From the NCBI RefSeq assembly GCF_004362045.1, contig NZ_SNWX01000001.1, forward strand, positions 1 through 64,000: a stretch of DNA of 64,000 bases, given 5' to 3'. This document shows, one piece after another, positions 1-64,000 of this stretch. The notes below the pieces were generated by a model that saw only the letters and a program-made list of their open reading frames with translations, was not told the DNA's origin and ran no database searches. A program made the position numbers and the translations under genes. The number at the start of each line of letters is the position of its first letter. The stretch's first letter is position 1. This DNA comes from Halanaerobium saccharolyticum. Lineage in GTDB: Bacteria > Bacillota > Halanaerobiia > Halanaerobiales > Halanaerobiaceae.

Positions 1-984
1 CTGACACCAATATTTGACCCAGGATTTTCAGAATACAGCTACGGTTTCAGACCTGGAAGGAATGCACATCAGGCAGTAAATAAAGCTAAAGAATACATTA
101 ATGATGGTTACACATGGGTGGTTGATATTGACCTTGAAAAGTATTTTGATACTGTCCAACATGATAAACTGATGTCTTTAGTAGCCAGGAAAGTGCAGGA
201 TAAAAGGGTGTTGAAATTAATAAGAGCTTATCTTAACTCAGGAGTAATGATTGATGGTTTAATTAAGAAAACAGATGAAGGATGCCCACAGGGCGGACCT
301 TTAAGTCCATTGCTTAGTAACATTATGCTGGATGAACTGGATAAAGAACTGGAGAAACGCAATCATAAATTCTGTCGCTATGCTGATGATAGTCAGATCT
401 ATGTTAAAAGCAGGAAAGCGGCTGAAAGAGTTATGGAAAGTCTTACTGTATTTATTGAAAAGAAACTGAAATTAAAAGTCAATACAACAAAAAGTGCAGT
501 TGGCAGACCCTGGAGAAGAAAATTCTTGGGGTTTTCATTTTATCAAATGAATGGTGAAGTAAGGGTTAGAGTCCATCCGAAATCAATTAAGAAAATTAAG
601 GCAAAGATAAAAGAACTCACATCAAGAAGCAAGCCCTGGACGATGAAATATCGTTTTAAGAAATTAAAACAGACAATCACAGGCTGGGTCAGCTATTATA
701 AAATAGCTGATATGAAAAGCAAGATGCGAGCTCTTGACCAGTGGACAAGACGACGAATAAGAATGTGCTACTGGAAACGGTGGAAGAAGGTTAAAACCCG
801 CTTTAGGATGCTCAGGAAATTAGGTATTAAAGAGCCTAAAGTGTGGGAATATGCTAACACAAGAAAAGGCTACTGGAGAATATCCAATAGCCCAATACTT
901 GCAAGAACCTTTACCAATCAGCTATTAAAGAAACTGGGATACTTTAGTTTTACGGAAAGATATGCACAAGTAATTAATTCTTAA
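1..984 (+). CDS. ltrA: group II intron reverse transcriptase/maturase (5' truncated by window edge)
   Basis: This is the intron-encoded protein that helps the intron RNA splice and copies it into DNA during retrohoming. The reading frame is open from base 1, so the start lies outside the window. Visible are the reverse transcriptase motifs DIDLEKYFDTV, GCPQGGPLSPLLSN and the catalytic CRYADD box (about residue 127 of the visible part), then the maturase region with GWVSYYK and a basic C-terminus. It ends directly before intron domain V, which is the usual arrangement. No disruption is seen in the visible part, so it may be active. Confidence 0.95.
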   Translation: MTPIFDPGFSEYSYGFRPGRNAHQAVNKAKEYINDGYTWVVDIDLEKYFDTVQHDKLMSLVARKVQDKRVLKLIRAYLNSGVMIDGLIKKTDEGCPQGGPLSPLLSNIMLDELDKELEKRNHKFCRYADDSQIYVKSRKAAERVMESLTVFIEKKLKLKVNTTKSAVGRPWRRKFLGFSFYQMNGEVRVRVHPKSIKKIKAKIKELTSRSKPWTMKYRFKKLKQTITGWVSYYKIADMKSKMRALDQWTRRRIRMCYWKRWKKVKTRFRMLRKLGIKEPKVWEYANTRKGYWRISNSPILARTFTNQLLKKLGYFSFTERYAQVINS

Positions 985-1064
985 TGAACCGCCCAGTACC
1001 GATCGGTAAGCTGTGGTGGTGTGAGAGGACGGGGAATAAACTAATTATTTCCCTCCTACTCGAT
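1..1064 (+). mobile_element. group II intron, 3' part
   Basis: The intron RNA continues past the maturase stop. Bases 986-1019 look like domain V, a hairpin starting GAACCGCC and closing with GGTGGT. They are followed by a domain VI hairpin (about 1023-1060) whose arms run GAGGACGGGGAATAA and TTATTTCCCTCCT. The element ends near CTACTCGAT at 1064, as in many bacterial ltrA-type introns. The 5' intron domains and the left exon are outside the window. The 3' boundary is placed by resemblance, to within a few bases. Confidence 0.85.
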
Positions 1065-1181
1065 GTTAACCAGATGAATTTTTAAATCGATTTTAAATAA
1101 ATAAGAATAAAGAAATTAAATCAATATTTATTAAAATAAGTAAAAATTTGCAATATTTTGACTTGAAATATTATACTAATA

Positions 1182-1196
1182 ATGGTATAATACCAT
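1182..1196. promoter_or_regulatory. 15-bp palindrome overlapping a -10 box (candidate operator)
   Basis: ATGGTATAATACCAT is a perfect dyad that contains TATAAT. It lies about 90 bases upstream of the phage-type replication genes. A repressor bound here would block the promoter. No partner repressor gene is in view. The rest of 1065-1284 is AT-rich and holds two purine-rich ribosome-binding-like sites (AAAGGAGG near 1238 and the CAGGAGG used by the next gene). No gene is seen in it. Confidence 0.4.
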
Positions 1197-1284
1197 AAAT
1201 TAACATAATGATAGGTTTTTAACAAATAAAGAATAGAAAGGAGGTTTATTTTAGTCGGCTGGCAAACCAAACAGGAGGTAGCAA

Positions 1285-2382
1285 ATGAAATTTAATAAAG
1301 TAGATACGAGTTTCTGGATTGACGAGAAAGTAAGAGCCTGGGATTATAAAACTAAATTTCTGGCACTGTATATTTTAACTAATCAGCATAGATATTCTGA
1401 AGGTCTATATAGATTGCCAAAACAATATATTGCCGGAGATCTGTCAATTTCGATTGAGGAAGTTAATCAGCTGCTAAATAATTTAATTGATAATGGATTT
1501 ATAGCTTATGATGAAAAGAATTCAATAATTTTAATTAAAAAGGCTTTAAAATATTCTCCCATCATAAATAAGAATCATCAAAAAGCCGCTCTAAAAAAAT
1601 TAAATGAACTGCCTAAATCATATCTGTTTAACGAATTTTTGAAGCTGGCTGAGAAGTATAATAATTCTTTTGCAAAATACTTAAAAAAAGAACTGGCGGA
1701 GTATTTTATTGACCAAGATCCTGATACAGCGGGCGATTTCGATGCTATCAATAATGGTATTGCAGATGGCATTGATGATGCCGTTAATGATGGCATGGGT
1801 GATTCTCTAGAACCAGATCCAGAACTAGAACCAGCTCCAGCTCTAACTCCAGCTCCAACTCTAAATCTAGCTCAAATTAATAAAACATTCGATCTGGATT
1901 CGGAAATGGAAATCATATTTTTTGAAAATAATTTTGCTGAAGATAATACTTCAGACTCAAAAAACGGATCAATATCTCAAGCAGACCAAAATGATTTTGA
2001 AGCAGAGGAATTAACCGAAAAACTAATAGACTTAATTTTGTCGAATAATTCTAGAGCCAGTGTGCCGGATAAAAATCTAAAAAATAAACGTTTTCAGAAG
2101 TGGTTAGGTTCTATTGAAAAACTAAATCGACTGGGTCCTGTAGGAGCTAAAGAAAAAGAAAATAAAGGATACAGCTGGCAGGAAATTGATGAGATTATAG
2201 AATTTAGTCAGCAGGATGATTTCTGGAGAAGTAATATTTTAAGTCCACAAAAGTTAAGAAAGCAGGTGATAGTTCTGGAAAACCAGATGCAGAGAAACGG
2301 ATATCGGGATCAGGCGGAAGCTAAAATGGATATGCTGGCAGAATTATATGCGGAGGCAAAAGAGGATGATTTAGATGAATAA
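1285..2382 (+). CDS. phage-type replisome organizer, DnaD-like
   Basis: This is probably the origin-binding or primosome organizer of a phage or integrated element. The first 110 residues (MKFNKVDTSFWIDEKV, then AGDLSISIEEVNQLLNNLI) look like the winged-helix N-terminus of phage replication proteins. Residues about 150-190 are a low-complexity acidic and proline-rich linker with DPELEPAPALTPAP repeats. The C-terminal part contains YSWQEIDEIIEFSQQDDFW, similar to the tail of DnaD-like organizers. CAGGAGG sits 8 bases before the ATG. Its end overlaps the next gene by 8 bases, consistent with an organizer-loader pair. Function is inferred from family likeness and context. Confidence 0.65.
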   Translation: MKFNKVDTSFWIDEKVRAWDYKTKFLALYILTNQHRYSEGLYRLPKQYIAGDLSISIEEVNQLLNNLIDNGFIAYDEKNSIILIKKALKYSPIINKNHQKAALKKLNELPKSYLFNEFLKLAEKYNNSFAKYLKKELAEYFIDQDPDTAGDFDAINNGIADGIDDAVNDGMGDSLEPDPELEPAPALTPAPTLNLAQINKTFDLDSEMEIIFFENNFAEDNTSDSKNGSISQADQNDFEAEELTEKLIDLILSNNSRASVPDKNLKNKRFQKWLGSIEKLNRLGPVGAKEKENKGYSWQEIDEIIEFSQQDDFWRSNILSPQKLRKQVIVLENQMQRNGYRDQAEAKMDMLAELYAEAKEDDLDE

Positions 2383-2935
2383 AAAAGAAATTATTAAACT
2401 GCTAACTTATTTAAATCACTGTTATCCCGGGAAATTTAAATTTCCTAAAAAATCAAAAAGAGAAAATGAAATGCTGATCGAAGTCTGGTATGATCTGCTC
2501 AAATTTTATGATAATCAGTGTGTGATCAGTGTTTTAAAAAAATTGATAATCAACAGCGGTCACTGGCCGCCTTCGGTTGGAGAAATTGTAAAAGAAGTTG
2601 AAAGCTTAAAACTGCCGGCGGAAGCAAAGATTAGTGCCGGTGAGGCCTGGAGTCTGGTTTTGAGGTCTGTCAGAAGATATGGTTATTATAGAGCGGGAGA
2701 GGCAATGGAGTCCTTACCACCTAAAGTCAGAGAGACTGTAGAACATTTTGGTGGTTTTACAGCAATCTGTCACAGTGACTGCAATAATGATTATGTACGC
2801 AGTCATTTTATGAAGCTTTATCAGGAAGTTAACCGCCACAATGAGGAATTAATGTATTTACCTGCTGCAGTTAGAGATGAGCTGCTCGAGGCAGCTTCTA
2901 AAAATGAAAATCAAAATAAGGAGTGGTTGCTGTGA
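2375..2935 (+). CDS. helicase loader/inhibitor, G39P-like
   Basis: The 186-residue protein starts MNKKEIIKLLTYLNHCYPGKF and continues with a helical region ending HWPPSVGEIVKEVE. This resembles the phage SPP1 G39P family, which delivers the replicative helicase to the organizer at the origin. The gene overlaps the organizer upstream and the next small gene downstream (GTGA overlap), so the three are probably translated together. Residues after about 90 are less recognisable. There is no ATPase motif, so it is not a DnaC-type loader. Confidence 0.6.
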   Translation: MNKKEIIKLLTYLNHCYPGKFKFPKKSKRENEMLIEVWYDLLKFYDNQCVISVLKKLIINSGHWPPSVGEIVKEVESLKLPAEAKISAGEAWSLVLRSVRRYGYYRAGEAMESLPPKVRETVEHFGGFTAICHSDCNNDYVRSHFMKLYQEVNRHNEELMYLPAAVRDELLEAASKNENQNKEWLL

Positions 2936-3252
2936 GACGTGAAAAACTGGTTGAACTGTTTGAAGAAAAAGTCAAAACAGAAAGAAAAATTCCTACTGCC
3001 AGAGATATAGATAGAGATCAGAAATTCCCTTCTTATAGAAAGTTCAAAAAAAGTTTCGGCAGCCAGAGGATCAGGCAGGCAGAAGAACTGAGAAAGATAG
3101 TTGAGCATTATAAGCTGCAGTTTAAAATAGATGAGCTGTTCTGTGAGGACTGTAAATTCAACAAATTTGAGTGTGGTAATAATATTGAGGACTGCAAAAA
3201 TCAGGGTGAATTATATATTAGAATCTTAAAACAGGAATTAAAAAGTCATTAA
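2932..3252 (+). CDS. small Cys-rich protein in phage replication module
   Basis: I do not recognise the family. The chosen start is the GTG at 2932, which overlaps the previous stop by 4 bases and follows AAGGAG with 8-base spacing; a GTG at 2923 lies inside that ribosome-binding site. The protein of about 106 residues is basic in its first half, with SYRKFKKSFGSQRIR. It ends with four cysteines in C-x2-C-x7-C-x6-C order (CEDCKFNKFECGNNIEDC), a plausible metal site. Tight coupling to the organizer and loader genes suggests a role in element replication or its control. Confidence 0.6.
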   Translation: MRREKLVELFEEKVKTERKIPTARDIDRDQKFPSYRKFKKSFGSQRIRQAEELRKIVEHYKLQFKIDELFCEDCKFNKFECGNNIEDCKNQGELYIRILKQELKSH

Positions 3253-3260
3253 GTCGTCTC

Positions 3261-3293
3261 CGGTCTCTGTGTAAAAGCAGGGGCCGTTTTTTT
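3261..3293 (+). terminator. intrinsic terminator after replication module
   Basis: A 9-bp stem (CGGTCTCTG with CAGGGGCCG, using G-U pairs) is followed by seven Ts. It ends the three-gene module. The T run touches the stop codon of the convergent small gene. Confidence 0.75.
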
Positions 3294-3447
3294 AGTGTTT
3301 AAAGTGTTGATCATTATCGTTAAGCATGATCAAGGTGTCGATTGATTCTTTTAATTCTTTAATTAAAGGTTCAAACCTGACTAAAAGATAAATTGATAAA
3401 ACCATCGGAAACCCATAAGTACTGATTAAGTTGAATATTTCTTTCAT
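3292..3447 (-). CDS. yvrJ: YvrJ family small protein
   Basis: This is a 51-residue protein. Its N-terminal half, ISTYGFPMVLSIYLLVRFE, is the hallmark of the YvrJ family: a short hydrophobic segment with a GFP turn. A charged helix, LIKELKESIDTL, follows. The start ATG at 3447 has GGGAGG 5 bases upstream, and an extended -10 (TGATATAAT on the minus strand, about 3482-3490) lies about 35 bases before it. YvrJ proteins are of unknown function and often sit beside DUF1659 or DUF2922 genes, which are absent here. It converges on the replication module. Confidence 0.8.
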   Translation of the reverse strand: MKEIFNLISTYGFPMVLSIYLLVRFEPLIKELKESIDTLIMLNDNDQHFKH

Positions 3448-3629
3448 GAGTGCCTCCCTTCTAAGCTTTTCATCTAAGCTAATTATATCATAAAAAGTGA
3501 GCAGCTGAGTTGGAAAATGGCAGAATTTGTCGACTTGTGAATAAAGGAAAAACAGTATATTTCAAGAAGTATGTAGTTAGATGTAAAAAATTAATTTGAA
3601 CTAATTATATATGGGGAAGATAATAAGAC

Positions 3630-3934
3630 CTTTGATTATGGCAGGGGAAGACATCAAGGTCTAGAATAATATCTCACGAAAAGGTGTTACCTGGGATGGA
3701 GATCAGAATGCCAGAGATGATGGTGTTGATGTCAGAGTCCAGGTGAATTTTGAAATTAATCAAGATAGCTTTATACCAGCTAAAAATACTATCTTCCAGG
3801 TTAAAGCTACTAATATGCCTGCTTCAAAAATAGAAAAAGAAATGTGTCCTAACGGTAAATTGCGAAAAACCATCAAAAAATTATCAGATGACAATGGTGC
3901 TTATGTAATTGTGAGCAGCATGAATGGGTTTTAA
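3630..3934 (+). pseudogene. remnant of an Mrr-like nuclease-domain protein
   Basis: From 3665 to 3934 the frame reads GVTWDGDQNARDDGVDVRV, then about 20 residues later FQVKATNMPASKIEKEM. The spacing of GVDV and QVK matches the catalytic core of Mrr-type PD-(D/E)XK nucleases. A stop at 3662 closes this frame on the left. Just upstream another frame reads TFDYGRGRHQGLE, which looks like the preceding part of the same protein, so a frameshift near 3660 is likely. The right end stops shortly after NGAYVIVSS, too short for a full enzyme. I read this as a decayed restriction or defence gene. Confidence 0.55.
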
Positions 3935-4009
3935 TTTTTTACTGGACCGAAAGTTAATAAAACTGCTGATTTGAGTTTATAACTTAATAATCAGATTGGA
4001 GTTAAGATA

Positions 4010-4342
4010 ATGGATAAAAAATTAATAGAAAAAATCATTAATTTTAGAGATGATCGTAACTGGTCTCAATTTCACAACCCAAAAGATTTAGCAATTTCTA
4101 TTTCTTTAGAAGCAGCTGAATTATTAGAATTGTTTCAATGGAATAATAGTGATGAAGTAGTAGAAAATAATTATCAAGAACTGCAGGATGAATTAGCAGA
4201 TATATTGATTTATTGTACTTTAATGGCAGATAAACTAGATATTAATTTAGATGAAGCTGTAAAAAAGAAATTAGAAAAGAATGAAAAGAAATATCCTGTA
4301 GAAAAATCATATAACTCAAAAGAGAAATATGATCAATTATAA
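4010..4342 (+). CDS. MazG-like nucleotide pyrophosphohydrolase
   Basis: The 110-residue protein carries the all-alpha NTP pyrophosphatase motifs: EAAELLE (about residues 36-42) and ELADILIY (about 63-70) give the ExxE and ExxD acidic residues that bind magnesium. Enzymes of this group (MazG, RS21-C6, dCTPase types) hydrolyse (d)NTPs to monophosphate and pyrophosphate. The stop is 26 bases before mcrB, so it is probably the first gene of a MazG-McrB-McrC operon. That suggests it shapes the nucleotide pool during phage attack; this role is inference. The substrate cannot be told from sequence. Confidence 0.8.
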   Translation: MDKKLIEKIINFRDDRNWSQFHNPKDLAISISLEAAELLELFQWNNSDEVVENNYQELQDELADILIYCTLMADKLDINLDEAVKKKLEKNEKKYPVEKSYNSKEKYDQL

Positions 4343-4368
4343 TAGCTTATTAAATAAGGAGCATAAAA

Positions 4369-6972
4369 ATGGCTGATAATGATAGAAGAATATATCTAAT
4401 AATTGGAGAAAAAACAAATTTTAATAGAACTATCAAAAGCTCTGTTGATATCAATGAATTATATGAGAAAAATATGATTTCAGAAGCTACATATAATGAT
4501 TTAATCTCTATTTATCCTGATGCTAAAATGAAATGCTGGGGATTTCCAGATAACAAAAATAAAGATAATGTCTGGGCCAGAATGAACGAAGATGATCTCT
4601 GTTTAATGTATAATGATGATCAAATTGTAATGTCAGGTATCTTTAAATATCGTTTTCATAATCAAGAAGTAGCAGAGTATATTTGGGAGAGTGATGGTGT
4701 TCCCTTTGAATATATCTTTTGTTTAGATGATGTTCACATTTTAGATATACCTTCAGAAAAAATATTGATAGAGGAATTTGGGTATAAAAAATCTTTTATC
4801 ATGGGCGCCAATCCTTTGGCAAATAGCAGGTTAGAAAAAGTATTAGATAAATATGGTTCAATAGATAATTTTAGAAAAGAAATAGAAAAAGAAAATAGGA
4901 CTGACATATTACATTCTTCTAACTCCTGGAGAATACTTTCAGAAAATATCTTTCTGAAAATTATTGATAAGTCAGTATTACATAATAATGGAACTGGAAT
5001 TCCAAAGGATATAATTAAATATTTTGAAATAGAAGATATTGCAGAAGGCGGCAATAGAGAAATTATATTTAATTATAATGATGAAGAGTATTATGCTAGA
5101 TTTGAACATATAAGCTTAGACCGCTATCGAATCATGTGGAGACAGGATTTTGCTAATATTTTAAAAGATGAATTATCTTTCTGGCATCAAAAATTTGAAG
5201 AAGATAGCAGTTATGGAAGTGATCAGGAAAGACCAAAACTTAAATTTTTCAAGAAAAGCAGCAATAAATATGAAATTGAATTAATTAAAGGTGAAGAGAC
5301 TGATATTACATATGATAAATTTGATCCAAATATCTGGTGGGTCAACCAAGGTCAAACTATGGAAGCAGAAAAGAATGAAGGGATACTCTGGGCTCCAATA
5401 AAAAGCAAAGGTGGTACTACTCAGTATCATTGGGAGACAATGACCGAAGTTAAGTTAGGAGATATTATTCTTCATTATGCAAATGGTTCCTTAAGGTATG
5501 TAAGTCAAGTGAAGGAAGAAGCGGTTAAATCAGAAAAACCGGCAAGTATGGAAGCAGATGACTGGAATCGAGAAGGTAGATTAATCAAAACAGATTATTA
5601 TAAACTTGAACCGGAAGTTAGTTTAGACCAATTCAATCAAGAAATAGTAGAATTAGATATTGAAAAAGGACCAATCAATAAGTTAGGTGGAGTTAATCAA
5701 GGCTACTTATTTTATTTTAACAAAAAAGCATTAACGATTATTCAAAATAAAGCTAAAGAAACTAATTGGCCAGAATTTGCTCTTTTAGAGGAGGACCCAA
5801 TGATAGCAGAATCAGATAAACTTACAACCAAAGAAAAACTAAACCAAATTAAAACCTACATCAAAGCTCAGGGCTATACCTATCCTGATAAACTAATCGA
5901 AAACTTCTATCTTTCTCTAAAAACAAAACCTTTTGTCCTGCTGGCCGGTATCTCAGGTACAGGTAAAACAAAACTGGTAGAACTTTTTGCTAGAGCTATT
6001 GGCTGCCCATCAGATAACGATCGCTTTAAGCTGATTTCAGTCAAACCCGACTGGAATGACAGTGCAGATCTCTTAGGTTACAGCAATATTAGAGGAGACT
6101 TTCAGCCTGGCCCGATTTTAGAAACAATCAAAAAAGCTGCTGCAGATCCTGCTAATCCCTATTTAGTCTGTCTTGACGAAATGAATCTGGCACGAGTGGA
6201 ATATTATTTTAGTGATTTTTTATCAAAAATGGAGACTCGACACTATGATGGTGATCAGATTAAAACAGATAGATTACTAAATGAAAATGATTTTGATCCA
6301 AATGACAAAAATAATTCTAAGACTAAATACTCTAATCTACATATCCCGGACAACCTCTATCTCATTGGAACGGTTAATATGGATGAAACAACCCATCCGT
6401 TCAGTAAAAAGGTATTAGATAGAGCAAATACAATTGAATTCAATCAGATCGATTTAACAGCCTTTTTGAAGGAAGATTATTCAGTGCAGGCTCAGAGTTT
6501 AAAGGTAAATAATCAATTTCTAAAAACTGAGTATCTAAATTTAAAAGATCTGCTGCCTGCTAAAAAAGATGAAGTTAGAAGAATAACTGAAGAACTGGAA
6601 AGACTAAACCAGATACTTAAAAAGGCAAATCTGCAGGTCGGCTACAGAATCAGAGATGAGATCAACTTCTATGTTGTTGAAGCTCTGGATAAAGAACTGC
6701 TGGCTGAAAACACTGCCTTTGATAAAGAAATATTGCAGAAGGTATTACCCAGGATTCAGGGTAGTTCAGCTGTTATTAAGGAAATTTTGTTGGAATTATT
6801 TGATTTCTTCAGTGGAGCTAGCTTCAGCAAAGAAAATGGGCAGCTGTCTGCAAAAATCTGGAACTATTATCAGGCAGAGAAAGAGGATTTTAAATATCCG
6901 GAATCTGCAGAAAAAATAACATATATGCTGAGGAAATTTGAAGAAGATGGTTTTACTTCTTACTGGTTATAG
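4369..6972 (+). CDS. mcrB: McrB-type AAA+ GTPase with EVE-like reader domains
   Basis: This is the motor subunit of a type IV (modification-dependent) restriction system. Residues about 1-170 look PUA/EVE-like (MKCWGFPDNKN, DDLCLMYNDDQIV). Residues about 320-475 look like a second EVE domain (NIWWVNQGQT to LGGVNQGYLFYF). The McrB AAA+ module follows: Walker A GISGTGKT at 527-534, VKPDWNDSADLLGY, Walker B CLDEMNLARVEYYF (D603, E604) and the NMD motif at 670-672, close to the NxxD signature of McrB. EVE domains bind modified bases, so the target is probably modified phage DNA. Residues about 190-300 are unassigned. The nuclease partner is the next gene, 86 bases on. Confidence 0.85.
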   Translation: MADNDRRIYLIIGEKTNFNRTIKSSVDINELYEKNMISEATYNDLISIYPDAKMKCWGFPDNKNKDNVWARMNEDDLCLMYNDDQIVMSGIFKYRFHNQEVAEYIWESDGVPFEYIFCLDDVHILDIPSEKILIEEFGYKKSFIMGANPLANSRLEKVLDKYGSIDNFRKEIEKENRTDILHSSNSWRILSENIFLKIIDKSVLHNNGTGIPKDIIKYFEIEDIAEGGNREIIFNYNDEEYYARFEHISLDRYRIMWRQDFANILKDELSFWHQKFEEDSSYGSDQERPKLKFFKKSSNKYEIELIKGEETDITYDKFDPNIWWVNQGQTMEAEKNEGILWAPIKSKGGTTQYHWETMTEVKLGDIILHYANGSLRYVSQVKEEAVKSEKPASMEADDWNREGRLIKTDYYKLEPEVSLDQFNQEIVELDIEKGPINKLGGVNQGYLFYFNKKALTIIQNKAKETNWPEFALLEEDPMIAESDKLTTKEKLNQIKTYIKAQGYTYPDKLIENFYLSLKTKPFVLLAGISGTGKTKLVELFARAIGCPSDNDRFKLISVKPDWNDSADLLGYSNIRGDFQPGPILETIKKAAADPANPYLVCLDEMNLARVEYYFSDFLSKMETRHYDGDQIKTDRLLNENDFDPNDKNNSKTKYSNLHIPDNLYLIGTVNMDETTHPFSKKVLDRANTIEFNQIDLTAFLKEDYSVQAQSLKVNNQFLKTEYLNLKDLLPAKKDEVRRITEELERLNQILKKANLQVGYRIRDEINFYVVEALDKELLAENTAFDKEILQKVLPRIQGSSAVIKEILLELFDFFSGASFSKENGQLSAKIWNYYQAEKEDFKYPESAEKITYMLRKFEEDGFTSYWL

Positions 6973-7058
6973 TTTGGACTGCAATACAGACAATAAATTT
7001 AAATGAAGTAAGAATATAAAAATATTAGATGAGATATCGACTATATTAAGGTGATAAA

Positions 7059-9530
7059 ATGGCAGTTAAAAAGATAGATCTAATCACAATTAAAAATGAT
7101 AAATTTTCTCTAAATATTAAGGGTAAGCCTCTTCATCCTGATCACGAAAAGAAATTCCCGGAGAAAAATAAGGCTCAGGCTTCCTACAGCTTCAGCTCGA
7201 GTTTAGAAAAAAGATTGGATTTTAAATATCACGATCCTGAAATAGATCAGCTCAAATTGAGCCAGTCTAATTCCATAAAAAGTTTTCCCCTCTTTTTTGA
7301 ATATCAAAATTATGATTTTCACATAGAAGCAGAAGAGCCGATTGAGCTCTACCATCCTAATCGGGAAATAAGAGAATCGCTGTCACATCCAAATGACAAG
7401 CCTAATGTACTTTACGGCAGCATCAATTTTGGAAGTGATATCGGTTATTCTGAATTTGAAATCCGCAGTAACTCTCAGGTGATTTTAACCCTCAAACTGG
7501 AGGTCTTTCCCAGCAAGATTGACTACCAGCAGGACTACAATCAGCTTTTAGAGGAAGTAAATAAGGAAGTATATAATTTAGCCTATGACTTTTTAAGAAA
7601 GACCTATCAAGAAATGAAGATTTCTGAAAAGCAGAATATCACTGAAGCCGAGTTTTTTACGATCATTGAAAATATCTTTGAAGATTTATTTAAAGCTCTA
7701 AAGAGAATAGAAGAGTCACCTCATCATCAAATTATTAGAAAGAGAAATGTCAAGCCTGCTTCCAGAGTCAAAAAGGTCGGCAGACAGAGCCTTAAATGGT
7801 TAAATAAAAACAGCCGTCATTATGATCAGGACCTTAAGCTGCCGGAAAAGATGTTGGCAGTGGAAAAGAAGCTGAGTTATGACAATTTTGAAAATAAATT
7901 TATCAAGTGGAGTTTTTCAGAACTGATCAAAAGGCTGAAACACTTTAAAGTAAATTACTCTAAAGCCAAAACAAATCCGGATCAAAATTTGCTGAATGAA
8001 ATCGATAAAATGATCAGAAAACTCAAATTAAAACTTAAACATTCATTTCTGGCAGAAGTTGGTGAACTGCAGAAAATAGATTCCATCTCTCTAGTGCTGC
8101 AGATGGCTCCTGGTTACAAGGAATTATATAAATATTACCTAATGCTTTTAAAAGGTCTTTCTCTCAATGGAGATATCTTTCGACTTTCAATTAAGCAGCT
8201 TTGGCAGCTCTATGAATACTGGACATTTCTTAAGTTAAACAGCCTGCTCCAGGATAAATATAAGATGATTAAAAATAATATTATTGATTTAGATTATAGC
8301 GGGATCAATGTTACCCTTTCTCAGGGAGCAGCGGCTGAAGTTGAATATCAGAATCCAATTACCGGTGAGAAATTTACTTTAAGCTACAATAGATCAAGTG
8401 GAGATGGAATCACCACCAATCAGAAGCCGGATAATATTCTTTCACTTAGTAAAAATGATTCTGAGCATCAGTATAAATTTATTTTTGATGCTAAATATCG
8501 GCTCAACACCGCAGAAGAGGGAACTAGATATGGTGATAGGTACGAGGGGATTCCTGGTCCGGAAGAATCAGATATCAACACCATGCACCGCTATCGAGAT
8601 GCCGTAGCAGCAGAGATGGGAGAAGACTACCGGAGAACAATGGTCGGAGCTTATGTACTCTTTCCCTATCGTGATCAAGAAAAAAGATTTAAAGAACATA
8701 AATTCTATCAGAGTATTGAGCAGGTCAATATTGGAGCTTTTCCTTTTTTGCCCGGCAGCACAGAACTACTGGCTGATTTTTTAGAAAATATTATTGACGA
8801 ATCAGCTCAAAGTAATTTTGACCGCAACCTGATGCCTGCTGCTGCAGATGAATTTAGACCTCAGCCTGAATTTAAGGTTGACCTGCTGCTTGGATCTCTG
8901 CGCAGTAAAAAGCAGTTTGAGTATTTACTGGACAATAATCTCTACTATTTACCTTTACAGCAGTCAGTCTTAAATCATAATTTAGAATATGTGGCAATCT
9001 TTCAGAGTAAAACAAAGTTTGGTAAGCAGAGTGGAGTCCGGTATTACGGCAGAATCAAGAATAAAAAGATAGTCAAAAGAGAGGAAATAGATTTTCCTTC
9101 CAGCAGCAGAAGTACCGATCAGAATTATTTGCTCTTTGAAGTTGAAAGCTGGCAGCAGCTTGGCAAAAAAATTAAATCCGAAGGCTATGGAGTCAGCGGC
9201 AGTCATATTTATTCCAATCTAATGCTGCTTAAAAAGGCAGATACTCTGCCGGAGCTAAGCATTCGTTCTTTAAAAGAATGGCGGCTCTGGTTGGAATTAA
9301 AGCGGCTCAAGGAAGATATTAAGCTACAATTAAAAAATGATAATCTGGATCAAATCCAAAAAATTGAAGGATTCAGAGCTGGAAAAGCGAAAATCAAACT
9401 TAAAGAAGATATACTGCAGGTAGAACTGAAAGAAAATCAGCTGGAATTTTCTTATTCAGAGTTTATTCAGAATCCGAGAGCTGTTTTAAATAAGATAATG
9501 GGACTTATTAATGACAGCTCTCAGCACTAA
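7059..9530 (+). CDS. mcrC: McrC-like nuclease subunit (DUF2357, PD-(D/E)XK)
   Basis: This 823-residue protein is the nuclease partner of the McrB above. It has a long N-terminal DUF2357-like part. A PD-(D/E)XK core follows: KPDNIL places an aspartate at 458 and FIFDAKYRL gives the D-x-K pair at 477 and 479. Residues after about 630 form an extra domain not seen in short McrC proteins; LlaJI-type and DUF2357 proteins are similarly large. AAGGTG precedes the ATG by 5 bases. It is probably cotranscribed with mazG and mcrB. No downstream terminator is obvious within 200 bases. Confidence 0.75.
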   Translation: MAVKKIDLITIKNDKFSLNIKGKPLHPDHEKKFPEKNKAQASYSFSSSLEKRLDFKYHDPEIDQLKLSQSNSIKSFPLFFEYQNYDFHIEAEEPIELYHPNREIRESLSHPNDKPNVLYGSINFGSDIGYSEFEIRSNSQVILTLKLEVFPSKIDYQQDYNQLLEEVNKEVYNLAYDFLRKTYQEMKISEKQNITEAEFFTIIENIFEDLFKALKRIEESPHHQIIRKRNVKPASRVKKVGRQSLKWLNKNSRHYDQDLKLPEKMLAVEKKLSYDNFENKFIKWSFSELIKRLKHFKVNYSKAKTNPDQNLLNEIDKMIRKLKLKLKHSFLAEVGELQKIDSISLVLQMAPGYKELYKYYLMLLKGLSLNGDIFRLSIKQLWQLYEYWTFLKLNSLLQDKYKMIKNNIIDLDYSGINVTLSQGAAAEVEYQNPITGEKFTLSYNRSSGDGITTNQKPDNILSLSKNDSEHQYKFIFDAKYRLNTAEEGTRYGDRYEGIPGPEESDINTMHRYRDAVAAEMGEDYRRTMVGAYVLFPYRDQEKRFKEHKFYQSIEQVNIGAFPFLPGSTELLADFLENIIDESAQSNFDRNLMPAAADEFRPQPEFKVDLLLGSLRSKKQFEYLLDNNLYYLPLQQSVLNHNLEYVAIFQSKTKFGKQSGVRYYGRIKNKKIVKREEIDFPSSSRSTDQNYLLFEVESWQQLGKKIKSEGYGVSGSHIYSNLMLLKKADTLPELSIRSLKEWRLWLELKRLKEDIKLQLKNDNLDQIQKIEGFRAGKAKIKLKEDILQVELKENQLEFSYSEFIQNPRAVLNKIMGLINDSSQH

Positions 9531-9767
9531 TTTTGATTTAGATATAAATTTTATATCTTGCTGACGGTTAAAATGTGCTAAATGCAAAACAAAACTTTTT
9601 AAATACAAAAAGCTTGGTTAGATGGGGGCGCTGCTGAGAATAGCACTTGACTTTGTTTAAGTATTTTTGTGCAATGCTAGCCATAAAATATATATTTAAG
9701 AAAAATATTCTTAAAAGAATTTAAAAAGCCTGATGAAAAATAGCTTTTAATTATAAAAAAAGAAAAA

Positions 9768-9788
9768 CACCTGATAAAATATCAGGTG
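9768..9788. terminator. bidirectional intrinsic terminator
   Basis: CACCTGATA, a 3-base loop and TATCAGGTG form a perfect 9-bp stem. The minus-strand side is followed by a strong T run (the As at 9756-9767 on the plus strand). The plus side has only a weak T-rich tail. Confidence 0.7.
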
Positions 9789-9850
9789 CTTTCATAATTT
9801 TAATTTTGCCCATTGAAGAGCTCTTTATAATTTTATTTTCTAAATTAATA

Positions 9851-9973
9851 TTACTGTTTTATTGATAAAAAGTCAAGTGTTTTCAAATAAAACTCACTTA
9901 TTTGTTGATTAAGGTCTGCGGGGTTTTCTTTAATTTCATATATAGTGTGAATGTCAAATAATATTTTACACTT
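9851..9973 (-). pseudogene. C-terminal remnant of an unknown gene
   Basis: On the minus strand about 38 codons read without a stop and end IKENPADLNQQISEFYLKTL, then DFLSIKQ and TAA at 9851. The composition looks protein-like, and a minus-facing terminator lies about 65 bases downstream. A TGA closes the frame on the left and there is no start. I cannot name the parent family. Confidence 0.3.
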
Positions 9974-10269
9974 TCAGTTAAAACTGCAGCCTATCACTAT
10001 TTTAATTAAGGACTTTGCTTTTGCAAGTTAAAATTATCAATTTTTTTTATAACAATTTAAGATTATCTGAAATAAAAGCGGATCGTCACCCTTTTTACAA
10101 CAATCATTATTGATCTTTATCGGAGTTTGAATGAAGAATAATTAAACCATTAATAAGGAAAAGAGATCGCTGCACTTTTTTAAAAATATTAAAAGGATTC
10201 TTAGTCTTAATGATGAATATTATAAATAGATCATATTTTGGATAATTTTTTATGAAGGAGTGTTTAAAA

Positions 10270-10554
10270 ATGTATGGGAAAATTAAAGATGGAGATTTAA
10301 AAATTAATATTCCAGATGATTTGAAGAGAAAATATGCTAACTCTTTTAAACTAGAATATAATGAGTCAGAAATACTTGTTGACTTTGCTGATACTAATAA
10401 AAATCAGGAATATGATCTTGATCTTGTCTCTATGGTTAAGTTTTCTCCCGAAATGGCTGAAAAATTTGTTGTATCTCTGGTAGAATTGATTATGGAGTAT
10501 AACAATGAATTTGACAAAAATTTGTTAAATTTAAATAATAATGATAAGGAATAA
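10270..10554 (+). CDS. DUF3467-like small protein
   Basis: This is the first gene of a six-gene operon. The start ATG at 10270 follows AAGGAG by 9 bases; an in-frame ATG 18 bases earlier overlaps that site and is rejected. The 94-residue product has a core, ILVDFADTN then SMVKFSPEMAEKFVVSLVEL and a final EYNNEFDKN. This resembles DUF3467 proteins, where a predicted beta strand with DF is followed by MSPxxAK and a C-terminal helix. The family has no settled function. Its place ahead of the HEPN, ATPase and protease genes suggests an accessory or sensor role; that is inference. Confidence 0.55.
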   Translation: MYGKIKDGDLKINIPDDLKRKYANSFKLEYNESEILVDFADTNKNQEYDLDLVSMVKFSPEMAEKFVVSLVELIMEYNNEFDKNLLNLNNNDKE

Positions 10555-10580
10555 TTAAATTTTATTAGGGAGCTGATATT

Positions 10581-11162
10581 ATGAGTAGCTTTGTTATTCC
10601 TCGAAGTTTTAAGGGTGAAGCCAAATTGAGCAGAGAAAAAGGGCAACTTGACTTTCAAAAAGTTTTGAGCTTAATTACTAAAGATTTAAATATTGATGAA
10701 TATTCTGCTGGTAAACTAACAAATTTTACTATACCAGTAAAGATAACTGCCAGATTTTTAGGTGGGGCTTTATTAGATTCTCAGTCTTTGGATCATAAGT
10801 CTGAAAATATATTAAATAAAATAAAAAAAGTAATAATTCAAAATAAAATTTCATTTGTTAAAGAAAATTATATTTTAATAAATAAAAATAAAATATTAAC
10901 TTTTCTATTAAAAAATAAAGATATTTTGTTTTTTTTAGAATCATTACCGGATGTTTTAATAAATTACTTTGATAAAAAAAGAAAATTAAGTTTAGAAGTG
11001 AGAAAAGAATTTGAAACAGGAGAGGAAATTTTAATTATTTTAATTAACACATCTGATTTAACTGTTGACAGCGCTTTTCAATATTTAATGGATTTTAAAA
11101 GTGACTTTTTACTAAAGAAAGACAATGATTTTTTAAGGAGGATTCATATTAATGCCACCTGA
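10581..11162 (+). CDS. hypothetical protein in IetAS-like operon
   Basis: I do not recognise this 193-residue protein. It is lysine-, isoleucine- and asparagine-rich, with no signal peptide, no clear membrane segment and no cysteine cluster. The N-terminal half contains FTIPVKITARFLGGALLDSQ, probably beta-rich. The second half contains a repeated lysine-rich helix pattern (NKIKKVIIQNKISF). The codons are strongly A/T-biased. The gene sits 26 bases after the DUF3467-like gene and overlaps the HEPN gene by 11 bases, so it is very likely part of the same operon. Confidence 0.6.
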   Translation: MSSFVIPRSFKGEAKLSREKGQLDFQKVLSLITKDLNIDEYSAGKLTNFTIPVKITARFLGGALLDSQSLDHKSENILNKIKKVIIQNKISFVKENYILINKNKILTFLLKNKDILFFLESLPDVLINYFDKKRKLSLEVRKEFETGEEILIILINTSDLTVDSAFQYLMDFKSDFLLKKDNDFLRRIHINAT

Positions 11163-11586
11163 AAAGAACTTTGACTGGCAGCAGTATATAGAATTTGCTG
11201 AAGCATTATCGAATACTTCTCAAAAGAATGAATGTATCATGAGAAATATAATCAGCCGCAGTTATTATGGTGCATTTTGTTTATCCAGAGAATTTGCACT
11301 AAAAACCGGCTGGATTACTAATGAATTTTCAGGAGCTGATTCTCATAATAAAGTTATTAATGCTTTCTACAATAGTGATTATATAACAAAAATGGAGCTC
11401 GAATCTCAAAATATTTATCAGAGAAAAAGAGCTGTAGGGGAATATTTAAGGGACTTAAAAACTTACAGGATAGATGCAGATTATAAAAATATCTATCCGT
11501 CTTCAAATGGTAGAACTCTGGAGAGAGACTCTGAATTTGCTCTTAAATATGCAAATACAATTAAAAATATAATTAATGATTTATAA
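11152..11586 (+). CDS. HEPN-domain protein
   Basis: The 144-residue protein has the HEPN helical signature: NIISRSYYGAFCLSREFA (about residues 37-54), then LRDLKTYRIDADY (about 101-113), where many HEPN proteins have LRxxRxxADY. HEPN proteins in defence loci are often RNases with an R-x4-6-H motif. That motif is not visible here, so catalysis is doubtful and a structural or adaptor role is possible. AAGGAGG precedes the ATG, inside the end of the previous gene. The ATPase gene follows after 85 bases. Confidence 0.65.
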   Translation: MPPEKNFDWQQYIEFAEALSNTSQKNECIMRNIISRSYYGAFCLSREFALKTGWITNEFSGADSHNKVINAFYNSDYITKMELESQNIYQRKRAVGEYLRDLKTYRIDADYKNIYPSSNGRTLERDSEFALKYANTIKNIINDL

Positions 11587-11604
11587 ATATATGAATTTAG
11601 CATA

Positions 11605-11633
11605 TTGTTTATACAAAAAATGTGATTTAATAT
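11605..11633 (+). promoter_or_regulatory. possible internal promoter before the AAA+ ATPase gene
   Basis: TTGTTT, 17 bases and TAATAT lie in the only sizeable gap of the operon, about 40 bases before the ATPase start. The boxes are weak, but the spacing is ideal. It could let the ATPase/protease pair be expressed independently of the upstream genes. Confidence 0.3.
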
Positions 11634-11671
11634 AACTCTATAAAATTATAACTATCTGGAGGTGTTATAAG

Positions 11672-12643
11672 ATGGCTAGAGGTGATTTAGTTTTAAAATT
11701 AGTTCAGGCTGGAATGTCTGGAGATAAAAGCTTGTTTGAAAGAACTACAAGAGCTATTATTTCGGAAGAAAAAGCCAAAGACCACCATATTCTGGCTTCA
11801 AGGATCGAAGAAAAGTTCCAAAACAAGAATAAGGGCACTTCTGATAATAAAAATAATACCTATTATCTTAAAAATAAAAATGCTAAAAATAAAGCTTTAA
11901 TAGAAAGAATTCCTCGATTTACTTTTGATGATTTAATATTAAATAATAAAACACTAAATATTTGTGTTGAACTGATTGAGGAACAGCAAAAGGCTGATAT
12001 ATTAAGAGCAAACAACGTGGAACCACGACATAGAGTACTTTTGGTGGGCCCGCCTGGAAATGGAAAAACTTCTTTAGCAGAAGCAATTGCCGAGGAACTA
12101 ATGGTTCCCTTATTTATAGTTTCGTATGAACAACTTATAAGCAGCTATCTGGGAGAAACAGCTAAGAAAATTGATGAATTATTTGAATTTGTTAGCAAAA
12201 GAAATTGTGTATTATTTTTTGACGAGTTTGATGTTTTGGGTAAAGAAAGAGGAGATTCCAGAGAGTCAGGAGAAATTAAAAGAGTGGTCAGTTCTTTATT
12301 AATGCAGGTAGATGATTTACCAAGTAATGTAGTTGTTGTGACTGCGACTAATCATCCAGAATTATTGGATAGGGCTGTCTGGCGTAGATTCCAAATTAAA
12401 CTTGAGTTAGATTATCCTTCCAAAAAGGATATTATTAAATGGTTTAATAAATTTGAAAAAAGTATCAATACCAATTTAAAATTTGATAAAGAGATTCTGG
12501 CGGATAAATTGTTAGGGCTGAGTTTTGCAGAGATAGAGCAATTTGGTCTTGATGTTTATCGGAGATTAATCTTAAGTGGTAATTCTCTTAAAAGTATAAT
12601 AAATGAAAGATTAGAGCAGTGGGATAATAAAATAAATGACTAA
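11672..12643 (+). CDS. ietA: AAA+ ATPase, IetA-like
   Basis: This 323-residue ATPase of the FtsH/Cdc48-like AAA class has Walker A GPPGNGKT (126-133), Walker B FFDEFD (D184, E185), a sensor-1 stretch VVVTATNHPELLDRAVWRRF with the arginine finger region, and a small lid domain. The N-terminal 90 residues are a helical region. It directly precedes a subtilisin-like protease gene. This is the arrangement of the IetA/IetS pair, first described as a plasmid incompatibility-enhancing toxin-antitoxin-like pair and later as an anti-phage system. GGAGG lies 9 bases before the ATG. Confidence 0.8.
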   Translation: MARGDLVLKLVQAGMSGDKSLFERTTRAIISEEKAKDHHILASRIEEKFQNKNKGTSDNKNNTYYLKNKNAKNKALIERIPRFTFDDLILNNKTLNICVELIEEQQKADILRANNVEPRHRVLLVGPPGNGKTSLAEAIAEELMVPLFIVSYEQLISSYLGETAKKIDELFEFVSKRNCVLFFDEFDVLGKERGDSRESGEIKRVVSSLLMQVDDLPSNVVVVTATNHPELLDRAVWRRFQIKLELDYPSKKDIIKWFNKFEKSINTNLKFDKEILADKLLGLSFAEIEQFGLDVYRRLILSGNSLKSIINERLEQWDNKIND

Positions 12644-12669
12644 TTAATAATTGATTGGAGGAAACCAAC

Positions 12670-15228
12670 TTGCCCCAGAAAAAGTATATCCCTTTTCCTA
12701 ATTATACAATCAATGGTCGTGAAAGTTTAACTGGAGGAAGATCTAAGATAAAGAGTCCTTCTCGTGAAAAACAAAAAGATAAATTTGATGGTCCCATGAG
12801 AGAGTTGACGCGTACAATGGAGTCAAGATTTGCTGAAATAAAAGATGAGACTACTGGCTTAGATCCGGATATGGTTCTGGTATTAGAAACAGTAGGAAGT
12901 GTCGGTAATTTTTATACAGCAGTAAAAAATACTCAAGGGTTTAGCTGGTTGGTAGATTCTATTTCAGAGAGTATTGAAGAAAATGAAGAATTTTATAAAG
13001 ATAGTGCTCCTTCAGGTAAGGAATTAAAATGCAAGTTATATATGCTTTTAACAAATAGGACTGCTCTGGAACAGTTACTCCAGTTATGGGATAAATTTAA
13101 CAGGGAAGAAGATCTTCCTCGAGGTAAAAAAGGTTGGAGAGAGATTTTTAATCATTTAAAGGATATCAGAACCTGGGGTGTAGAGGATAGGCTTCAAGAT
13201 ACAGGTCTGTTAAAAAGATGGAAAGAAGATTTAGAATATCAGGATTCAGTTAAGTTTGAAATAGAATTCTGGTTTAATGACAATCGGGATAAACAAAAAT
13301 TAATTGAATCTGATTTTAAAAGTAAAATTGAGGAATTTGAGGGTAAGATTATTGATTCAGCTTTAATTGAAGAGATTAAATATCATGCTTTTTTAGCTGA
13401 GATTCCTGCTGTTGCAGCTGAAAAATTAGTTGCTGATTTTAAACGAGATAAAGATAATAAAGTTTTAAAATCTGAATCTGTAATGTTTTTTAATCCACTT
13501 CCCCAGGCAGATTATAAATTTCAGGTTGAAGAATTGGAAGAATTAGCTACCGACAATATTGGTACTACAGAACAAACCGATATGGAGCCAGTGGTTGCTT
13601 TATTTGATGGTTTGCCTTTGCAAAACCATCAATCTATAAAAAACAAATTAATTATTGATGATCCTGAAGATTTTGAGGATAATTATCTGGCAAACTATAG
13701 ATTACATGGTACAAGTATGGCCTCTTTGATTTTAAATGGAGATTTAAATAATTCTTTTCTTAAACATGAAAGGCCTATTTATGTTAGACCAATATTAAAG
13801 CCAGACTTAGAAAATAATTTTGATGGTCAAATAAGAGAAACTATCCCTGAGGATAAATTATTTATAAAAAGGATTTATCAAGCTGTGAAAAGATTATTCG
13901 AAGAAGGAAATGATGGGGTAGCTTCTGAGATAAAGATTATTAATTTTTCCATTGGTGATAAATATCGTCCATATTTAGATAAGATGAGTTCTCTGGCCAG
14001 ACTATTAGATTGGCTTTCATGGAAATATAGAATTCTTTTTATGGTTAGTGCTGGTAATAAAGCTGATAATTTTGATTTCGAAGAGGGAGAATATACAAAA
14101 GACAGTTTATTAAAAAATATAAATAAAAATCTAAGAAACAGTAAAATCTTGTCACCTGCAGAGTCAATAAATTCAATTACTGTTGGAGCTCAACATAAAG
14201 ATTATAGTGAGTTTTCTTTAGAAGGTAATTTTCATATCGATTTTTTTGAAGGGTATAATGATTTACCCAGTCCTATTTCACGCTTTGGTTTAGGTTATAA
14301 TAGAACAGTTAAACCTGATATTTTATTGCCAGGTGGAAGACAGATATATAATAAGAATTACTTACCTGGGGGAAATTATAGATTTACTCCTAACTTTTCT
14401 CCACATAAACCCCCCGGCTTAAAAGTTGCTTTTCCTGGATCAAGTCCAGGGTTAAATAATTTTGCTTATACTAATGGTACGAGTAATGCTAATGCGCTAG
14501 CAACCCATAAAGCCGCTGAATTATATGAGTTACTAAAAACTAATGAAGAGTTTATAAAAATACCAGATGATGAGATTACAGCATTAATAAAATGTCTGCT
14601 AGTTCATTATGCAGACTGGAATAATGGATATAAATTTTTGGAAGAAACATTGTCTGAAGATGTAAATATAAATTCTTTTAGAAGACACGCACAAAAGTTT
14701 TTGGGTTATGGTTTTATTAATCCAGAGCAAACATATGGCTGCACTGAAAGACAGGTCACTTTATTTGCTACATCAAAAATCAAGGCTGAGGAGGGGCATA
14801 AATATATTTTTCCTTTACCTAAAAGTCTTGAAAGTAAAGCTATTCCAAGAAATCTAATTATTACTCTGGCCTGGTTTAGTCCAATAAAATCTCAGTTTAA
14901 AAATTATCGACTGGCTAAATTATATTTTAAACCACCACAAGATGAATTATTGTTGGGTAGAAGTCAGGCGGACTGGCAGGCTGTAATGAGAGGCACTCTT
15001 CAGCATGAAATTTTAACAGGTGATAAAGCCAGTGTTTATTATGATAGTGACAACATAAAAGTTAGTGTTAACTGCTATGATAAAACAAATGAATTGAATA
15101 AGAATGATATTGAAATTCCTTATGCACTCGCAGTTACACTGAAAATTGAAGAAGATATTAATATTTATAATGAAATAGAAGAAAAGGTAAGAATAATTAA
15201 TGAGCAGAGAGAACAGATTAGATCATAA
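12670..15228 (+). CDS. ietS: subtilisin-like (S8) serine protease, IetS-like
   Basis: This large S8 protease of about 852 residues is the partner of the ATPase above. The catalytic triad is visible and complete: Asp313 in ALFDGLP, His346 in RLHGTSMAS and Ser605 in TNGTSNANA, with the oxyanion-side MVSAGN between them. The long N-terminal region (about 1-300) and a C-terminal domain after about 640 flank the protease. There is no signal peptide, so it is cytoplasmic. I chose the TTG at 12670, which is 8 bases after GGAGG; an earlier in-frame TTG overlaps that site. In IetS the protease is thought to be the toxic effector held in check by IetA. Confidence 0.82.
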   Translation: MPQKKYIPFPNYTINGRESLTGGRSKIKSPSREKQKDKFDGPMRELTRTMESRFAEIKDETTGLDPDMVLVLETVGSVGNFYTAVKNTQGFSWLVDSISESIEENEEFYKDSAPSGKELKCKLYMLLTNRTALEQLLQLWDKFNREEDLPRGKKGWREIFNHLKDIRTWGVEDRLQDTGLLKRWKEDLEYQDSVKFEIEFWFNDNRDKQKLIESDFKSKIEEFEGKIIDSALIEEIKYHAFLAEIPAVAAEKLVADFKRDKDNKVLKSESVMFFNPLPQADYKFQVEELEELATDNIGTTEQTDMEPVVALFDGLPLQNHQSIKNKLIIDDPEDFEDNYLANYRLHGTSMASLILNGDLNNSFLKHERPIYVRPILKPDLENNFDGQIRETIPEDKLFIKRIYQAVKRLFEEGNDGVASEIKIINFSIGDKYRPYLDKMSSLARLLDWLSWKYRILFMVSAGNKADNFDFEEGEYTKDSLLKNINKNLRNSKILSPAESINSITVGAQHKDYSEFSLEGNFHIDFFEGYNDLPSPISRFGLGYNRTVKPDILLPGGRQIYNKNYLPGGNYRFTPNFSPHKPPGLKVAFPGSSPGLNNFAYTNGTSNANALATHKAAELYELLKTNEEFIKIPDDEITALIKCLLVHYADWNNGYKFLEETLSEDVNINSFRRHAQKFLGYGFINPEQTYGCTERQVTLFATSKIKAEEGHKYIFPLPKSLESKAIPRNLIITLAWFSPIKSQFKNYRLAKLYFKPPQDELLLGRSQADWQAVMRGTLQHEILTGDKASVYYDSDNIKVSVNCYDKTNELNKNDIEIPYALAVTLKIEEDINIYNEIEEKVRIINEQREQIRS

Positions 15229-15260
15229 TTTTTCTAAGGTTATAAGGAGTTGAATAACTA

Positions 15261-15674
15261 ATGGGTAAAAAAAGAAATGGTCATTACTGCGTAGTGTGTG
15301 CAAGTGTACTTCCTAATGAAAAGTTCTCTGGCAAAGGTCACAGTCGGCATATATGTAAAAAATGTTCTAAAAAATCAGCTGCAGAGCAGGATGAACAAAT
15401 AAAAGTAAATAAAATTTACGGTATGACTCGTTTTATGAACTTATCTAAAAATAATAAAAAGCAGCTTGATAAATATTTAAATGATGATTCTAAAAAAGTA
15501 AGGGAAGCGGCGAAATCAGTTATAGAAGAATTTGAGGAACTAAAAAGAATAAGAAAAGAAGATGATCAACTGGTGGAAAAAATTGCATCGATGACAGAAG
15601 AAGAGTACGAAGAATATTTTGATGAAGATGAAGCCTATCAGGATGACTTTTTTTCTGATGATTTACCTTTTTAA
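15261..15674 (+). CDS. zinc-finger protein with acidic tail, last gene of the IetAS-like operon
   Basis: The family is not recognised. The N-terminus has two CxxC pairs (CVVC at about residues 10-13 and CKKC at about 32-35), a plausible zinc ribbon. A lysine-rich helix follows (KNNKKQLDKYLNDDSKKVRE). The C-terminus is very acidic (EEEYEEYFDEDEAYQDDFF). It starts 32 bases after the protease stop, with AAGGAG upstream, so it belongs to the operon. A nucleic-acid or protein adaptor role is possible, but nothing in the sequence proves it. Confidence 0.65.
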   Translation: MGKKRNGHYCVVCASVLPNEKFSGKGHSRHICKKCSKKSAAEQDEQIKVNKIYGMTRFMNLSKNNKKQLDKYLNDDSKKVREAAKSVIEEFEELKRIRKEDDQLVEKIASMTEEEYEEYFDEDEAYQDDFFSDDLPF

Positions 15675-15759
15675 CTCGTGTTAAATCTCCAGGATTATAA
15701 TTAATAACAGCTCACAACGGCTGTCAATTCGATCAACACTAATTTATTTCAAAAAAACC

Positions 15760-15788
15760 TTGACGAGACCCCTGTATGCTGTTATAAT
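15760..15788 (+). promoter_or_regulatory. sigma-A promoter of tRNA-Arg
   Basis: TTGACG, 17 bases and TATAAT lie about 113 bases upstream of the tRNA. The long leader between them holds a small GGGAAAGATTCCC hairpin. The 15675-15759 stretch has a small hairpin (ACAGC/GCTGT) and no gene. Confidence 0.85.
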
Positions 15789-15901
15789 AATAATCGTCGT
15801 CTGAAACAATCAGTCGTTCACCGGCTGCTGTTTTATGGTTTTAACTCCCCAAAAAGGGTTAAGCAAAGGGAAAGATTCCCGATATGACATAATCTTACTG
15901 T

Positions 15902-15978
15902 GCGCCCGTAGCTCAACTGGATAGAGCGATTGACTACGGATCAGTAGGCTAGGGGTTCGAATCCTCTCGGGCGCGCCA
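15902..15978 (+). tRNA. tRNA-Arg (ACG)
   Basis: A full cloverleaf is visible: acceptor GCGCCCG pairs with CGGGCGC, the anticodon loop is CTACGGA with anticodon ACG, the T loop is GGTTCGAATCC, and CCA is encoded. The A at position 34 must be deaminated to inosine to read CGU/CGC/CGA. The deaminase gene tadA is the next gene downstream. Confidence 0.95.
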
Positions 15979-16003
15979 TTTTAAATAAGATAGCAAAAGT
16001 AAA

Positions 16004-16032
16004 CTCCCAGTTAACACAGCAGGGAGATTTTT
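16004..16032 (+). terminator. terminator after tRNA-Arg
   Basis: CTCCC and GGGAG form a short stem with a 13-base loop, followed by a T run. It lies 26 bases after the tRNA CCA. Confidence 0.55.
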
Positions 16033-16112
16033 ATATTTATAGCTGTTATTTATCGACATAATTGACCAGACACTTCCGGCTGCTGGGCCTTGAAAATTAT
16101 CTCAAAAAGGTC

Positions 16113-16141
16113 TTGCAAAAGCTAAAAGCAGCTGTTATAAT
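16113..16141 (+). promoter_or_regulatory. promoter of tadA
   Basis: TTGCAA, 17 bases and TATAAT stand 46 bases before the tadA start. The transcript probably continues into the overlapping tRNA-Ser. Confidence 0.75.
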
Positions 16142-16187
16142 AGTTAATGTTGCAAGTTAAAATTTTGCACTATTCAGGAGATATTCT

Positions 16188-16652
16188 ATGGAAGATGATA
16201 TAAAATATATGCAGATGGCCCTGGCAGAAGCCAGGAAGGCTTATCATAGAGCTGAAGTTCCAATCGGTGCAGTTGTTGTCTGTGATGATCAGGTTGTTGG
16301 CCGTGGGTTTAATCTCCGGGAGCAAACTCAGGACCCAACTTCTCATGCCGAAATGATTGCTCTGAGAGAAGCTGCCGCAAATGAGGACAGCTGGCGTTTA
16401 GAAGATTGTCAGCTTTATGTGACTTTAGAGCCCTGCCCAATGTGTGCAGGTGCAATTTTACAGTCGCGAATTAAACGCCTTGTTTACGGTGCCAGTGATC
16501 CCAAAGCAGGAGCTGTCAGAAGCCTGTATCAGCTTTTAGATGATAACCGTTTTAATCATCAGGTAGAAGTTGAGGCAGGTGTACTGGAAAAAGAATCAGC
16601 TCAGCTTTTAAAAGATTTTTTCCGTGAGTTAAGATTACGGAAGGATGGGTGA
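16188..16652 (+). CDS. tadA: tRNA-specific adenosine deaminase
   Basis: TadA converts A34 of tRNA-Arg(ACG) to inosine. The 154-residue protein has the zinc and catalytic motifs HAEMIAL (HAE) and PCPMCAGA (PCxxC), and a typical N-terminus MEDDIKYMQMALAEA. Length is normal. The last 14 bases of the gene are also the first 14 bases of a tRNA-Ser, so the C-terminus LRLRKDG is partly dictated by the tRNA acceptor arm. Its target tRNA lies just upstream, which fits a functional cluster. Confidence 0.95.
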   Translation: MEDDIKYMQMALAEARKAYHRAEVPIGAVVVCDDQVVGRGFNLREQTQDPTSHAEMIALREAAANEDSWRLEDCQLYVTLEPCPMCAGAILQSRIKRLVYGASDPKAGAVRSLYQLLDDNRFNHQVEVEAGVLEKESAQLLKDFFRELRLRKDG

Positions 16653-16731
16653 GTCTGGCTGAAACCGCTTGACTCGAAATCAAGTAGACAGTTTTACTGT
16701 CTCGAGGGTTCGAATCCCTCTCCTTCCGCCA
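16639..16731 (+). tRNA. tRNA-Ser (CGA)
   Basis: Acceptor GGAAGGA pairs with TCCTTCC. The anticodon loop is CTCGAAA with anticodon CGA. A long variable arm (GACAG/CTGTC) marks it as a type II tRNA, and CCA is encoded. The 5' end lies inside tadA (16639-16652). With no promoter visible between them it is probably processed from the tadA mRNA. Confidence 0.95.
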
Positions 16732-16840
16732 TTAGATTTTATCATCCATAGAATTATATATAAATTTTAAAAGTAGAGACTTAGAATTGGAGTGATTGGA
16801 TTTTATCCGACCTCTTACTTCTTACCTCCTACTTCCTTAC

Positions 16841-16934
<94 letters not shown>

Positions 16935-16962
16935 AAAAACTTTATAATTTTTGTTAAGATTT

Positions 16963-17233
16963 GGCCGCACTAGATGGGGTGGTAGCGGTACCCTGTAACC
17001 TGCAAACCGCTAAAGCAGGATTGACGCCGTGGCTGAGGATTTTTTCTTTCAGGGTCTGGCCCTGATAAGTAGTGTTGACAATTGGGTCTCGCGCAATGAA
17101 GTCTTGTGAACCCCGTCAGATCCGGGAGGAAGCAGCGGTAAGCAAGTCGCTTCATGTGCCGCGAGGGTGCCTGATTCGAGCCAACTGTCAGGGTAACGCC
17201 TGGGGGAGAATTTTCGAAACACGGTGTGCGGTC
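16963..17233 (+). ncRNA. ffs: signal recognition particle RNA, long form with Alu domain
   Basis: This is the RNA scaffold of the SRP, which targets nascent membrane proteins. The 5' part (GCACTAGATGGGGTGGTAGC) is the Alu domain typical of Bacillus-type scRNA. The apical Ffh-binding hairpin contains GGGAGGAAGCAGCGG. The ends pair (GGCCGCAC at 16963 with GTGCGGTC at 17226-17233). Length is about 271 bases. The exact ends are set by this pairing. Confidence 0.93.
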
Positions 17234-17242
17234 ACTTTTTTA

Positions 17243-17266
17243 AAACACCCGGAATAGGGTGTTTTT
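17243..17266 (+). terminator. terminator of SRP RNA
   Basis: AAACACCC, a 6-base loop and GGGTGTTT, then Ts. It sits 10 bases after the RNA end and 33 bases before dnaX, so dnaX needs its own promoter or readthrough. Confidence 0.85.
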
Positions 17267-17298
17267 GTTATATAATACTATTTTTTGAGGTGAAAAAA

Positions 17299-19404
17299 AT
17301 GTCCTTTCTCTCTCTTTATCGAAAATATAGGCCAGAAAATTTCAATGATCTGATCGGTCAGGATCAGGTTAAACAGACTTTAAAAAATGCTCTAAAAAAT
17401 GATAGAGTAGCTCATGCCTATCTCTTTGCTGGTCCCCGGGGAACAGGAAAAACTTCGGCAGCGAAAGTTTTTGCCAAATCACTTAATTGTGCTAATCCAA
17501 CTCCGGATTTTGAACCCTGTGGTGAGTGTAATTCCTGTCAGCGGATAGAAAAGGGTAATTCTCTTGATGTAATTGAGATTGATGCTGCTTCTAATCGCGG
17601 TATTGACGAAATTAGAGAGCTGAGAGAAAAGGTCAAATTTTATCCTGGTGAAGGCAAACATAAGGTATATATTATAGATGAGGTGCATATGCTGACCAAA
17701 GGTGCCTTTAATGCTCTTTTAAAAACCTTAGAAGAGCCGCCCGAAAGTGTGGTTTTTATCCTGGCAACTACTGAACCACATGCGGTGATCACAACGATTA
17801 TGTCCCGCTGTCAGCGCTTTGATTTCACCTTACTAACTTTAACTAATCTTAAAAAACGTCTAAAATATATTGCTGATGCTGAAGGTTATGAGATTGACAA
17901 AGAAGCTCTTGATATTTTAGCCCGCAGTGCGCGGGGAGGGATGAGAGATGCGATCAGCCTTTTAGACCAGGCCATTTCTTTTAGTGATGGTCAGCTCAGT
18001 CTCGAAGAAGTATCCCGGATGCTGGGAAGGATTGATAAATCAGATTTAAAAGAATTTTTACTTCATTTGAGTAACAAAAAAAGCCAGCCTGCTTTAGAAT
18101 TATTAAATAAACAGCTCGAATCAGGGCTCGGTATAGAGAGATTTAGTGATGAGTTAATCGAATACTGCCGCGAATTACTTTTAATCAAAGAATGTGGTAT
18201 TGATTCTGGAATTCTCGAATATTCCCGCAGTTATTTAGAAGAAATTGCTTCTGCAGCTGCTAATTTAAGTACTAAAAAGATAACAAATATTATTGATGAA
18301 TTTGCATCTTTAAAAGATAAATTGCGCTCAAGTGCCAGACCCCGTTTACAATTGGAGATAAGTGTTATAAAATTAAGTAGTAGAGGGAGCAGCAGCAGTT
18401 CTCTGGAAGCAAGACTTTCAGAACTGGAATTCAAACTGGATAATTTCCTGACTAATCAGGATAGTTCTGAGTTTAAAAGTGGACTTGAGCTTGAGAAATC
18501 AGCTGCCGAAAAGTCGGAGCAGAAAAAAATTGAGAGCGGGAAAGATCAGTCTGAACCAACTCCAGAAGAAACTGCTGCAGATGAACCAGCAGCTGAGACA
18601 CACACACCAGCTGTTGAAGCTGATAAATCTTCAAAATCTGACCAATCTGGGCCAAAAAATAGGCAGGCCAAAAAACAGATAGAGTCTGTTAAAAAAGAAA
18701 AAAATGTGTCAGAAAAAGACACTTCCAGAAATGCTGGCAGTAATGCTGAAAGATCTAAACAGCAAAATCAAAATACAGCAGCCGCTGGAGCTGATATTAG
18801 TCTGAGCCAGGTTAAAGAAAGCTGGGCCCGGGTTTTAAAGGAAATCCGTCAGCTGGATATTTCGGTGCAGGCGCTTTTAAGAGAAGGTTCTCCCGCAGCA
18901 GTGGAAGGAAAAACAATAGTTATTGCTTTTCCGGAAGATAAAAAGTTCCACTACAAAGGAGCTGCTTCCAATGAGGCTTTAATTGCTCGAGTTTTAAGAA
19001 ATGTTTTAAATGAGGCAGTGGAACCGGAATTTCAGCTGGGAGCTAAAAAAAAAATAACTGAGCAGTCGGCAGATAGAGATTCTGACATTCAAACTGTTCA
19101 AAAAAATGTTGCCCAAACTGAAGCTGTTGATTTAGTTGAAGACAGCAGTCCAGCTGCAGGACAGTCGGAGCAGAAAACCAATCTCAGTCACAGTTCTGAG
19201 CCGGATGAGGCAGACGAATTTTCAAAAAGTGATCAACAAAAATCAGAAAAAAATGAATCAGAAGCTGAAGAACCTGCTTCTCAGGGGAGAGAACAAAAAC
19301 CTGAGCAGGCCGGTGATTTGGACATAGAAGCTTTAGCCAGGATTTTTTCTGGTGAGATTATAGAAGTGGACCAATCAATTTTAGAAAATAGAGGAGGAAA
19401 TTAA
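17299..19404 (+). CDS. dnaX: DNA polymerase III subunits gamma and tau
   Basis: This is the clamp-loader ATPase and organizer of the replisome. The ATG at 17299 ([20 protein letters not shown]) follows GAGGTG; the frame extends upstream into the SRP terminator, so that extension is rejected. Walker A is GPRGTGKT, the zinc module is CGECNSCQ, and Walker B is IIDEVHML. Residues about 385-495 are a Ser/Glu/Lys-rich linker. A folded region follows (about 505-580), then an acidic tail to 701. A run of ten As at 19045-19054 (codons 583-586) lies at the end of the folded part; slipping by one base either way meets a stop within three codons. Confidence 0.97.
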
Positions 19405-19405
19405 A

Positions 19406-19714
19406 ATGAATATGCAAAAAATGATGAAACAGGCACAGAAGATGCAGGCCAAGATGGCCAAGATGCAGGAAGAGCTGGAAGATAAGACACTTGAGGCAAC
19501 TGCAGGTGGTGGAGCTGTTAAGGTAGTAGTTAATGGTAAGCAGGAAGTTGTTGATCTGCAGATTGATCCTGAAGTAGTTGACCCGGAGGATGTAGAAATG
19601 CTGGAAGATTTAGTACTGGCAGCTGTTAATCAGGGTATGCGCGAAATGCAGGAAATGGTAAATGATGAAATGGGTAAAGTAACTGGTGGTATGAATCTAC
19701 CAGGGATGCCCTAA
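19406..19714 (+). CDS. ybaB: nucleoid-associated protein YbaB/EbfC
   Basis: This small dimeric DNA-binding protein has 102 residues. It has the typical [19 protein letters not shown] coiled coil and the [16 protein letters not shown] strand region, and ends in a Met/Gly-rich tail. It lies between dnaX and recR, the classic conserved trio. GGAGG is upstream. Its stop overlaps the recR start by one base (TAATG). Confidence 0.95.
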
Positions 19715-20313
19715 TGAATCCATATCCTAAACCAATGGGGAAATTGATCGGCGAGCTCAGTAAACTGCCCGGTATCGGGCCTAAAACTGCTCGCCGTCTT
19801 TCTTTTTATATACTGGGCCAGCCCAAAAATGATGTAAAAACCCTGTCAGATGCCCTGATTGAAGCCCGGGAGAAGATCAATTATTGTTCTAACTGTAACC
19901 ATTTGACTGAGGGAGAGACCTGTACTTTCTGTCAGTCTGAGGAGCGGGATAGGACTTCGATTTGTGTAGTGGAAAGCCCCCGGGATGTAGTTGCAATGGA
20001 AAAGACCGGAGAATACAACGGTCTTTATCATGTGCTGCACGGAGCTATCTCACCGATGGATGGAATTGGGCCTGATGAAATAAAAATTCGTTCCCTGATT
20101 CCCCGTCTGGAAAAGGATCATGTCCAGGAGATTATTGTAGCCACTGACCCTAATGCAGAAGGTGATGCTACTGCAATGTATCTTGCTAAATTGATTAAAC
20201 CTCTGGGAGTTAAAGTGACCCGGATCGCTCACGGAATTCCTGTCGGCGGCGACTTAGAATATGCAGATGAGGTAACCCTCTCCAAGGCTTTAGAGGGAAG
20301 AAGAGAGTTATAA
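19714..20313 (+). CDS. recR: recombination protein RecR
   Basis: RecR acts with RecO and RecF to load RecA at gaps. The 199-residue protein shows the helix-hairpin-helix ([12 protein letters not shown]), the four-cysteine zinc finger ([16 protein letters not shown]) and a Toprim domain ([15 protein letters not shown], then [12 protein letters not shown]). Length is normal. Translation is coupled to ybaB. Confidence 0.97.
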
Positions 20314-20323
20314 ATATTACAGT

Positions 20324-20371
20324 TACCGTTTACCTGTCGAATTTTGTCGTTAATTCGACAGGTAAACGGTA
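20324..20371. repeat. palindromic repeat, family A (complete copy)
   Basis: The arms TACCGTTTACCTGTCGA and TCGACAGGTAAACGGTA pair perfectly over 17 bp around a 14-base loop. A near copy lies at 37730-37787 and a right-half copy at 20461. Here it starts 11 bases after the recR stop. It is followed by GGTGCAC, also shared by the half copy. Confidence 0.85.
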
Positions 20372-20385
20372 GGTGCACAAGGAGA

Positions 20386-20409
20386 AGTCCCCTGAACGGG
20401 GGCTTTTTT
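20386..20409 (+). terminator. terminator after recR
   Basis: AGTCCCC, a 5-base loop and GGGGGCT form a stem followed by seven Ts. It probably ends the dnaX-ybaB-recR operon. Confidence 0.8.
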
Positions 20410-20460
20410 TAAAATTAAAACTAAAATTGGAGCACAAAATGGGATATATTTCGCTAAAAT

Positions 20461-20477
20461 TCGACAAGTAAACGGTA
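20461..20477. repeat. half copy of palindromic repeat, family A
   Basis: TCGACAAGTAAACGGTA matches the right arm of the complete copies (one base different from the 20355 arm, identical to the 37771 arm). It is followed by GGTGCACG. It ends 17 bases before the guaB -35 box. No left arm is nearby. Confidence 0.7.
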
Positions 20478-20494
20478 GGTGCACGTTTTACAGC

Positions 20495-20523
20495 TTGACA
20501 TTAGCCCTGAGCTTTGTTAAAAT
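20495..20523 (+). promoter_or_regulatory. promoter of guaB
   Basis: A consensus TTGACA, 17 bases and TAAAAT. The untranslated leader is about 135 bases and AT-rich. I see no purine riboswitch fold or PurR box in it. Confidence 0.85.
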
Positions 20524-20635
20524 ACTTAAAATATTAGATTGTTCTTACGGCATAATAATTATCCAATTATCTCATTTTATTACATATCAATGAGGGTTAG
20601 TTTTGCAGTTTTCAGTTCATAATTTTAAGTATTAA

Positions 20636-22126
<1,491 letters not shown>

Positions 22127-22145
22127 GTCAAAATTTTTTAGTATG

Positions 22146-22182
22146 CTCTCTGTTCTTTTTCCGGCAGAGAGTTTTTCTTTTT
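22146..22182 (+). terminator. terminator of guaB
   Basis: CTCTCTG pairs with CAGAGAG around a 12-base loop, followed by a T-rich tail. The remaining 230 bases up to trxB are AT-rich and hold no gene that I can see. Confidence 0.85.
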
Positions 22183-22415
22183 GGACAGGCCAAAAGAGAA
22201 TAAAATAGAACAAAAGTGATTCAGACTTTGCTGTTAGCACCTGCTTTGTTGCTAGTTTTACAGAAATATAGGCTAAATAGTATTAAGATTATATCTGTAA
22301 GTTAAAAGTTTATCTTATAAACAAAAAATAAAAAATATTATATATCTCACACAAAGCACCTAAAAACACTTTAGAACAAAAAATGTTAGCAAAGTTGATA
22401 ACAGGGGGAATTAAA

Positions 22416-23471
22416 ATGAACGAAAAAATTAGACAGGAAGAAAATTTAATTATTATTGGTGGAGGACCCGGTGGTCTTTCTGCCTCAATTTATGCAGCCC
22501 GGAATGGAGTTGCACCACTGGTTTTAAATGGTCCGGAACCAGGGGGTCAGATTACAACAACTTCTGAACTGGAAAACTATCCCGGCTTTCCGGAGCCGAT
22601 TGGTGGTTTTGAATTATCTCAAAAAATGACCGAGCAGGCCGAAAATTTTGGTGTGCGTTTAGAATACGAAAGTGCAGAAGAAATTGATTTTTCTGGAGAC
22701 AAATTTACTGTTAAAACAGAAATGGGCGAATATATTGCAGACTCGATAATTATAGCAACAGGAGCCGAGCCTAGAACTCTGGGACTTGATAAGGAAGATA
22801 AATTTCGAGGTAATGGAGTTTCTTATTGTGCAACCTGTGATGCCGCTTTCTTTAAAAACAAAGAAGTAGCGATCGTCGGTGGTGGTGATACCGCTTTATG
22901 GGAGGCAACTTTTTTATCTAAATTTGCTGCTAAGGTTTATATCCTGCACCGCCGCGATAAATTTAGAGGTGCCAAGATTCTCGGTGACAGAGTAAAGGCT
23001 AAAGAAAATATCGAGATCCTCTGGGATACAGAGGTTAAAAGCCTTAATGGGGAAAACAAATTAGAAGGTATCCAGATCTTTAATAATAAAAATGGTGAAG
23101 AAAGACTGCTGGAAGTCGATGGGATGTTTGTTGCTATTGGTCATCAGCCGAGAACCGAATGCCTCAAAGGCCAGATTGATTTAGATGACTACGGCTATAT
23201 TCTAACAGATAAGAAACAGCACACCAATATCCCGGGAGTTTTTGCCTGTGGAGATGTCCAGGATCCCGATTACAGACAGGTTGTTGTGGCAGCTGGTTCT
23301 GGAGCTAAAGCTGCAATCGAAGCTTCCGAATATATTGAAGAAAAGGAAGATTCTTTCCCTGCCAGAGAGGTTAAGATTAAAGATTTTACAGGCGAAAAGA
23401 ATGAAGATAGCCAGGAAGATGGGGCTGAAAAAGAAGAAGGAAGTTTAAGCCTCAGTTTAAACCTGGATTAA
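22416..23471 (+). CDS. trxB: thioredoxin reductase
   Basis: This FAD/NADPH enzyme reduces thioredoxin. It has the FAD motif GGGPGGLSASIYAA, the redox pair CATC in SYCATCDAAFF, the NADPH motif VGGGDTALWEA and the second FAD motif GVFACGDVQD. The ATG at 22416 follows AGGGGGAA by 6 bases. At 351 residues it is some 40 longer than usual: after the normal end (ASEYIEEKE) there is an acidic, flexible tail ending LSLSLNLD. Its substrate trxA is at 49.5 kb. Confidence 0.92.
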   Translation: MNEKIRQEENLIIIGGGPGGLSASIYAARNGVAPLVLNGPEPGGQITTTSELENYPGFPEPIGGFELSQKMTEQAENFGVRLEYESAEEIDFSGDKFTVKTEMGEYIADSIIIATGAEPRTLGLDKEDKFRGNGVSYCATCDAAFFKNKEVAIVGGGDTALWEATFLSKFAAKVYILHRRDKFRGAKILGDRVKAKENIEILWDTEVKSLNGENKLEGIQIFNNKNGEERLLEVDGMFVAIGHQPRTECLKGQIDLDDYGYILTDKKQHTNIPGVFACGDVQDPDYRQVVVAAGSGAKAAIEASEYIEEKEDSFPAREVKIKDFTGEKNEDSQEDGAEKEEGSLSLSLNLD

Positions 23472-23512
23472 ATCTAAAACTAAAAATATAATTATAAACC
23501 TTGATAATCTAG

Positions 23513-23560
23513 CCGGCGGGTATTCTTGAGAAGTTCAAGAATGCTGAAGTCGGTTTTTTT
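23513..23560 (+). terminator. terminator of trxB
   Basis: The inner stem TATTCTTGA/TTCAAGAAT has a 4-base loop. The outer CCG/CGG pairing is followed by seven Ts. Confidence 0.75.
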
Positions 23561-23616
23561 CTTTTTTGAATCGGTGAAAACCCACAATTATTATTTATTT
23601 TGCAGCTGGAGTCTCA

Positions 23617-23645
23617 TTGCATTAACAGAGGGATTATTATATAAT
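23617..23645 (+). promoter_or_regulatory. promoter of the tmk operon
   Basis: TTGCAT, 17 bases and TATAAT lie 51 bases before the tmk start. Confidence 0.7.
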
Positions 23646-23696
23646 TATATTATAAATAAGATTATTTTAACAAAGTTTAGAGAGGGGCTGGCCGTT

Positions 23697-24323
23697 TTGG
23701 CAGAAGGTTTTTTTATTACATTCGAGGGAATTGAGGGCTCAGGTAAGACCACCCAGATTAATTTACTGGCAGAATATCTGCGGGAGCAGGGTTATCAGGT
23801 TTTAGTTAGCCGGGAGCCGGGTGGAACAGCTCTGGGAGAAAAAATCAGGGAGCTGCTTTTAGATCCTCAATATGATTCGATGGACTACAGAACAGAGATT
23901 CTTCTTTATGCTGCCGATAGAGCTCAGCATGTTAGAGAAAAAATTAAACCTGCTTTAGAGCAGGGGAAAATTGTTATTTCAGATAGATTTGTGGATTCTA
24001 ATCTTGCTTACCAGGCAGCCGGCCGCGGTCTTGATTATGAGATGGTATATCAAATCAATGACTGGGTAATTGATTCTACCTGGCCGGACTTAACTTTTAT
24101 TTTAGATATTGAGATCAAAGAAGGTTTAAAAAGAGCCCGGGCACTCAGCCTGGATGAAGCAGGAGATAGACTGGAACGAGAAGTTGATGATTTCCATCAG
24201 CGGGTTAGAGACGCTTATCTGGAGATGGCAGAGGGCGAAAGATTTGCCCTGGTAGATGCGGGTGGAGACAGAGAAGAGGTCCAGAAAAATATAAAAAAAA
24301 TTATCGCCAGGAGGTTATTCTAA
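23697..24323 (+). CDS. tmk: thymidylate kinase
   Basis: Tmk phosphorylates dTMP to dTDP. The 208-residue protein starts at TTG 23697, 8 bases after AGGGGC, giving the usual N-terminus FFITFEGIEGSGKTTQ. The P-loop is EGIEGSGKT. The DRY-like DRFVDSNLAYQAAGRGL and the TFILDI strand are present. The frame runs further upstream through the promoter, so longer starts are rejected. It heads the tmk-darA-holB-ricT-yabA-trmN-rsmI run. Confidence 0.95.
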   Translation: MAEGFFITFEGIEGSGKTTQINLLAEYLREQGYQVLVSREPGGTALGEKIRELLLDPQYDSMDYRTEILLYAADRAQHVREKIKPALEQGKIVISDRFVDSNLAYQAAGRGLDYEMVYQINDWVIDSTWPDLTFILDIEIKEGLKRARALSLDEAGDRLEREVDDFHQRVRDAYLEMAEGERFALVDAGGDREEVQKNIKKIIARRLF

Positions 24324-24682
24324 TGGAAAAAAGAGCAGAATCAGGTAAAACAGTAAAAATGGTGGTTGCTGTAGTTCATGATCACGATGCGGCTGACTTG
24401 CTGGAGTCGCTGACAACTTCGGGTTTTCAGGCTACAAAAATGGCCTCAACAGGTGGATTTTTAAGAGAAGGTAACACCACCTTTATGATCGGCTCCGATC
24501 AGGAACATGTAGAAGAAGTGCTGGATATCATTAGAGAAAACTGTGAGTCACGCAAAAAAACTGTGGCCCCGATGTCACCTGTTGCAAATTCGTTAGAAGG
24601 TTATTATTCTTTTCCAATGGAAATCAAAATTGGAGGAGCAACCGTATTTATCATTGATGTCGAACAGTTTATCAAAATGTAG
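24323..24682 (+). CDS. darA: cyclic-di-AMP receptor, PII-like (DarA/YaaQ)
   Basis: This 119-residue protein of the DUF970 family binds cyclic di-AMP as a trimer. Visible features are the MVVAVVHDHDAADLLESL opening, the TKMASTGGFLREGNTTFMIG ligand region and a C-terminal GGATVFIIDVEQF strand. It overlaps the tmk stop by one base. Cyclic di-AMP controls potassium and osmolyte balance in Firmicutes. Confidence 0.9.
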   Translation: MEKRAESGKTVKMVVAVVHDHDAADLLESLTTSGFQATKMASTGGFLREGNTTFMIGSDQEHVEEVLDIIRENCESRKKTVAPMSPVANSLEGYYSFPMEIKIGGATVFIIDVEQFIKM

Positions 24683-24791
24683 AGCAGTTATTTAAAATAT
24701 AGAGTTTTTAATTAAGATTTAGAAGAGTTAATAAGCTGTGGTCTAATTTAAATGATAAAGTGTAGTTTATAATAAATAGAGGAGTTTTTAA

Positions 24792-25781
24792 ATGAGTTTT
24801 AACTCAGTTATCGGACAAAAAGAAGCGGTAGAAATACTGCAGGATGAAATAAAAGATGATCGAATCAGCCATGCCTATCTGTTTTCTGCTAAAGAGGGCA
24901 GCGGCAAATCAAAGCTGGCTTTTGAATTTGCAAAGGCCAGTTTTTGTGAGGAAGCTGAGGCTGACAGCTGCGGCAGCTGTATTAACTGCCGTAAAATGGA
25001 TCACCAGAACCACCCTGATTTTAAGGTGATTTCTGTGCTGGAAGGCAAAAGCGCGATTTCTATCGATCAGATCAGAGAGTTAAAAAAAGAGATTGCCTAT
25101 AAGCCCTATGACAGTGATCATAAAATTTACGTTATGGAAACAGCCGAAAAGATGACAAAAGAAGCAGCAAATTCGCTTTTAAAGACTTTAGAAGAACCTC
25201 CTTCTTTTGCCACAATTATCTTATTGGTCGAGGACAGCGGTAAACTGCTGCCGACAATAGTTTCGCGCTGTCAGCAGATCAAGCTGCGTAATGTAAGTAA
25301 AGAGAAAATCAAGGAGCTGCTTTTAGCGGAGGGCCTGGAGGTTGAGCGGGCGGAAATAGTCAGCAGTACTGCAGCTGGAAGTCCGGGTAAGGCGCTGGAG
25401 ATTATAAAGATCGACGATTATTTTGAGCAGCGTCAGCAAATTTATGATTTTTTAAAAGATATTAATTCCAAAAACACAATCGAAATTTTTCAAATCACAG
25501 AAAAATTATCTTCACTGCTGAAAGCTGATTTTCCCTGTTTTAATTTGCTATCAGACTGGTATCGCGATATAATGATGATTAAACAGGATTATCTGGATGC
25601 AGTGACCAATAAAGACTATTTTGAGGAATTAAAAGAGCTGGCTGCAGAGCTTAGTCTGCAGAATATAATTAGAAATTTGGAGTTGATAGCCCAGAGTGAA
25701 GAATATATTGAACGCAATATTAGAGAAGAACTTAGTCTGGAAGTCTTATTTTTCAAACTGCGCCAGCCTGATCAAGAATAG
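24792..25781 (+). CDS. holB: DNA polymerase III, delta' subunit
   Basis: This is a clamp-loader subunit related to DnaX. The 329-residue protein has SHAYLFSAKEGSGKSKLA (P-loop form), a zinc module (CGSCINCRKMDHQNHPDF), [14 protein letters not shown], the VSRCQQI sensor region and a helical collar domain. It begins 109 bases after darA, with GAGGAG upstream. Confidence 0.93.
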   Translation: MSFNSVIGQKEAVEILQDEIKDDRISHAYLFSAKEGSGKSKLAFEFAKASFCEEAEADSCGSCINCRKMDHQNHPDFKVISVLEGKSAISIDQIRELKKEIAYKPYDSDHKIYVMETAEKMTKEAANSLLKTLEEPPSFATIILLVEDSGKLLPTIVSRCQQIKLRNVSKEKIKELLLAEGLEVERAEIVSSTAAGSPGKALEIIKIDDYFEQRQQIYDFLKDINSKNTIEIFQITEKLSSLLKADFPCFNLLSDWYRDIMMIKQDYLDAVTNKDYFEELKELAAELSLQNIIRNLELIAQSEEYIERNIREELSLEVLFFKLRQPDQE

Positions 25782-25802
25782 ATAAATGAGGTGTTTAATT
25801 TA

Positions 25803-26615
25803 ATGAAGACGGTAGTTGGAGTAAGTTTTAAAAAAGCCGGAAAAATCTATTATTTTGATCCTGGTGAACTGGAAATAAAAACCGGAGATTATGTAATAGT
25901 AGAAACCGCCCGCGGTATAGAATATGCCGAAGTTGTGGTTGGCAAAAAAGAAATATCAGATGACGAAATAGTTGCGCCTTTAAAAGATGTTATCAGAAAG
26001 GCCACTTTAAAAGATAGAGATAAACATGAGAAGAATTTAGCACTGGAAGCAGAAGCTTATGACATTTGTCTGGATAAAATTGAGAAACACGGACTGCCGA
26101 TGAAGCTGATAGATGTAGAATATACTTTTGATCACAATAAGATTATATTCTATTTTACAGCAGATGGCAGAGTTGACTTTAGAGAACTTGTTAAAGATTT
26201 AGCATCAGTTTTTAAAACTAGAATTGAGCTGCGTCAGATTGGAGTCCGGGATGAGGCCAAAATGCTTGGTGGTTTAGGTCCCTGCGGCTTACCTGTCTGC
26301 TGTGCGACATTTTTACGCGATTTTCAGCCGATTTCAATTAAAATGGCAAAAAAGCAGGATTTATCACTCAATCCTTCCAAAATATCAGGTCTCTGCGGCC
26401 GTTTAATGTGCTGTCTGCGCTATGAAGCTCAGACCTATAAAGCCCTTAAAAGATTAATGCCCAATATAGGCGAAAAAATTGAGCTTGAGATGGGTAAAGG
26501 AAAAGTTGTTGACCGCAATCTGGTCAAACACACTGTAGAAGTTGATATTGGAACAGAAGAAAATATAGAAGTAGATGTAGAGGAACTGGACGAATATGAT
26601 TTAGATTTAGATTGA
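25803..26615 (+). CDS. ricT: PSP1-domain protein RicT (YaaT), Y-complex subunit
   Basis: RicT with RicA and RicF forms an Fe-S complex that guides RNase Y-dependent mRNA processing in Bacillus. The 270-residue protein carries the PSP1 region and a cysteine-rich core: LGPCGLPVCCATFLRDFQP and SGLCGRLMCCLRYE. The ATG at 25803 is 10 bases after TGAGGTG; the upstream in-frame GTG lies within that site. Confidence 0.9.
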   Translation: MKTVVGVSFKKAGKIYYFDPGELEIKTGDYVIVETARGIEYAEVVVGKKEISDDEIVAPLKDVIRKATLKDRDKHEKNLALEAEAYDICLDKIEKHGLPMKLIDVEYTFDHNKIIFYFTADGRVDFRELVKDLASVFKTRIELRQIGVRDEAKMLGGLGPCGLPVCCATFLRDFQPISIKMAKKQDLSLNPSKISGLCGRLMCCLRYEAQTYKALKRLMPNIGEKIELEMGKGKVVDRNLVKHTVEVDIGTEENIEVDVEELDEYDLDLD

Positions 26616-26635
26616 ATGGAAAGGAAGGAAATTTA

Positions 26636-26962
26636 ATGGATCAGGAAATATTGAGCAGCCTTGCCCATTTTCAGGAACAAATCGAGGCACTTTCCCTCCG
26701 TTTTCATAAACTTAAAGATATTACCTACAAGCTCTATCAGGAAAACGAAGAACTGCAGCGCGAAAACGAAGAGCTGAGATCTCTGCTTTTTAAAGATCAG
26801 GAAGATGCAGAAGAAGCTGTGGTTGAAAAAGAAGGTTACAGTAATTTGATTCATATCTATGATGAAGGTTATCATGTTTGTCCTTTAAGTTTTGGAGAAA
26901 AAAGAAAAGGAGACTGCCTTTTTTGTTTAAATCTGCTGGAAAATCAGGGTAAGGAGAAATAG
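26636..26962 (+). CDS. yabA: replication initiation control protein YabA
   Basis: YabA bridges DnaA and the sliding clamp and limits initiation. The 108-residue protein has an N-terminal coiled coil (QEQIEALSLRFHKLKDI, then ENEELQRENEELRSLL) and a C-terminal zinc site with YHVCPLSFG and CLFCLNLL. The start at 26636 follows AAGGAAGG. It lies between ricT and trmN as in Bacillus. Confidence 0.93.
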   Translation: MDQEILSSLAHFQEQIEALSLRFHKLKDITYKLYQENEELQRENEELRSLLFKDQEDAEEAVVEKEGYSNLIHIYDEGYHVCPLSFGEKRKGDCLFCLNLLENQGKEK

Positions 26963-26964
26963 TG

Positions 26965-27687
26965 ATGGAAGAGATTCATTATTTGATTGAAGATGAGCTT
27001 GAAATTATACAGGATAATCGGTTTTTTAAATTTGGAACTGATTCTGTACTTTTAGCAAATTTTGTTAAACTCCGTCGAGGAGATAAAGTAATTGATCTTG
27101 GTACAGGCAGTGGTGTAATTCCACTGCTTTTAGCATATAAAAATGAGGGTGTAGAGGTCACAGGAGTCGAAATCCAGCCTGAGGCCGCTGAGCTGGCAGA
27201 GCGTAATGTGGAGTTCAATCAGCTGCAGGATCAGATTAAAATTATTAATGCCGATCTCCGGCAGCTGGATGCTGAACTGAAGGCCGGCAGCTTCGATGCT
27301 GTGGTTTCCAATCCACCCTATCTACCTGTAGAAGCTGGTAGAATGAAGAAAAGTGATTATCTGGCAGCTGCCAGACATGAGATCCACGCAGAGCTGGAGG
27401 ATGTTGTGGCTGAGGCCGCCCGACTTTTAAAGTACGGAGGTCAATTTTTCCTTGTTCACCGGGCAGAGAGATTGACAGAAGTAATAGAAACCTTAGCTAA
27501 ATATAACTGTCAGGCCAAAGAACTGCGGCTGGTTCAGGCCCGGCGTGATAAAGAAGCCGATATTTTTCTGCTCCGGGCCAAAAAGGGAGCCAATCCAGGC
27601 CTGCGGGTTAAACCTGTTTTAATAATTTATCAGGAGAACAGCAGTGAATATACAGCAGAGCTCAAAGAAATTTATGGACAAAAATAA
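26965..27687 (+). CDS. tRNA1(Val) A37 N6-methyltransferase family (TrmN6/YabB)
   Basis: This class I SAM-dependent methyltransferase has the SAM-binding VIDLGTGSGVIPLLLA and the amino-methylating NPPY motif (VVSNPPYLPVE). The opening FFKFGTDSVLLANF is typical of the family. The ATG at 26965 is 8 bases after AAGGAG. The previous stop is only two bases before it, so translation is coupled. The exact modified base is inferred from the family. Confidence 0.88.
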   Translation: MEEIHYLIEDELEIIQDNRFFKFGTDSVLLANFVKLRRGDKVIDLGTGSGVIPLLLAYKNEGVEVTGVEIQPEAAELAERNVEFNQLQDQIKIINADLRQLDAELKAGSFDAVVSNPPYLPVEAGRMKKSDYLAAARHEIHAELEDVVAEAARLLKYGGQFFLVHRAERLTEVIETLAKYNCQAKELRLVQARRDKEADIFLLRAKKGANPGLRVKPVLIIYQENSSEYTAELKEIYGQK

Positions 27688-27764
27688 TTTGGAATATACT
27701 TTCCTTATTCTATAATTGCAATACATGATTGTTTTAGAATGATTATTTACAGGAGGTTATTTTT

Positions 27765-28634
27765 TTGCAGGCAGCAGAGCTTTATTTATGTGGAACCCCA
27801 ATCGGTAATTTAGATGATGTAAGCCAGCGGCTGCTGGCTACACTAAAAGAGGTTGATCTTATCGCCTGTGAGGATACCCGCAGAACTCAGAAACTTTTAA
27901 ATTATTTTTCGATCAAAACAAAAATGATCAGCTATCATGAGCACAACGAAAAAGAAAGAAGTAAAGAGTTGATTGAATATTTACAGGCTGGTCGAAAAAT
28001 AGCTTTAGTCAGTGATGCCGGGATGCCTGGAGTCTCAGACCCCGGGGAAATCCTGGTCAAAAAAGCTGTATCTGCCGGGATTGAAGTGATTCCGATTCCG
28101 GGGCCGAGTGCTTTTCTGGCAGCCCTGGTTGTTTCCGGACTTGATATTTCTGCTTTTTCATTTAAAGCTTTTATTCCCCGCTCCGGTAAAAAACGGCAGC
28201 AGTTTCTGGAAGAGCTGGCTTTAGCTAAAGATACAACCGCTTTTTACGAATCTCCCTATAGACTTAAAGATACACTCAAAGATCTCAGCCAGTTCAGCTC
28301 AGAACTTGCCTCACGCCAGGCAGTTGTGGCCCGCGAAATCACAAAAATGCACGAAGAAAAATATTATGGTACAGTGGCTGAGTTGGAAGAGAGGCTTAAA
28401 GAGCAGGAGATCAAAGGGGAAATCGTTGTAGTAATTGCCGGCCGCAGTCAGGTGGAAGCAGAAAGTGAAGGCTGGGAAGACTTAAGTATTTTGGAACATC
28501 TTAAACTTTTAATTGAGAGTGGAATGACCAAAAAACAGGCAATTAAAAAGGTTGCCAATTTGAGAGAGCTGCCCAAGAGTGAAGTTTATAAAGAAGCAGT
28601 TGTCATTTCAGTTGATAAGGATAAATTTGAATAG
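27765..28634 (+). CDS. rsmI: 16S rRNA (cytidine1402-2'-O)-methyltransferase
   Basis: RsmI methylates the ribose of C1402 in the decoding centre. The 289-residue protein of the tetrapyrrole-methylase fold has LYLCGTPIGNLDDVS, the DTRRTQKLL region and the DAGMPGVSDPG loop. The start is TTG, 8 bases after AGGAGG. Confidence 0.95.
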   Translation: MQAAELYLCGTPIGNLDDVSQRLLATLKEVDLIACEDTRRTQKLLNYFSIKTKMISYHEHNEKERSKELIEYLQAGRKIALVSDAGMPGVSDPGEILVKKAVSAGIEVIPIPGPSAFLAALVVSGLDISAFSFKAFIPRSGKKRQQFLEELALAKDTTAFYESPYRLKDTLKDLSQFSSELASRQAVVAREITKMHEEKYYGTVAELEERLKEQEIKGEIVVVIAGRSQVEAESEGWEDLSILEHLKLLIESGMTKKQAIKKVANLRELPKSEVYKEAVVISVDKDKFE

Positions 28635-28728
28635 TTTTTAAGATGAATTTTAGCTTAATTTTATAAAAATTTGAGTAAATATTTATGATTAAAAGATTTA
28701 TGACTAAATCTGGAGAGGATGATCAATT

Positions 28729-30687
28729 TTGAGCAGAGATACCTATTATGTAACAACCCCGATTTACTATCCAAGTGATAAATTACATATCGGCCATGCC
28801 TATACAACAGTTGCGGCTGATACAATCGCCCGCTACAAAAAAATGCAGGGTTATGACACCATGTTTTTAACCGGTTCTGATGAACACGGTCAGAAAATTG
28901 AGCGTAAGGCAGAAGATGCCGGTCAGGAAACCAGAGAATATGTTGACCAGATTGTAGAAACTTTTAAGGAGCTCTGGGATAAGCTGGATATCGACTATGA
29001 CTACTTTATCCGGACTACCGAGGAGCGCCACGAAAAAGTAGTGCAGAAAATCTTCAAAAAACTTTATGATAAAGGCGATATTTACAAAGGTAACTATGAG
29101 GGCTGGTACTGTACTCCCTGTGAGGCTTTCTGGACCGAAAGACAGCTGGAAGAGGAAAATGGCGAAAAAGTTTGTCCCGACTGCCACCGTCCGGTAGAAT
29201 GGGTGGAAGAAGAAAGCTATTTCTTCAAGATGGGCAAATATGCTGACCGCCTGTTAGAACATATAAAAAACCATCCGGAGTTTATTGAACCGGAATCACG
29301 CCGGAATGAGATGATTAATTTTATAGAAAATGGCCTTGATGATTTAAGTGTGTCCAGAACTACCTTTGACTGGGGAGTTCCGGTACCAATTGATGAGGAC
29401 CATGTAATTTATGTCTGGATTGATGCTTTAAGCAATTATATTACAGCTATTGGTTATCAGACAGACCAGGAGAATTTTGAACACTACTGGCCGGCAGATT
29501 TACATCTGGTTGGTAAGGACATTCTCCGCTTCCACACGGTAATCTGGCCGACTATTTTAATGGCCCTGGATCTGGAATTACCGGATCAGGTATTTGGTCA
29601 CGGCTGGCTTTTAAGTGAGACAGGTAAGATGTCAAAATCCAAGGGTAATGTTGTCGATCCGGTTGTTTTAATCGATGATTTTGGCAAAGATGCAATTCGC
29701 TATTACCTGCTGCGTGAGGTGGCTTTTGGTACAGATGGCAGGTATTCTACAGAAGCTTTAATTCAACGGATTAACTCTGACCTGGCAAATGATCTGGGTA
29801 ATCTTTTAAACAGAACTGTGTCCATGGTGGAACAGTATTTTGACAGTGAGATTCCGGAGCCGGGAGCAGAAGAAGCAGTAGACAAGGAATTGATTGATCT
29901 GGCTGCAGAGACCAAAAAAGATATTGAAGCAGAGATGGAAGAATTAAAATACACTGTGGCCCTGGAAAAAATCTGGAATTTTGTCCGCCGGACCAATAAA
30001 TATATCGATCAGACAGCTCCCTGGATTTTAGCCAGAGAGGAAGCAGATCGCGAAAGATTAAAAACAGTACTCTATAATCTGCTGGAATCTCTACGGATTA
30101 CTGCAGTAATGTTAAAACCTTTTCTGACAGAGGCTCCTCATAAGATGGGTGAGCAGCTGGGTCAGGCAGAGGCAGTCAGACAGGCTGACTGGGAAGATGC
30201 TAACTGGGGCGGCTTAAAAACTGGAGTTAAAGTTTATAATGGGGATCCAATGTTCCCCCGGATAGATTTAGAAGAATATTTCGAAAAGGTGGAAGCCCGC
30301 AAAGAGCAGGCCGAAGCTGAGCAGGAGGAGGAAAACGAATTGGATTTAGTTGAGATCAAAGACAGAATTACTTTTGAAGAATTTATGGATGCGGATATTA
30401 GAGTTGCTGAGATTTTAGAAGCAGAAAAAATTGAAGGCAGCAATAAACTGCTAAAACTGAAGGTCGATATTGGCCTGGAGGAAAGACAGTTAGTGGCTGG
30501 AATCGCAAAGCATTTTAGCGCGGAAGATGTTATTGGACGTCAGATTTTGATTGTAGCTAATTTAGAACCTGCCACAATTTTTGGGGTTAAGTCAGAGGGC
30601 ATGATTTTAGCTGCTTCTGATCCAGAAGATAACATGGTTTTATCAACTGTAAGTGCTGATATTGCAAATGGAAGTCAGGTAAAATAA
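28729..30687 (+). CDS. metG: methionyl-tRNA synthetase
   Basis: This class I aminoacyl-tRNA synthetase has HIGH as KLHIGHAYTT, KMSKS as GKMSKSKGNV, and a zinc knuckle (CTPCEAFW and CPDCHRPV). A C-terminal EMAP/Trbp111-like tRNA-binding domain runs from about 545 to 652 (FMDADIRVAEILEAE). Total length is 652 residues, normal for the long bacterial form. The start is TTG after GGAGAGGA. Rex follows within 25 bases. Confidence 0.97.
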   Translation: MSRDTYYVTTPIYYPSDKLHIGHAYTTVAADTIARYKKMQGYDTMFLTGSDEHGQKIERKAEDAGQETREYVDQIVETFKELWDKLDIDYDYFIRTTEERHEKVVQKIFKKLYDKGDIYKGNYEGWYCTPCEAFWTERQLEEENGEKVCPDCHRPVEWVEEESYFFKMGKYADRLLEHIKNHPEFIEPESRRNEMINFIENGLDDLSVSRTTFDWGVPVPIDEDHVIYVWIDALSNYITAIGYQTDQENFEHYWPADLHLVGKDILRFHTVIWPTILMALDLELPDQVFGHGWLLSETGKMSKSKGNVVDPVVLIDDFGKDAIRYYLLREVAFGTDGRYSTEALIQRINSDLANDLGNLLNRTVSMVEQYFDSEIPEPGAEEAVDKELIDLAAETKKDIEAEMEELKYTVALEKIWNFVRRTNKYIDQTAPWILAREEADRERLKTVLYNLLESLRITAVMLKPFLTEAPHKMGEQLGQAEAVRQADWEDANWGGLKTGVKVYNGDPMFPRIDLEEYFEKVEARKEQAEAEQEEENELDLVEIKDRITFEEFMDADIRVAEILEAEKIEGSNKLLKLKVDIGLEERQLVAGIAKHFSAEDVIGRQILIVANLEPATIFGVKSEGMILAASDPEDNMVLSTVSADIANGSQVK

Positions 30688-30711
30688 TTATTAAAGCAGG
30701 AGGAATTCACA

Positions 30712-31368
30712 GTGAAAGATAGAGAGAATATACCTAAGGCTACAATTGAGAGACTCCCTTTATATTACAGGTGTCTTGACAAAATGGATACTTTTGAAGA
30801 GGTTGAGGTAGTTTCTTCTAAGGATCTGGGAGGAAGACTTGATATTCCCTCAACTCAGGTGCGGAAAGACCTTTCCTATTACGGAGAGTTTGGACGCCGG
30901 GGAGTTGGTTATAATGTCAACGAATTAAAAAGATCTGTAGGTAAGATTTTGGGAGTTGATCGGATCTGGCCGGCAGTTTTAGTCGGGGCCGGTAATCTGG
31001 GGCGAGCCCTGGTTAATTACGGAAGTTTTGCCATGATGGGTTTTGAAATCAGCAATGTGCTGGATAATGATTTAGACAAGATAGGAAATATGATTAACGA
31101 ACGCGAAGTAAAGAGTGTGCAGGAGATTGATAAAATAGTCAAGGAAAATGATATTAAACTGGGAGTGATTGCTGTTCCAACTGAGGCGGCACAGGAAGTT
31201 GCCGACCAGATGGTTGAAGCAGGAATCAAAGCAATCTGGAATTTTGCACCAACAAGACTTTATGTTCCAGATGAGATTGAAGTTAAAAATGAAGACCTGG
31301 CAGTTGGTATTGTTTCTCTGATATATCATTTAAGCTGGCAGGAAGAAATGGAAGCAAAGGGTGAGTAA
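30712..31368 (+). CDS. rex: redox-sensing transcriptional repressor Rex
   Basis: Rex senses the NADH/NAD+ ratio and represses fermentation genes. The 218-residue protein has a winged-helix N-terminus (SSKDLGGRLDIPSTQVRKDL) and a Rossmann domain with VLVGAGNLGRALVNYGSF. The GTG start follows AGGAGG. Length is normal. No obvious Rex palindrome was found close to it. Confidence 0.95.
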   Translation: MKDRENIPKATIERLPLYYRCLDKMDTFEEVEVVSSKDLGGRLDIPSTQVRKDLSYYGEFGRRGVGYNVNELKRSVGKILGVDRIWPAVLVGAGNLGRALVNYGSFAMMGFEISNVLDNDLDKIGNMINEREVKSVQEIDKIVKENDIKLGVIAVPTEAAQEVADQMVEAGIKAIWNFAPTRLYVPDEIEVKNEDLAVGIVSLIYHLSWQEEMEAKGE

Positions 31369-31371
31369 AAC

Positions 31372-32190
31372 GTGAGGATAGAAACAGCGGTTTTATCCAG
31401 CGGCAGCAAAGGTAATTCTACTTATATTCGGGCCGGAAAATATTCGGTTTTAATTGATGCCGGTTTAAGCGGCAAAGGACTGGAAGAACGAATGGCTGCC
31501 CTGGATCTGGATCCGGCAGGCCTGGATGCATTATTGATCACTCACGAACATAAGGATCATATAAAGGGGATCGGAATTTTATCCCGCCGCTATGATCTGC
31601 CGATTTACGCCAATGACGGCACCTGGGCAAAAGCGGAGCCGGAACTGGGTAAGATTAAGCCCGAAAATCGAAGGGTTTTTACTGGTGATTTTGTAATTGG
31701 GGGGCTTAAATTTTCTCCCTACTCGATCTCTCACGATGCTTCTCAACCGGTAGGTTATGTCTGTCAGGCCGGCGGCAAAAAAATTGTACTGGCCACTGAC
31801 ACAGGTATTATGGAGCAAAAGATTATCGATAAAATTAAGGGAGCAGACTTTTTTGTTCTGGAATCAAATCATGATCTGGAAATGCTGATGACAGGCAAAT
31901 ATCCTTACTTTTTAAAAAATAGGATTAAGGGTAGTGAGGGTCATCTTTCCAATGATGACACAGCTGCACTGCTGCCGGGTTTGATTAAGGATAATTTTCC
32001 CACAGTAGTGCTGGCTCATTTGAGTGAGGAAAATAATAATCCTAAAGTTGCTTACATTACAGTCAATAATGCCCTCAAAGAAGCCGGCCTGGAAGTCGGC
32101 AGGGATTTAAGAATGGGCTGTGCGGATCAGCATCAAACGACTCCACTTTTCAGGATTGATCAGAAAGCAAAAAAGAAGGAATCATTTTAA
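31372..32190 (+). CDS. walJ: metallo-beta-lactamase fold exonuclease WalJ/YycJ
   Basis: The 272-residue hydrolase has the metal motif THEHKDHIKG and an LSSGSKGNSTY opening typical of YycJ/WalJ, a 5'-to-3' DNA exonuclease linked to mismatch repair. It is usually in the walRK operon; here it follows rex by three bases and precedes rlmH, its usual neighbour. The start is GTG. No walR or walK gene is in the window. Confidence 0.88.
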   Translation: MRIETAVLSSGSKGNSTYIRAGKYSVLIDAGLSGKGLEERMAALDLDPAGLDALLITHEHKDHIKGIGILSRRYDLPIYANDGTWAKAEPELGKIKPENRRVFTGDFVIGGLKFSPYSISHDASQPVGYVCQAGGKKIVLATDTGIMEQKIIDKIKGADFFVLESNHDLEMLMTGKYPYFLKNRIKGSEGHLSNDDTAALLPGLIKDNFPTVVLAHLSEENNNPKVAYITVNNALKEAGLEVGRDLRMGCADQHQTTPLFRIDQKAKKKESF

Positions 32191-32192
32191 TT

Positions 32193-32672
32193 ATGGATAT
32201 TAATATCATTACTGTCGGCAGTTTAAAATCTTCCTTCCTGGAGCCGGGAATTGAAGAATTCAAAAAACGCTTAAGCCGCTACTGTAATTTAAATATTATC
32301 GAAGTTAAAGACGAAACTGTTCCCAAAAACCCTTCGGCTAAAGATCTTGAAGCACTGCAGGCCCTGGAAGGTGAGCGGATAATTAAAAATATTCCGGAGA
32401 GAAGTTATGTTTTTGCCCTGGATGTAAAGGGGAAACCGATGACTTCTACCGGTTTTGCAAAATCACTGCACAATCTGCAGGTTCGAGGCTACAGTTCTTT
32501 CAGCTTTGTAATTGGAGGAGCAACCGGCTTAAGTGATTTTGTCCTGCAGCAGGCCGATTACAGATTTTCTCTCTCCCATCTGACCTTTACCCACCAGATG
32601 ATCCGCTTAATTTTGCTGGAACAGATTTACCGCGCCTTTAAAATTAATAATAATGAACCCTATCATTTATAA
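32193..32672 (+). CDS. rlmH: 23S rRNA pseudouridine1915 N3-methyltransferase
   Basis: This small SPOUT (trefoil-knot) methyltransferase has 159 residues. It has the FVIGGATGLSDFV SAM loop and the C-terminal LTFTHQMIRLILLEQIYRAF. It starts two bases after walJ. It is the last gene of metG-rex-walJ-rlmH. Confidence 0.97.
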   Translation: MDINIITVGSLKSSFLEPGIEEFKKRLSRYCNLNIIEVKDETVPKNPSAKDLEALQALEGERIIKNIPERSYVFALDVKGKPMTSTGFAKSLHNLQVRGYSSFSFVIGGATGLSDFVLQQADYRFSLSHLTFTHQMIRLILLEQIYRAFKINNNEPYHL

Positions 32673-32689
32673 TAAAAAAATATAAGTAG

Positions 32690-32725
32690 GTACCAGGGAC
32701 AAAAAGGCCTTTTTGGACCTGGTAC
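32690..32725. repeat. palindromic repeat, family B (imperfect copy)
   Basis: The arms GTACCAGGGACAAAAAGG and CCTTTTTGGACCTGGTAC pair with two mismatches and no loop. The second arm is followed by AAGTG. The same outer arm recurs at 49467-49506 with a different inner part. It may also act as a terminator. Confidence 0.75.
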
Positions 32726-32756
32726 AAGTGAATAAAAGAACAATTATTTAAAGCTA

Positions 32757-32797
32757 AAATGCCAGAAATCGGTTTGAACCGGTCGCTGGCATTTTTT
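32757..32797. terminator. bidirectional terminator between rlmH and rpsD
   Basis: AATGCCAG pairs with CTGGCATT, and the inner CGGTT pairs with AACCG. Ts follow on the plus side; a T-rich tail follows on the minus side, 20 bases after the rpsD stop. Confidence 0.8.
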
Positions 32798-32817
32798 AGA
32801 TCTGAAATTTTTCAGTT

Positions 32818-33414
32818 TTATTTCCTGGAATAAAATTCTATTACCAGCTGATCATTAATTTCGATTGGGATTTCATCTATTTCTACTTCTGAACTTAACT
32901 TCGCCTCAAAATTATCATAATCTCTTTCCAGATAGCTGATCTGATTTAAATGTCGATCCAGAAAATTTTCTCGAAACAAATTGTTTTTTCTATATTTATC
33001 TCTCAAAGTAATCTGATTACCAATCTCAACCTGATAAGATGGAATATCTATCTTTTTCCCATTGACTAAAATATGTCCGTGAACAACCATCTGCCTTGCC
33101 TGTCTGATAGAACGGGCAAAACCTGCTCGATAGACAAGATTATCCAGCCGCTTTTCCAGTATTCTAATCAAATTATCACCAGTCACACCGTCTTCACTGG
33201 CGGCTTTTTTTACATAATTACTAAATTTTTTCTCCATCAAACCATAATATGCACGCAGGCGCTGTTTTTCCAGCAGCTGCTGGCCGTAGTTTGATAAGTT
33301 TCTTTTTTCGCGATTAAATGTCCCATCTGCTCTCTTCATTGCCCTGGGATGTCCATAAATATTAACACCCAGTCTTCTTGATTCTTTAAATCTTGGACCT
33401 CTTTTTCTGGCCAA
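32818..33414 (-). CDS. rpsD: 30S ribosomal protein S4
   Basis: S4 is a primary 16S rRNA-binding and assembly protein. The 198-residue protein has the N-terminal [12 protein letters not shown], the S4 domain with [20 protein letters not shown], and [20 protein letters not shown]. It is the form without zinc cysteines. The start is TTG, 9 bases after AGGAGG. It is a single-gene unit facing away from the methyltransferase gene, whereas rpsD usually sits in the alpha operon. It may be the only copy or a paralogue; the window cannot tell. Confidence 0.95.
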
Positions 33415-33430
33415 TTTAAACTTCCTCCTT

Positions 33431-33459
33431 ATTAATAACTATTAGCCGCGGTTATTAAT
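33431..33459 (-). promoter_or_regulatory. leader hairpin just before the rpsD ribosome-binding site
   Basis: On the minus strand ATTAATAAC, 11 bases and GTTATTAAT form a perfect 9-bp stem, which ends 1-2 bases before AGGAGG. S4 represses its own translation in other bacteria, so this is a candidate S4 operator. The rest of 33460-33705 is AT-rich and must hold two divergent promoters. I do not see consensus boxes. Confidence 0.4.
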
Positions 33460-33705
33460 CCATAGTTATCTTATCAAGTTTAAGGCAGAAGTTATAGTTC
33501 CTATTTAACAATTCAAAGATTAAGTCGATTATTTTAAAACTTAAATAAAATTTTAGCAAATTAATTTACAAAGTAAGACCTGATGTAATATAATAAAATA
33601 TAGGATGTTATTATAAATCCAGCTATGTTATCAGATTAAAATTAATTTTACTTAAATAATTTTCAAAATACAAAATAATAACGAAATTTAAGAGGAGTGT
33701 AAGTT

Positions 33706-34341
33706 TTGGACTGTATAATTTGCGGCAGCAGTGATTTAGAATTACTTGATATTAAAAATAAATATTATCACTGTCAGGATTGTGAAGTTATTTTTATTGA
33801 CCCGACGGAAATAGTTGCTCAGGCTGAGGAAAAAGAGAGATATGAGGGACATGATAATAATCATCAGAATGAGGGCTATGTTCAGATGTTTGAGGATTTT
33901 ATTGAGGAGCTAATTGAGCCTCATCTAGATTTAGAGAAGATAAATGATGTTTTAGAATTTGGCTGTGGACCCGGCCCGGTTCTGGCTGATCTCCTGGAGG
34001 CTCAGGCGCTCGAAGTTGATCGTTATGACCCCTATTTTTTTCCGGAGAAAGTGTTTTTAGATAAAAAATATGATTTAATTACCTCGACAGAGGTGTTTGA
34101 ACATTTTTCTGATCCAATTAAAGAAATGGAGTTGTTAACTTCTCATTTAAAAGATGGTGGCCATCTGGCCGTGATGACTTCTTTTCATCCCGGACCGGAG
34201 GAGTTTGAAGACTGGTGGTATAACTGGGATCCAACCCACATTGTTTTTTATAACCAAAAGACCTTTAGTAAATTAGCTTCAGATTTTGGTTTAGATATTA
34301 TTTATACTGATCAAGAAAAATATATTCTTTTTAAAGCTTAG
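33706..34341 (+). CDS. SAM-dependent methyltransferase with N-terminal zinc ribbon
   Basis: The first 30 residues hold two CxxC pairs (CIICGSSDL and YHCQDCEVIF). A class I methyltransferase domain follows, with VLEFGCGPGPVLADL and DLITSTEVFEHFSDP. This Methyltransf_23-like layout is common and its substrate is usually unknown. The start is TTG at 33706, 8 bases after GGAGTG. The next gene starts 14 bases later, so the two are probably an operon. Confidence 0.8.
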   Translation: MDCIICGSSDLELLDIKNKYYHCQDCEVIFIDPTEIVAQAEEKERYEGHDNNHQNEGYVQMFEDFIEELIEPHLDLEKINDVLEFGCGPGPVLADLLEAQALEVDRYDPYFFPEKVFLDKKYDLITSTEVFEHFSDPIKEMELLTSHLKDGGHLAVMTSFHPGPEEFEDWWYNWDPTHIVFYNQKTFSKLASDFGLDIIYTDQEKYILFKA

Positions 34342-34355
34342 AGGGGGAGAGACTT

Positions 34356-34781
34356 TTGAAAAAATATGTAGTGCTGGTGACAATTATTTTAACTTTATTC
34401 ATTTCTTTCACTGCAGTTAATGCTCAAGAAGTTGATGTCTGGGAAAAGGCGAAGGAAGAAGGAGTTCAATTTCGTGCTGTTGGTAATGATCCGGAATGGC
34501 TGGTTGAAATTAGAAATGATGACAAGATTAAATTTGTTAATGATAGCGGCAGACTTGAGATTAAAGCTCCTGTAGATGATCTCTGGCTGGGACCGGCTGG
34601 AGAAGATAAGATTTATTATGTTGAAAACGATGTTATTCAGTTTCAGGTTATTATTATGAAAAAAGGCTATCAGGATCCTCTGAGTGGGGAAAAGTTTCCC
34701 TATCAGGTAAGAATTGTTTTTCCAAATAAAAGTTATGTTGGTGGCGGCAGGCTTTTAATTCAACCTGAAAATGAAAATTAA
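34356..34781 (+). CDS. secreted protein, COG3650-like
   Basis: The 141-residue protein has a signal peptide (residues 1-23, cut after VNAQ). The mature part begins near EVDVW and contains FRAVGNDPEWLVEIRND. It ends with DPLSGEKFPYQVRI and GGGRLLI. These match the positions of the GxEPFW and the YP.a.v motif of COG3650-type periplasmic proteins, but the conserved cysteines are replaced. Function is unknown. The start is TTG after GAGGGGGAG. Confidence 0.6.
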   Translation: MKKYVVLVTIILTLFISFTAVNAQEVDVWEKAKEEGVQFRAVGNDPEWLVEIRNDDKIKFVNDSGRLEIKAPVDDLWLGPAGEDKIYYVENDVIQFQVIIMKKGYQDPLSGEKFPYQVRIVFPNKSYVGGGRLLIQPENEN

Positions 34782-34793
34782 GATAAACTTAGA

Positions 34794-34826
34794 AACTCCC
34801 TGTTTAATATAAGCAGGGAGTTTTAT
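34794..34826 (+). terminator. terminator after the secreted protein gene
   Basis: AACTCCCTG pairs with CAGGGAGTT around an 11-base loop, then TTATT. Some 145 bases without a gene follow before the niaR promoter. Confidence 0.8.
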
Positions 34827-34971
34827 TGACTGCCTGAGATTCGGCTCTCGTAATTTCTGCTGTTCCCCTAAATTCTGCCGGGTCCAGTCTCCCCCTCCTA
34901 ATCTTAATTGCCATCTTAAAACCGTCTAAAGTTGTAATCGAATAATAAAAGCAAATAATGACTTTACAGCT

Positions 34972-35001
34972 GACAATACAAATGATAAAATAAAGAGCAA
35001 G
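34972..35001 (+). promoter_or_regulatory. niaR promoter with candidate NiaR operator
   Basis: TTTACA (34973-34978), 17 bases and TAAAAT. The -35 lies inside CTTTACAGCTGAC (34972-34984). The reverse complement of 35593-35605 is CTTTACAGCTGTC, one base different, located before the transporter genes. A repressor bound here would cover the -35. Confidence 0.6.
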
Positions 35002-35038
35002 TAATTTAAAAGGGATTTAAAATGATTAATTTACCGGG

Positions 35039-35569
35039 GTGATTAAAATTAAGACCAAACAGAGAAGAGAAAAGCTGCTGCAGAGACTAAAAAAATCTCA
35101 AAAAGCATTAATTGGTTCCCAGCTGGCCGAAGAATTTGGAGTCAGCCGTCAGGTGATTGTCCAGGATATTGCTCTTCTGCGGGCCCAGGGAGAAAAAATT
35201 GTTGCCACCTCACAGGGTTATTTTTATGAAGAAAATCTGGGGATGCCCACTGTTAAAGCTTCTATTGCCTGTCGTCATGATGATCAGGAAGAACTTAAAG
35301 ATGAGCTTTTAACTGTGGTAAATTACGGTGGGCGAATTATTGATGTTAAAGTTGAGCATCCAATTTACGGAGAACTCTGTGGGAATCTGATGATCAGCAG
35401 TGTTGAGGATGTAGAAAATTTTGTCCACAACTACCATCAAAATGAGGCAGCACTGCTTTCAAAATTAACTGATGGAGTTCATCTGCACACAATTGAAGCT
35501 GTTAATGAGCAGGTTCTGGAAAAAATCAAAGATGAGTTAGATGAAAAAGGTTATTTGCTGGAAGAATAA
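35039..35569 (+). CDS. niaR: niacin-responsive transcriptional repressor NiaR (HTH + 3H domain)
   Basis: The 176-residue protein has an N-terminal winged helix (LIGSQLAEEFGVSRQVIVQDI). The 3H domain has its three conserved histidine sites: CRHDDQEE, KVEHPIYGEL and DGVHLHTIEA. NiaR proteins repress NAD and niacin-uptake genes when niacin is present. The annotated GTG (35039) overlaps its own GGGGTG, so an ATT a few codons on (35048) is another possible start. The next two genes form a transporter, which suggests niacin uptake as the regulated function. Confidence 0.85.
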   Translation: MIKIKTKQRREKLLQRLKKSQKALIGSQLAEEFGVSRQVIVQDIALLRAQGEKIVATSQGYFYEENLGMPTVKASIACRHDDQEELKDELLTVVNYGGRIIDVKVEHPIYGELCGNLMISSVEDVENFVHNYHQNEAALLSKLTDGVHLHTIEAVNEQVLEKIKDELDEKGYLLEE

Positions 35570-35585
35570 TATATTTTTGCTTTTA

Positions 35586-35605
35586 CTGTAAAGACAGCTG
35601 TAAAG
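35586..35605. promoter_or_regulatory. candidate NiaR operator before symporter genes
   Basis: CTGTAAAGACAGCTGTAAAG contains two CTGTAAAG units 5 bases apart, and a third CTGTAAA follows at 35611. The reverse complement shares 12 of 13 bases with the motif over the niaR -35. It lies 32 bases before the first symporter gene. Confidence 0.5.
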
Positions 35606-35636
35606 TTTTGCTGTAAAAATTGGGAGGTATCTAATT

Positions 35637-35834
35637 ATGGAGAATAAGAAATTGAAGAAACTGCGTTTATTTTACACACTGGTAATTCTGCTGCTGGTGA
35701 TTTCTGCTTTTGCAGTCCCCTATACTCTGCTCAACTCGATTAATCTTTTTAGAGGGGCCTTTTTGTTCTGGAGTCTTTTTGCTTTAACCGTTATCTTTTT
35801 GACTATCAAAATCACAGGTTACTGGAGGGAATAA
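35637..35834 (+). CDS. small two-helix membrane protein (YhdT/DUF997-like)
   Basis: The 65-residue protein has two hydrophobic segments (about residues 11-31 and 38-58) with a short polar turn and no signal peptide. Small proteins of this kind (DUF997/YhdT or DUF4212) accompany sodium:solute symporters. It is followed by such a symporter after three bases, so the two probably form one transporter. GGGAGG precedes the ATG. Confidence 0.7.
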   Translation: MENKKLKKLRLFYTLVILLLVISAFAVPYTLLNSINLFRGAFLFWSLFALTVIFLTIKITGYWRE

Positions 35835-35837
35835 CAA

Positions 35838-37325
35838 ATGCCAACAATATATTTATACACAGCGGTAATTTTATACATAATTATTGGATCAATAGTTGCT
35901 TTAATGGCCAGAAAAGAAATGAATGAAGGTGTGATAGAATATTTTTTAAGTGGGAGAAATACAGGTGGTTTTGTGGCAGCTCTGTCTTATAGTGCCACCA
36001 CCTACAGTGCTTTTATGATGATTGGCCTGGCGGGTTTTACATATTCTGGAGGAGTTGGGGCCCTCGGTTTTGAACTGGTTTATTTATCCGGTTTGTCCCT
36101 GGTTGCTTTTTTTGGTCCCCGTTTCTGGTTGATCGGCAAAAAGAATAACTATGTCTCTCCCTATGAGATGCTTGGAGATCGCTATCAGAATCAGTGGATT
36201 GCTTTTGCTGCTTCACTTTCGGCCTGTGTTTTTCTGATTCCTTATCTGGCGGTACAGCTGATGGGAGTTGGTTATCTCTTGAGCGGACTTTCCGGAGGTG
36301 AAATCCCCTTTGTCTTCGGGGTGGTAATTGCTGTAGTGCTGGCCATCGCCTGGGCTTTAATTGCCGGGATGAAATCTGTTACCTGGACTGATTCTCTGCA
36401 GTCATTAATCATGATTCTGGTCAGTATTATAATTTTGTTTTATGTAATTTATCAGCATCTGGGAGGTTTTATGAGCTTCTTTGGTTCTCTGACTGCCCTG
36501 GAAGGGAATGTGCTGACTGTGCCGGGGCCGGGATTTTTTAGTTTCAAAACTTTCCTCGGTTTGAGTCTGCCCTGGTTTTTCTTTTCAATTTCTAATCCCC
36601 AGGTCAGCCAGCGGCTCTTTATTCCCCGGGACTTAAAGGCAATGAAGACTATGATTAAAGGCTTTTTGCTTTTCGGATTTATTTATACCCTGGTTTCAGT
36701 TTTCTGGGGTTTTTCTGCCCGTCTCTTAATTCCAGGCCTGGCTAATGCTGATCTGGCAACACCGGAGCTGCTGGCATCTCAATATGTGCCAACTATTTTA
36801 GCGCTGGTGGCGATGATTGGAATCACTGCCGCTGCAATTTCTACCATTGACTCGATAATGCTGACTTTATCCTCACTTGTAGTCAGAGATATTTTCAAAA
36901 ATATGGAGGATAATCTGGATCAGGATCAGAATTTAAGACAGCTTCGAACTGCGAAAATTGCAATTTTGATCATTGCTCTTCTGGGATTTTTCTTTGCGAT
37001 TCAGGAGCTTGATTTAATTGCAGCCCTGTCAGTGGCAGCCTCAGTTGGTCTGCTGGTTGTAGTGCCTTCGATGTTTGGGGCCTTTTTCTGGAAAAAAGCT
37101 ACAGCAGCTGCTTCTTTGAGCAGTATAATTGTCGGTTCAGCTGCCGCCTTATATCTGCAGTTTAGCGGCTGGAGTCCCCTGGGATATGGTGCCGGAGTCT
37201 GGACATTTCTTGTTTCGACAGCAGTTTTTCTGATAGTCAGCTTATTTACCCAGGCTCCAACAAAAAAAGCCGAAGAATTTATCGGCTATATTAACCAGGA
37301 ATGTAATCGGAAAGATATTCTCTAA
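35838..37325 (+). CDS. sodium:solute symporter family transporter
   Basis: This 495-residue protein has about 13 membrane segments. It has the SSS-type opening VIEYFLSGRNTGGFVAALSY, the sodium-site helix TTYSAFMMIGLAGFTYSGG, and the ISTIDSIMLTLSSLVVRDIF region. It resembles the PanF branch (pantothenate symporters). Its position after NiaR and a shared motif make niacin or a related vitamin precursor a possible substrate. Substrate specificity cannot be read from the sequence. Confidence 0.85.
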   Translation: MPTIYLYTAVILYIIIGSIVALMARKEMNEGVIEYFLSGRNTGGFVAALSYSATTYSAFMMIGLAGFTYSGGVGALGFELVYLSGLSLVAFFGPRFWLIGKKNNYVSPYEMLGDRYQNQWIAFAASLSACVFLIPYLAVQLMGVGYLLSGLSGGEIPFVFGVVIAVVLAIAWALIAGMKSVTWTDSLQSLIMILVSIIILFYVIYQHLGGFMSFFGSLTALEGNVLTVPGPGFFSFKTFLGLSLPWFFFSISNPQVSQRLFIPRDLKAMKTMIKGFLLFGFIYTLVSVFWGFSARLLIPGLANADLATPELLASQYVPTILALVAMIGITAAAISTIDSIMLTLSSLVVRDIFKNMEDNLDQDQNLRQLRTAKIAILIIALLGFFFAIQELDLIAALSVAASVGLLVVVPSMFGAFFWKKATAAASLSSIIVGSAAALYLQFSGWSPLGYGAGVWTFLVSTAVFLIVSLFTQAPTKKAEEFIGYINQECNRKDIL

Positions 37326-37381
37326 ACTATTTTTTGCAGTTAAAATTATTCCATCAGAAAAACAGAAATAGAAATCTGAGC

Positions 37382-37410
37382 TTGACAAATGGAAATTAAT
37401 AAGGTAAAAT
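37382..37410 (+). promoter_or_regulatory. promoter of pheA leader
   Basis: A consensus TTGACA, 17 bases and TAAAAT, 30 bases before the T-box stem I. Confidence 0.85.
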
Positions 37411-37439
37411 TAATAAAACTTGAGTTAGAAAAAATAATA

Positions 37440-37710
37440 TTTAAAAACTTTGATCAGGGAAAGTAATTAGAAGTATTTATCTCAGCGAAGCGGGGTTAGT
37501 GAGAGCCTGCCGGTAAGTATTTTAATGAAGTTCCCCTGTGAGTTGTCAGCTGAACGAAAAAGTAAGCCTGCACCGGCCGTCTACCGTTATCCGGACAGAT
37601 TATTGGAATCATTAATAATTCCCGTAATTGTTGAGTGGGCTTTTTAGCCAAAAAGATTGGTACCACGAGAATTCAAACCCTCGTTCTTTAATTAGAGCGG
37701 GGGTTTTTTG
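37440..37710 (+). promoter_or_regulatory. T-box riboswitch, Phe (TTC) specifier
   Basis: This leader reads the charging state of tRNA-Phe. It has the stem I elements (AGTGAGAGCC, AGTTGTCAGCTGAA), the specifier TTC at 37531-37533, and the T-box GGTACCACG at 37659-37667. A terminator hairpin follows (CCCTCGTTCT with AGAGCGGGGG and Ts, about 37678-37707). Uncharged tRNA-Phe would favour antitermination and pheA expression. The specifier was located by aligning this leader to the second T-box, and it matches the pathway of the next gene. Confidence 0.88.
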
Positions 37711-37729
37711 TAGTTTAATATATTACAGC

Positions 37730-37787
37730 TACCGTTTACTTGTCGAACCATGTCGAAAAAAAGACATAAATCGACAAGTAAACGGTA
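37730..37787. repeat. palindromic repeat, family A (complete copy)
   Basis: The arms TACCGTTTACTTGTCGA and TCGACAAGTAAACGGTA pair perfectly over 17 bp. The 24-base loop holds its own ATGTC/GACAT hairpin. It lies between the T-box terminator and pheA, so it is transcribed in the pheA mRNA. Three tandem GGAGCAA-like units follow. Confidence 0.85.
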
Positions 37788-37834
37788 GGAGCAAGGAGCA
37801 AGGAGCAAAAAAGCAGGGAAAAAGGAGTGAGTAG

Positions 37835-38701
37835 ATGAGTAATTTAGAATATGGATATTTAGGTCCACCGGGAACATTTAGCGAGCAGGCGATTTCTAAC
37901 TACTGTGCCAGCTATGGAGGCAGTACAACTGCCTGTGGATCAATTAGGGATATTGTAGAGGCGGTGATAGCAGACAGAGTTGACCTTGGACTTCTGCCGC
38001 TGGAGAATTCACTGGAGGGCTCAGTAAATTTAAGTCTGGACCTTTTATATCAGCATCCAGAACTTAAACTCTACCGGGAGATTGTACTTCCCATCGAGCA
38101 GTATCTGCTGGTCCAGCCCGGGGTCGGTAAAGAAGAGATTAAAGAGATCTACAGTCATCCCCAGGCGATCGCTCAGTCAGGTGATTTTCTGGCAGAAGAG
38201 TTTAAAGATGCAAAAATCATTTACACAGATAGTACTGCTGCTGCTGCCAAAAAGGTACTTGAGTCAGCAGACAGAGCTGCAGTTGGTTCAATTAGACTGG
38301 CGGAGATTTATGAGCTTGAGATTCTGGCTGAAAATTTGCAGGGAGATCTGCCAAATGCAACCCGTTTTGTCCTGACGGCAAAAAAGGATAAGAACTTTGG
38401 CAGCAACAATCATCTTGGAGAAGCGGCAGCCAGTGATTTTAAAACCTCTATAATTTGTGCGCCTGAGGTCAATGAGGCGGGAGTACTCTACAGAATGCTG
38501 GGTAAATTTGCTGAGGAAGATATTGATCTGACAAGAATTGAATCCCGCCCCAGCCGTCAGCGCCTGGGAGAATATATTTTCTATATTGATCTAAAGGGCT
38601 GCAGCAGTGACCAGCACCTGAGTTCAGCTCTGCAGGAAATAAAAAAAATGACTTCCTACTTCAGGCTTTTAGGATCATATCCAAAGACAGTAATTGACTA
38701 A
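37835..38701 (+). CDS. pheA: prephenate dehydratase
   Basis: PheA converts prephenate to phenylpyruvate in phenylalanine synthesis. The 288-residue monofunctional form has YLGPPGTFSEQAI, the PLENSLEGSVNLSLDLL loop, NATRFVL, and a C-terminal ACT domain with DLTRIESRPSRQRLGEYIF. The ESRP motif implies feedback control by phenylalanine. Control also comes from the Phe T-box upstream. Confidence 0.96.
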   Translation: MSNLEYGYLGPPGTFSEQAISNYCASYGGSTTACGSIRDIVEAVIADRVDLGLLPLENSLEGSVNLSLDLLYQHPELKLYREIVLPIEQYLLVQPGVGKEEIKEIYSHPQAIAQSGDFLAEEFKDAKIIYTDSTAAAAKKVLESADRAAVGSIRLAEIYELEILAENLQGDLPNATRFVLTAKKDKNFGSNNHLGEAAASDFKTSIICAPEVNEAGVLYRMLGKFAEEDIDLTRIESRPSRQRLGEYIFYIDLKGCSSDQHLSSALQEIKKMTSYFRLLGSYPKTVID

Positions 38702-38808
38702 TTGATTTAGGTAAATTTTTATTGAAATTTAAATTTGTTTCTAAAAAGTTAAAATTTGATTTTGCAGCTTGAAAATTGAATATCTGGGCGAAAAAGCGGA
38801 AATTTTAT

Positions 38809-38837
38809 TTGACAGAAGTAAAATTGCCTGCTATAAT
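38809..38837 (+). promoter_or_regulatory. promoter of aromatic operon leader
   Basis: A consensus TTGACA, 17 bases and TATAAT. Confidence 0.88.
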
Positions 38838-38859
38838 ACTCATTAACTAAATAAACTCA

Positions 38860-39073
38860 CTTAAAAACTTTGAAAGAGGACCCAGTAAGCCGCAGGCTGA
38901 AATACACCTCTTGAGTTGCCAGCTGAAAGTTAGACGAGTAAGCTTAAAGGCCGTCAGCCGTCGTTACCCGGTGCGGAAGTGTTAGCTTCCAGTAGAGATA
39001 ATCTGTTATTTAATGAGATTAAAACAGGTGGTACCGCGATATCAATCGCCCTGACTAAGGGGCGATTTTTTGC
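38860..39073 (+). promoter_or_regulatory. T-box riboswitch, Tyr (TAC) specifier
   Basis: This leader resembles the pheA leader (CTGAA, then TTGAGTTGCCAGCTGAA). At the specifier place it has TAC at 38903-38905. The T-box GGTGGTACCGCG is at 39027-39038. The terminator AATCGCCC/GGGCGATT with Ts is at 39044-39071. It should sense uncharged tRNA-Tyr and control the six-gene aromatic operon. A remnant of repeat family A (AAACGGTAGTAGCAC) lies at 39160-39174, before the first gene. Confidence 0.87.
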
Positions 39074-39202
39074 ATTTTTATAGGTTTTTAAACAGTTATT
39101 TAAGGATTTGAAACTAGACATTTATTGAATTTTAAATAATTACCAAAAATTGGTTCCGCAAACGGTAGTAGCACATTAACATTAAAAGAGGAGTGAGTAG
39201 AA

Positions 39203-40252
39203 ATGATAGCAGTATTAAAAAGAAGTGCAAGTCAGGAAGATAAGGATCAGGTAATTGAGGTTATTCGAGGAGAAAATTTTGATGTTCATCCAATTCAGGG
39301 AGTAGAGAAAACAGTAGTAGGTGTTCTGGGTGATCCGGCACGCAAGTCAAATTTGAAGGAAAAACTGGAGACTATGGGAGCTGTGGAAAAAGTTGTTCTA
39401 ATTTCAGATCCCTATAAACTGACCAGCTGGAATTTCAAGCAGCAAAAAACTGTTGTTGATTTAGGTGATGGAGTTAAAGTTGGTGGGGATGAGCTGACAG
39501 TTATGGCCGGACCCTGTTCGGTAGAAAGCAGAGAGCAGATTGTAGAAACAGCCAAAATTGTTAAGGCTGGAGGAGCAAAAATTCTGCGCGGTGGAGCCTT
39601 TAAACCGAGAACTTCCCCTTATTCTTTTCAGGGTCTGGGAGAAGAAGGGCTGAAGTTAATGGCTGAAGCCAGAGAAGAAACCGGACTCAAGATTATAACT
39701 GAGCTGATGGACATTGAGCATATAGATGTTGTCTGTAAATATACCGATATTATTCAGATTGGGGCCCGGAATATGAAAAACTATTCCTTATTAAAGGCAA
39801 TCGGTAAACTGGATAAGCCGGTAATGCTCAAACGCGGTATGGCAGCAACAATTAAGGAATGGCTGCTTTCGGCGGAATATATAATGAATAATGGTAACCA
39901 TGATGTAATTTTATGTGAAAGAGGAGTCAGAACCTTTGGTGAGGAAACTAGAAACACCATGGACTTAAGTTCGATTCCTTTAGTCCAGCAGTTAAGTCAC
40001 CTGCCGGTAATCGCAGATCCAAGTCATGGTACAGGCCGCTGGGAATTGGTGACTCCGGTTGCCAGAGCAGCAGTTGCTGTGGGAGCAGATGGAATTATGG
40101 TTGAGGTACACCCTGATCCCCAGAACGCTCTCTCTGATGGTCCTCAGTCACTGAAGCCCAAAAACTTCAACTTGATGATGGACGAGATCAAAGCTATTTC
40201 CAATTCTCTGCAGAGTTTTGAATCCAGAGAAAGAAAAATAGCTTATGCCTAA
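39203..40252 (+). CDS. aroF: 3-deoxy-7-phosphoheptulonate synthase (copy 1)
   Basis: This DAHP synthase joins PEP and erythrose-4-phosphate, the first shikimate step. The 349-residue type I-beta enzyme has an N-terminal regulatory ferredoxin-like domain (about 1-70, [20 protein letters not shown]). The barrel follows with [24 protein letters not shown] and [10 protein letters not shown]. It is highly similar to the second copy at 43664. It is the first gene after the Tyr T-box. Its stop overlaps tyrA by 8 bases. Confidence 0.96.
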
Positions 40253-41132
40253 TTTTGAAAAAATTGCTGTTGTCGGGATTGGCCTGATCGGGGCCTCCCT
40301 GGCAGCAGCTTTAAAAAAAACCGGGCCAGATCTAAAAATAACTGCGGTTGACAGAAGTGCAGAGAGCATTAAAAAAGCAGAGAAACTGGGAATTATCGAT
40401 CAAGGTTTTACAGAGATTAAGGATAATTTAAAAGATCAGGATTTGATTTTTATTGCTGTACCGGTAGCGGCAGTTCCAGCTGTGATTAGAGAGATCAAAG
40501 AGGGCAGTGACAGTCAGCAGCTGCTGGTTGATGCCGGCAGCACCAAAAAAGAAATTATGCTGCAGGCAGCCCAAATTTTAGAGGACAGCTCCAAAATTTT
40601 TATCGGCGGTCATCCGATGGCCGGCTCCCATAAATCCGGGATTGACTGGCATGATCCGGAGCTCTTTAAGGAGGCACCATTTATTTTAACTCCCTGGCTG
40701 GATGGGGAGCAGCAGGGGGAGGAAAAAAAAGAATTGCTACAGCAGCTTAAGGTTTTAATTGAAAAAATTGGAGCCAGGGTCCACATTATTTCGGCAGCAG
40801 AACACGACCGCTGTACAGCCTATTTAAGTCATCTTCCCCATTTGTTGTCATCAGCCCTGGTAAATTTGAGTCAGCAAAAAGATTTTAACAGCGAATTTTT
40901 TGAACTTTCAGGAAGTGGTTATCGCGATATGACCAGGATTGCAGGCAGCTCGCCCGAACTGTGGCAGGATATTATTTTATCAAACAGGGAAAACTTAGCA
41001 GAATTAATTGAAAAATACATAGCAGAATTAAAAGAGCTGCAGCAGGATTTAGAAAATAATGATCAAGAAAAAGTTTATAATTTTTTAGCCAGGGCAGCAG
41101 AAATCAAGAATAAAACAGAGGATAATCAATAA
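40245..41132 (+). CDS. tyrA: prephenate dehydrogenase
   Basis: TyrA makes 4-hydroxyphenylpyruvate for tyrosine. The 295-residue protein has the NAD motif VVGIGLIGASLAAALKK, GGHPMAGSHKSGI and the catalytic-region HDRCTAYLSHLPH. The C-terminal ACT domain found in some Firmicutes is absent, so tyrosine feedback on the enzyme may be weak; the Tyr T-box would supply control. Confidence 0.94.
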   Translation: MPNFEKIAVVGIGLIGASLAAALKKTGPDLKITAVDRSAESIKKAEKLGIIDQGFTEIKDNLKDQDLIFIAVPVAAVPAVIREIKEGSDSQQLLVDAGSTKKEIMLQAAQILEDSSKIFIGGHPMAGSHKSGIDWHDPELFKEAPFILTPWLDGEQQGEEKKELLQQLKVLIEKIGARVHIISAAEHDRCTAYLSHLPHLLSSALVNLSQQKDFNSEFFELSGSGYRDMTRIAGSSPELWQDIILSNRENLAELIEKYIAELKELQQDLENNDQEKVYNFLARAAEIKNKTEDNQ

Positions 41133-41260
41133 GGTTAATGAAATATAAATATAATAGGTAATTAAATATAAAAAGATAATAAGGATCGTTAATAATAATT
41201 TGAGCTAGACAGCGAAATTAATAAAATTATAAAAAAGTAGAGAAAAATGAGGAGGAAATG

Positions 41261-42553
41261 ATGGTATATCAAGTTGAGCCAGCAAAAAAAATTAATGGTG
41301 AAATAAAAGTTCCGGGAGATAAGTCGATTTCCCACCGTTCCCTGATCCTATCTTCGATAGCAGAGGGAGAGAGCAGAATAGAAGGTCTTCTGGAGGCAGA
41401 AGATTGTCTGAGTACAATGGGAATAATGCGTGATTTGGGAATAGAAATTACAAAAGAAGGTGCAGGTAAATATACAGTTCAGGGAAAGGGACTTGATGGG
41501 CTGGAAGAAGCTGATGACGTTTTAGACTGCGGCAACTCAGGTACTTCAATGCGGCTTTTAGCCGGGCTTTTAGCCTCTCAGGATTTTTATTCAGTTTTAA
41601 CAGGTGATCATTCACTGCGTAAAAGACCAATGCAGCGTATAATTGGACCTTTATCAAAAATGGGAGCTCAGATCTGGTCCCGCCGGGACGGGCTGGCCCC
41701 ACTAAGTATTAAAGGTCAGAAATTAGAATCAATGGAATACAAACTTCCTGTTGCCAGTGCTCAGCTAAAATCTTCAATTCTGCTGGCAGCTTTAAAAACA
41801 GAGGCCGAAACTGTAATTATTGAACCTGCAGTCTCCCGGGACCATACAGAGCGAATGCTGCTGGGAGCAGGCCTGGACTTAGAAATCCTGGAAGACAGGA
41901 TTATTTTAAAAGAAGCTGCAGCAAGAAAACTAAATCCCTTTCAGATTAAGGTCCCTGGAGATATTTCTTCAGCTGCCTTTTTTATTGCAGCCGGGCTCTT
42001 AGCTGATCAGGGAGAGCTTTTAATTAAAAATGTTGGGATTAATCAGACCCGCAGCGGCTTTCTGGAAGTAATAGAGGCCATGAATGGAAGGATTGAACTC
42101 CTAAATAAACGGGATCAGGGTGGAGAACCAACTGCAGACATTCTGGTTAAACCTTCTAAGTTAAAGGGAACAGAAGTCAGCGGAGGAGTTATTCCCCGGC
42201 TGATTGATGAGATTCCTATTATCTCGGTCCTGGCTGTTTTTGCAGAAGGCAGGACAGTAATCAAAGATGCAGCAGAACTCAGAGTTAAGGAAACCGACAG
42301 AATTATGGCTGTTGTCAAGGAATTTGAAAAGCTGGGAATAGAAATTATTGAAAATGAAGACGGTATGGAAATAAGTGGTCCCCAGACAGTTAAAGGTGGG
42401 ATTGAGGTTGAGAGTTATCATGACCACCGGATTGCAATGTCGCTGGCGGTATTAGCTTTAAATACTGAAAATGGAATTACCATTAAGGGCAGTGAGATTA
42501 TTGCCACTTCTTTTCCTAATTTTAAAGACTTATTAGCAGAGGTGAGAGAATGA
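41261..42553 (+). CDS. aroA: 3-phosphoshikimate 1-carboxyvinyltransferase (EPSP synthase)
   Basis: AroA adds enolpyruvyl to shikimate-3-phosphate. The protein has VPGDKSISHRSLIL, DCGNSGTSMRLLAGLL, SSAAFFIAAGLL, RLIDEIPIISVLA and DHRIAMSLAVLAL. I chose the second of two adjacent ATGs (41261), 5 bases after AGGAGG; the first (41258) is too close to it. Length is normal. The end overlaps hisC (ATGA). Confidence 0.96.
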   Translation: MVYQVEPAKKINGEIKVPGDKSISHRSLILSSIAEGESRIEGLLEAEDCLSTMGIMRDLGIEITKEGAGKYTVQGKGLDGLEEADDVLDCGNSGTSMRLLAGLLASQDFYSVLTGDHSLRKRPMQRIIGPLSKMGAQIWSRRDGLAPLSIKGQKLESMEYKLPVASAQLKSSILLAALKTEAETVIIEPAVSRDHTERMLLGAGLDLEILEDRIILKEAAARKLNPFQIKVPGDISSAAFFIAAGLLADQGELLIKNVGINQTRSGFLEVIEAMNGRIELLNKRDQGGEPTADILVKPSKLKGTEVSGGVIPRLIDEIPIISVLAVFAEGRTVIKDAAELRVKETDRIMAVVKEFEKLGIEIIENEDGMEISGPQTVKGGIEVESYHDHRIAMSLAVLALNTENGITIKGSEIIATSFPNFKDLLAEVRE

Positions 42554-43662
42554 AAAAGATAATTGAAGGAATTGCGGATAGAATTAAAGAGATGAAGCGT
42601 TATCAGGCAGGCAAAAGTATCGAAGAGGTAAAGGAAGAATATGGGCTGGAAAAGGTGGTTAAACTGGCTTCTAATGAAAATTCACTGGGGCCTGCGATTC
42701 AGGTCATTGATACCATTCAGTCCGAAGCCAAAAATGTCAACTTATATCCGGATTCAGAAACCAGAGTGCTCAAAAAAGCACTGGCAGAAAAATATGAGCT
42801 GCAGGAGGAACGAATTTTCCTCGGTAATGGCTCTGACGAAATACTTGATCTTTTAATGACTTTAATTTTAAATCCCGGAGACGAGGTAATTCAGGGAGAT
42901 CCAGCTTTTATTAAATACGAGCTGGCGGTAAAATCTAGAGGAGGACAGAGTGTTAAGATTCCTCTTGATCAAAACCACCGACATAATCTGGAAGCAATGG
43001 AGGCAGCAATTACAGACAAAACAAAGGCGATTTTTATCTGTAATCCCAATAATCCGACCGGAACCATGCTCAAAAAGGAAGCAATTGAAGGATTTTTAGA
43101 AAGGGTTTCAGATGAGATTTTAGTAATAGTTGATCAGGCCTACCAGGAGTATATCACAGCCGAAGATCCTTTTGATGGAATTAAGCTGCTGGATAAATAT
43201 CCGAATTTGATGCTGATGCGTACTTTCTCAAAGGCCTATGGAATGGCAGGGATGAGAGTTGGTTATGCTCTGGCTGATCCGGAACTGGTAGATTATTTAA
43301 ATAGAATTAGAGGGCCTTTTAATATTAATAGTCTGGCCCAGAAAGCAGCAGTTACTGCCCTGGAATCGGAGTCACACTTAGAAATCTGTCATAATTTAAA
43401 CGAAAAAGAAAAGAAATTTCTCTATCAGAAGTTTGAGGAGCTGGAACTTGAGTATATAGAAACTCAGGCCAATTTTATGATGGTTGACCTCCAGATGCCG
43501 GCTGCAGAAGTTTTTGAAAAAATGCAGCAGCGGGGAGTAATTATCAGACCGGGTAATCAATTTGGAATGGACAGCTGGATCAGGGTTACCGTCGGTACCA
43601 GAGCTGATAATGAATTTTTTATCAGGAACTTAAAAAAAGTATTAGCAGAGAGGAATGAGTAA
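42550..43662 (+). CDS. hisC: histidinol-phosphate/aromatic aminotransferase
   Basis: This class I/II PLP aminotransferase has 370 residues. It has KLASNENSLGPA, NPNNPTGTM and the lysine site RTFSKAYGMAGMRVGYA. HisC enzymes act on histidinol phosphate, and many also transaminate phenylpyruvate and 4-hydroxyphenylpyruvate. Within a Tyr-controlled operon and with no his genes nearby, the aromatic role is likely the main one here. Confidence 0.9.
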   Translation: MKKIIEGIADRIKEMKRYQAGKSIEEVKEEYGLEKVVKLASNENSLGPAIQVIDTIQSEAKNVNLYPDSETRVLKKALAEKYELQEERIFLGNGSDEILDLLMTLILNPGDEVIQGDPAFIKYELAVKSRGGQSVKIPLDQNHRHNLEAMEAAITDKTKAIFICNPNNPTGTMLKKEAIEGFLERVSDEILVIVDQAYQEYITAEDPFDGIKLLDKYPNLMLMRTFSKAYGMAGMRVGYALADPELVDYLNRIRGPFNINSLAQKAAVTALESESHLEICHNLNEKEKKFLYQKFEELELEYIETQANFMMVDLQMPAAEVFEKMQQRGVIIRPGNQFGMDSWIRVTVGTRADNEFFIRNLKKVLAERNE

Positions 43663-43663
43663 T

Positions 43664-44716
43664 ATGATAGCAGTATTGAAACGCGGCTCAACCAAAGAAG
43701 ATGAACAGAAAGTAATTGAGTTGATAGAAGCGGAGGGCTTTTCTGCCCATCCGGATACCGGAGCAGAAACTACAATTGTCGGAGTGGTAGGAGCTGCACC
43801 TGATAAAAAGGTTAACTTAAAAGAAAAACTGCAGGTTATGAGTGCAGTAGAAAAGGTAGTTGTGATTTCCGATCCCTATAAATTAACCAGCTGGAATTTC
43901 AAGCAGGATAAAACTGTGATTGACCTCGGTGATGGGGTTAAAGTCGGTGGAGATGAGCTGACAGTGATGGCCGGTCCCTGTTCTGTGGAAAACGAAGAGC
44001 AGATGCTGGAGACAGCAGGGGTTGTCAAAGACGCCGGGGCTAAAATCCTGCGCGGTGGTGCCTTTAAACCGAGAACTTCACCCTATTCTTTCCAGGGGCT
44101 GGGAGAGGAAGGTCTTAAGCTTTTAGCTAAGGCAAGCGAGGAAACCGGACTCAAGATAATTACCGAACTGATGGATATTGAACATATAGATGTTGTCTGT
44201 GAGTATACGGATATTATTCAGATTGGGGCCCGTAATATGCAGAATTATGCCCTGCTTAAAGCGATCGGTAAACTCGATAAACCGGTGATGCTGAAAAGAG
44301 GAATGTCAGCTACTATTAAGGAATGGCTTTTATCTGCAGAATATGTGATGAATGAAGGTAATCACAATGTAATTTTATGTGAGAGAGGAGTCCGGACCTT
44401 TGGTGAGGAAACCAGAAATACAATGGATCTAAGTTCAATTCCTTTAGTCCAGCAGTTAAGTCACCTGCCGGTAATCGCAGATCCAAGTCATGGCACAGGT
44501 CGCTGGGAACTTGTAATTCCTGTTGCCAGAGCAGCTGCGGCAGTGGGTGCAGATGGAATTATGGTTGAAGTACATCCTCATCCCGAAAATGCTCTTTCGG
44601 ATGGTCCTCAGTCTTTAAAGCCGGATAACTTTAGACTGCTGATGGACGAAGTAAATGCTATTATGACCTCTTTGAGTTCATTTAAATCCAGAGAAAAGAA
44701 GGTTGCCTATAAATAA
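43664..44716 (+). CDS. aroF: 3-deoxy-7-phosphoheptulonate synthase (copy 2)
   Basis: This is a second type I-beta DAHP synthase in the same operon. The ATG at 43664 gives the same MIAVLKR start as copy 1; an ATG 9 bases earlier is too close to GAGAGG. It carries the same [24 protein letters not shown] and [10 protein letters not shown] motifs. Most differences from copy 1 lie in the N-terminal regulatory domain, so the two may differ in feedback control. Confidence 0.96.
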   Translation: MIAVLKRGSTKEDEQKVIELIEAEGFSAHPDTGAETTIVGVVGAAPDKKVNLKEKLQVMSAVEKVVVISDPYKLTSWNFKQDKTVIDLGDGVKVGGDELTVMAGPCSVENEEQMLETAGVVKDAGAKILRGGAFKPRTSPYSFQGLGEEGLKLLAKASEETGLKIITELMDIEHIDVVCEYTDIIQIGARNMQNYALLKAIGKLDKPVMLKRGMSATIKEWLLSAEYVMNEGNHNVILCERGVRTFGEETRNTMDLSSIPLVQQLSHLPVIADPSHGTGRWELVIPVARAAAAVGADGIMVEVHPHPENALSDGPQSLKPDNFRLLMDEVNAIMTSLSSFKSREKKVAYK

Positions 44717-44803
44717 GCGGCTGTAAATAAACTAGGTAAAAAATCATTCAGCTAAAATTTAGGCGAAAGAACAAATTTTGGCAGATATCGAGGAGGAAAA
44801 TAC

Positions 44804-46003
44804 ATGTTTGAATATTTAACAGCTGGAGAATCTCACGGGCCCAGGCTGACAGCGATAATTAAAAGCCTCCCCTCCGGTTTGAGAGTAGAAGTTGATAAAA
44901 TAAACGAACAGTTATTTAGGAGGCAGCAGGGTTATGGCCGCGGGGTACGAATGAAAATAGAAAGTGACCGGGTGATTATTAATTCAGGTCTGCGCCACAA
45001 AAAAACTCTGGGTACACCTTTGAGTATGACTATCGAAAATAAGGACTGGCAGAACTGGCTTGAGGTGATGGCCCCTGACCAGGAGCGGGGGGAAGAGGTT
45101 GAGGCTCTGACCAATCCCCGACCTGGACATGCTGATCTGGCGGGAGCTTTAAAATATAACCACCGTGATCTGCGTAATGTGCTTGAGCGAGCAAGTGCCC
45201 GCGAAACTGCTGCCCGGACGGCAGTAGGAGCAGTGGCCGGACAATTTTTAGCGGAATTTGAGATTGATGTCTACAGTCATGTGGTCCAGATTGGGAATCT
45301 AAAAAGTGAAACCTGGACCGATTTAAAGGCAAAGGCTCCGGATCGATTTGCGAATAAAGAAGCTGTCCAAAAATATTTTGCCGAACTGGATCAGACTCCA
45401 CTCCGCTGTGGGGACAGCAGTAAAACTGAGGCCATGAAGAACTTAATTGATTCCTGGCGGGACAATGGAGATTCAGTCGGCGGAGTTTTTGAGATAGTCG
45501 TCACCGGGCTGCCGGTGGGTTTGGGCAGTCATGTCCACTGGGATTTAAAACTGGAAAGCAAACTGGCAGCTCAGCTGATGGGGATTCAGGCAGTTAAAGG
45601 TGTAGAAATTGGAGCTGGTTTTAAGGGAGCCGGACTCCCTGGTTCTAAAGCCCATGATCAGATATTTTATAATCTTGACCGCGGTTTTTACCGGAACTCC
45701 AATCAGGCCGGCGGCATAGAAGGTGGAATGACAAATGGAGAGGAACTAATTATCCGGCTGGCAGTGAAGCCGATTCCGACTCTGGCTCAAGCTCTGCATT
45801 CAGCTGATATAATTTCTAAAAAAGAAACAACTGCTGCTAAAGAACGCTCTGATGTCTGTGCAGTTCCGGCAGCCAGTATAGTTGGAGAAGCAGTGACAGC
45901 TATTGTGCTGGCCGGGAGTACTGCCGAAAAGTTTGGCGGGGACAGCATCAGGGAAATCAAGCGCAATTATGACGGCTATTTAGAACAGCTGCGAAAGTTT
46001 TAA
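44804..46003 (+). CDS. aroC: chorismate synthase
   Basis: AroC makes chorismate from EPSP using reduced FMN. The 399-residue protein has the TAGESHGPRL opening, GYGRGVRMKIE, RASARETAARTAVGAVA and GGIEGGMTNGEEL. GAGGAGG precedes the ATG. It is the last gene of the operon. No clear terminator follows within the 225-base AT-rich gap. Confidence 0.96.
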   Translation: MFEYLTAGESHGPRLTAIIKSLPSGLRVEVDKINEQLFRRQQGYGRGVRMKIESDRVIINSGLRHKKTLGTPLSMTIENKDWQNWLEVMAPDQERGEEVEALTNPRPGHADLAGALKYNHRDLRNVLERASARETAARTAVGAVAGQFLAEFEIDVYSHVVQIGNLKSETWTDLKAKAPDRFANKEAVQKYFAELDQTPLRCGDSSKTEAMKNLIDSWRDNGDSVGGVFEIVVTGLPVGLGSHVHWDLKLESKLAAQLMGIQAVKGVEIGAGFKGAGLPGSKAHDQIFYNLDRGFYRNSNQAGGIEGGMTNGEELIIRLAVKPIPTLAQALHSADIISKKETTAAKERSDVCAVPAASIVGEAVTAIVLAGSTAEKFGGDSIREIKRNYDGYLEQLRKF

Positions 46004-46228
46004 TTTAATAATTATTTCATTTTAACCATATTCTAATAATTATCCCTTATTATATTAAATAGATAAGCTGAGGTAAATATTTTGAATAGACTTTATAAGA
46101 ATTTAATCTTTTCATCATATTTTCATCACATTTCTGAACTATAGTGTTATTTAGACAAAAGAGATCGATGCTTAACTAAATATTTTTAGAGTTAAGCAGA
46201 ATTAATTTAAGGGGAGTGCTTATATTTA

Positions 46229-46975
46229 ATGAAAAAGATTTTAATTTCACTTTTATTGATAACTGTTCTGATGGTTCCGACAGCTGTTCTGGCTCAGGAT
46301 GCAGCTAATAATGGCGAGCAGCCTGCTGGCTCATCAAATCAGACTAAGCAGGTAGTGGCAGCTGTTAATGGAGAAGAAATAACATCTCAAGAACTTGCAC
46401 AGCAGGCCAATGTTAATCAAATCCTGCAGCAGGTTAGTCGGGTTGATCAGCAGCTGGCCCAGATTTTATCAAGTTCTGAGGCTGGGAAAAAGGTATTAAA
46501 TGAACTCAAAAAGGCTAAATTAGATGGCCTTATTGATAATGTCTTATTAAAACAGGCAGCAGAAGAATCGAACATTACTCTAACTCAGAGTGAAAAAAAT
46601 GAAATTTATAAAAAGCAGAAAGATGCTATATTAAAGCAGAATAAGATGACTGAAAAACAGTTTCTATCTATTCTGAAAAAGCAGGGTTATGAGAATGAAG
46701 CTGCTTATAAAAAAGAATTTTTAAACAATCCTCAGATTAAAATTAATAAACTGATTGAGCAGAAAGTACTGTCCAATATTGAAGTCAGTGAAAAAGAACT
46801 GCAGCAGGCATATGATCAAAATAAAAAGGCCTTTGCTAAGAGTGGGAAGGACACTTCTTTCGAAAAATTGAAGCCGCAGTTAAAGCAGATGCTCAAGCAG
46901 CAGAAGCAGAGTCAGGCGATTAATCAATATTTACAAAAGCTAAGAAAAGAAGCGGAGATCAAAAAGAACATTTAA
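46229..46975 (+). CDS. secreted SurA/PrsA-type chaperone lacking a PPIase domain
   Basis: The 248-residue protein has a signal peptide (residues 1-22, VPTAVLAQ, no lipobox cysteine). A SurA N-terminal-like chaperone core follows: VVAAVNGEEITSQELAQQ, then a long helical region to the end. The parvulin peptidyl-prolyl isomerase domain of PrsA or SurA is missing: the C-terminus ends soon after LEKLKPQLKQML-type helices (about 210-248). It probably works in the periplasm or envelope as a holdase. A terminator follows. Confidence 0.75.
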   Translation: MKKILISLLLITVLMVPTAVLAQDAANNGEQPAGSSNQTKQVVAAVNGEEITSQELAQQANVNQILQQVSRVDQQLAQILSSSEAGKKVLNELKKAKLDGLIDNVLLKQAAEESNITLTQSEKNEIYKKQKDAILKQNKMTEKQFLSILKKQGYENEAAYKKEFLNNPQIKINKLIEQKVLSNIEVSEKELQQAYDQNKKAFAKSGKDTSFEKLKPQLKQMLKQQKQSQAINQYLQKLRKEAEIKKNI

Positions 46976-47010
46976 TGGAATCTTTTTTATCTAAAGATTA
47001 TATTCAGCGG

Positions 47011-47039
47011 AGTCCTGCCTAAAAGGCAGGACTTTTTTC
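47011..47039 (+). terminator. terminator after the chaperone gene
   Basis: AGTCCTGCC and GGCAGGACT form a perfect 9-bp stem with a 5-base loop, then Ts. Confidence 0.9.
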
Positions 47040-47110
47040 TTTCTGCTGTAGTAAAATTTAAGGTAGAAATTTTATTGCTAATCTTAATTCCTTTATTGTT
47101 AATAATTTAC

Positions 47111-47139
47111 TTACAATTTGGTCTTTGAGCTGATATAAT
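47111..47139 (+). promoter_or_regulatory. promoter of the aminopeptidase gene
   Basis: TTACAA, 17 bases and TATAAT, 44 bases before the ATG. Confidence 0.65.
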
Positions 47140-47183
47140 TAATGAGAATAAAATTTAAAATCAGATAATAGGAGGCATTATAG

Positions 47184-48584
47184 ATGAGTGAAGAAAAAAA
47201 GAATGAGAATGCGTATCAGGCGAAAAATGCCTGGACAGAAATGGGCGAAGAGGAAAGAAAAGAAGTTTTTGCCTTTAACGAAAATTATGCAAATTTTTTA
47301 ACTGAGAATAAAACCGAAAGAGAATTTGCCAGTGCTGCGATAGCTGAGCTGGAAGCGGCAGGTTTTAAAAATATTGAACAGTATGAGAGCTTAAAAAAGG
47401 GAGATAAGGTTTATGTAGCCAACCGTTCCCGGGCTTTAATGGCAGCTGTGATTGGCGAGAAAGACCTGAAGGAAGGTTTAAAAATCATCGGCAGCCATAT
47501 TGATTCTCCCAGACTGGATTTAAAACCAAATCCACTTTACGAAGATGGTGAGATGGCAATGTTTAAGACTCACTATTATGGTGGAGTTAAAAAATATCAG
47601 TGGGTTACAATGCCCCTGGCCCTGCACGGAGTGGTTGTTAAAGATGATGGCAGCCAGATAAAGATCAGTATCGGCGAAAAAGAGGATGAACCTGTATTTT
47701 TTATCAGTGATGTTCTGCCTCATCTCGGCAAAAAACAGATGAAAAAATCAATGAGTGAGGGTATCAGTGGTGAGCAGTTAAATGTAGTTGTGGGCAGTAT
47801 TCCTGTTGCTGATGAAGATGCAAAAGATAAAATTAAAACCGCTGTTTTAAATCACCTCAAATCCGAATATGATTTTAAAGAAGAAGATTTTATCAGTGCT
47901 GATCTGCAGATAGTGCCTGCCTTTAAGACCAGAGATGCTGGTTTTGACAGAGGTTTACTTGCCGGTTATGGTCATGATGATCGGGTCTGCAGTTATACAG
48001 CTTTAGAGGCGATTTTAGATGTAAAAGAACCTCAATATACTTCTGTAGTTCTGCTGATGGACCGCGAAGAAGTAGGAAGCATGGGATCTACCGGTATGCA
48101 GTCTCATTTCTTTGAGGATCAGGTAGCAAATCTGGTGGACCTTTATTATAATCAATACAGCGAATTACTGGTGCGTAAGGTAATGCAGAACTCGAGAGTG
48201 CTGTCAGCTGATGTAAATGCAGCCTATGATCCTGATTTTGCTGAAGTTTATGCCAAACATAATTCTGCTTATCTGGGCAAAGGTATTGTTATTTCTAAAT
48301 ATACCGGAGCCCGCGGTAAGGCTGGAGCTTCTGAGGCCAGTGCCGAATTTATGGGAGAAATCAGAGGTCTCTTTAATAATGCAGGTGTAATCTGGCAGAC
48401 AGCTGAGCTCGGCAAGATTGATGAAGGTGGAGGCGGAACTATTGCTCAATTCCTGGCCAATTACAATATGGATGTAGTTGACTGTGGACCGGCTGTACTT
48501 TCAATGCATTCACCCTATGAAGTGGTAAGTAAGGCAGATGTATATCATACTTATTTAGCTTATAATGTATTTTTAGAAAAATAA
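47184..48584 (+). CDS. apeA: M18 family aminopeptidase
   Basis: This is a zinc aminopeptidase of the aspartyl-aminopeptidase (M18) family with 466 residues. It has the metal motifs SHIDSPRLDLKPNPLYE, GYGHDDRVCSY and DREEVGSMGSTG, and an MHSPYEVVSKADVY C-terminus. It is a cytoplasmic enzyme with no signal peptide. It forms a single-gene unit. Confidence 0.92.
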   Translation: MSEEKKNENAYQAKNAWTEMGEEERKEVFAFNENYANFLTENKTEREFASAAIAELEAAGFKNIEQYESLKKGDKVYVANRSRALMAAVIGEKDLKEGLKIIGSHIDSPRLDLKPNPLYEDGEMAMFKTHYYGGVKKYQWVTMPLALHGVVVKDDGSQIKISIGEKEDEPVFFISDVLPHLGKKQMKKSMSEGISGEQLNVVVGSIPVADEDAKDKIKTAVLNHLKSEYDFKEEDFISADLQIVPAFKTRDAGFDRGLLAGYGHDDRVCSYTALEAILDVKEPQYTSVVLLMDREEVGSMGSTGMQSHFFEDQVANLVDLYYNQYSELLVRKVMQNSRVLSADVNAAYDPDFAEVYAKHNSAYLGKGIVISKYTGARGKAGASEASAEFMGEIRGLFNNAGVIWQTAELGKIDEGGGGTIAQFLANYNMDVVDCGPAVLSMHSPYEVVSKADVYHTYLAYNVFLEK

Positions 48585-48609
48585 ATTAAGCTTAAAATTG
48601 TTAGAAACT

Positions 48610-48645
48610 CACAGGAGGAGCAGGGGGCTGCTTCCCCTGTGTTTT
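48610..48645 (+). terminator. terminator of the aminopeptidase gene
   Basis: CACAGG pairs with CCTGTG, with an inner GGAGCAG/CTGCTTCC stem, then TTTTA. Confidence 0.75.
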
Positions 48646-48780
48646 ATATTTAATTTTGGGAAATGTTAATTGCTTAACTTTAATTAATTTTATATCGTAT
48701 ATAATAAATGTTGTAAGTTAAATGGTATATTACAATAACTGCCATAATAAGAACTAATAATACTCAGGGAGTGATCTACA

Positions 48781-49440
48781 ATGGCGAAAATCGATCAGGA
48801 AGAAAAAAACAAGATCAAGGAACTGTTTTCTAAACATTTAAAAGACGAAGTTAATTTACTTTTCTTTTCTAAAGATGAGGACTGCCAGTACTGTGCAGAT
48901 ACAGAAGAAATTCTAACAGAAGTAACCGCTTTAGATGAAAAAGTAAATTTCGAAAAACATTTAGTAGGCAGCGATAAAGCTGAAGAATTAGGTGTTGATA
49001 GAGCACCGGCAATTATTTTTCTAAATAATGAAGGTCAGGACAGTGGAGTTCATTTTTATGGAATTCCATCAGGTTATGAGTTTACTTCTTTAATTGAAGA
49101 TATTCTGGATATGTCTGATCAGGAGAGAATTGACTTATCTGAAGATATTAAAAAAGAAATAAGAGCAGTTGAATCTGATGTTCTGCTGCAGGTATTTATT
49201 ACTCCAACCTGTCCTTACTGTCCTCGTGCGGTTAGAGTTGCTCACCAGATGGCAATGCTTAACCCAAAGGTCAGAGGAGAAATGGTAGAGGCGATGGAGT
49301 TTGAAGAACTCTCCGCAAGCTTTAATGTCTCCGGGGTCCCAAAAACAGTTATTAACTCAGGTGCAGATGAGCAGGTTGGTGCAGTTCCAGCCAAAACAAT
49401 TTTAAAGAAAATTATGGATTTAGCAAAAGCAGCCAGCTAA
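48781..49440 (+). CDS. glutaredoxin-like protein disulfide oxidoreductase (two thioredoxin folds)
   Basis: The 219-residue protein has two thioredoxin-fold units. The first carries CQYC (EDCQYCADTEEIL), the second CPYC (TPTCPYCPRAVRVAHQMA). The cis-Pro segments are RAPAIIF and SGVPKTVI. This two-fold layout is the PDO family, found in thermophiles and anaerobes, which can exchange disulfides with thioredoxin reductase. It is upstream of trxA with a repeat between them. GGGAG precedes the ATG. Confidence 0.88.
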   Translation: MAKIDQEEKNKIKELFSKHLKDEVNLLFFSKDEDCQYCADTEEILTEVTALDEKVNFEKHLVGSDKAEELGVDRAPAIIFLNNEGQDSGVHFYGIPSGYEFTSLIEDILDMSDQERIDLSEDIKKEIRAVESDVLLQVFITPTCPYCPRAVRVAHQMAMLNPKVRGEMVEAMEFEELSASFNVSGVPKTVINSGADEQVGAVPAKTILKKIMDLAKAAS

Positions 49441-49466
49441 AATATAAACTTTATATTTTAATTCAC

Positions 49467-49506
49467 TTGTACCAGGCACCAAAAATCTTTTTGGTGCCTG
49501 GTACAA
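49467..49506. repeat. palindromic repeat, family B (perfect copy)
   Basis: TTGTACCAGGCACCAAAAA and its complement form a perfect 19-bp stem with a 2-base centre. The outer GTACCAGG matches 32690. It sits between the PDO gene and trxA and can also act as a terminator. Confidence 0.85.
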
Positions 49507-49539
49507 ATAAATAAATTCACAACAGGAGGAAATTTTATA

Positions 49540-49860
49540 ATGAGCAAACCGGTAAAAGTAACAGATGATAACTTCAACACAGAGGTATTAAGTGCTGACA
49601 AAAAAGTTTTGGTTGATTTCTGGGCAGAATGGTGTGGGCCCTGTAGAATGGTAGCCCCTGTCTTAGAGGATGTAGCAGGAGAATATGGGGATCAGATTAA
49701 GGTTGCCAAATTAAATGTTGATGATAATCAGACTACTGCTTCCAGATATGGAATCATGAGCATTCCCACCATGTTAGTTATGGAAGATGGTAAGGTTGTA
49801 GATAAACTGGTAGGATATATGCCCAAGGATAAACTTGTAAAAAAATTAGATTTAAAATAA
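49540..49860 (+). CDS. trxA: thioredoxin
   Basis: This 106-residue thioredoxin has the classic active site WAEWCGPCRMVAP, the cis-Pro SIPTMLVM and a normal length. AGGAGG precedes the ATG. It should be reduced by TrxB (22.4 kb). Confidence 0.97.
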   Translation: MSKPVKVTDDNFNTEVLSADKKVLVDFWAEWCGPCRMVAPVLEDVAGEYGDQIKVAKLNVDDNQTTASRYGIMSIPTMLVMEDGKVVDKLVGYMPKDKLVKKLDLK

Positions 49861-49881
49861 TAAATTTTAATCAAATTTCAA

Positions 49882-49921
49882 AACCTCTCTTTCTATTTTA
49901 AGATAGAAGAGGGGTTTTTTA
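49882..49921 (+). terminator. terminator of trxA
   Basis: AACCTCT/AGAGGGGTT with an inner TTCTAT/ATAGAA stem, then Ts. Confidence 0.85.
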
Positions 49922-49999
49922 TATTTTCTTGCAGATAACCCTGTAAAAGTACAAAGTTTTATGATAAAATTAAGATTGATTAAAAAAGGAGGGTTATAA

Positions 50000-50407
50000 G
50001 TGCAGCGTTTATTAGTTATACATACGCCTGATGCTGATCTGACGGAGATAGCAGAAGGTATTAAAGAAGGGGCAGAAGCCCAGGGGTTTAGAGTTGATAT
50101 GAAGAACACTAAAGATATTGGGAATGGTATCTCCTTTTATCCCTATGATTTGATTATAGCAGGCAGCACAACCGAGGGGATTTTTCGGGGTAAGATAGAT
50201 CAATCTTTAAATAAGTTCCTTTCCGAAGCCAAGCGAACTGTAGGGAAAGATGCTGTCGCCTATGTTAAACCTCGCTTTTTTGCAACGAATAAGTCTTTAA
50301 AAAAAGTAATGTCGGCTCTGGAATCACAGGGCTGTATAGTTAAAAATTTTAAGGCAATTAAGGACCACCAGTCAGCAGTAGAATTTGGTAAAAATCTTAA
50401 AATATAG
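50000..50407 (+). CDS. flavodoxin-like protein
   Basis: The 135-residue protein has a Rossmann-like flavodoxin layout: LLVIHTPDADLTEIAEGI takes the place of the phosphate loop, then YDLIIAGSTTEGIFRGKI. The usual Ser/Thr-rich FMN phosphate loop (TxTGNT) is not seen, so FMN binding is uncertain. The GTG start follows AGGAGG. It is a single gene with its own terminator. Confidence 0.65.
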   Translation: MQRLLVIHTPDADLTEIAEGIKEGAEAQGFRVDMKNTKDIGNGISFYPYDLIIAGSTTEGIFRGKIDQSLNKFLSEAKRTVGKDAVAYVKPRFFATNKSLKKVMSALESQGCIVKNFKAIKDHQSAVEFGKNLKI

Positions 50408-50415
50408 AATTTAAA

Positions 50416-50449
50416 AACCGCAGTTAAAATTTGGGCTGTGGTTTTTTCA
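50416..50449 (+). terminator. terminator of the flavodoxin-like gene
   Basis: AACCGCAG and CTGTGGTT form an 8-bp stem with a G-U pair, then Ts. Confidence 0.8.
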
Positions 50450-50481
50450 AATTATAATATTCTGGAGTGGATTAATAAAGA

Positions 50482-50919
50482 ATGAGTAAAAATGTTTCAA
50501 TTAAATTAGAAAATGTACAGCAAATAATTGATGATCAGGAAAAACAGAGAATAAATAATCAGTACCAGGGCGAATTTTATATTAAAAATGAAAAACTTTA
50601 TTTAAGTTATCAGGATGATGCCGAAGGTATGGATGGAGCCCGGACTGTTGTCAAAATTGATCCGGAGCGGGAACGGGTTCTGCTTTTGCGTCATCAGCCC
50701 GCAGCTATGAAACAGGATTTTGTAATCGGAAAAAAGCAGGAAGGATATTTTAAAACTGCCTATGGTGAAATTAAAATGGCAGTTAAAACTAAGAGACTGG
50801 AAATGGAAATCAGCGAGAATGCCGGACTGATCAGGATTAATTATCAGGTCTTTTTAGGTGGAGAGTTAAATGCTGAACACCATTTGAAAATTAATTATAA
50901 AATATTAAAAGAAAAATAA
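50482..50919 (+). CDS. DUF1934 beta-barrel protein (YwiB-like)
   Basis: The 145-residue protein has the DUF1934 outline: a beta-rich chain with YQGEFYIKNEKLYLSYQDD, GARTVVKID, a central FKTAYGEIKMAV and a C-terminal INYQVFLGGELNAEHHLKI. The structure is lipocalin-like and the function is unknown. In Bacillus the ywiB gene also stands before argS, and here argS starts 31 bases later. Confidence 0.85.
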   Translation: MSKNVSIKLENVQQIIDDQEKQRINNQYQGEFYIKNEKLYLSYQDDAEGMDGARTVVKIDPERERVLLLRHQPAAMKQDFVIGKKQEGYFKTAYGEIKMAVKTKRLEMEISENAGLIRINYQVFLGGELNAEHHLKINYKILKEK

Positions 50920-50950
50920 TAGAATTAAAATCACTAGGAGGTTTATTGTT

Positions 50951-52612
50951 TTGCAGAAAAATTTACAGGCCGCAGTGGAAGCTGAATTAATCAGTTTTCT
51001 GGTCGAAAGTGTAAAAAAAGCTATTTATGAGGGAGATTTAGACTTAGAAAAGGTGCCTGAAGTTTCAATTGAGGTACCCCGGGAAAAAGGGCATGGTGAT
51101 TATGCTACTAATCTGGCAATGGTTTTAGCAGGCCAGGCAGGGATGAACCCCCGTCAGATTGCCGAAATAATAGTTGAGAATTTTGAAAGTGAAATTGTAG
51201 AGGAAATCAGTATTGCTGGCCCGGGTTTTATTAATTTTAAACTAAAAAATGCCTGGCTCTGGAATAATCTGAAGCTGATTACTAAACAGGCAGAAGATTA
51301 TGGTAAAATTGATGCTGGTAGAGGCAGAAGAGTACAGCTGGAATTTGTTTCTGTTAACCCTACCGGGCCGCTGCATGTGGGTCACAGTCGGGGAGCTGTA
51401 GTTGGTGATGTAACTGCTTCAGTTATGGAGGCTGCCGGTTATGAGGTAGAAAGAGAATATTATATCAATGATGCCGGAAATCAGATGGATATTCTCGGTC
51501 AGTCAACCCTTTTGAGATATAGAGAAATCCTGGGTGAAGATATTGAAATGCCGGAGGATGTTTATGCTGGTGATTATATTAAAGAAATTGCACAGGATTT
51601 ATATGAGAAATATGGTTCTGATCTAATGGAAAAAGAAGAAGCGGAAAGACTGGAAATCTGCCGCGAATATGCCTATCAGAAAATGCTTAAGAATATCGAA
51701 GAAGACTTAGAAGAATTTGGAATTGAATTTGATAACTGGTTTAGTGAGCGGACACTTCATCCCGATAAAGTTCAGCAGGCAATTGAGCTGCTGAGAGATA
51801 AGGGTTATATTTTTGAGAAGGAAGATGCTCTCTGGTTTAAATCAACTGACTTTGGTGATGATAAAGACCGGGTTATCATTAAATCAGATGGTTCTCCAAC
51901 CTATCTGGCAGCAGATATGGCCTATCATCTAGACAAATTAGAGCGCGGTTTTGATAAACTGATTAATGTCTGGGGAGCTGACCACCACGGTTATATTCCG
52001 CGGATGAAAGCTGTGATTGAAGCTTTTGGTTATGATCGAGAGACTCTGGAGGTCATTGTGGTTCAGATGGTTACCCTGCTCCGGAATGGTAAAAAAATGC
52101 CGATGTCTAAAAGAGCAGGCAGTTTTGTAACTATGAAAGATGTAAATCAGGAAGTTGGAATAGATGCCGCCCGCTATTATTATGTAATGCGCAGTACTGA
52201 CAGCCACCTTGATTTTGATCTGGAACTTGCCAAGGAAGAATCAAGCAGCAATCCGGTTTATTATGTTCAGTATGCTCATGCCAGAATTCACAGTATAATA
52301 GATAATGCTGAGCTGGAAGCTGATGCTGAAAACCTTGATCTCTTAACAGATGAAGCTGAAATTGATTTAATGAAGATGCTGGCTAAATTTCCGGAAGAAA
52401 TTAAAATGATTGCTGAGTCAAGACAGCCCCATCATCTGACAACTTATGCCTATGACCTTGCAACTGCTTTCCATTCGTTCTATAATAATTGTCGGGTAAA
52501 TACAGATAATGAAAACTTAGCTCAGGCAAGACTTTATTTAGTCAACGCAGCCTGCCAGGTTTTAAAGAATGTTTTAACTCTGCTGGGGATCAGTGCCCCG
52601 GAGCAGATGTAG
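50951..52612 (+). CDS. argS: arginyl-tRNA synthetase
   Basis: This class I synthetase has 553 residues. The HIGH equivalent is PTGPLHVGHSRGAVVGD, the KMSK equivalent is PMSKRAGSFV, the N-terminal Add-1 domain is present, and the C-terminal anticodon domain ends LLGISAPEQM. The TTG start is 9 bases after AGGAGG. Confidence 0.96.
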   Translation: MQKNLQAAVEAELISFLVESVKKAIYEGDLDLEKVPEVSIEVPREKGHGDYATNLAMVLAGQAGMNPRQIAEIIVENFESEIVEEISIAGPGFINFKLKNAWLWNNLKLITKQAEDYGKIDAGRGRRVQLEFVSVNPTGPLHVGHSRGAVVGDVTASVMEAAGYEVEREYYINDAGNQMDILGQSTLLRYREILGEDIEMPEDVYAGDYIKEIAQDLYEKYGSDLMEKEEAERLEICREYAYQKMLKNIEEDLEEFGIEFDNWFSERTLHPDKVQQAIELLRDKGYIFEKEDALWFKSTDFGDDKDRVIIKSDGSPTYLAADMAYHLDKLERGFDKLINVWGADHHGYIPRMKAVIEAFGYDRETLEVIVVQMVTLLRNGKKMPMSKRAGSFVTMKDVNQEVGIDAARYYYVMRSTDSHLDFDLELAKEESSSNPVYYVQYAHARIHSIIDNAELEADAENLDLLTDEAEIDLMKMLAKFPEEIKMIAESRQPHHLTTYAYDLATAFHSFYNNCRVNTDNENLAQARLYLVNAACQVLKNVLTLLGISAPEQM

Positions 52613-52635
52613 TAAATACTTATAACTAATTTTAA

Positions 52636-54273
<1,638 letters not shown>

Positions 54274-54285
54274 GGGGGAAAAAGA

Positions 54286-55059
54286 ATGGCAGGAGATTTA
54301 GTTAAATGTGACTTTGATTCACCAGTAGCAACTGTTACTATTAATCGACCACAGGTTTTAAATGCCTATAATGAAGAGTTATTGGATCAGCTCTATCAAA
54401 CCCTGGAAGGACTTTTTGCAGATCAAAAAGCAGCAGCTATAATTTTAACTGCAGAAGGCAGTAGAGCTTTTTCTGTTGGTGGAGATATTGATTATCTGGA
54501 AAGCTTAAATAGTGAACAGGCAAAAAAATTATCGCAAAAAGGACAGCACCTATGTAGTTTAATTGAAAGCAGTGACACAGTTGTAATTGCAGCTGTAGAC
54601 GGATATGCTCTCGGTGGAGGTATGGAAATCACTTTAGCCTGTGATCTCCGTCTTGCTTCAACTCGCTCCCGTTTCGGTCAGCCGGAGGTTAAACTTGGTA
54701 TTATACCTGCTTTTGGCGGCACACAGCGGCTGCCGCGCCTGATTGGAGAGGCAGAAGCTAAAGAATTATTATATACAGGTGATATTATTGATGCTGCTCT
54801 GGCTTATGAGCTGGGGTTGATCAATAAAGTGGTTACCCCCCGGAGTCTGCTTTCTGAGGCTAGAGAACTGGCCCTGGAGATAACTGACCGTTCTACTAAA
54901 GCTGTAAAGCTGATCAAAACTGCTGTTAATAAAAAGTATGTAGAGGATGCAAAAGCGGGATATGAGTATGAGAGTGAAGCTTTTGCCGAGTGCTTTAAAA
55001 CTGAAGAACATAAAGTAAGAATTAGAGAAATGAAGCGAATTGTTAAGGAAGATAGCTAA
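54286..55059 (+). CDS. enoyl-CoA hydratase/isomerase (crotonase) family
   Basis: The 257-residue crotonase has the oxyanion-hole motifs AFSVGGDIDYL and GYALGGGMEITLACDL. Both catalytic-type glutamates are kept (EITLACD and FGQPEVKLGIIPAFGG), as in enoyl-CoA hydratase. It starts 12 bases after pyrG, so it may be read from the same transcript. No other fatty-acid gene is close, so its substrate is unknown. Confidence 0.85.
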   Translation: MAGDLVKCDFDSPVATVTINRPQVLNAYNEELLDQLYQTLEGLFADQKAAAIILTAEGSRAFSVGGDIDYLESLNSEQAKKLSQKGQHLCSLIESSDTVVIAAVDGYALGGGMEITLACDLRLASTRSRFGQPEVKLGIIPAFGGTQRLPRLIGEAEAKELLYTGDIIDAALAYELGLINKVVTPRSLLSEARELALEITDRSTKAVKLIKTAVNKKYVEDAKAGYEYESEAFAECFKTEEHKVRIREMKRIVKEDS

Positions 55060-55179
55060 CTTAGTCTGAGAACTTAACCTAATTTTTGAGATTGAAAAAA
55101 GGATTTTTAGAACTAATGAAGAATAATTAGGTTAAGGAGGTGACGACCTGGCCTTGAGATATCCAGGCCGGGATAAATA

Positions 55180-55812
55180 ATGTTAATCAATCTTTCAACA
55201 ACAATTGCTTTGAGCTGTCCTGCCTGTGGTTGTCTGGAAAAGGAAAAAATTAATATTTTTGAACTACCAGCAGGAGAATTAAAGCAGCTGAGCTGCAGCT
55301 GTGGAGCAGAAAAAGCTGCACTTAAAAGAAAAAATAATTCTCAGATACAGATTCATTATTTCTGTCTGCACTGTAATAAGGCTCACAAAATTACAGTTTC
55401 TGCTCAGAAATTCTGGCGTTCAAATGGCTTACATCCTCTTTCCTGCAGGGAAACAGGTCTGAATCCGGGATTTTTTGGCCCCCCGACTTTAGTTAATGAA
55501 GAAATTAAAAAGGAAAAACAGGACCTGGAGTTAATGGCAGCAGAACTTGGCTTTGATGATTTTAAAAGCCCGGACGTTATGCTGCAGTCACTTGATTTGA
55601 TTCATGACATTGCTGCAGATGGAGCCTTAAGCTGTGAATGCGGCAGTGATGAGATAAACATAGATTTATTTTCTGACAAAATTCAACTAATTTGTAACAA
55701 CTGTGGTTCGCACTTAAATATAGACGCTGTTAACCAGAATGACTTAAAAAATCTAAGACAGCTAAATAAAGTGCAGCTGCATACTATTCAGGGAAAACCC
55801 AATAATTTTTAA
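55180..55812 (+). CDS. zinc-ribbon protein of unknown function
   Basis: The 210-residue protein has several CxxC sites: CPACGC at the start, CSCG, CLHCNKAHK, and a C-terminal pair CECGSD/CNNCGSHL. This gives two to three probable zinc ribbons around a helical middle. There is no known catalytic motif. A short GC-rich hairpin (CCTGG/CCAGG, 55149-55169) lies in the leader. It precedes fba by 39 bases. Confidence 0.65.
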   Translation: MLINLSTTIALSCPACGCLEKEKINIFELPAGELKQLSCSCGAEKAALKRKNNSQIQIHYFCLHCNKAHKITVSAQKFWRSNGLHPLSCRETGLNPGFFGPPTLVNEEIKKEKQDLELMAAELGFDDFKSPDVMLQSLDLIHDIAADGALSCECGSDEINIDLFSDKIQLICNNCGSHLNIDAVNQNDLKNLRQLNKVQLHTIQGKPNNF

Positions 55813-55827
55813 AAGACCCTGAATTAA

Positions 55828-56709
<882 letters not shown>

Positions 56710-56726
56710 TCTAAAGTGTAATTATT

Positions 56727-56807
56727 GGTACCGGGTACTTGTAAAATATTTCCTAAAATGATTACTGAAAGCAGTTAATTGGAGATATTTTACAAGTACC
56801 CGGTATC
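56727..56807. repeat. long inverted repeat after fba
   Basis: The 23-base arms (56727-56749 and 56785-56807) pair with one G-U position around a 35-base loop. The outer part GGTACCGGGTACTTGT is related in style to repeat family B but different in sequence. It may act as a weak terminator, as Ts follow. Confidence 0.75.
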
Positions 56808-56830
56808 TTTATTTAAAAAGGAGGATTTAA

Positions 56831-57850
56831 TTGTTACAGCTCTGGTTAGAATTTATTTTAATGGCAATTTTTATTATTATTTCAGGAACCTATTTATCAA
56901 AATATGGTGATATAATTGCTGATAAAAGCGGTCTTGGTCAGGCTTTTATTGGCGGGATTTTAATTGCGATGGCAACTTCACTGCCGGAACTGGTGACCAG
57001 TGTTAGTTCTGTTATTGTGGGTGCTCCAGATATTGCAGTTGGTAATGCTTTTGGCAGTAATACTTTTAATCTTGTTATTTTGGCCTTTGCGGATCTACTC
57101 CAGGGTAAAGGTCCCTTATTACTTCGAGTTAACTACAGCCATTTACTCTCCGGTCTGGTAGGAATTTTACTTTCCGCTCTGGTAGTCTTCAGCCTTATCT
57201 TATCTCATTTTATGAATTTTAATTTAAGTATTTTTGGTGTAGGAATAGACAGTATAATCCTATTGTTTACATATATTGTGACTGTAAGGATGATTTATCG
57301 TTATGATAAAAAGAACCCTCTTGATCCAGATGATCCGGTAAAAGAAGTTGATCCCAATCCGGATTACACTTTAAATAAGGCTCTAGTGGGATTTTTAGTT
57401 TGTGCAGTGGTTATTGTTTTCAGCGGTTATCGGTTAAGTATTACTGCTGATCAGATTTCGATGCTGACAGGTATTGACCAGAGTTTTATGGGGTCAATTA
57501 TGGTGGCTGCAGCAACTTCACTGCCGGAACTGGTTGCAACTATTGCTGCAATTAGGATTGGATCCTATAATATGGCTGTTGGAAATGTTTTCGGAAGTAA
57601 TATTTTCAATATGACAATTATCTTTTTTGCTGATGTATTTTATACTCAGGGAGTACTGTTAGATAATGTTCGGATAGTTCATATTTTAACAGCAACTGTC
57701 GGGATCATCATGGCTTCAATTATTTTGATTGGATTATTTTATCGTTCGCGCCGCTCCTTTATGTGGATGGGCTGGGACGCGATTGCCGCTGCCGTTGTTT
57801 ATTTTGCAGGAGTTTATCTGCTCTTTCAGCTTGGACTGAATGTAATTTAA
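56831..57850 (+). CDS. calcium/sodium antiporter (CaCA family, YrbG-like)
   Basis: The 339-residue membrane protein has about 10 segments. It has the two alpha-repeats of the CaCA family: MATSLPELVTSVSSVIVGAP with GNAFGSNTFNL, and AAATSLPELVATIAAIRIG with GNVFGSNIFNM. The two halves are inverted copies. A central acidic loop holds NPLDPDDPVKEVDPNPD. It exchanges cations with sodium or protons. The TTG start follows AAGGAGG. Confidence 0.9.
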   Translation: MLQLWLEFILMAIFIIISGTYLSKYGDIIADKSGLGQAFIGGILIAMATSLPELVTSVSSVIVGAPDIAVGNAFGSNTFNLVILAFADLLQGKGPLLLRVNYSHLLSGLVGILLSALVVFSLILSHFMNFNLSIFGVGIDSIILLFTYIVTVRMIYRYDKKNPLDPDDPVKEVDPNPDYTLNKALVGFLVCAVVIVFSGYRLSITADQISMLTGIDQSFMGSIMVAAATSLPELVATIAAIRIGSYNMAVGNVFGSNIFNMTIIFFADVFYTQGVLLDNVRIVHILTATVGIIMASIILIGLFYRSRRSFMWMGWDAIAAAVVYFAGVYLLFQLGLNVI

Positions 57851-58007
57851 TTTCAAATCAGAACATCCCGTTCTTCGGTCAGTTTTAACTCTGCTAATCA
57901 TTAATCTATTGCCGCCTCCTGCGGCAGGATTAACAAACAACTTAAAATTTAAGTATGACATAATTATTTTAAAAAAACAGGGATAATTTAAGAAAGGTGG
58001 ACTTGAT

Positions 58008-59267
58008 GTGCTTAACATCAGTGAACTAGAAAGAAAGACTATTACAGAATTACATGAGATAGCAAAGGAGATGGGTGTCAGCGGTTATTCGCAGATGCGG
58101 AAAAAGGATCTGATCTTTGCTATTTTAAAAAAGGGAACAGAAAAGGGAGGTAATATCTTTGCTGAAGGTGTACTGGAGATTATCCAGAGTGAGGGATATG
58201 GCTTTTTAAGACCCTCTAAGTATATACCTTCCAGTGATGATATATATATTTCAGCTTCTCAGATCCGGCGCTTTGATTTAAGAACCGGGGATGTTGTTTC
58301 CGGTCAGGTGAGAGAGCCCAAAGATAGTGAAAAATATTTTGCTATTTTAAGAATTGAGGCTGTCAACTATCAGGACCCGGAAAAAGCGAGAGAGCGCTCT
58401 CACTTTGAGGATTTAACTCCTTTGTACCCGGAAGAAAGATACAAACTGGAATATCACAAAAACGAGATTTCCTCCCGGATGATTGATCTGATTGCTCCGA
58501 TCGGTAAAGGACAGCGGGGACTTTTAGTTTCTCCTCCTAAAGCTGGAAAAACAGTGCTTTTAAAAAAGATAGCCAACAGTATTCGTCAAAATTATCCAGA
58601 AAGCAAGATGATGATTTTGCTTATTGATGAGCGTCCGGAAGAGGTAACAGATATGAGGCGTTCGGTTGATGCAGAGGTTATTGCTTCTACCTTTGATGAG
58701 CCGCCTGAAGAACATATTCAGGTTGCAGAACTGGTTTTAGAAAAGGCAAAGAGGCTGGTTGAACATAAAAATGATGTAGTTATCTTATTAGATAGTATTA
58801 CGAGACTGGCCAGAGCTGCCAATGTGACTATTCCTCCGAGCGGTAGAACTCTCTCCGGTGGTCTGGATCCAACAGCCATGCATTTCCCCAAAAGATTTTT
58901 TGGGGCAGCCCGGAATATTGAAGAAGGTGGGAGCCTGACAATTATTGCTACCTCTCTGGTAGATACAGGCAGCCGGATGGATGATGTAATTTATGAGGAG
59001 TTTAAGGGAACAGGTAATATGGAGCTCCACTTAAACCGCCGTCTGGCCGAAAGAAGACTCTTCCCTGCTATTGATATTAACCGCTCCGGTACCAGAAAAG
59101 AAGAAATGCTTCTGGGAGAAAAAGAACTGGAGATTATCTGGAAGCTGCGTCAGCAGACTCAGGATATGTCGGAATATGAACTGATGAGTACTTTCCTCAA
59201 ACAGCTAAAAAATACTAAAGATAATGAAGAACTGCTGCAGATGCTGGATAAGGTGTTTAAGAATTAA
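58008..59267 (+). CDS. rho: transcription termination factor Rho
   Basis: Rho is a hexameric RNA helicase that ends transcripts. The 419-residue protein has the N-terminal Rho_N helix bundle, an RNA-binding OB fold ([11 protein letters not shown]), the P-loop SPPKAGKT, Walker [14 protein letters not shown] and the C-terminal [18 protein letters not shown]. The GTG start is 9 bases after AAAGGTGG. The preceding 157-base gap holds a small GC hairpin (TGCCGC/GCGGCA near 57909) and no gene. Confidence 0.96.
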
Positions 59268-59306
59268 ATAAGATGATTTTGCAAAATTGAATAATCTACA
59301 AATGAG

Positions 59307-59337
59307 CCAGCTGTTTTTAATGACAGCTGGTTTTTTT
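59307..59337 (+). terminator. terminator of rho
   Basis: CCAGCTGT and ACAGCTGG form a perfect 8-bp stem with an 8-base loop, then seven Ts. Confidence 0.9.
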
Positions 59338-59513
59338 CATAATTGAGCTAAAACATTATTTTCAAAGTTCGGTAATTTTGTTGGGAATAAAAAGGTTATT
59401 TAGCGGGTTTTGTTGAATTAATTAAATATAGAACAAAAATTAAATATTCTGTTTATTCAAACAGCAGATAAGAGGGCATTTATAGGCAGAAGATTAAAAT
59501 AGGAGGAATTTTA

Positions 59514-60572
59514 ATGACCAAAAGTATTGTACCGGCCAGACTAAATGAGAGTAATGATAAGTTAATCTTATTAGACCAGACTTTATTACCGGAAGAGGAG
59601 AAATATCTGGAGCTTGACACAAAAGAAGGGGTCTGGAAGGCAATTAAAAACTTAAGTGTCAGAGGAGCACCGGCGATTGGGATTGCAGCCGCTTACGGTC
59701 TCTATGTCTGCTTAAAAAAAATTGAAACAGATTCAGTTTCTGAGTTAGAAAAGGAACTTGTAAAAATCAGTGATCATCTTGCTGCTTCCAGACCAACAGC
59801 GGTCAATCTTTTCTGGGCTTTAAAAAGAATGAAAAAAAGATTTGACTTAGAAAAAAATGAGGGTAAAAATGTTCAGGAAATCAAAGATGCCTTATTAGAA
59901 GAAAGTAATCAGATTTTAAAAGAAGATCAGGAAATGGATAAAGCAATTGGCGAACATGCTCTGAGATTACTTGAGCCGGGTATGGGACTTTTAACTCACT
60001 GTAATGCAGGAGGACTGGCAACTTCTGGCTATGGCACAGCAGAAGCGCCGATGTATCTGGGCTGTGACCGGGGTTATGATTTTAAAATTTATGCTGATGA
60101 GACCAGACCACTGCTGCAGGGAGCCCGGATAACTGCTTTTGAATTATATGAGGCCGGTCTGGATGTAACTGTAATTACCGATAACATGGCAGCTCAGGTG
60201 ATGAAAGAAGGAAAAATTGATGCTGTTTTAGTTGGATCGGATAGAATTGCTGCTAATGGTGATGCTGCTAATAAAATAGGAACTCTGGGAGTTGCAATTT
60301 TAGCTAAAGAATATGGAATTCCATTCTATTTTCTGGCTCCTACTTCTACTATTGATCTGGAAACTGAAACTGGAGCAGATATTGAAATTGAATTAAGAGA
60401 TCCCGAAGAAATTAGAAATGGATTTGGCAAAAGAACTGCCCCGAAAGAAGTGAAGGCATATAACCCAGCTTTTGATGTCACACCTAAAGAATATATTACC
60501 GCTATTATTACTGAAAAAGGAATAGTAGAACCTCCATTTAGGGAAAATATTAAAAAATTATTTAAAGATTAA
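59514..60572 (+). CDS. mtnA: methylthioribose-1-phosphate isomerase
   Basis: MtnA isomerises 5-methylthioribose-1-phosphate in methionine salvage. The 352-residue protein has [18 protein letters not shown], the catalytic cysteine in [11 protein letters not shown] and the aspartate in [17 protein letters not shown]. Together with the phosphorylase downstream it could process methylthioadenosine. Other members of the family act on ribose-1,5-bisphosphate, so the exact substrate is inferred. Confidence 0.9.
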
Positions 60573-60693
60573 TAGTGTGTATTATGCATGGATATTCAAA
60601 AAAATTTGCCGATCAATAAAGGATTATATTAATTTATCGGGAATTTTATTATTAACAAAGTATCTATTAGTAGTGGAATTGGGGTTGAGAATT

Positions 60694-61425
60694 TTGAAGA
60701 AAGAGATATTTTTACCTATTTTAAAAACTGATAGTAAAAATATTAGAAAAAAAGCATTAGTCTGTGGAGATCCAGCCAGAGCTGACAAAATTGCCGGCTT
60801 TTTGTCCAACCCAGAAGAGATAAGCTATAATCGAGAATATAAACTGCTTAATGGTTTATATAATAATAAACCAATTAGTGTTTTGTCCCATGGAGTTGGT
60901 GGTCCGGGAGCCGGAGTGGCCTTTACAGAATTAATCAAAGGAGGGGTAGAAGAGATAATTAGAGTTGGAACAGCGGGTTCACTTTCTCAAAAGATTAAAG
61001 ATGGGGATCTTGTTATTGCCTCAGCTGCTGTCAGAAATGATGGTCTGACAGAGCAGCTTGTGGATTTATCTTATCCTGCAGTGGCTGACTGGGAAATTGT
61101 CAATAGGCTTAATCAAACAGCTAATGAATTAGAAATTAAGACAAGGACCGGCATTGTTTCGACAATTGCAGCTTTTTATCCGGAAATTGAATCATTGAGC
61201 AATAATTATTTCAGTCAGGCAGGGGCAATAGCTGTAGAAATGGAGGCCAGCGCTTTATTTGTTATTGCATCCTTAAATAACATTAAAGCAGGTGCAGTGC
61301 TGGCAATTGATGGCATAGCTGTTAATTTTGATGCTGATAGTTATGACCCTCATCGAGAAGAAGTTTCTCAGGCAGTTGAGCAGGAGATTGTTCTGGCACT
61401 TGAGGCTCTGACAAGAGAAAATTAA
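60694..61425 (+). CDS. purine/uridine nucleoside phosphorylase
   Basis: This PNP/UDP family enzyme has about 243 residues. I chose the TTG at 60694, a few bases after GGGGTTGAG; the frame runs further upstream, but those residues are not family-like. It has ALVCGDPARADKIAGFL, the VLSHGVGGPGAGVAF phosphate loop, RVGTAGSL and AVEMEASALFVIASL. With mtnA before it and a BMP nucleoside binding protein after it, the task is probably nucleoside or methylthioadenosine phosphorolysis. The base specificity cannot be told. Confidence 0.85.
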   Translation: MKKEIFLPILKTDSKNIRKKALVCGDPARADKIAGFLSNPEEISYNREYKLLNGLYNNKPISVLSHGVGGPGAGVAFTELIKGGVEEIIRVGTAGSLSQKIKDGDLVIASAAVRNDGLTEQLVDLSYPAVADWEIVNRLNQTANELEIKTRTGIVSTIAAFYPEIESLSNNYFSQAGAIAVEMEASALFVIASLNNIKAGAVLAIDGIAVNFDADSYDPHREEVSQAVEQEIVLALEALTREN

Positions 61426-61443
61426 AATTGGGAGGTAATATTT

Positions 61444-62445
61444 ATGCGAAAAAAATTATTATTAGTTGCTCTGTTTTTAATTTTAGCGACAGCTGTTTTA
61501 TCTTCTGCTGTGCTGGCCGAGGGAAGAATAGCAATCGTATTTGCAACAGGAGGATTGGGTGATCAGTCATTTAATGATATGGCTTTTAAAGGTATCAAAG
61601 CAGCCAGAGAAGAATATGGAATTAGTTTTGATGCAGCTGAACCTACTTCTATTTCTGAATATGAAACATATTTAACCCAGTTTTCAGCCTTAAATAGATA
61701 TGATTTGATAATATCTATTGGTTTTGATCAGGCTGATGCTCTGAATACGGTGTCTCAAAGATATCCTCAGCAAAAATATGCTATTGTAGATGCTGTAGTT
61801 AAACAGGATAATGTCGCCTCATATGTTTATGAGGAAAAGCAAAGAGGGTTTTTGATGGGAGCAGCCGCTGCTATGATGACCACCAGGACTAAAGATGAGA
61901 AGATTAATCCAGCTAAAGTAATAGGAGTCATCGGGGGAATGAAAATTCCTTTAATTGATGAAAATATCGCAGGTTATATAGCAGGAGCAGAATATATAGA
62001 TCCTGAAGTTAAAGTAATTCACTCTTATGTTGGCGGCTGGGCAGATCCTGCCAAAGGAAAAGAACTTGCTAAGGCTATGATAGAACAGCGAGCAGATGTT
62101 ATCTGGGGTGCTGCTGGTCGTTCTGGCCTGGGAGTGCTCAAAGCTGCTGCAGAAAACAATATCTATGGAATTGGAGCTGACTCTAATCAAAATCATGTTG
62201 CTCCAGAACATGTTTTAACAAATGGAATGAAATTTGTTAATCACACAGTAAAAAGAGCTGTTAAACAGGTTATAGAAAACAACTTTAAACCCGGAGTTCA
62301 TGTCCTTGGTATTGAAGAACAGGGACTGGGTTATACCGAAAGCCTGCTTCCAGCTGAGATTATTAAAAAGTTAGAGAAAATTAAAAATAAAATAGCAGCG
62401 GGAGAAATAAAAATCCCGGCCACTATTGAGGCAGCTAGAAAATAA
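61444..62445 (+). CDS. BMP family (PnrA-like) nucleoside ABC transporter binding protein
   Basis: The 333-residue binding protein has a signal peptide (1-25, cut after SSAVLAEG) and the BMP opening IAIVFATGGLGDQSFNDMAF. The pocket residues appear in ISIGFDQADALN and VIGVIGGMKIPLI. Typical Firmicutes members are lipoproteins, but there is no cysteine at the cleavage site, so it should be free in a periplasm. It follows the phosphorylase by 18 bases and precedes the ATPase gene. Confidence 0.9.
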   Translation: MRKKLLLVALFLILATAVLSSAVLAEGRIAIVFATGGLGDQSFNDMAFKGIKAAREEYGISFDAAEPTSISEYETYLTQFSALNRYDLIISIGFDQADALNTVSQRYPQQKYAIVDAVVKQDNVASYVYEEKQRGFLMGAAAAMMTTRTKDEKINPAKVIGVIGGMKIPLIDENIAGYIAGAEYIDPEVKVIHSYVGGWADPAKGKELAKAMIEQRADVIWGAAGRSGLGVLKAAAENNIYGIGADSNQNHVAPEHVLTNGMKFVNHTVKRAVKQVIENNFKPGVHVLGIEEQGLGYTESLLPAEIIKKLEKIKNKIAAGEIKIPATIEAARK

Positions 62446-62454
62446 CAAATATGC

Positions 62455-62485
62455 AATAGGGACAGAAATGTCCCTATTTTCTTTC
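62455..62485 (+). terminator. terminator or attenuator after BMP gene
   Basis: AATAGGGACA and TGTCCCTATT form a perfect 10-bp stem with a 4-base loop, then a T-rich tail. It separates the binding protein from its ATPase and could lower ATPase expression, a common pattern in ABC operons. Confidence 0.85.
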
Positions 62486-62502
62486 TATTTGAGTTGGAGG
62501 TG

Positions 62503-64000
62503 ATGACAATAAATGCTGTTGAAATGAAAAATATTTCTAAGTCTTTTGGTAGTGTTAAAGCAAATGACAGTATAGATTTTTCGGTAAAAAAAGGTGAAAT
62601 CCACTGTTTGCTTGGCGAAAATGGAGCGGGGAAGTCAACCCTGGTAAAAATCTTATTTGGTCTTTATAATAAAGATCAGGGCCAGATAAAAATAAATAAT
62701 AAGCCGGTAAAGATTAATAATCCAGCCGGGGCAATCAAAGAAAAGATGGGGATGATCCATCAGCATTTTATGTTAGTCGACAGATTTTCTATAATTGAAA
62801 ATATTATTGCAGGTCAGGAGCCAACCAGAACCTGGGGGACCAGTATTGATAAAAAGAAAGCTGCAGTTAAGGTTAAAGAAATATCTCAGAATTTTGGATT
62901 TGATCTGGATCCGGAAGCATTAATCGAAAATCTCTCAGTTGGAGAACAGCAGCGGGTGGAAATTATGAAAGCTTTATATCGCGAGGCAGAAATACTAATT
63001 TTAGATGAACCAACAGCGGTTTTAACGCCTCAGGAGACGGAAGAATTATTTGAAATCATGGAAAGTTTAAAAGAAGATAATAAAACAATAATTTTTATTA
63101 CTCATAAATTAAACGAAACAATGGAAATTGCTGATCGGATAACTATTTTAAGAGATGGTAAAAAGATAGGAACTGTTAATAAAAATGATACAACTCCGCA
63201 GAAATTAGCTAATATGATGGTCGGGAGAGAGGTTTTGTTAGATTTAGAAAAAAGCAGTAAAAATCCCGGAAAAGAAATTTTTTCAATTAAAAATTTAAGT
63301 TATAAAAACCCGGTCAGCGGTTTAGAACTTAATGAGATAAATATATCTTTTAAAAAGGGAGAGATTGTTGGACTGGCCGGAGTAGAAGGTAATGGACAGC
63401 TGGAGTTAGAAGAAATTATTGCCGGCTTAAAAGCTCCGGACAGTGGAGAAATACTCTTTAATTCTCAAAAAATAACTAAAGTTTCTACCCGGGAGCGGAG
63501 AAATATGGGGCTGGCACATATCCCCTCTGATAGAAATAAATACGGTTTAGTTGGAAACTTTTCTCTCGCTAAAAATATTTTGCTGGGCTCAGAGTGGAAT
63601 CCTGAGTTTAAAAATAAATTTATGATTGATTTTGATTATCTTAATAATTATACTGATCAAATTTTAAAAGAATATGATGTTCGCTTCTCTGGTAAAAATT
63701 CCAGGGCTTCAGAACTATCGGGAGGTAATCAGCAGAAGTTAATTATTGGAAGAGAATTGAGCAGAGGAGCAGAATTTGTTTTAGCAGCACAGCCAACAAG
63801 AGGTGTTGATATTGGGGCTATTGAATTTATACACAGGCAGCTGTTAAAAATTAGAGAAGAAGACAAGGCTGTATTTTTGATTTCGGCTGAACTGGACGAA
63901 CTGATGAGTTTAAGTGATAGAATTCTGGTTATCTATGAGGGGAATATTGTGGCCCGGGGTAAAGTAGAAGATTTTGATCAGGAAGAATTAGGACTCTTAA
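62503..64000 (+). CDS. BMP-type (simple sugar/nucleoside) ABC transporter ATPase (3' end outside window)
   Basis: The protein has two ABC domains. Domain 1 has Walker A GENGAGKST, signature LSVGEQQRVEI and Walker B ILILDEPTAVL. Domain 2 has AGVEGNGQLELEEII, signature ELSGGNQQKLIIGREL and the degenerate Walker B VLAAQPTRGVD. The ATG at 62503 lies only 2 bases after GGAGG, so an in-frame ATA (62509) or the ATG at 62524 could be the start. The frame is open to the window end, where EELGLL matches the usual C-terminus, so few residues are missing. Confidence 0.92.
   Translation, partial: MTINAVEMKNISKSFGSVKANDSIDFSVKKGEIHCLLGENGAGKSTLVKILFGLYNKDQGQIKINNKPVKINNPAGAIKEKMGMIHQHFMLVDRFSIIENIIAGQEPTRTWGTSIDKKKAAVKVKEISQNFGFDLDPEALIENLSVGEQQRVEIMKALYREAEILILDEPTAVLTPQETEELFEIMESLKEDNKTIIFITHKLNETMEIADRITILRDGKKIGTVNKNDTTPQKLANMMVGREVLLDLEKSSKNPGKEIFSIKNLSYKNPVSGLELNEINISFKKGEIVGLAGVEGNGQLELEEIIAGLKAPDSGEILFNSQKITKVSTRERRNMGLAHIPSDRNKYGLVGNFSLAKNILLGSEWNPEFKNKFMIDFDYLNNYTDQILKEYDVRFSGKNSRASELSGGNQQKLIIGRELSRGAEFVLAAQPTRGVDIGAIEFIHRQLLKIREEDKAVFLISAELDELMSLSDRILVIYEGNIVARGKVEDFDQEELGLL

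Follow-up and report, generated by a model that had tools for sequence, protein, structure and literature searches.

The established behaviour of the Firmicutes regulator NiaR (YrxA) is niacin-dependent repression (PMC7713382; PMC5343564). Its type I operator has the core TGT-N4-ACA (PMC7713382), and the streptococcal consensus reads TACWRGTGTMTWKACASYTRWAW (PMC5343564). In the regulon as described, this one repressor governs a membrane protein along with NAD genes (PMC7713382; PMC5343564; PMC6593275). A gut-genome survey names three vitamin B3 transporters (NiaP, NiaX, and NiaY), confidently found in only 25% of the B3 auxotrophs among its genomes; for E. coli K-12, too, it reported that no B3 transporter had been identified (PMC6593275).

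Two further systems bear on what follows. PanF is a member of the sodium/solute symporter (SSS) family, and in E. coli a gene for a small membrane protein, YhdT, lies directly upstream of it. The human SLC5 carriers SMCT1 and SMCT2 belong to the same superfamily and carry monocarboxylates in a Na+-coupled manner, with nicotinate named for SMCT2 (PMC7462921).

The locus considered here lies in the first 64,000 nucleotides of a Halanaerobium saccharolyticum contig (NZ_SNWX01000001.1, forward strand), the whole of which is referred to below as the window. Three genes, niaR, a small gene, and an SSS gene, follow one another in that order on the + strand, together with these predicted control elements:

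34952..34987, no strand assigned: putative NiaR operator of niaR, with cores TGA-CTTT-ACA (34959-34968) and TGA-CAAT-ACA (34971-34980)
34963..34991, + strand: sigma-70-like niaR promoter (TTTACA, 17 nt, TAAAAT at 34986-34991), a consensus match only; the operator overlaps it
35039..35569, + strand: niaR, niacin-responsive repressor of 176 aa, with HTH_11 and 3H domains
35580..35603, no strand assigned: predicted NiaR operator ahead of the transporter genes, with its core at 35587-35596, kept in 19/19 Halanaerobiales SSS genomes
35637..35834, + strand: small membrane protein of 65 aa with two hydrophobic helices, ending 3 nt before the SSS start codon
35838..37325, + strand: SSS-family symporter of 495 aa (PF00474), the proposed Na+:nicotinate symporter

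Very probably, this locus serves niacin (vitamin B3) uptake as a small module: a Na+:nicotinate symporter under NiaR repression, with a two-helix partner. The regulator and the type I operator are those of the described regulon; the transporter, an SSS protein with its small partner, is different. None of NiaP, NiaX, and NiaY is known to be an SSS protein: NiaP belongs to the MFS and NiaX to the ECF transporters. The human SMCT proteins, likened to the window symporter by description, differ in their animal origin and have neither a small partner nor NiaR.

By its domains and residues, the regulator is a genuine NiaR. The HTH_11 domain (57.3 bits) is followed by the 3H domain (117.9 bits), each exceeding its cut-off, and the closest solved chains, 7cv0, 9ebr, and 1j5y, are all NiaR proteins (about 143 bits each). 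In the solved Bacillus halodurans protein, the ligands of metal and niacin are His83, Glu91, His150, and His152 (PMC7713382); their counterparts here are H80, E89, H148, and H150.

The sequence-only reading of this DNA had noticed a 13-mer, CTTTACAGCTGAC, shared by niaR and the transporter genes. The motif is real but occupies 34962-34974 (+), beginning ten bases upstream of where it had been placed. This first copy does overlap a -35-like hexamer of niaR (TTTACA, 34963-34968), and the reported 12-of-13 match, CTTTACAGCTGTC, is indeed present on the opposite strand at 35593-35605, 32 bases before the small gene start at 35637. Taken by itself, the 13-mer is close to chance and non-specific: at up to two mismatches the window holds three matches against 1.2 expected, and 12 of 100 shuffles reach three. 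The form CTTTACAGCTGWC, at up to one mismatch, has 24 matches genome-wide (one for the reversed control), yet 20 of the 22 outside the locus fall within open reading frames, and the 13-mer was rejected as the regulatory unit on that count. A looser 15-mer (215 matches in the genome against 59 for its reversed control) gave no useful regulon; its sole perfect match in the genome, C11:8611, lies inside a coding frame.

A NiaR-type operator is present, but its unit is TGT-N4-ACA, which the 13-mer only half covers. The core TGTAAAGACA (TGT-AAAG-ACA, 35587-35596) before the transporter genes is an exact copy of the published type I element, flanked as CTGT...ACAG. Across the -35 of the niaR promoter lie two overlapping degenerate TGA-N4-ACA cores, TGACTTTACA and TGACAATACA. 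With a 24-bp matrix built from the sites of 19 relatives, 35580-35603 scores 23.1 bits; the runner-up in the 64 kb reaches 12.0, and the maxima in 20 simulated 64-kb sequences span 5.7-14.5. By this matrix the operator register at the transporter site is well above chance. A second matrix, built from nine sites from outside the genus and thus a more independent test, ranks the transporter site first in the window (12.5) and the niaR-promoter site third (10.1); both scores fall within the simulated maxima (8.1-18.7), so that support here comes from rank and position, not from score.

Conservation was followed through 38 Halanaerobiales genomes. NiaR is encoded in 21 and an orthologous SSS protein (at least 66% identity over the aligned part) in 19. 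Both proteins occur in 18 genomes, NiaR alone in three (G024, G025, G029), the SSS alone in one (G005), and neither in 16 (Fisher's exact p = 6e-7, uncorrected for kinship). In all 18 genomes with both, niaR, the small gene, and the SSS gene directly adjoin. TGT-N4-ACA stands upstream of the small gene in every one of the 19 SSS genomes, and in the 18 with both genes it lies in the gap between niaR and the small gene. Seven further genomes of the family also have the exact core ahead of niaR (G001, G003, G006, G007, G008, G009, G013); it was absent from that place in G002, G004, and G011, and from the niaR promoters examined in genomes beyond the family. Judged by this exact core, niaR autoregulation is patchier across genomes than the predicted transporter operator. 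In G018, G014, and G032, as judged by eye, the operator runs into TTGACA, a potential -35.

Directly after niaR, behind the operator TGTATATACA (matrix scores 19.5-21.6), each of the three genomes with NiaR alone encodes an unrelated hydrophobic membrane protein of 176-182 aa. Strong matches to this protein are confined to these three of the 38 genomes; a weak match in G004 (E = 7.5e-4, 20 bits) is excluded from the count. Assignment to a named niacin transporter failed, there being no Pfam, NCBIfam, or PDB match. By its place, its operator, and its hydrophobic profile, it may be NiaX-like.

Links to NAD genes appear in several relatives. In G002 and G004 the cassette extends, after a 32-bp gap behind the SSS gene, into nadA-nadB-nadC (nadA and nadB by NCBIfam); in G021 a 76-residue nadA remnant lies directly 3' of the SSS gene, as if the same operon had decayed; and in G014 nadE immediately precedes niaR. 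The motif had also been expected upstream of NAD genes in the H. saccharolyticum genome itself. There the expectation failed: the matrix scan placed no operator at the orphan nadA or at pncB, and the association holds in sister species only, by way of the shared nadABC operon.

Salvage capacity was assessed in the same genomes. That of H. saccharolyticum encodes a true pncB product, nicotinate phosphoribosyltransferase (TIGR01513, 593 bits against a cut-off of 297; 2f7f, 435 bits), and retains nadA, but the search for nadC returned no QRPTase_N match strong enough. With pncB present and nadC without a recognisable match, the organism should rely on niacin taken from outside. Among the 19 SSS genomes, nine have pncB by PF04095 and two have nadC. 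The other eight have neither; in seven of these there is another NAPRTase-like protein (about 440-450 aa), a weaker match that scores below the NCBIfam cut-off, and G032 has none.

The symporter matches PF00474 over the full model (positions 1-406 of 406; 137.4 bits, cut-off 22.8). The closest contigs that carry it are those of H. saccharolyticum, H. kushneri, H. congolense, and other species. Its nearest solved relatives by profile are SiaT (5nv9, 48 bits) and vSGLT (2xq2, 46 bits), which differ in carrying a sugar acid and a sugar, and are distant in sequence. What it shares with them are the sodium sites: the Na2 Ser/Thr pair (S335/T336, TM8) and the Na3 aspartate (D185, TM5). All three residues are invariant in an alignment of 12 relatives, while at one of the Na3 serine positions the window protein has D338. 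Since the Na2 pair and the Na3 aspartate of SiaT are kept, Na+ coupling is likely. The small membrane protein matches no Pfam or NCBIfam family. It is present beside every Halanaerobiales SSS examined and beside at least 11 of 14 homologues outside the order (nine by BLAST; G075 and G152 from their reading frames, by eye), which suggests that it is a subunit of the symporter.

Could the symporter instead be a divergent PanF that imports pantothenate, with NiaR control as general vitamin housekeeping? The PanF model TIGR02119 gives the best NCBIfam score (158.9 bits), E. coli PanF is 27% identical, and the window genome has no panC (0 matches), so that it must import pantothenate or a precursor. 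However, that score is less than half of the equivalog cut-off (328.05), and the likeness in gene order does not extend to the partner: an alignment of 12 of the small proteins against YhdT gave an hhalign probability of 0.15%, and the identification as YhdT was rejected. Regulation differs too. Nor does the symporter follow pantothenate need, being found in 17 of 34 panC-negative and two of four panC-positive genomes; it follows NiaR instead. The nadABC context, and the nicotinate-catabolism context described next, have no pantothenate link. Pantothenate as the substrate of this symporter is therefore improbable.

Homologues outside the order broaden the picture. When 398 genomes of the phylum were searched with a profile (SSS at E <= 1e-90), the symporter turned up in 20, of which 14 lie outside Halanaerobiales, and the neighbourhoods of all 14 were inspected. 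Three (G075, G117, G152) have the full arrangement of niaR, operator-like site, small gene, and SSS gene; the other 11 homologues are not beside niaR. In a tree of 32 such symporters and E. coli PanF, the 20 NiaR-adjacent rows clustered but require three changes, so that the tree does not show a single uninterrupted origin of the NiaR linkage.

One of the 11, in G147, offers a connection to nicotinate. The small gene and an SSS homologue (58%) are flanked by genes for nicotinate dehydrogenase on one side and for an enamidase on the other. The molybdopterin subunits of the dehydrogenase match 3hrd_A with 500 bits and 3hrd_B with 354 bits (next best 211 and 175), and for the enamidase the sole PDB match at the cut-off used was 2vun (556 bits). 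The gene set is that of anaerobic nicotinate breakdown. The operon resembles the known nicotinate-fermentation cluster (3hrd, 2vun) with the symporter pair placed inside it. It differs from the window locus in breaking nicotinate down, and no NiaR operator was found before its small gene. The operon also holds an NCS1-type permease, which could be its nicotinate carrier; because the two share the operon, the assignment of nicotinate to the SSS protein of G147 is not exclusive.

The G147 operon also bears on whether the substrate is another NAD precursor: nicotinamide, nicotinamide riboside, or quinolinate. Retention of nadA without a recognisable nadC in the window genome is compatible with such a substrate, as is the control of the riboside transporter pnuC by streptococcal NiaR (PMC5343564). 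Against this, the G147 operon degrades nicotinate itself; quinolinate is unusable without nadC; and a carboxylate suits the SSS family better, given that nicotinate is among the substrates of a human SLC5 monocarboxylate carrier (PMC7462921). Another precursor in place of nicotinate is accordingly improbable.

Three further neighbourhoods are less easily read. In G083 and G221 a LarE gene lies beside the SSS homologue; in G112 a LarA-type racemase gene is downstream, and an operator-like site scores 15.6. LarE starts from a nicotinate-derived dinucleotide in making the nickel-pincer cofactor. Because LarE works on that dinucleotide, these contexts fit nicotinate supply, and they fit hydroxy-acid transport also. 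The wider SSS subfamily may thus carry other acids, and it might be supposed that it moves lactate, malate, and other hydroxy acids, the NiaR link being a lineage-specific recruitment that left the substrate unchanged. Yet the LarE context suits nicotinate supply as well, G112 carries the operator-like site, and no link between NiaR and a hydroxy acid was seen in the contexts examined. For the window symporter this explanation seems very improbable. That the shared motif is mere coincidence, and the symporter unrelated to NiaR, deserves almost no credence: the 13-mer alone is near chance, but the operator recurs in 19/19 genomes, ranks first in the window, and is joined by nad operons.

The claim that the SSS protein and its small partner take up niacin, made first from the sequence alone, is supported by several independent strands of gene context, with transport itself a prediction. 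That context comprises the operator in all relatives of the order that have the SSS protein; nadABC, apparently in one operon with the cassette, in two species; an unrelated membrane protein that takes the slot after the operator where the SSS is missing; and a homologue in a nicotinate-catabolism operon. Speaking against it are the absence of the operator from the orphan nadA and pncB of the window genome, the degenerate niaR-promoter site, the 11 outside homologues away from niaR, the NCS1-type permease in G147, the eight SSS genomes with neither PF04095 pncB nor nadC, and G005, with its SSS but no NiaR. Nicotinate as the substrate is inferred from these gene contexts, and the cassette is presumably repressed by NiaR.

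A mechanism can be proposed. Nicotinate-bound NiaR would occupy the TGT-N4-ACA operators in its own promoter and before the small and SSS genes, repressing both transcripts when niacin is high. With one operator covering the niaR -35 and the other ahead of the transporter genes, niaR and the transporter genes alike should fall silent at high niacin. Niacin scarcity would release NiaR, and the Na+-coupled symporter and its 65-residue partner would then be made. The symporter would import nicotinate or a very close pyridine carboxylate, and nicotinate phosphoribosyltransferase would turn the imported nicotinate into NAD.

A more general proposal is held with moderate confidence, and so less firmly than the account of the locus itself. 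A two-component, Na+-driven B3 importer, comprising the SSS protein and an obligate two-helix subunit, would be the usual NiaR-controlled niacin transporter in the Halanaerobiales, and also in one or more further Firmicutes lineages. In some species an unrelated membrane protein would have taken its place behind that operator; in other bacteria the importer would have been reused for nicotinate fermentation and possibly for nickel-pincer cofactor synthesis.

In the literature searched, most of it open, no bacterial SSS niacin transporter and no paper on NiaR in Halanaerobium was found, although subscription papers, the original 2008 regulon paper among them, or a regulon database may describe such a transporter; a word search of a review of prokaryotic SSS transporters found neither nicotin- nor niacin (PMC7918813). 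What is new is the type of transporter, within a regulon already known, and not the kind of system.

Bacterial uptake of vitamin B3 is poorly assigned, and part of this gap would close with a new transporter family recognisable by a clear operator signature. If the proposal is true, many symporters that currently bear the label PanF-like or sodium/solute symporter would be open to re-annotation, and a Na+-coupled nicotinate carrier amenable to testing would be at hand. It would also give a case of one repressor holding on to its site through a change of the transporter that follows.

The cassette of niaR, a small two-helix membrane protein gene and an SSS-family symporter gene varies among relatives within Halanaerobiales. 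G001 carries two tandem copies of the entire cassette, repeating with a 2455-bp period (locus L040, 3406-8130). In G005 (locus L117, 7382-11012) niaR is absent and the small gene and symporter gene are retained, along with an operator-like site; transposase-like frames lie immediately upstream. Outside the order, the gene for LarE, a nickel-pincer cofactor synthesis protein, directly adjoins the small gene/symporter pair in two genomes, G083 and G221 (loci L135 and L141), in opposite gene orders.

The window also contains a T-box leader (37441-37690; 96.6 bits), which heads an aromatic amino acid gene cluster and has a prephenate dehydratase gene downstream.

Elsewhere in the window's own genome, there is an orphan nadA (C2:43719-44588; locus L038). 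Two short reading frames of the same orientation come before it, and at least one of them resembles a helix-turn-helix protein. Inspection of the QRPTase_N domain matches in this genome yielded no recognisable nadC.

The same domain is matched by a protein of 430-450 aa, exemplified at locus L118 (3775-5103), which also matches a nicotinate phosphoribosyltransferase model below its cut-off. Matches of similar size occur in most of Halanaerobiales, and in two genomes whose neighbourhoods were read a pyrimidine-nucleoside phosphorylase is encoded nearby. Possibly, this protein is a second niacin-salvage enzyme.
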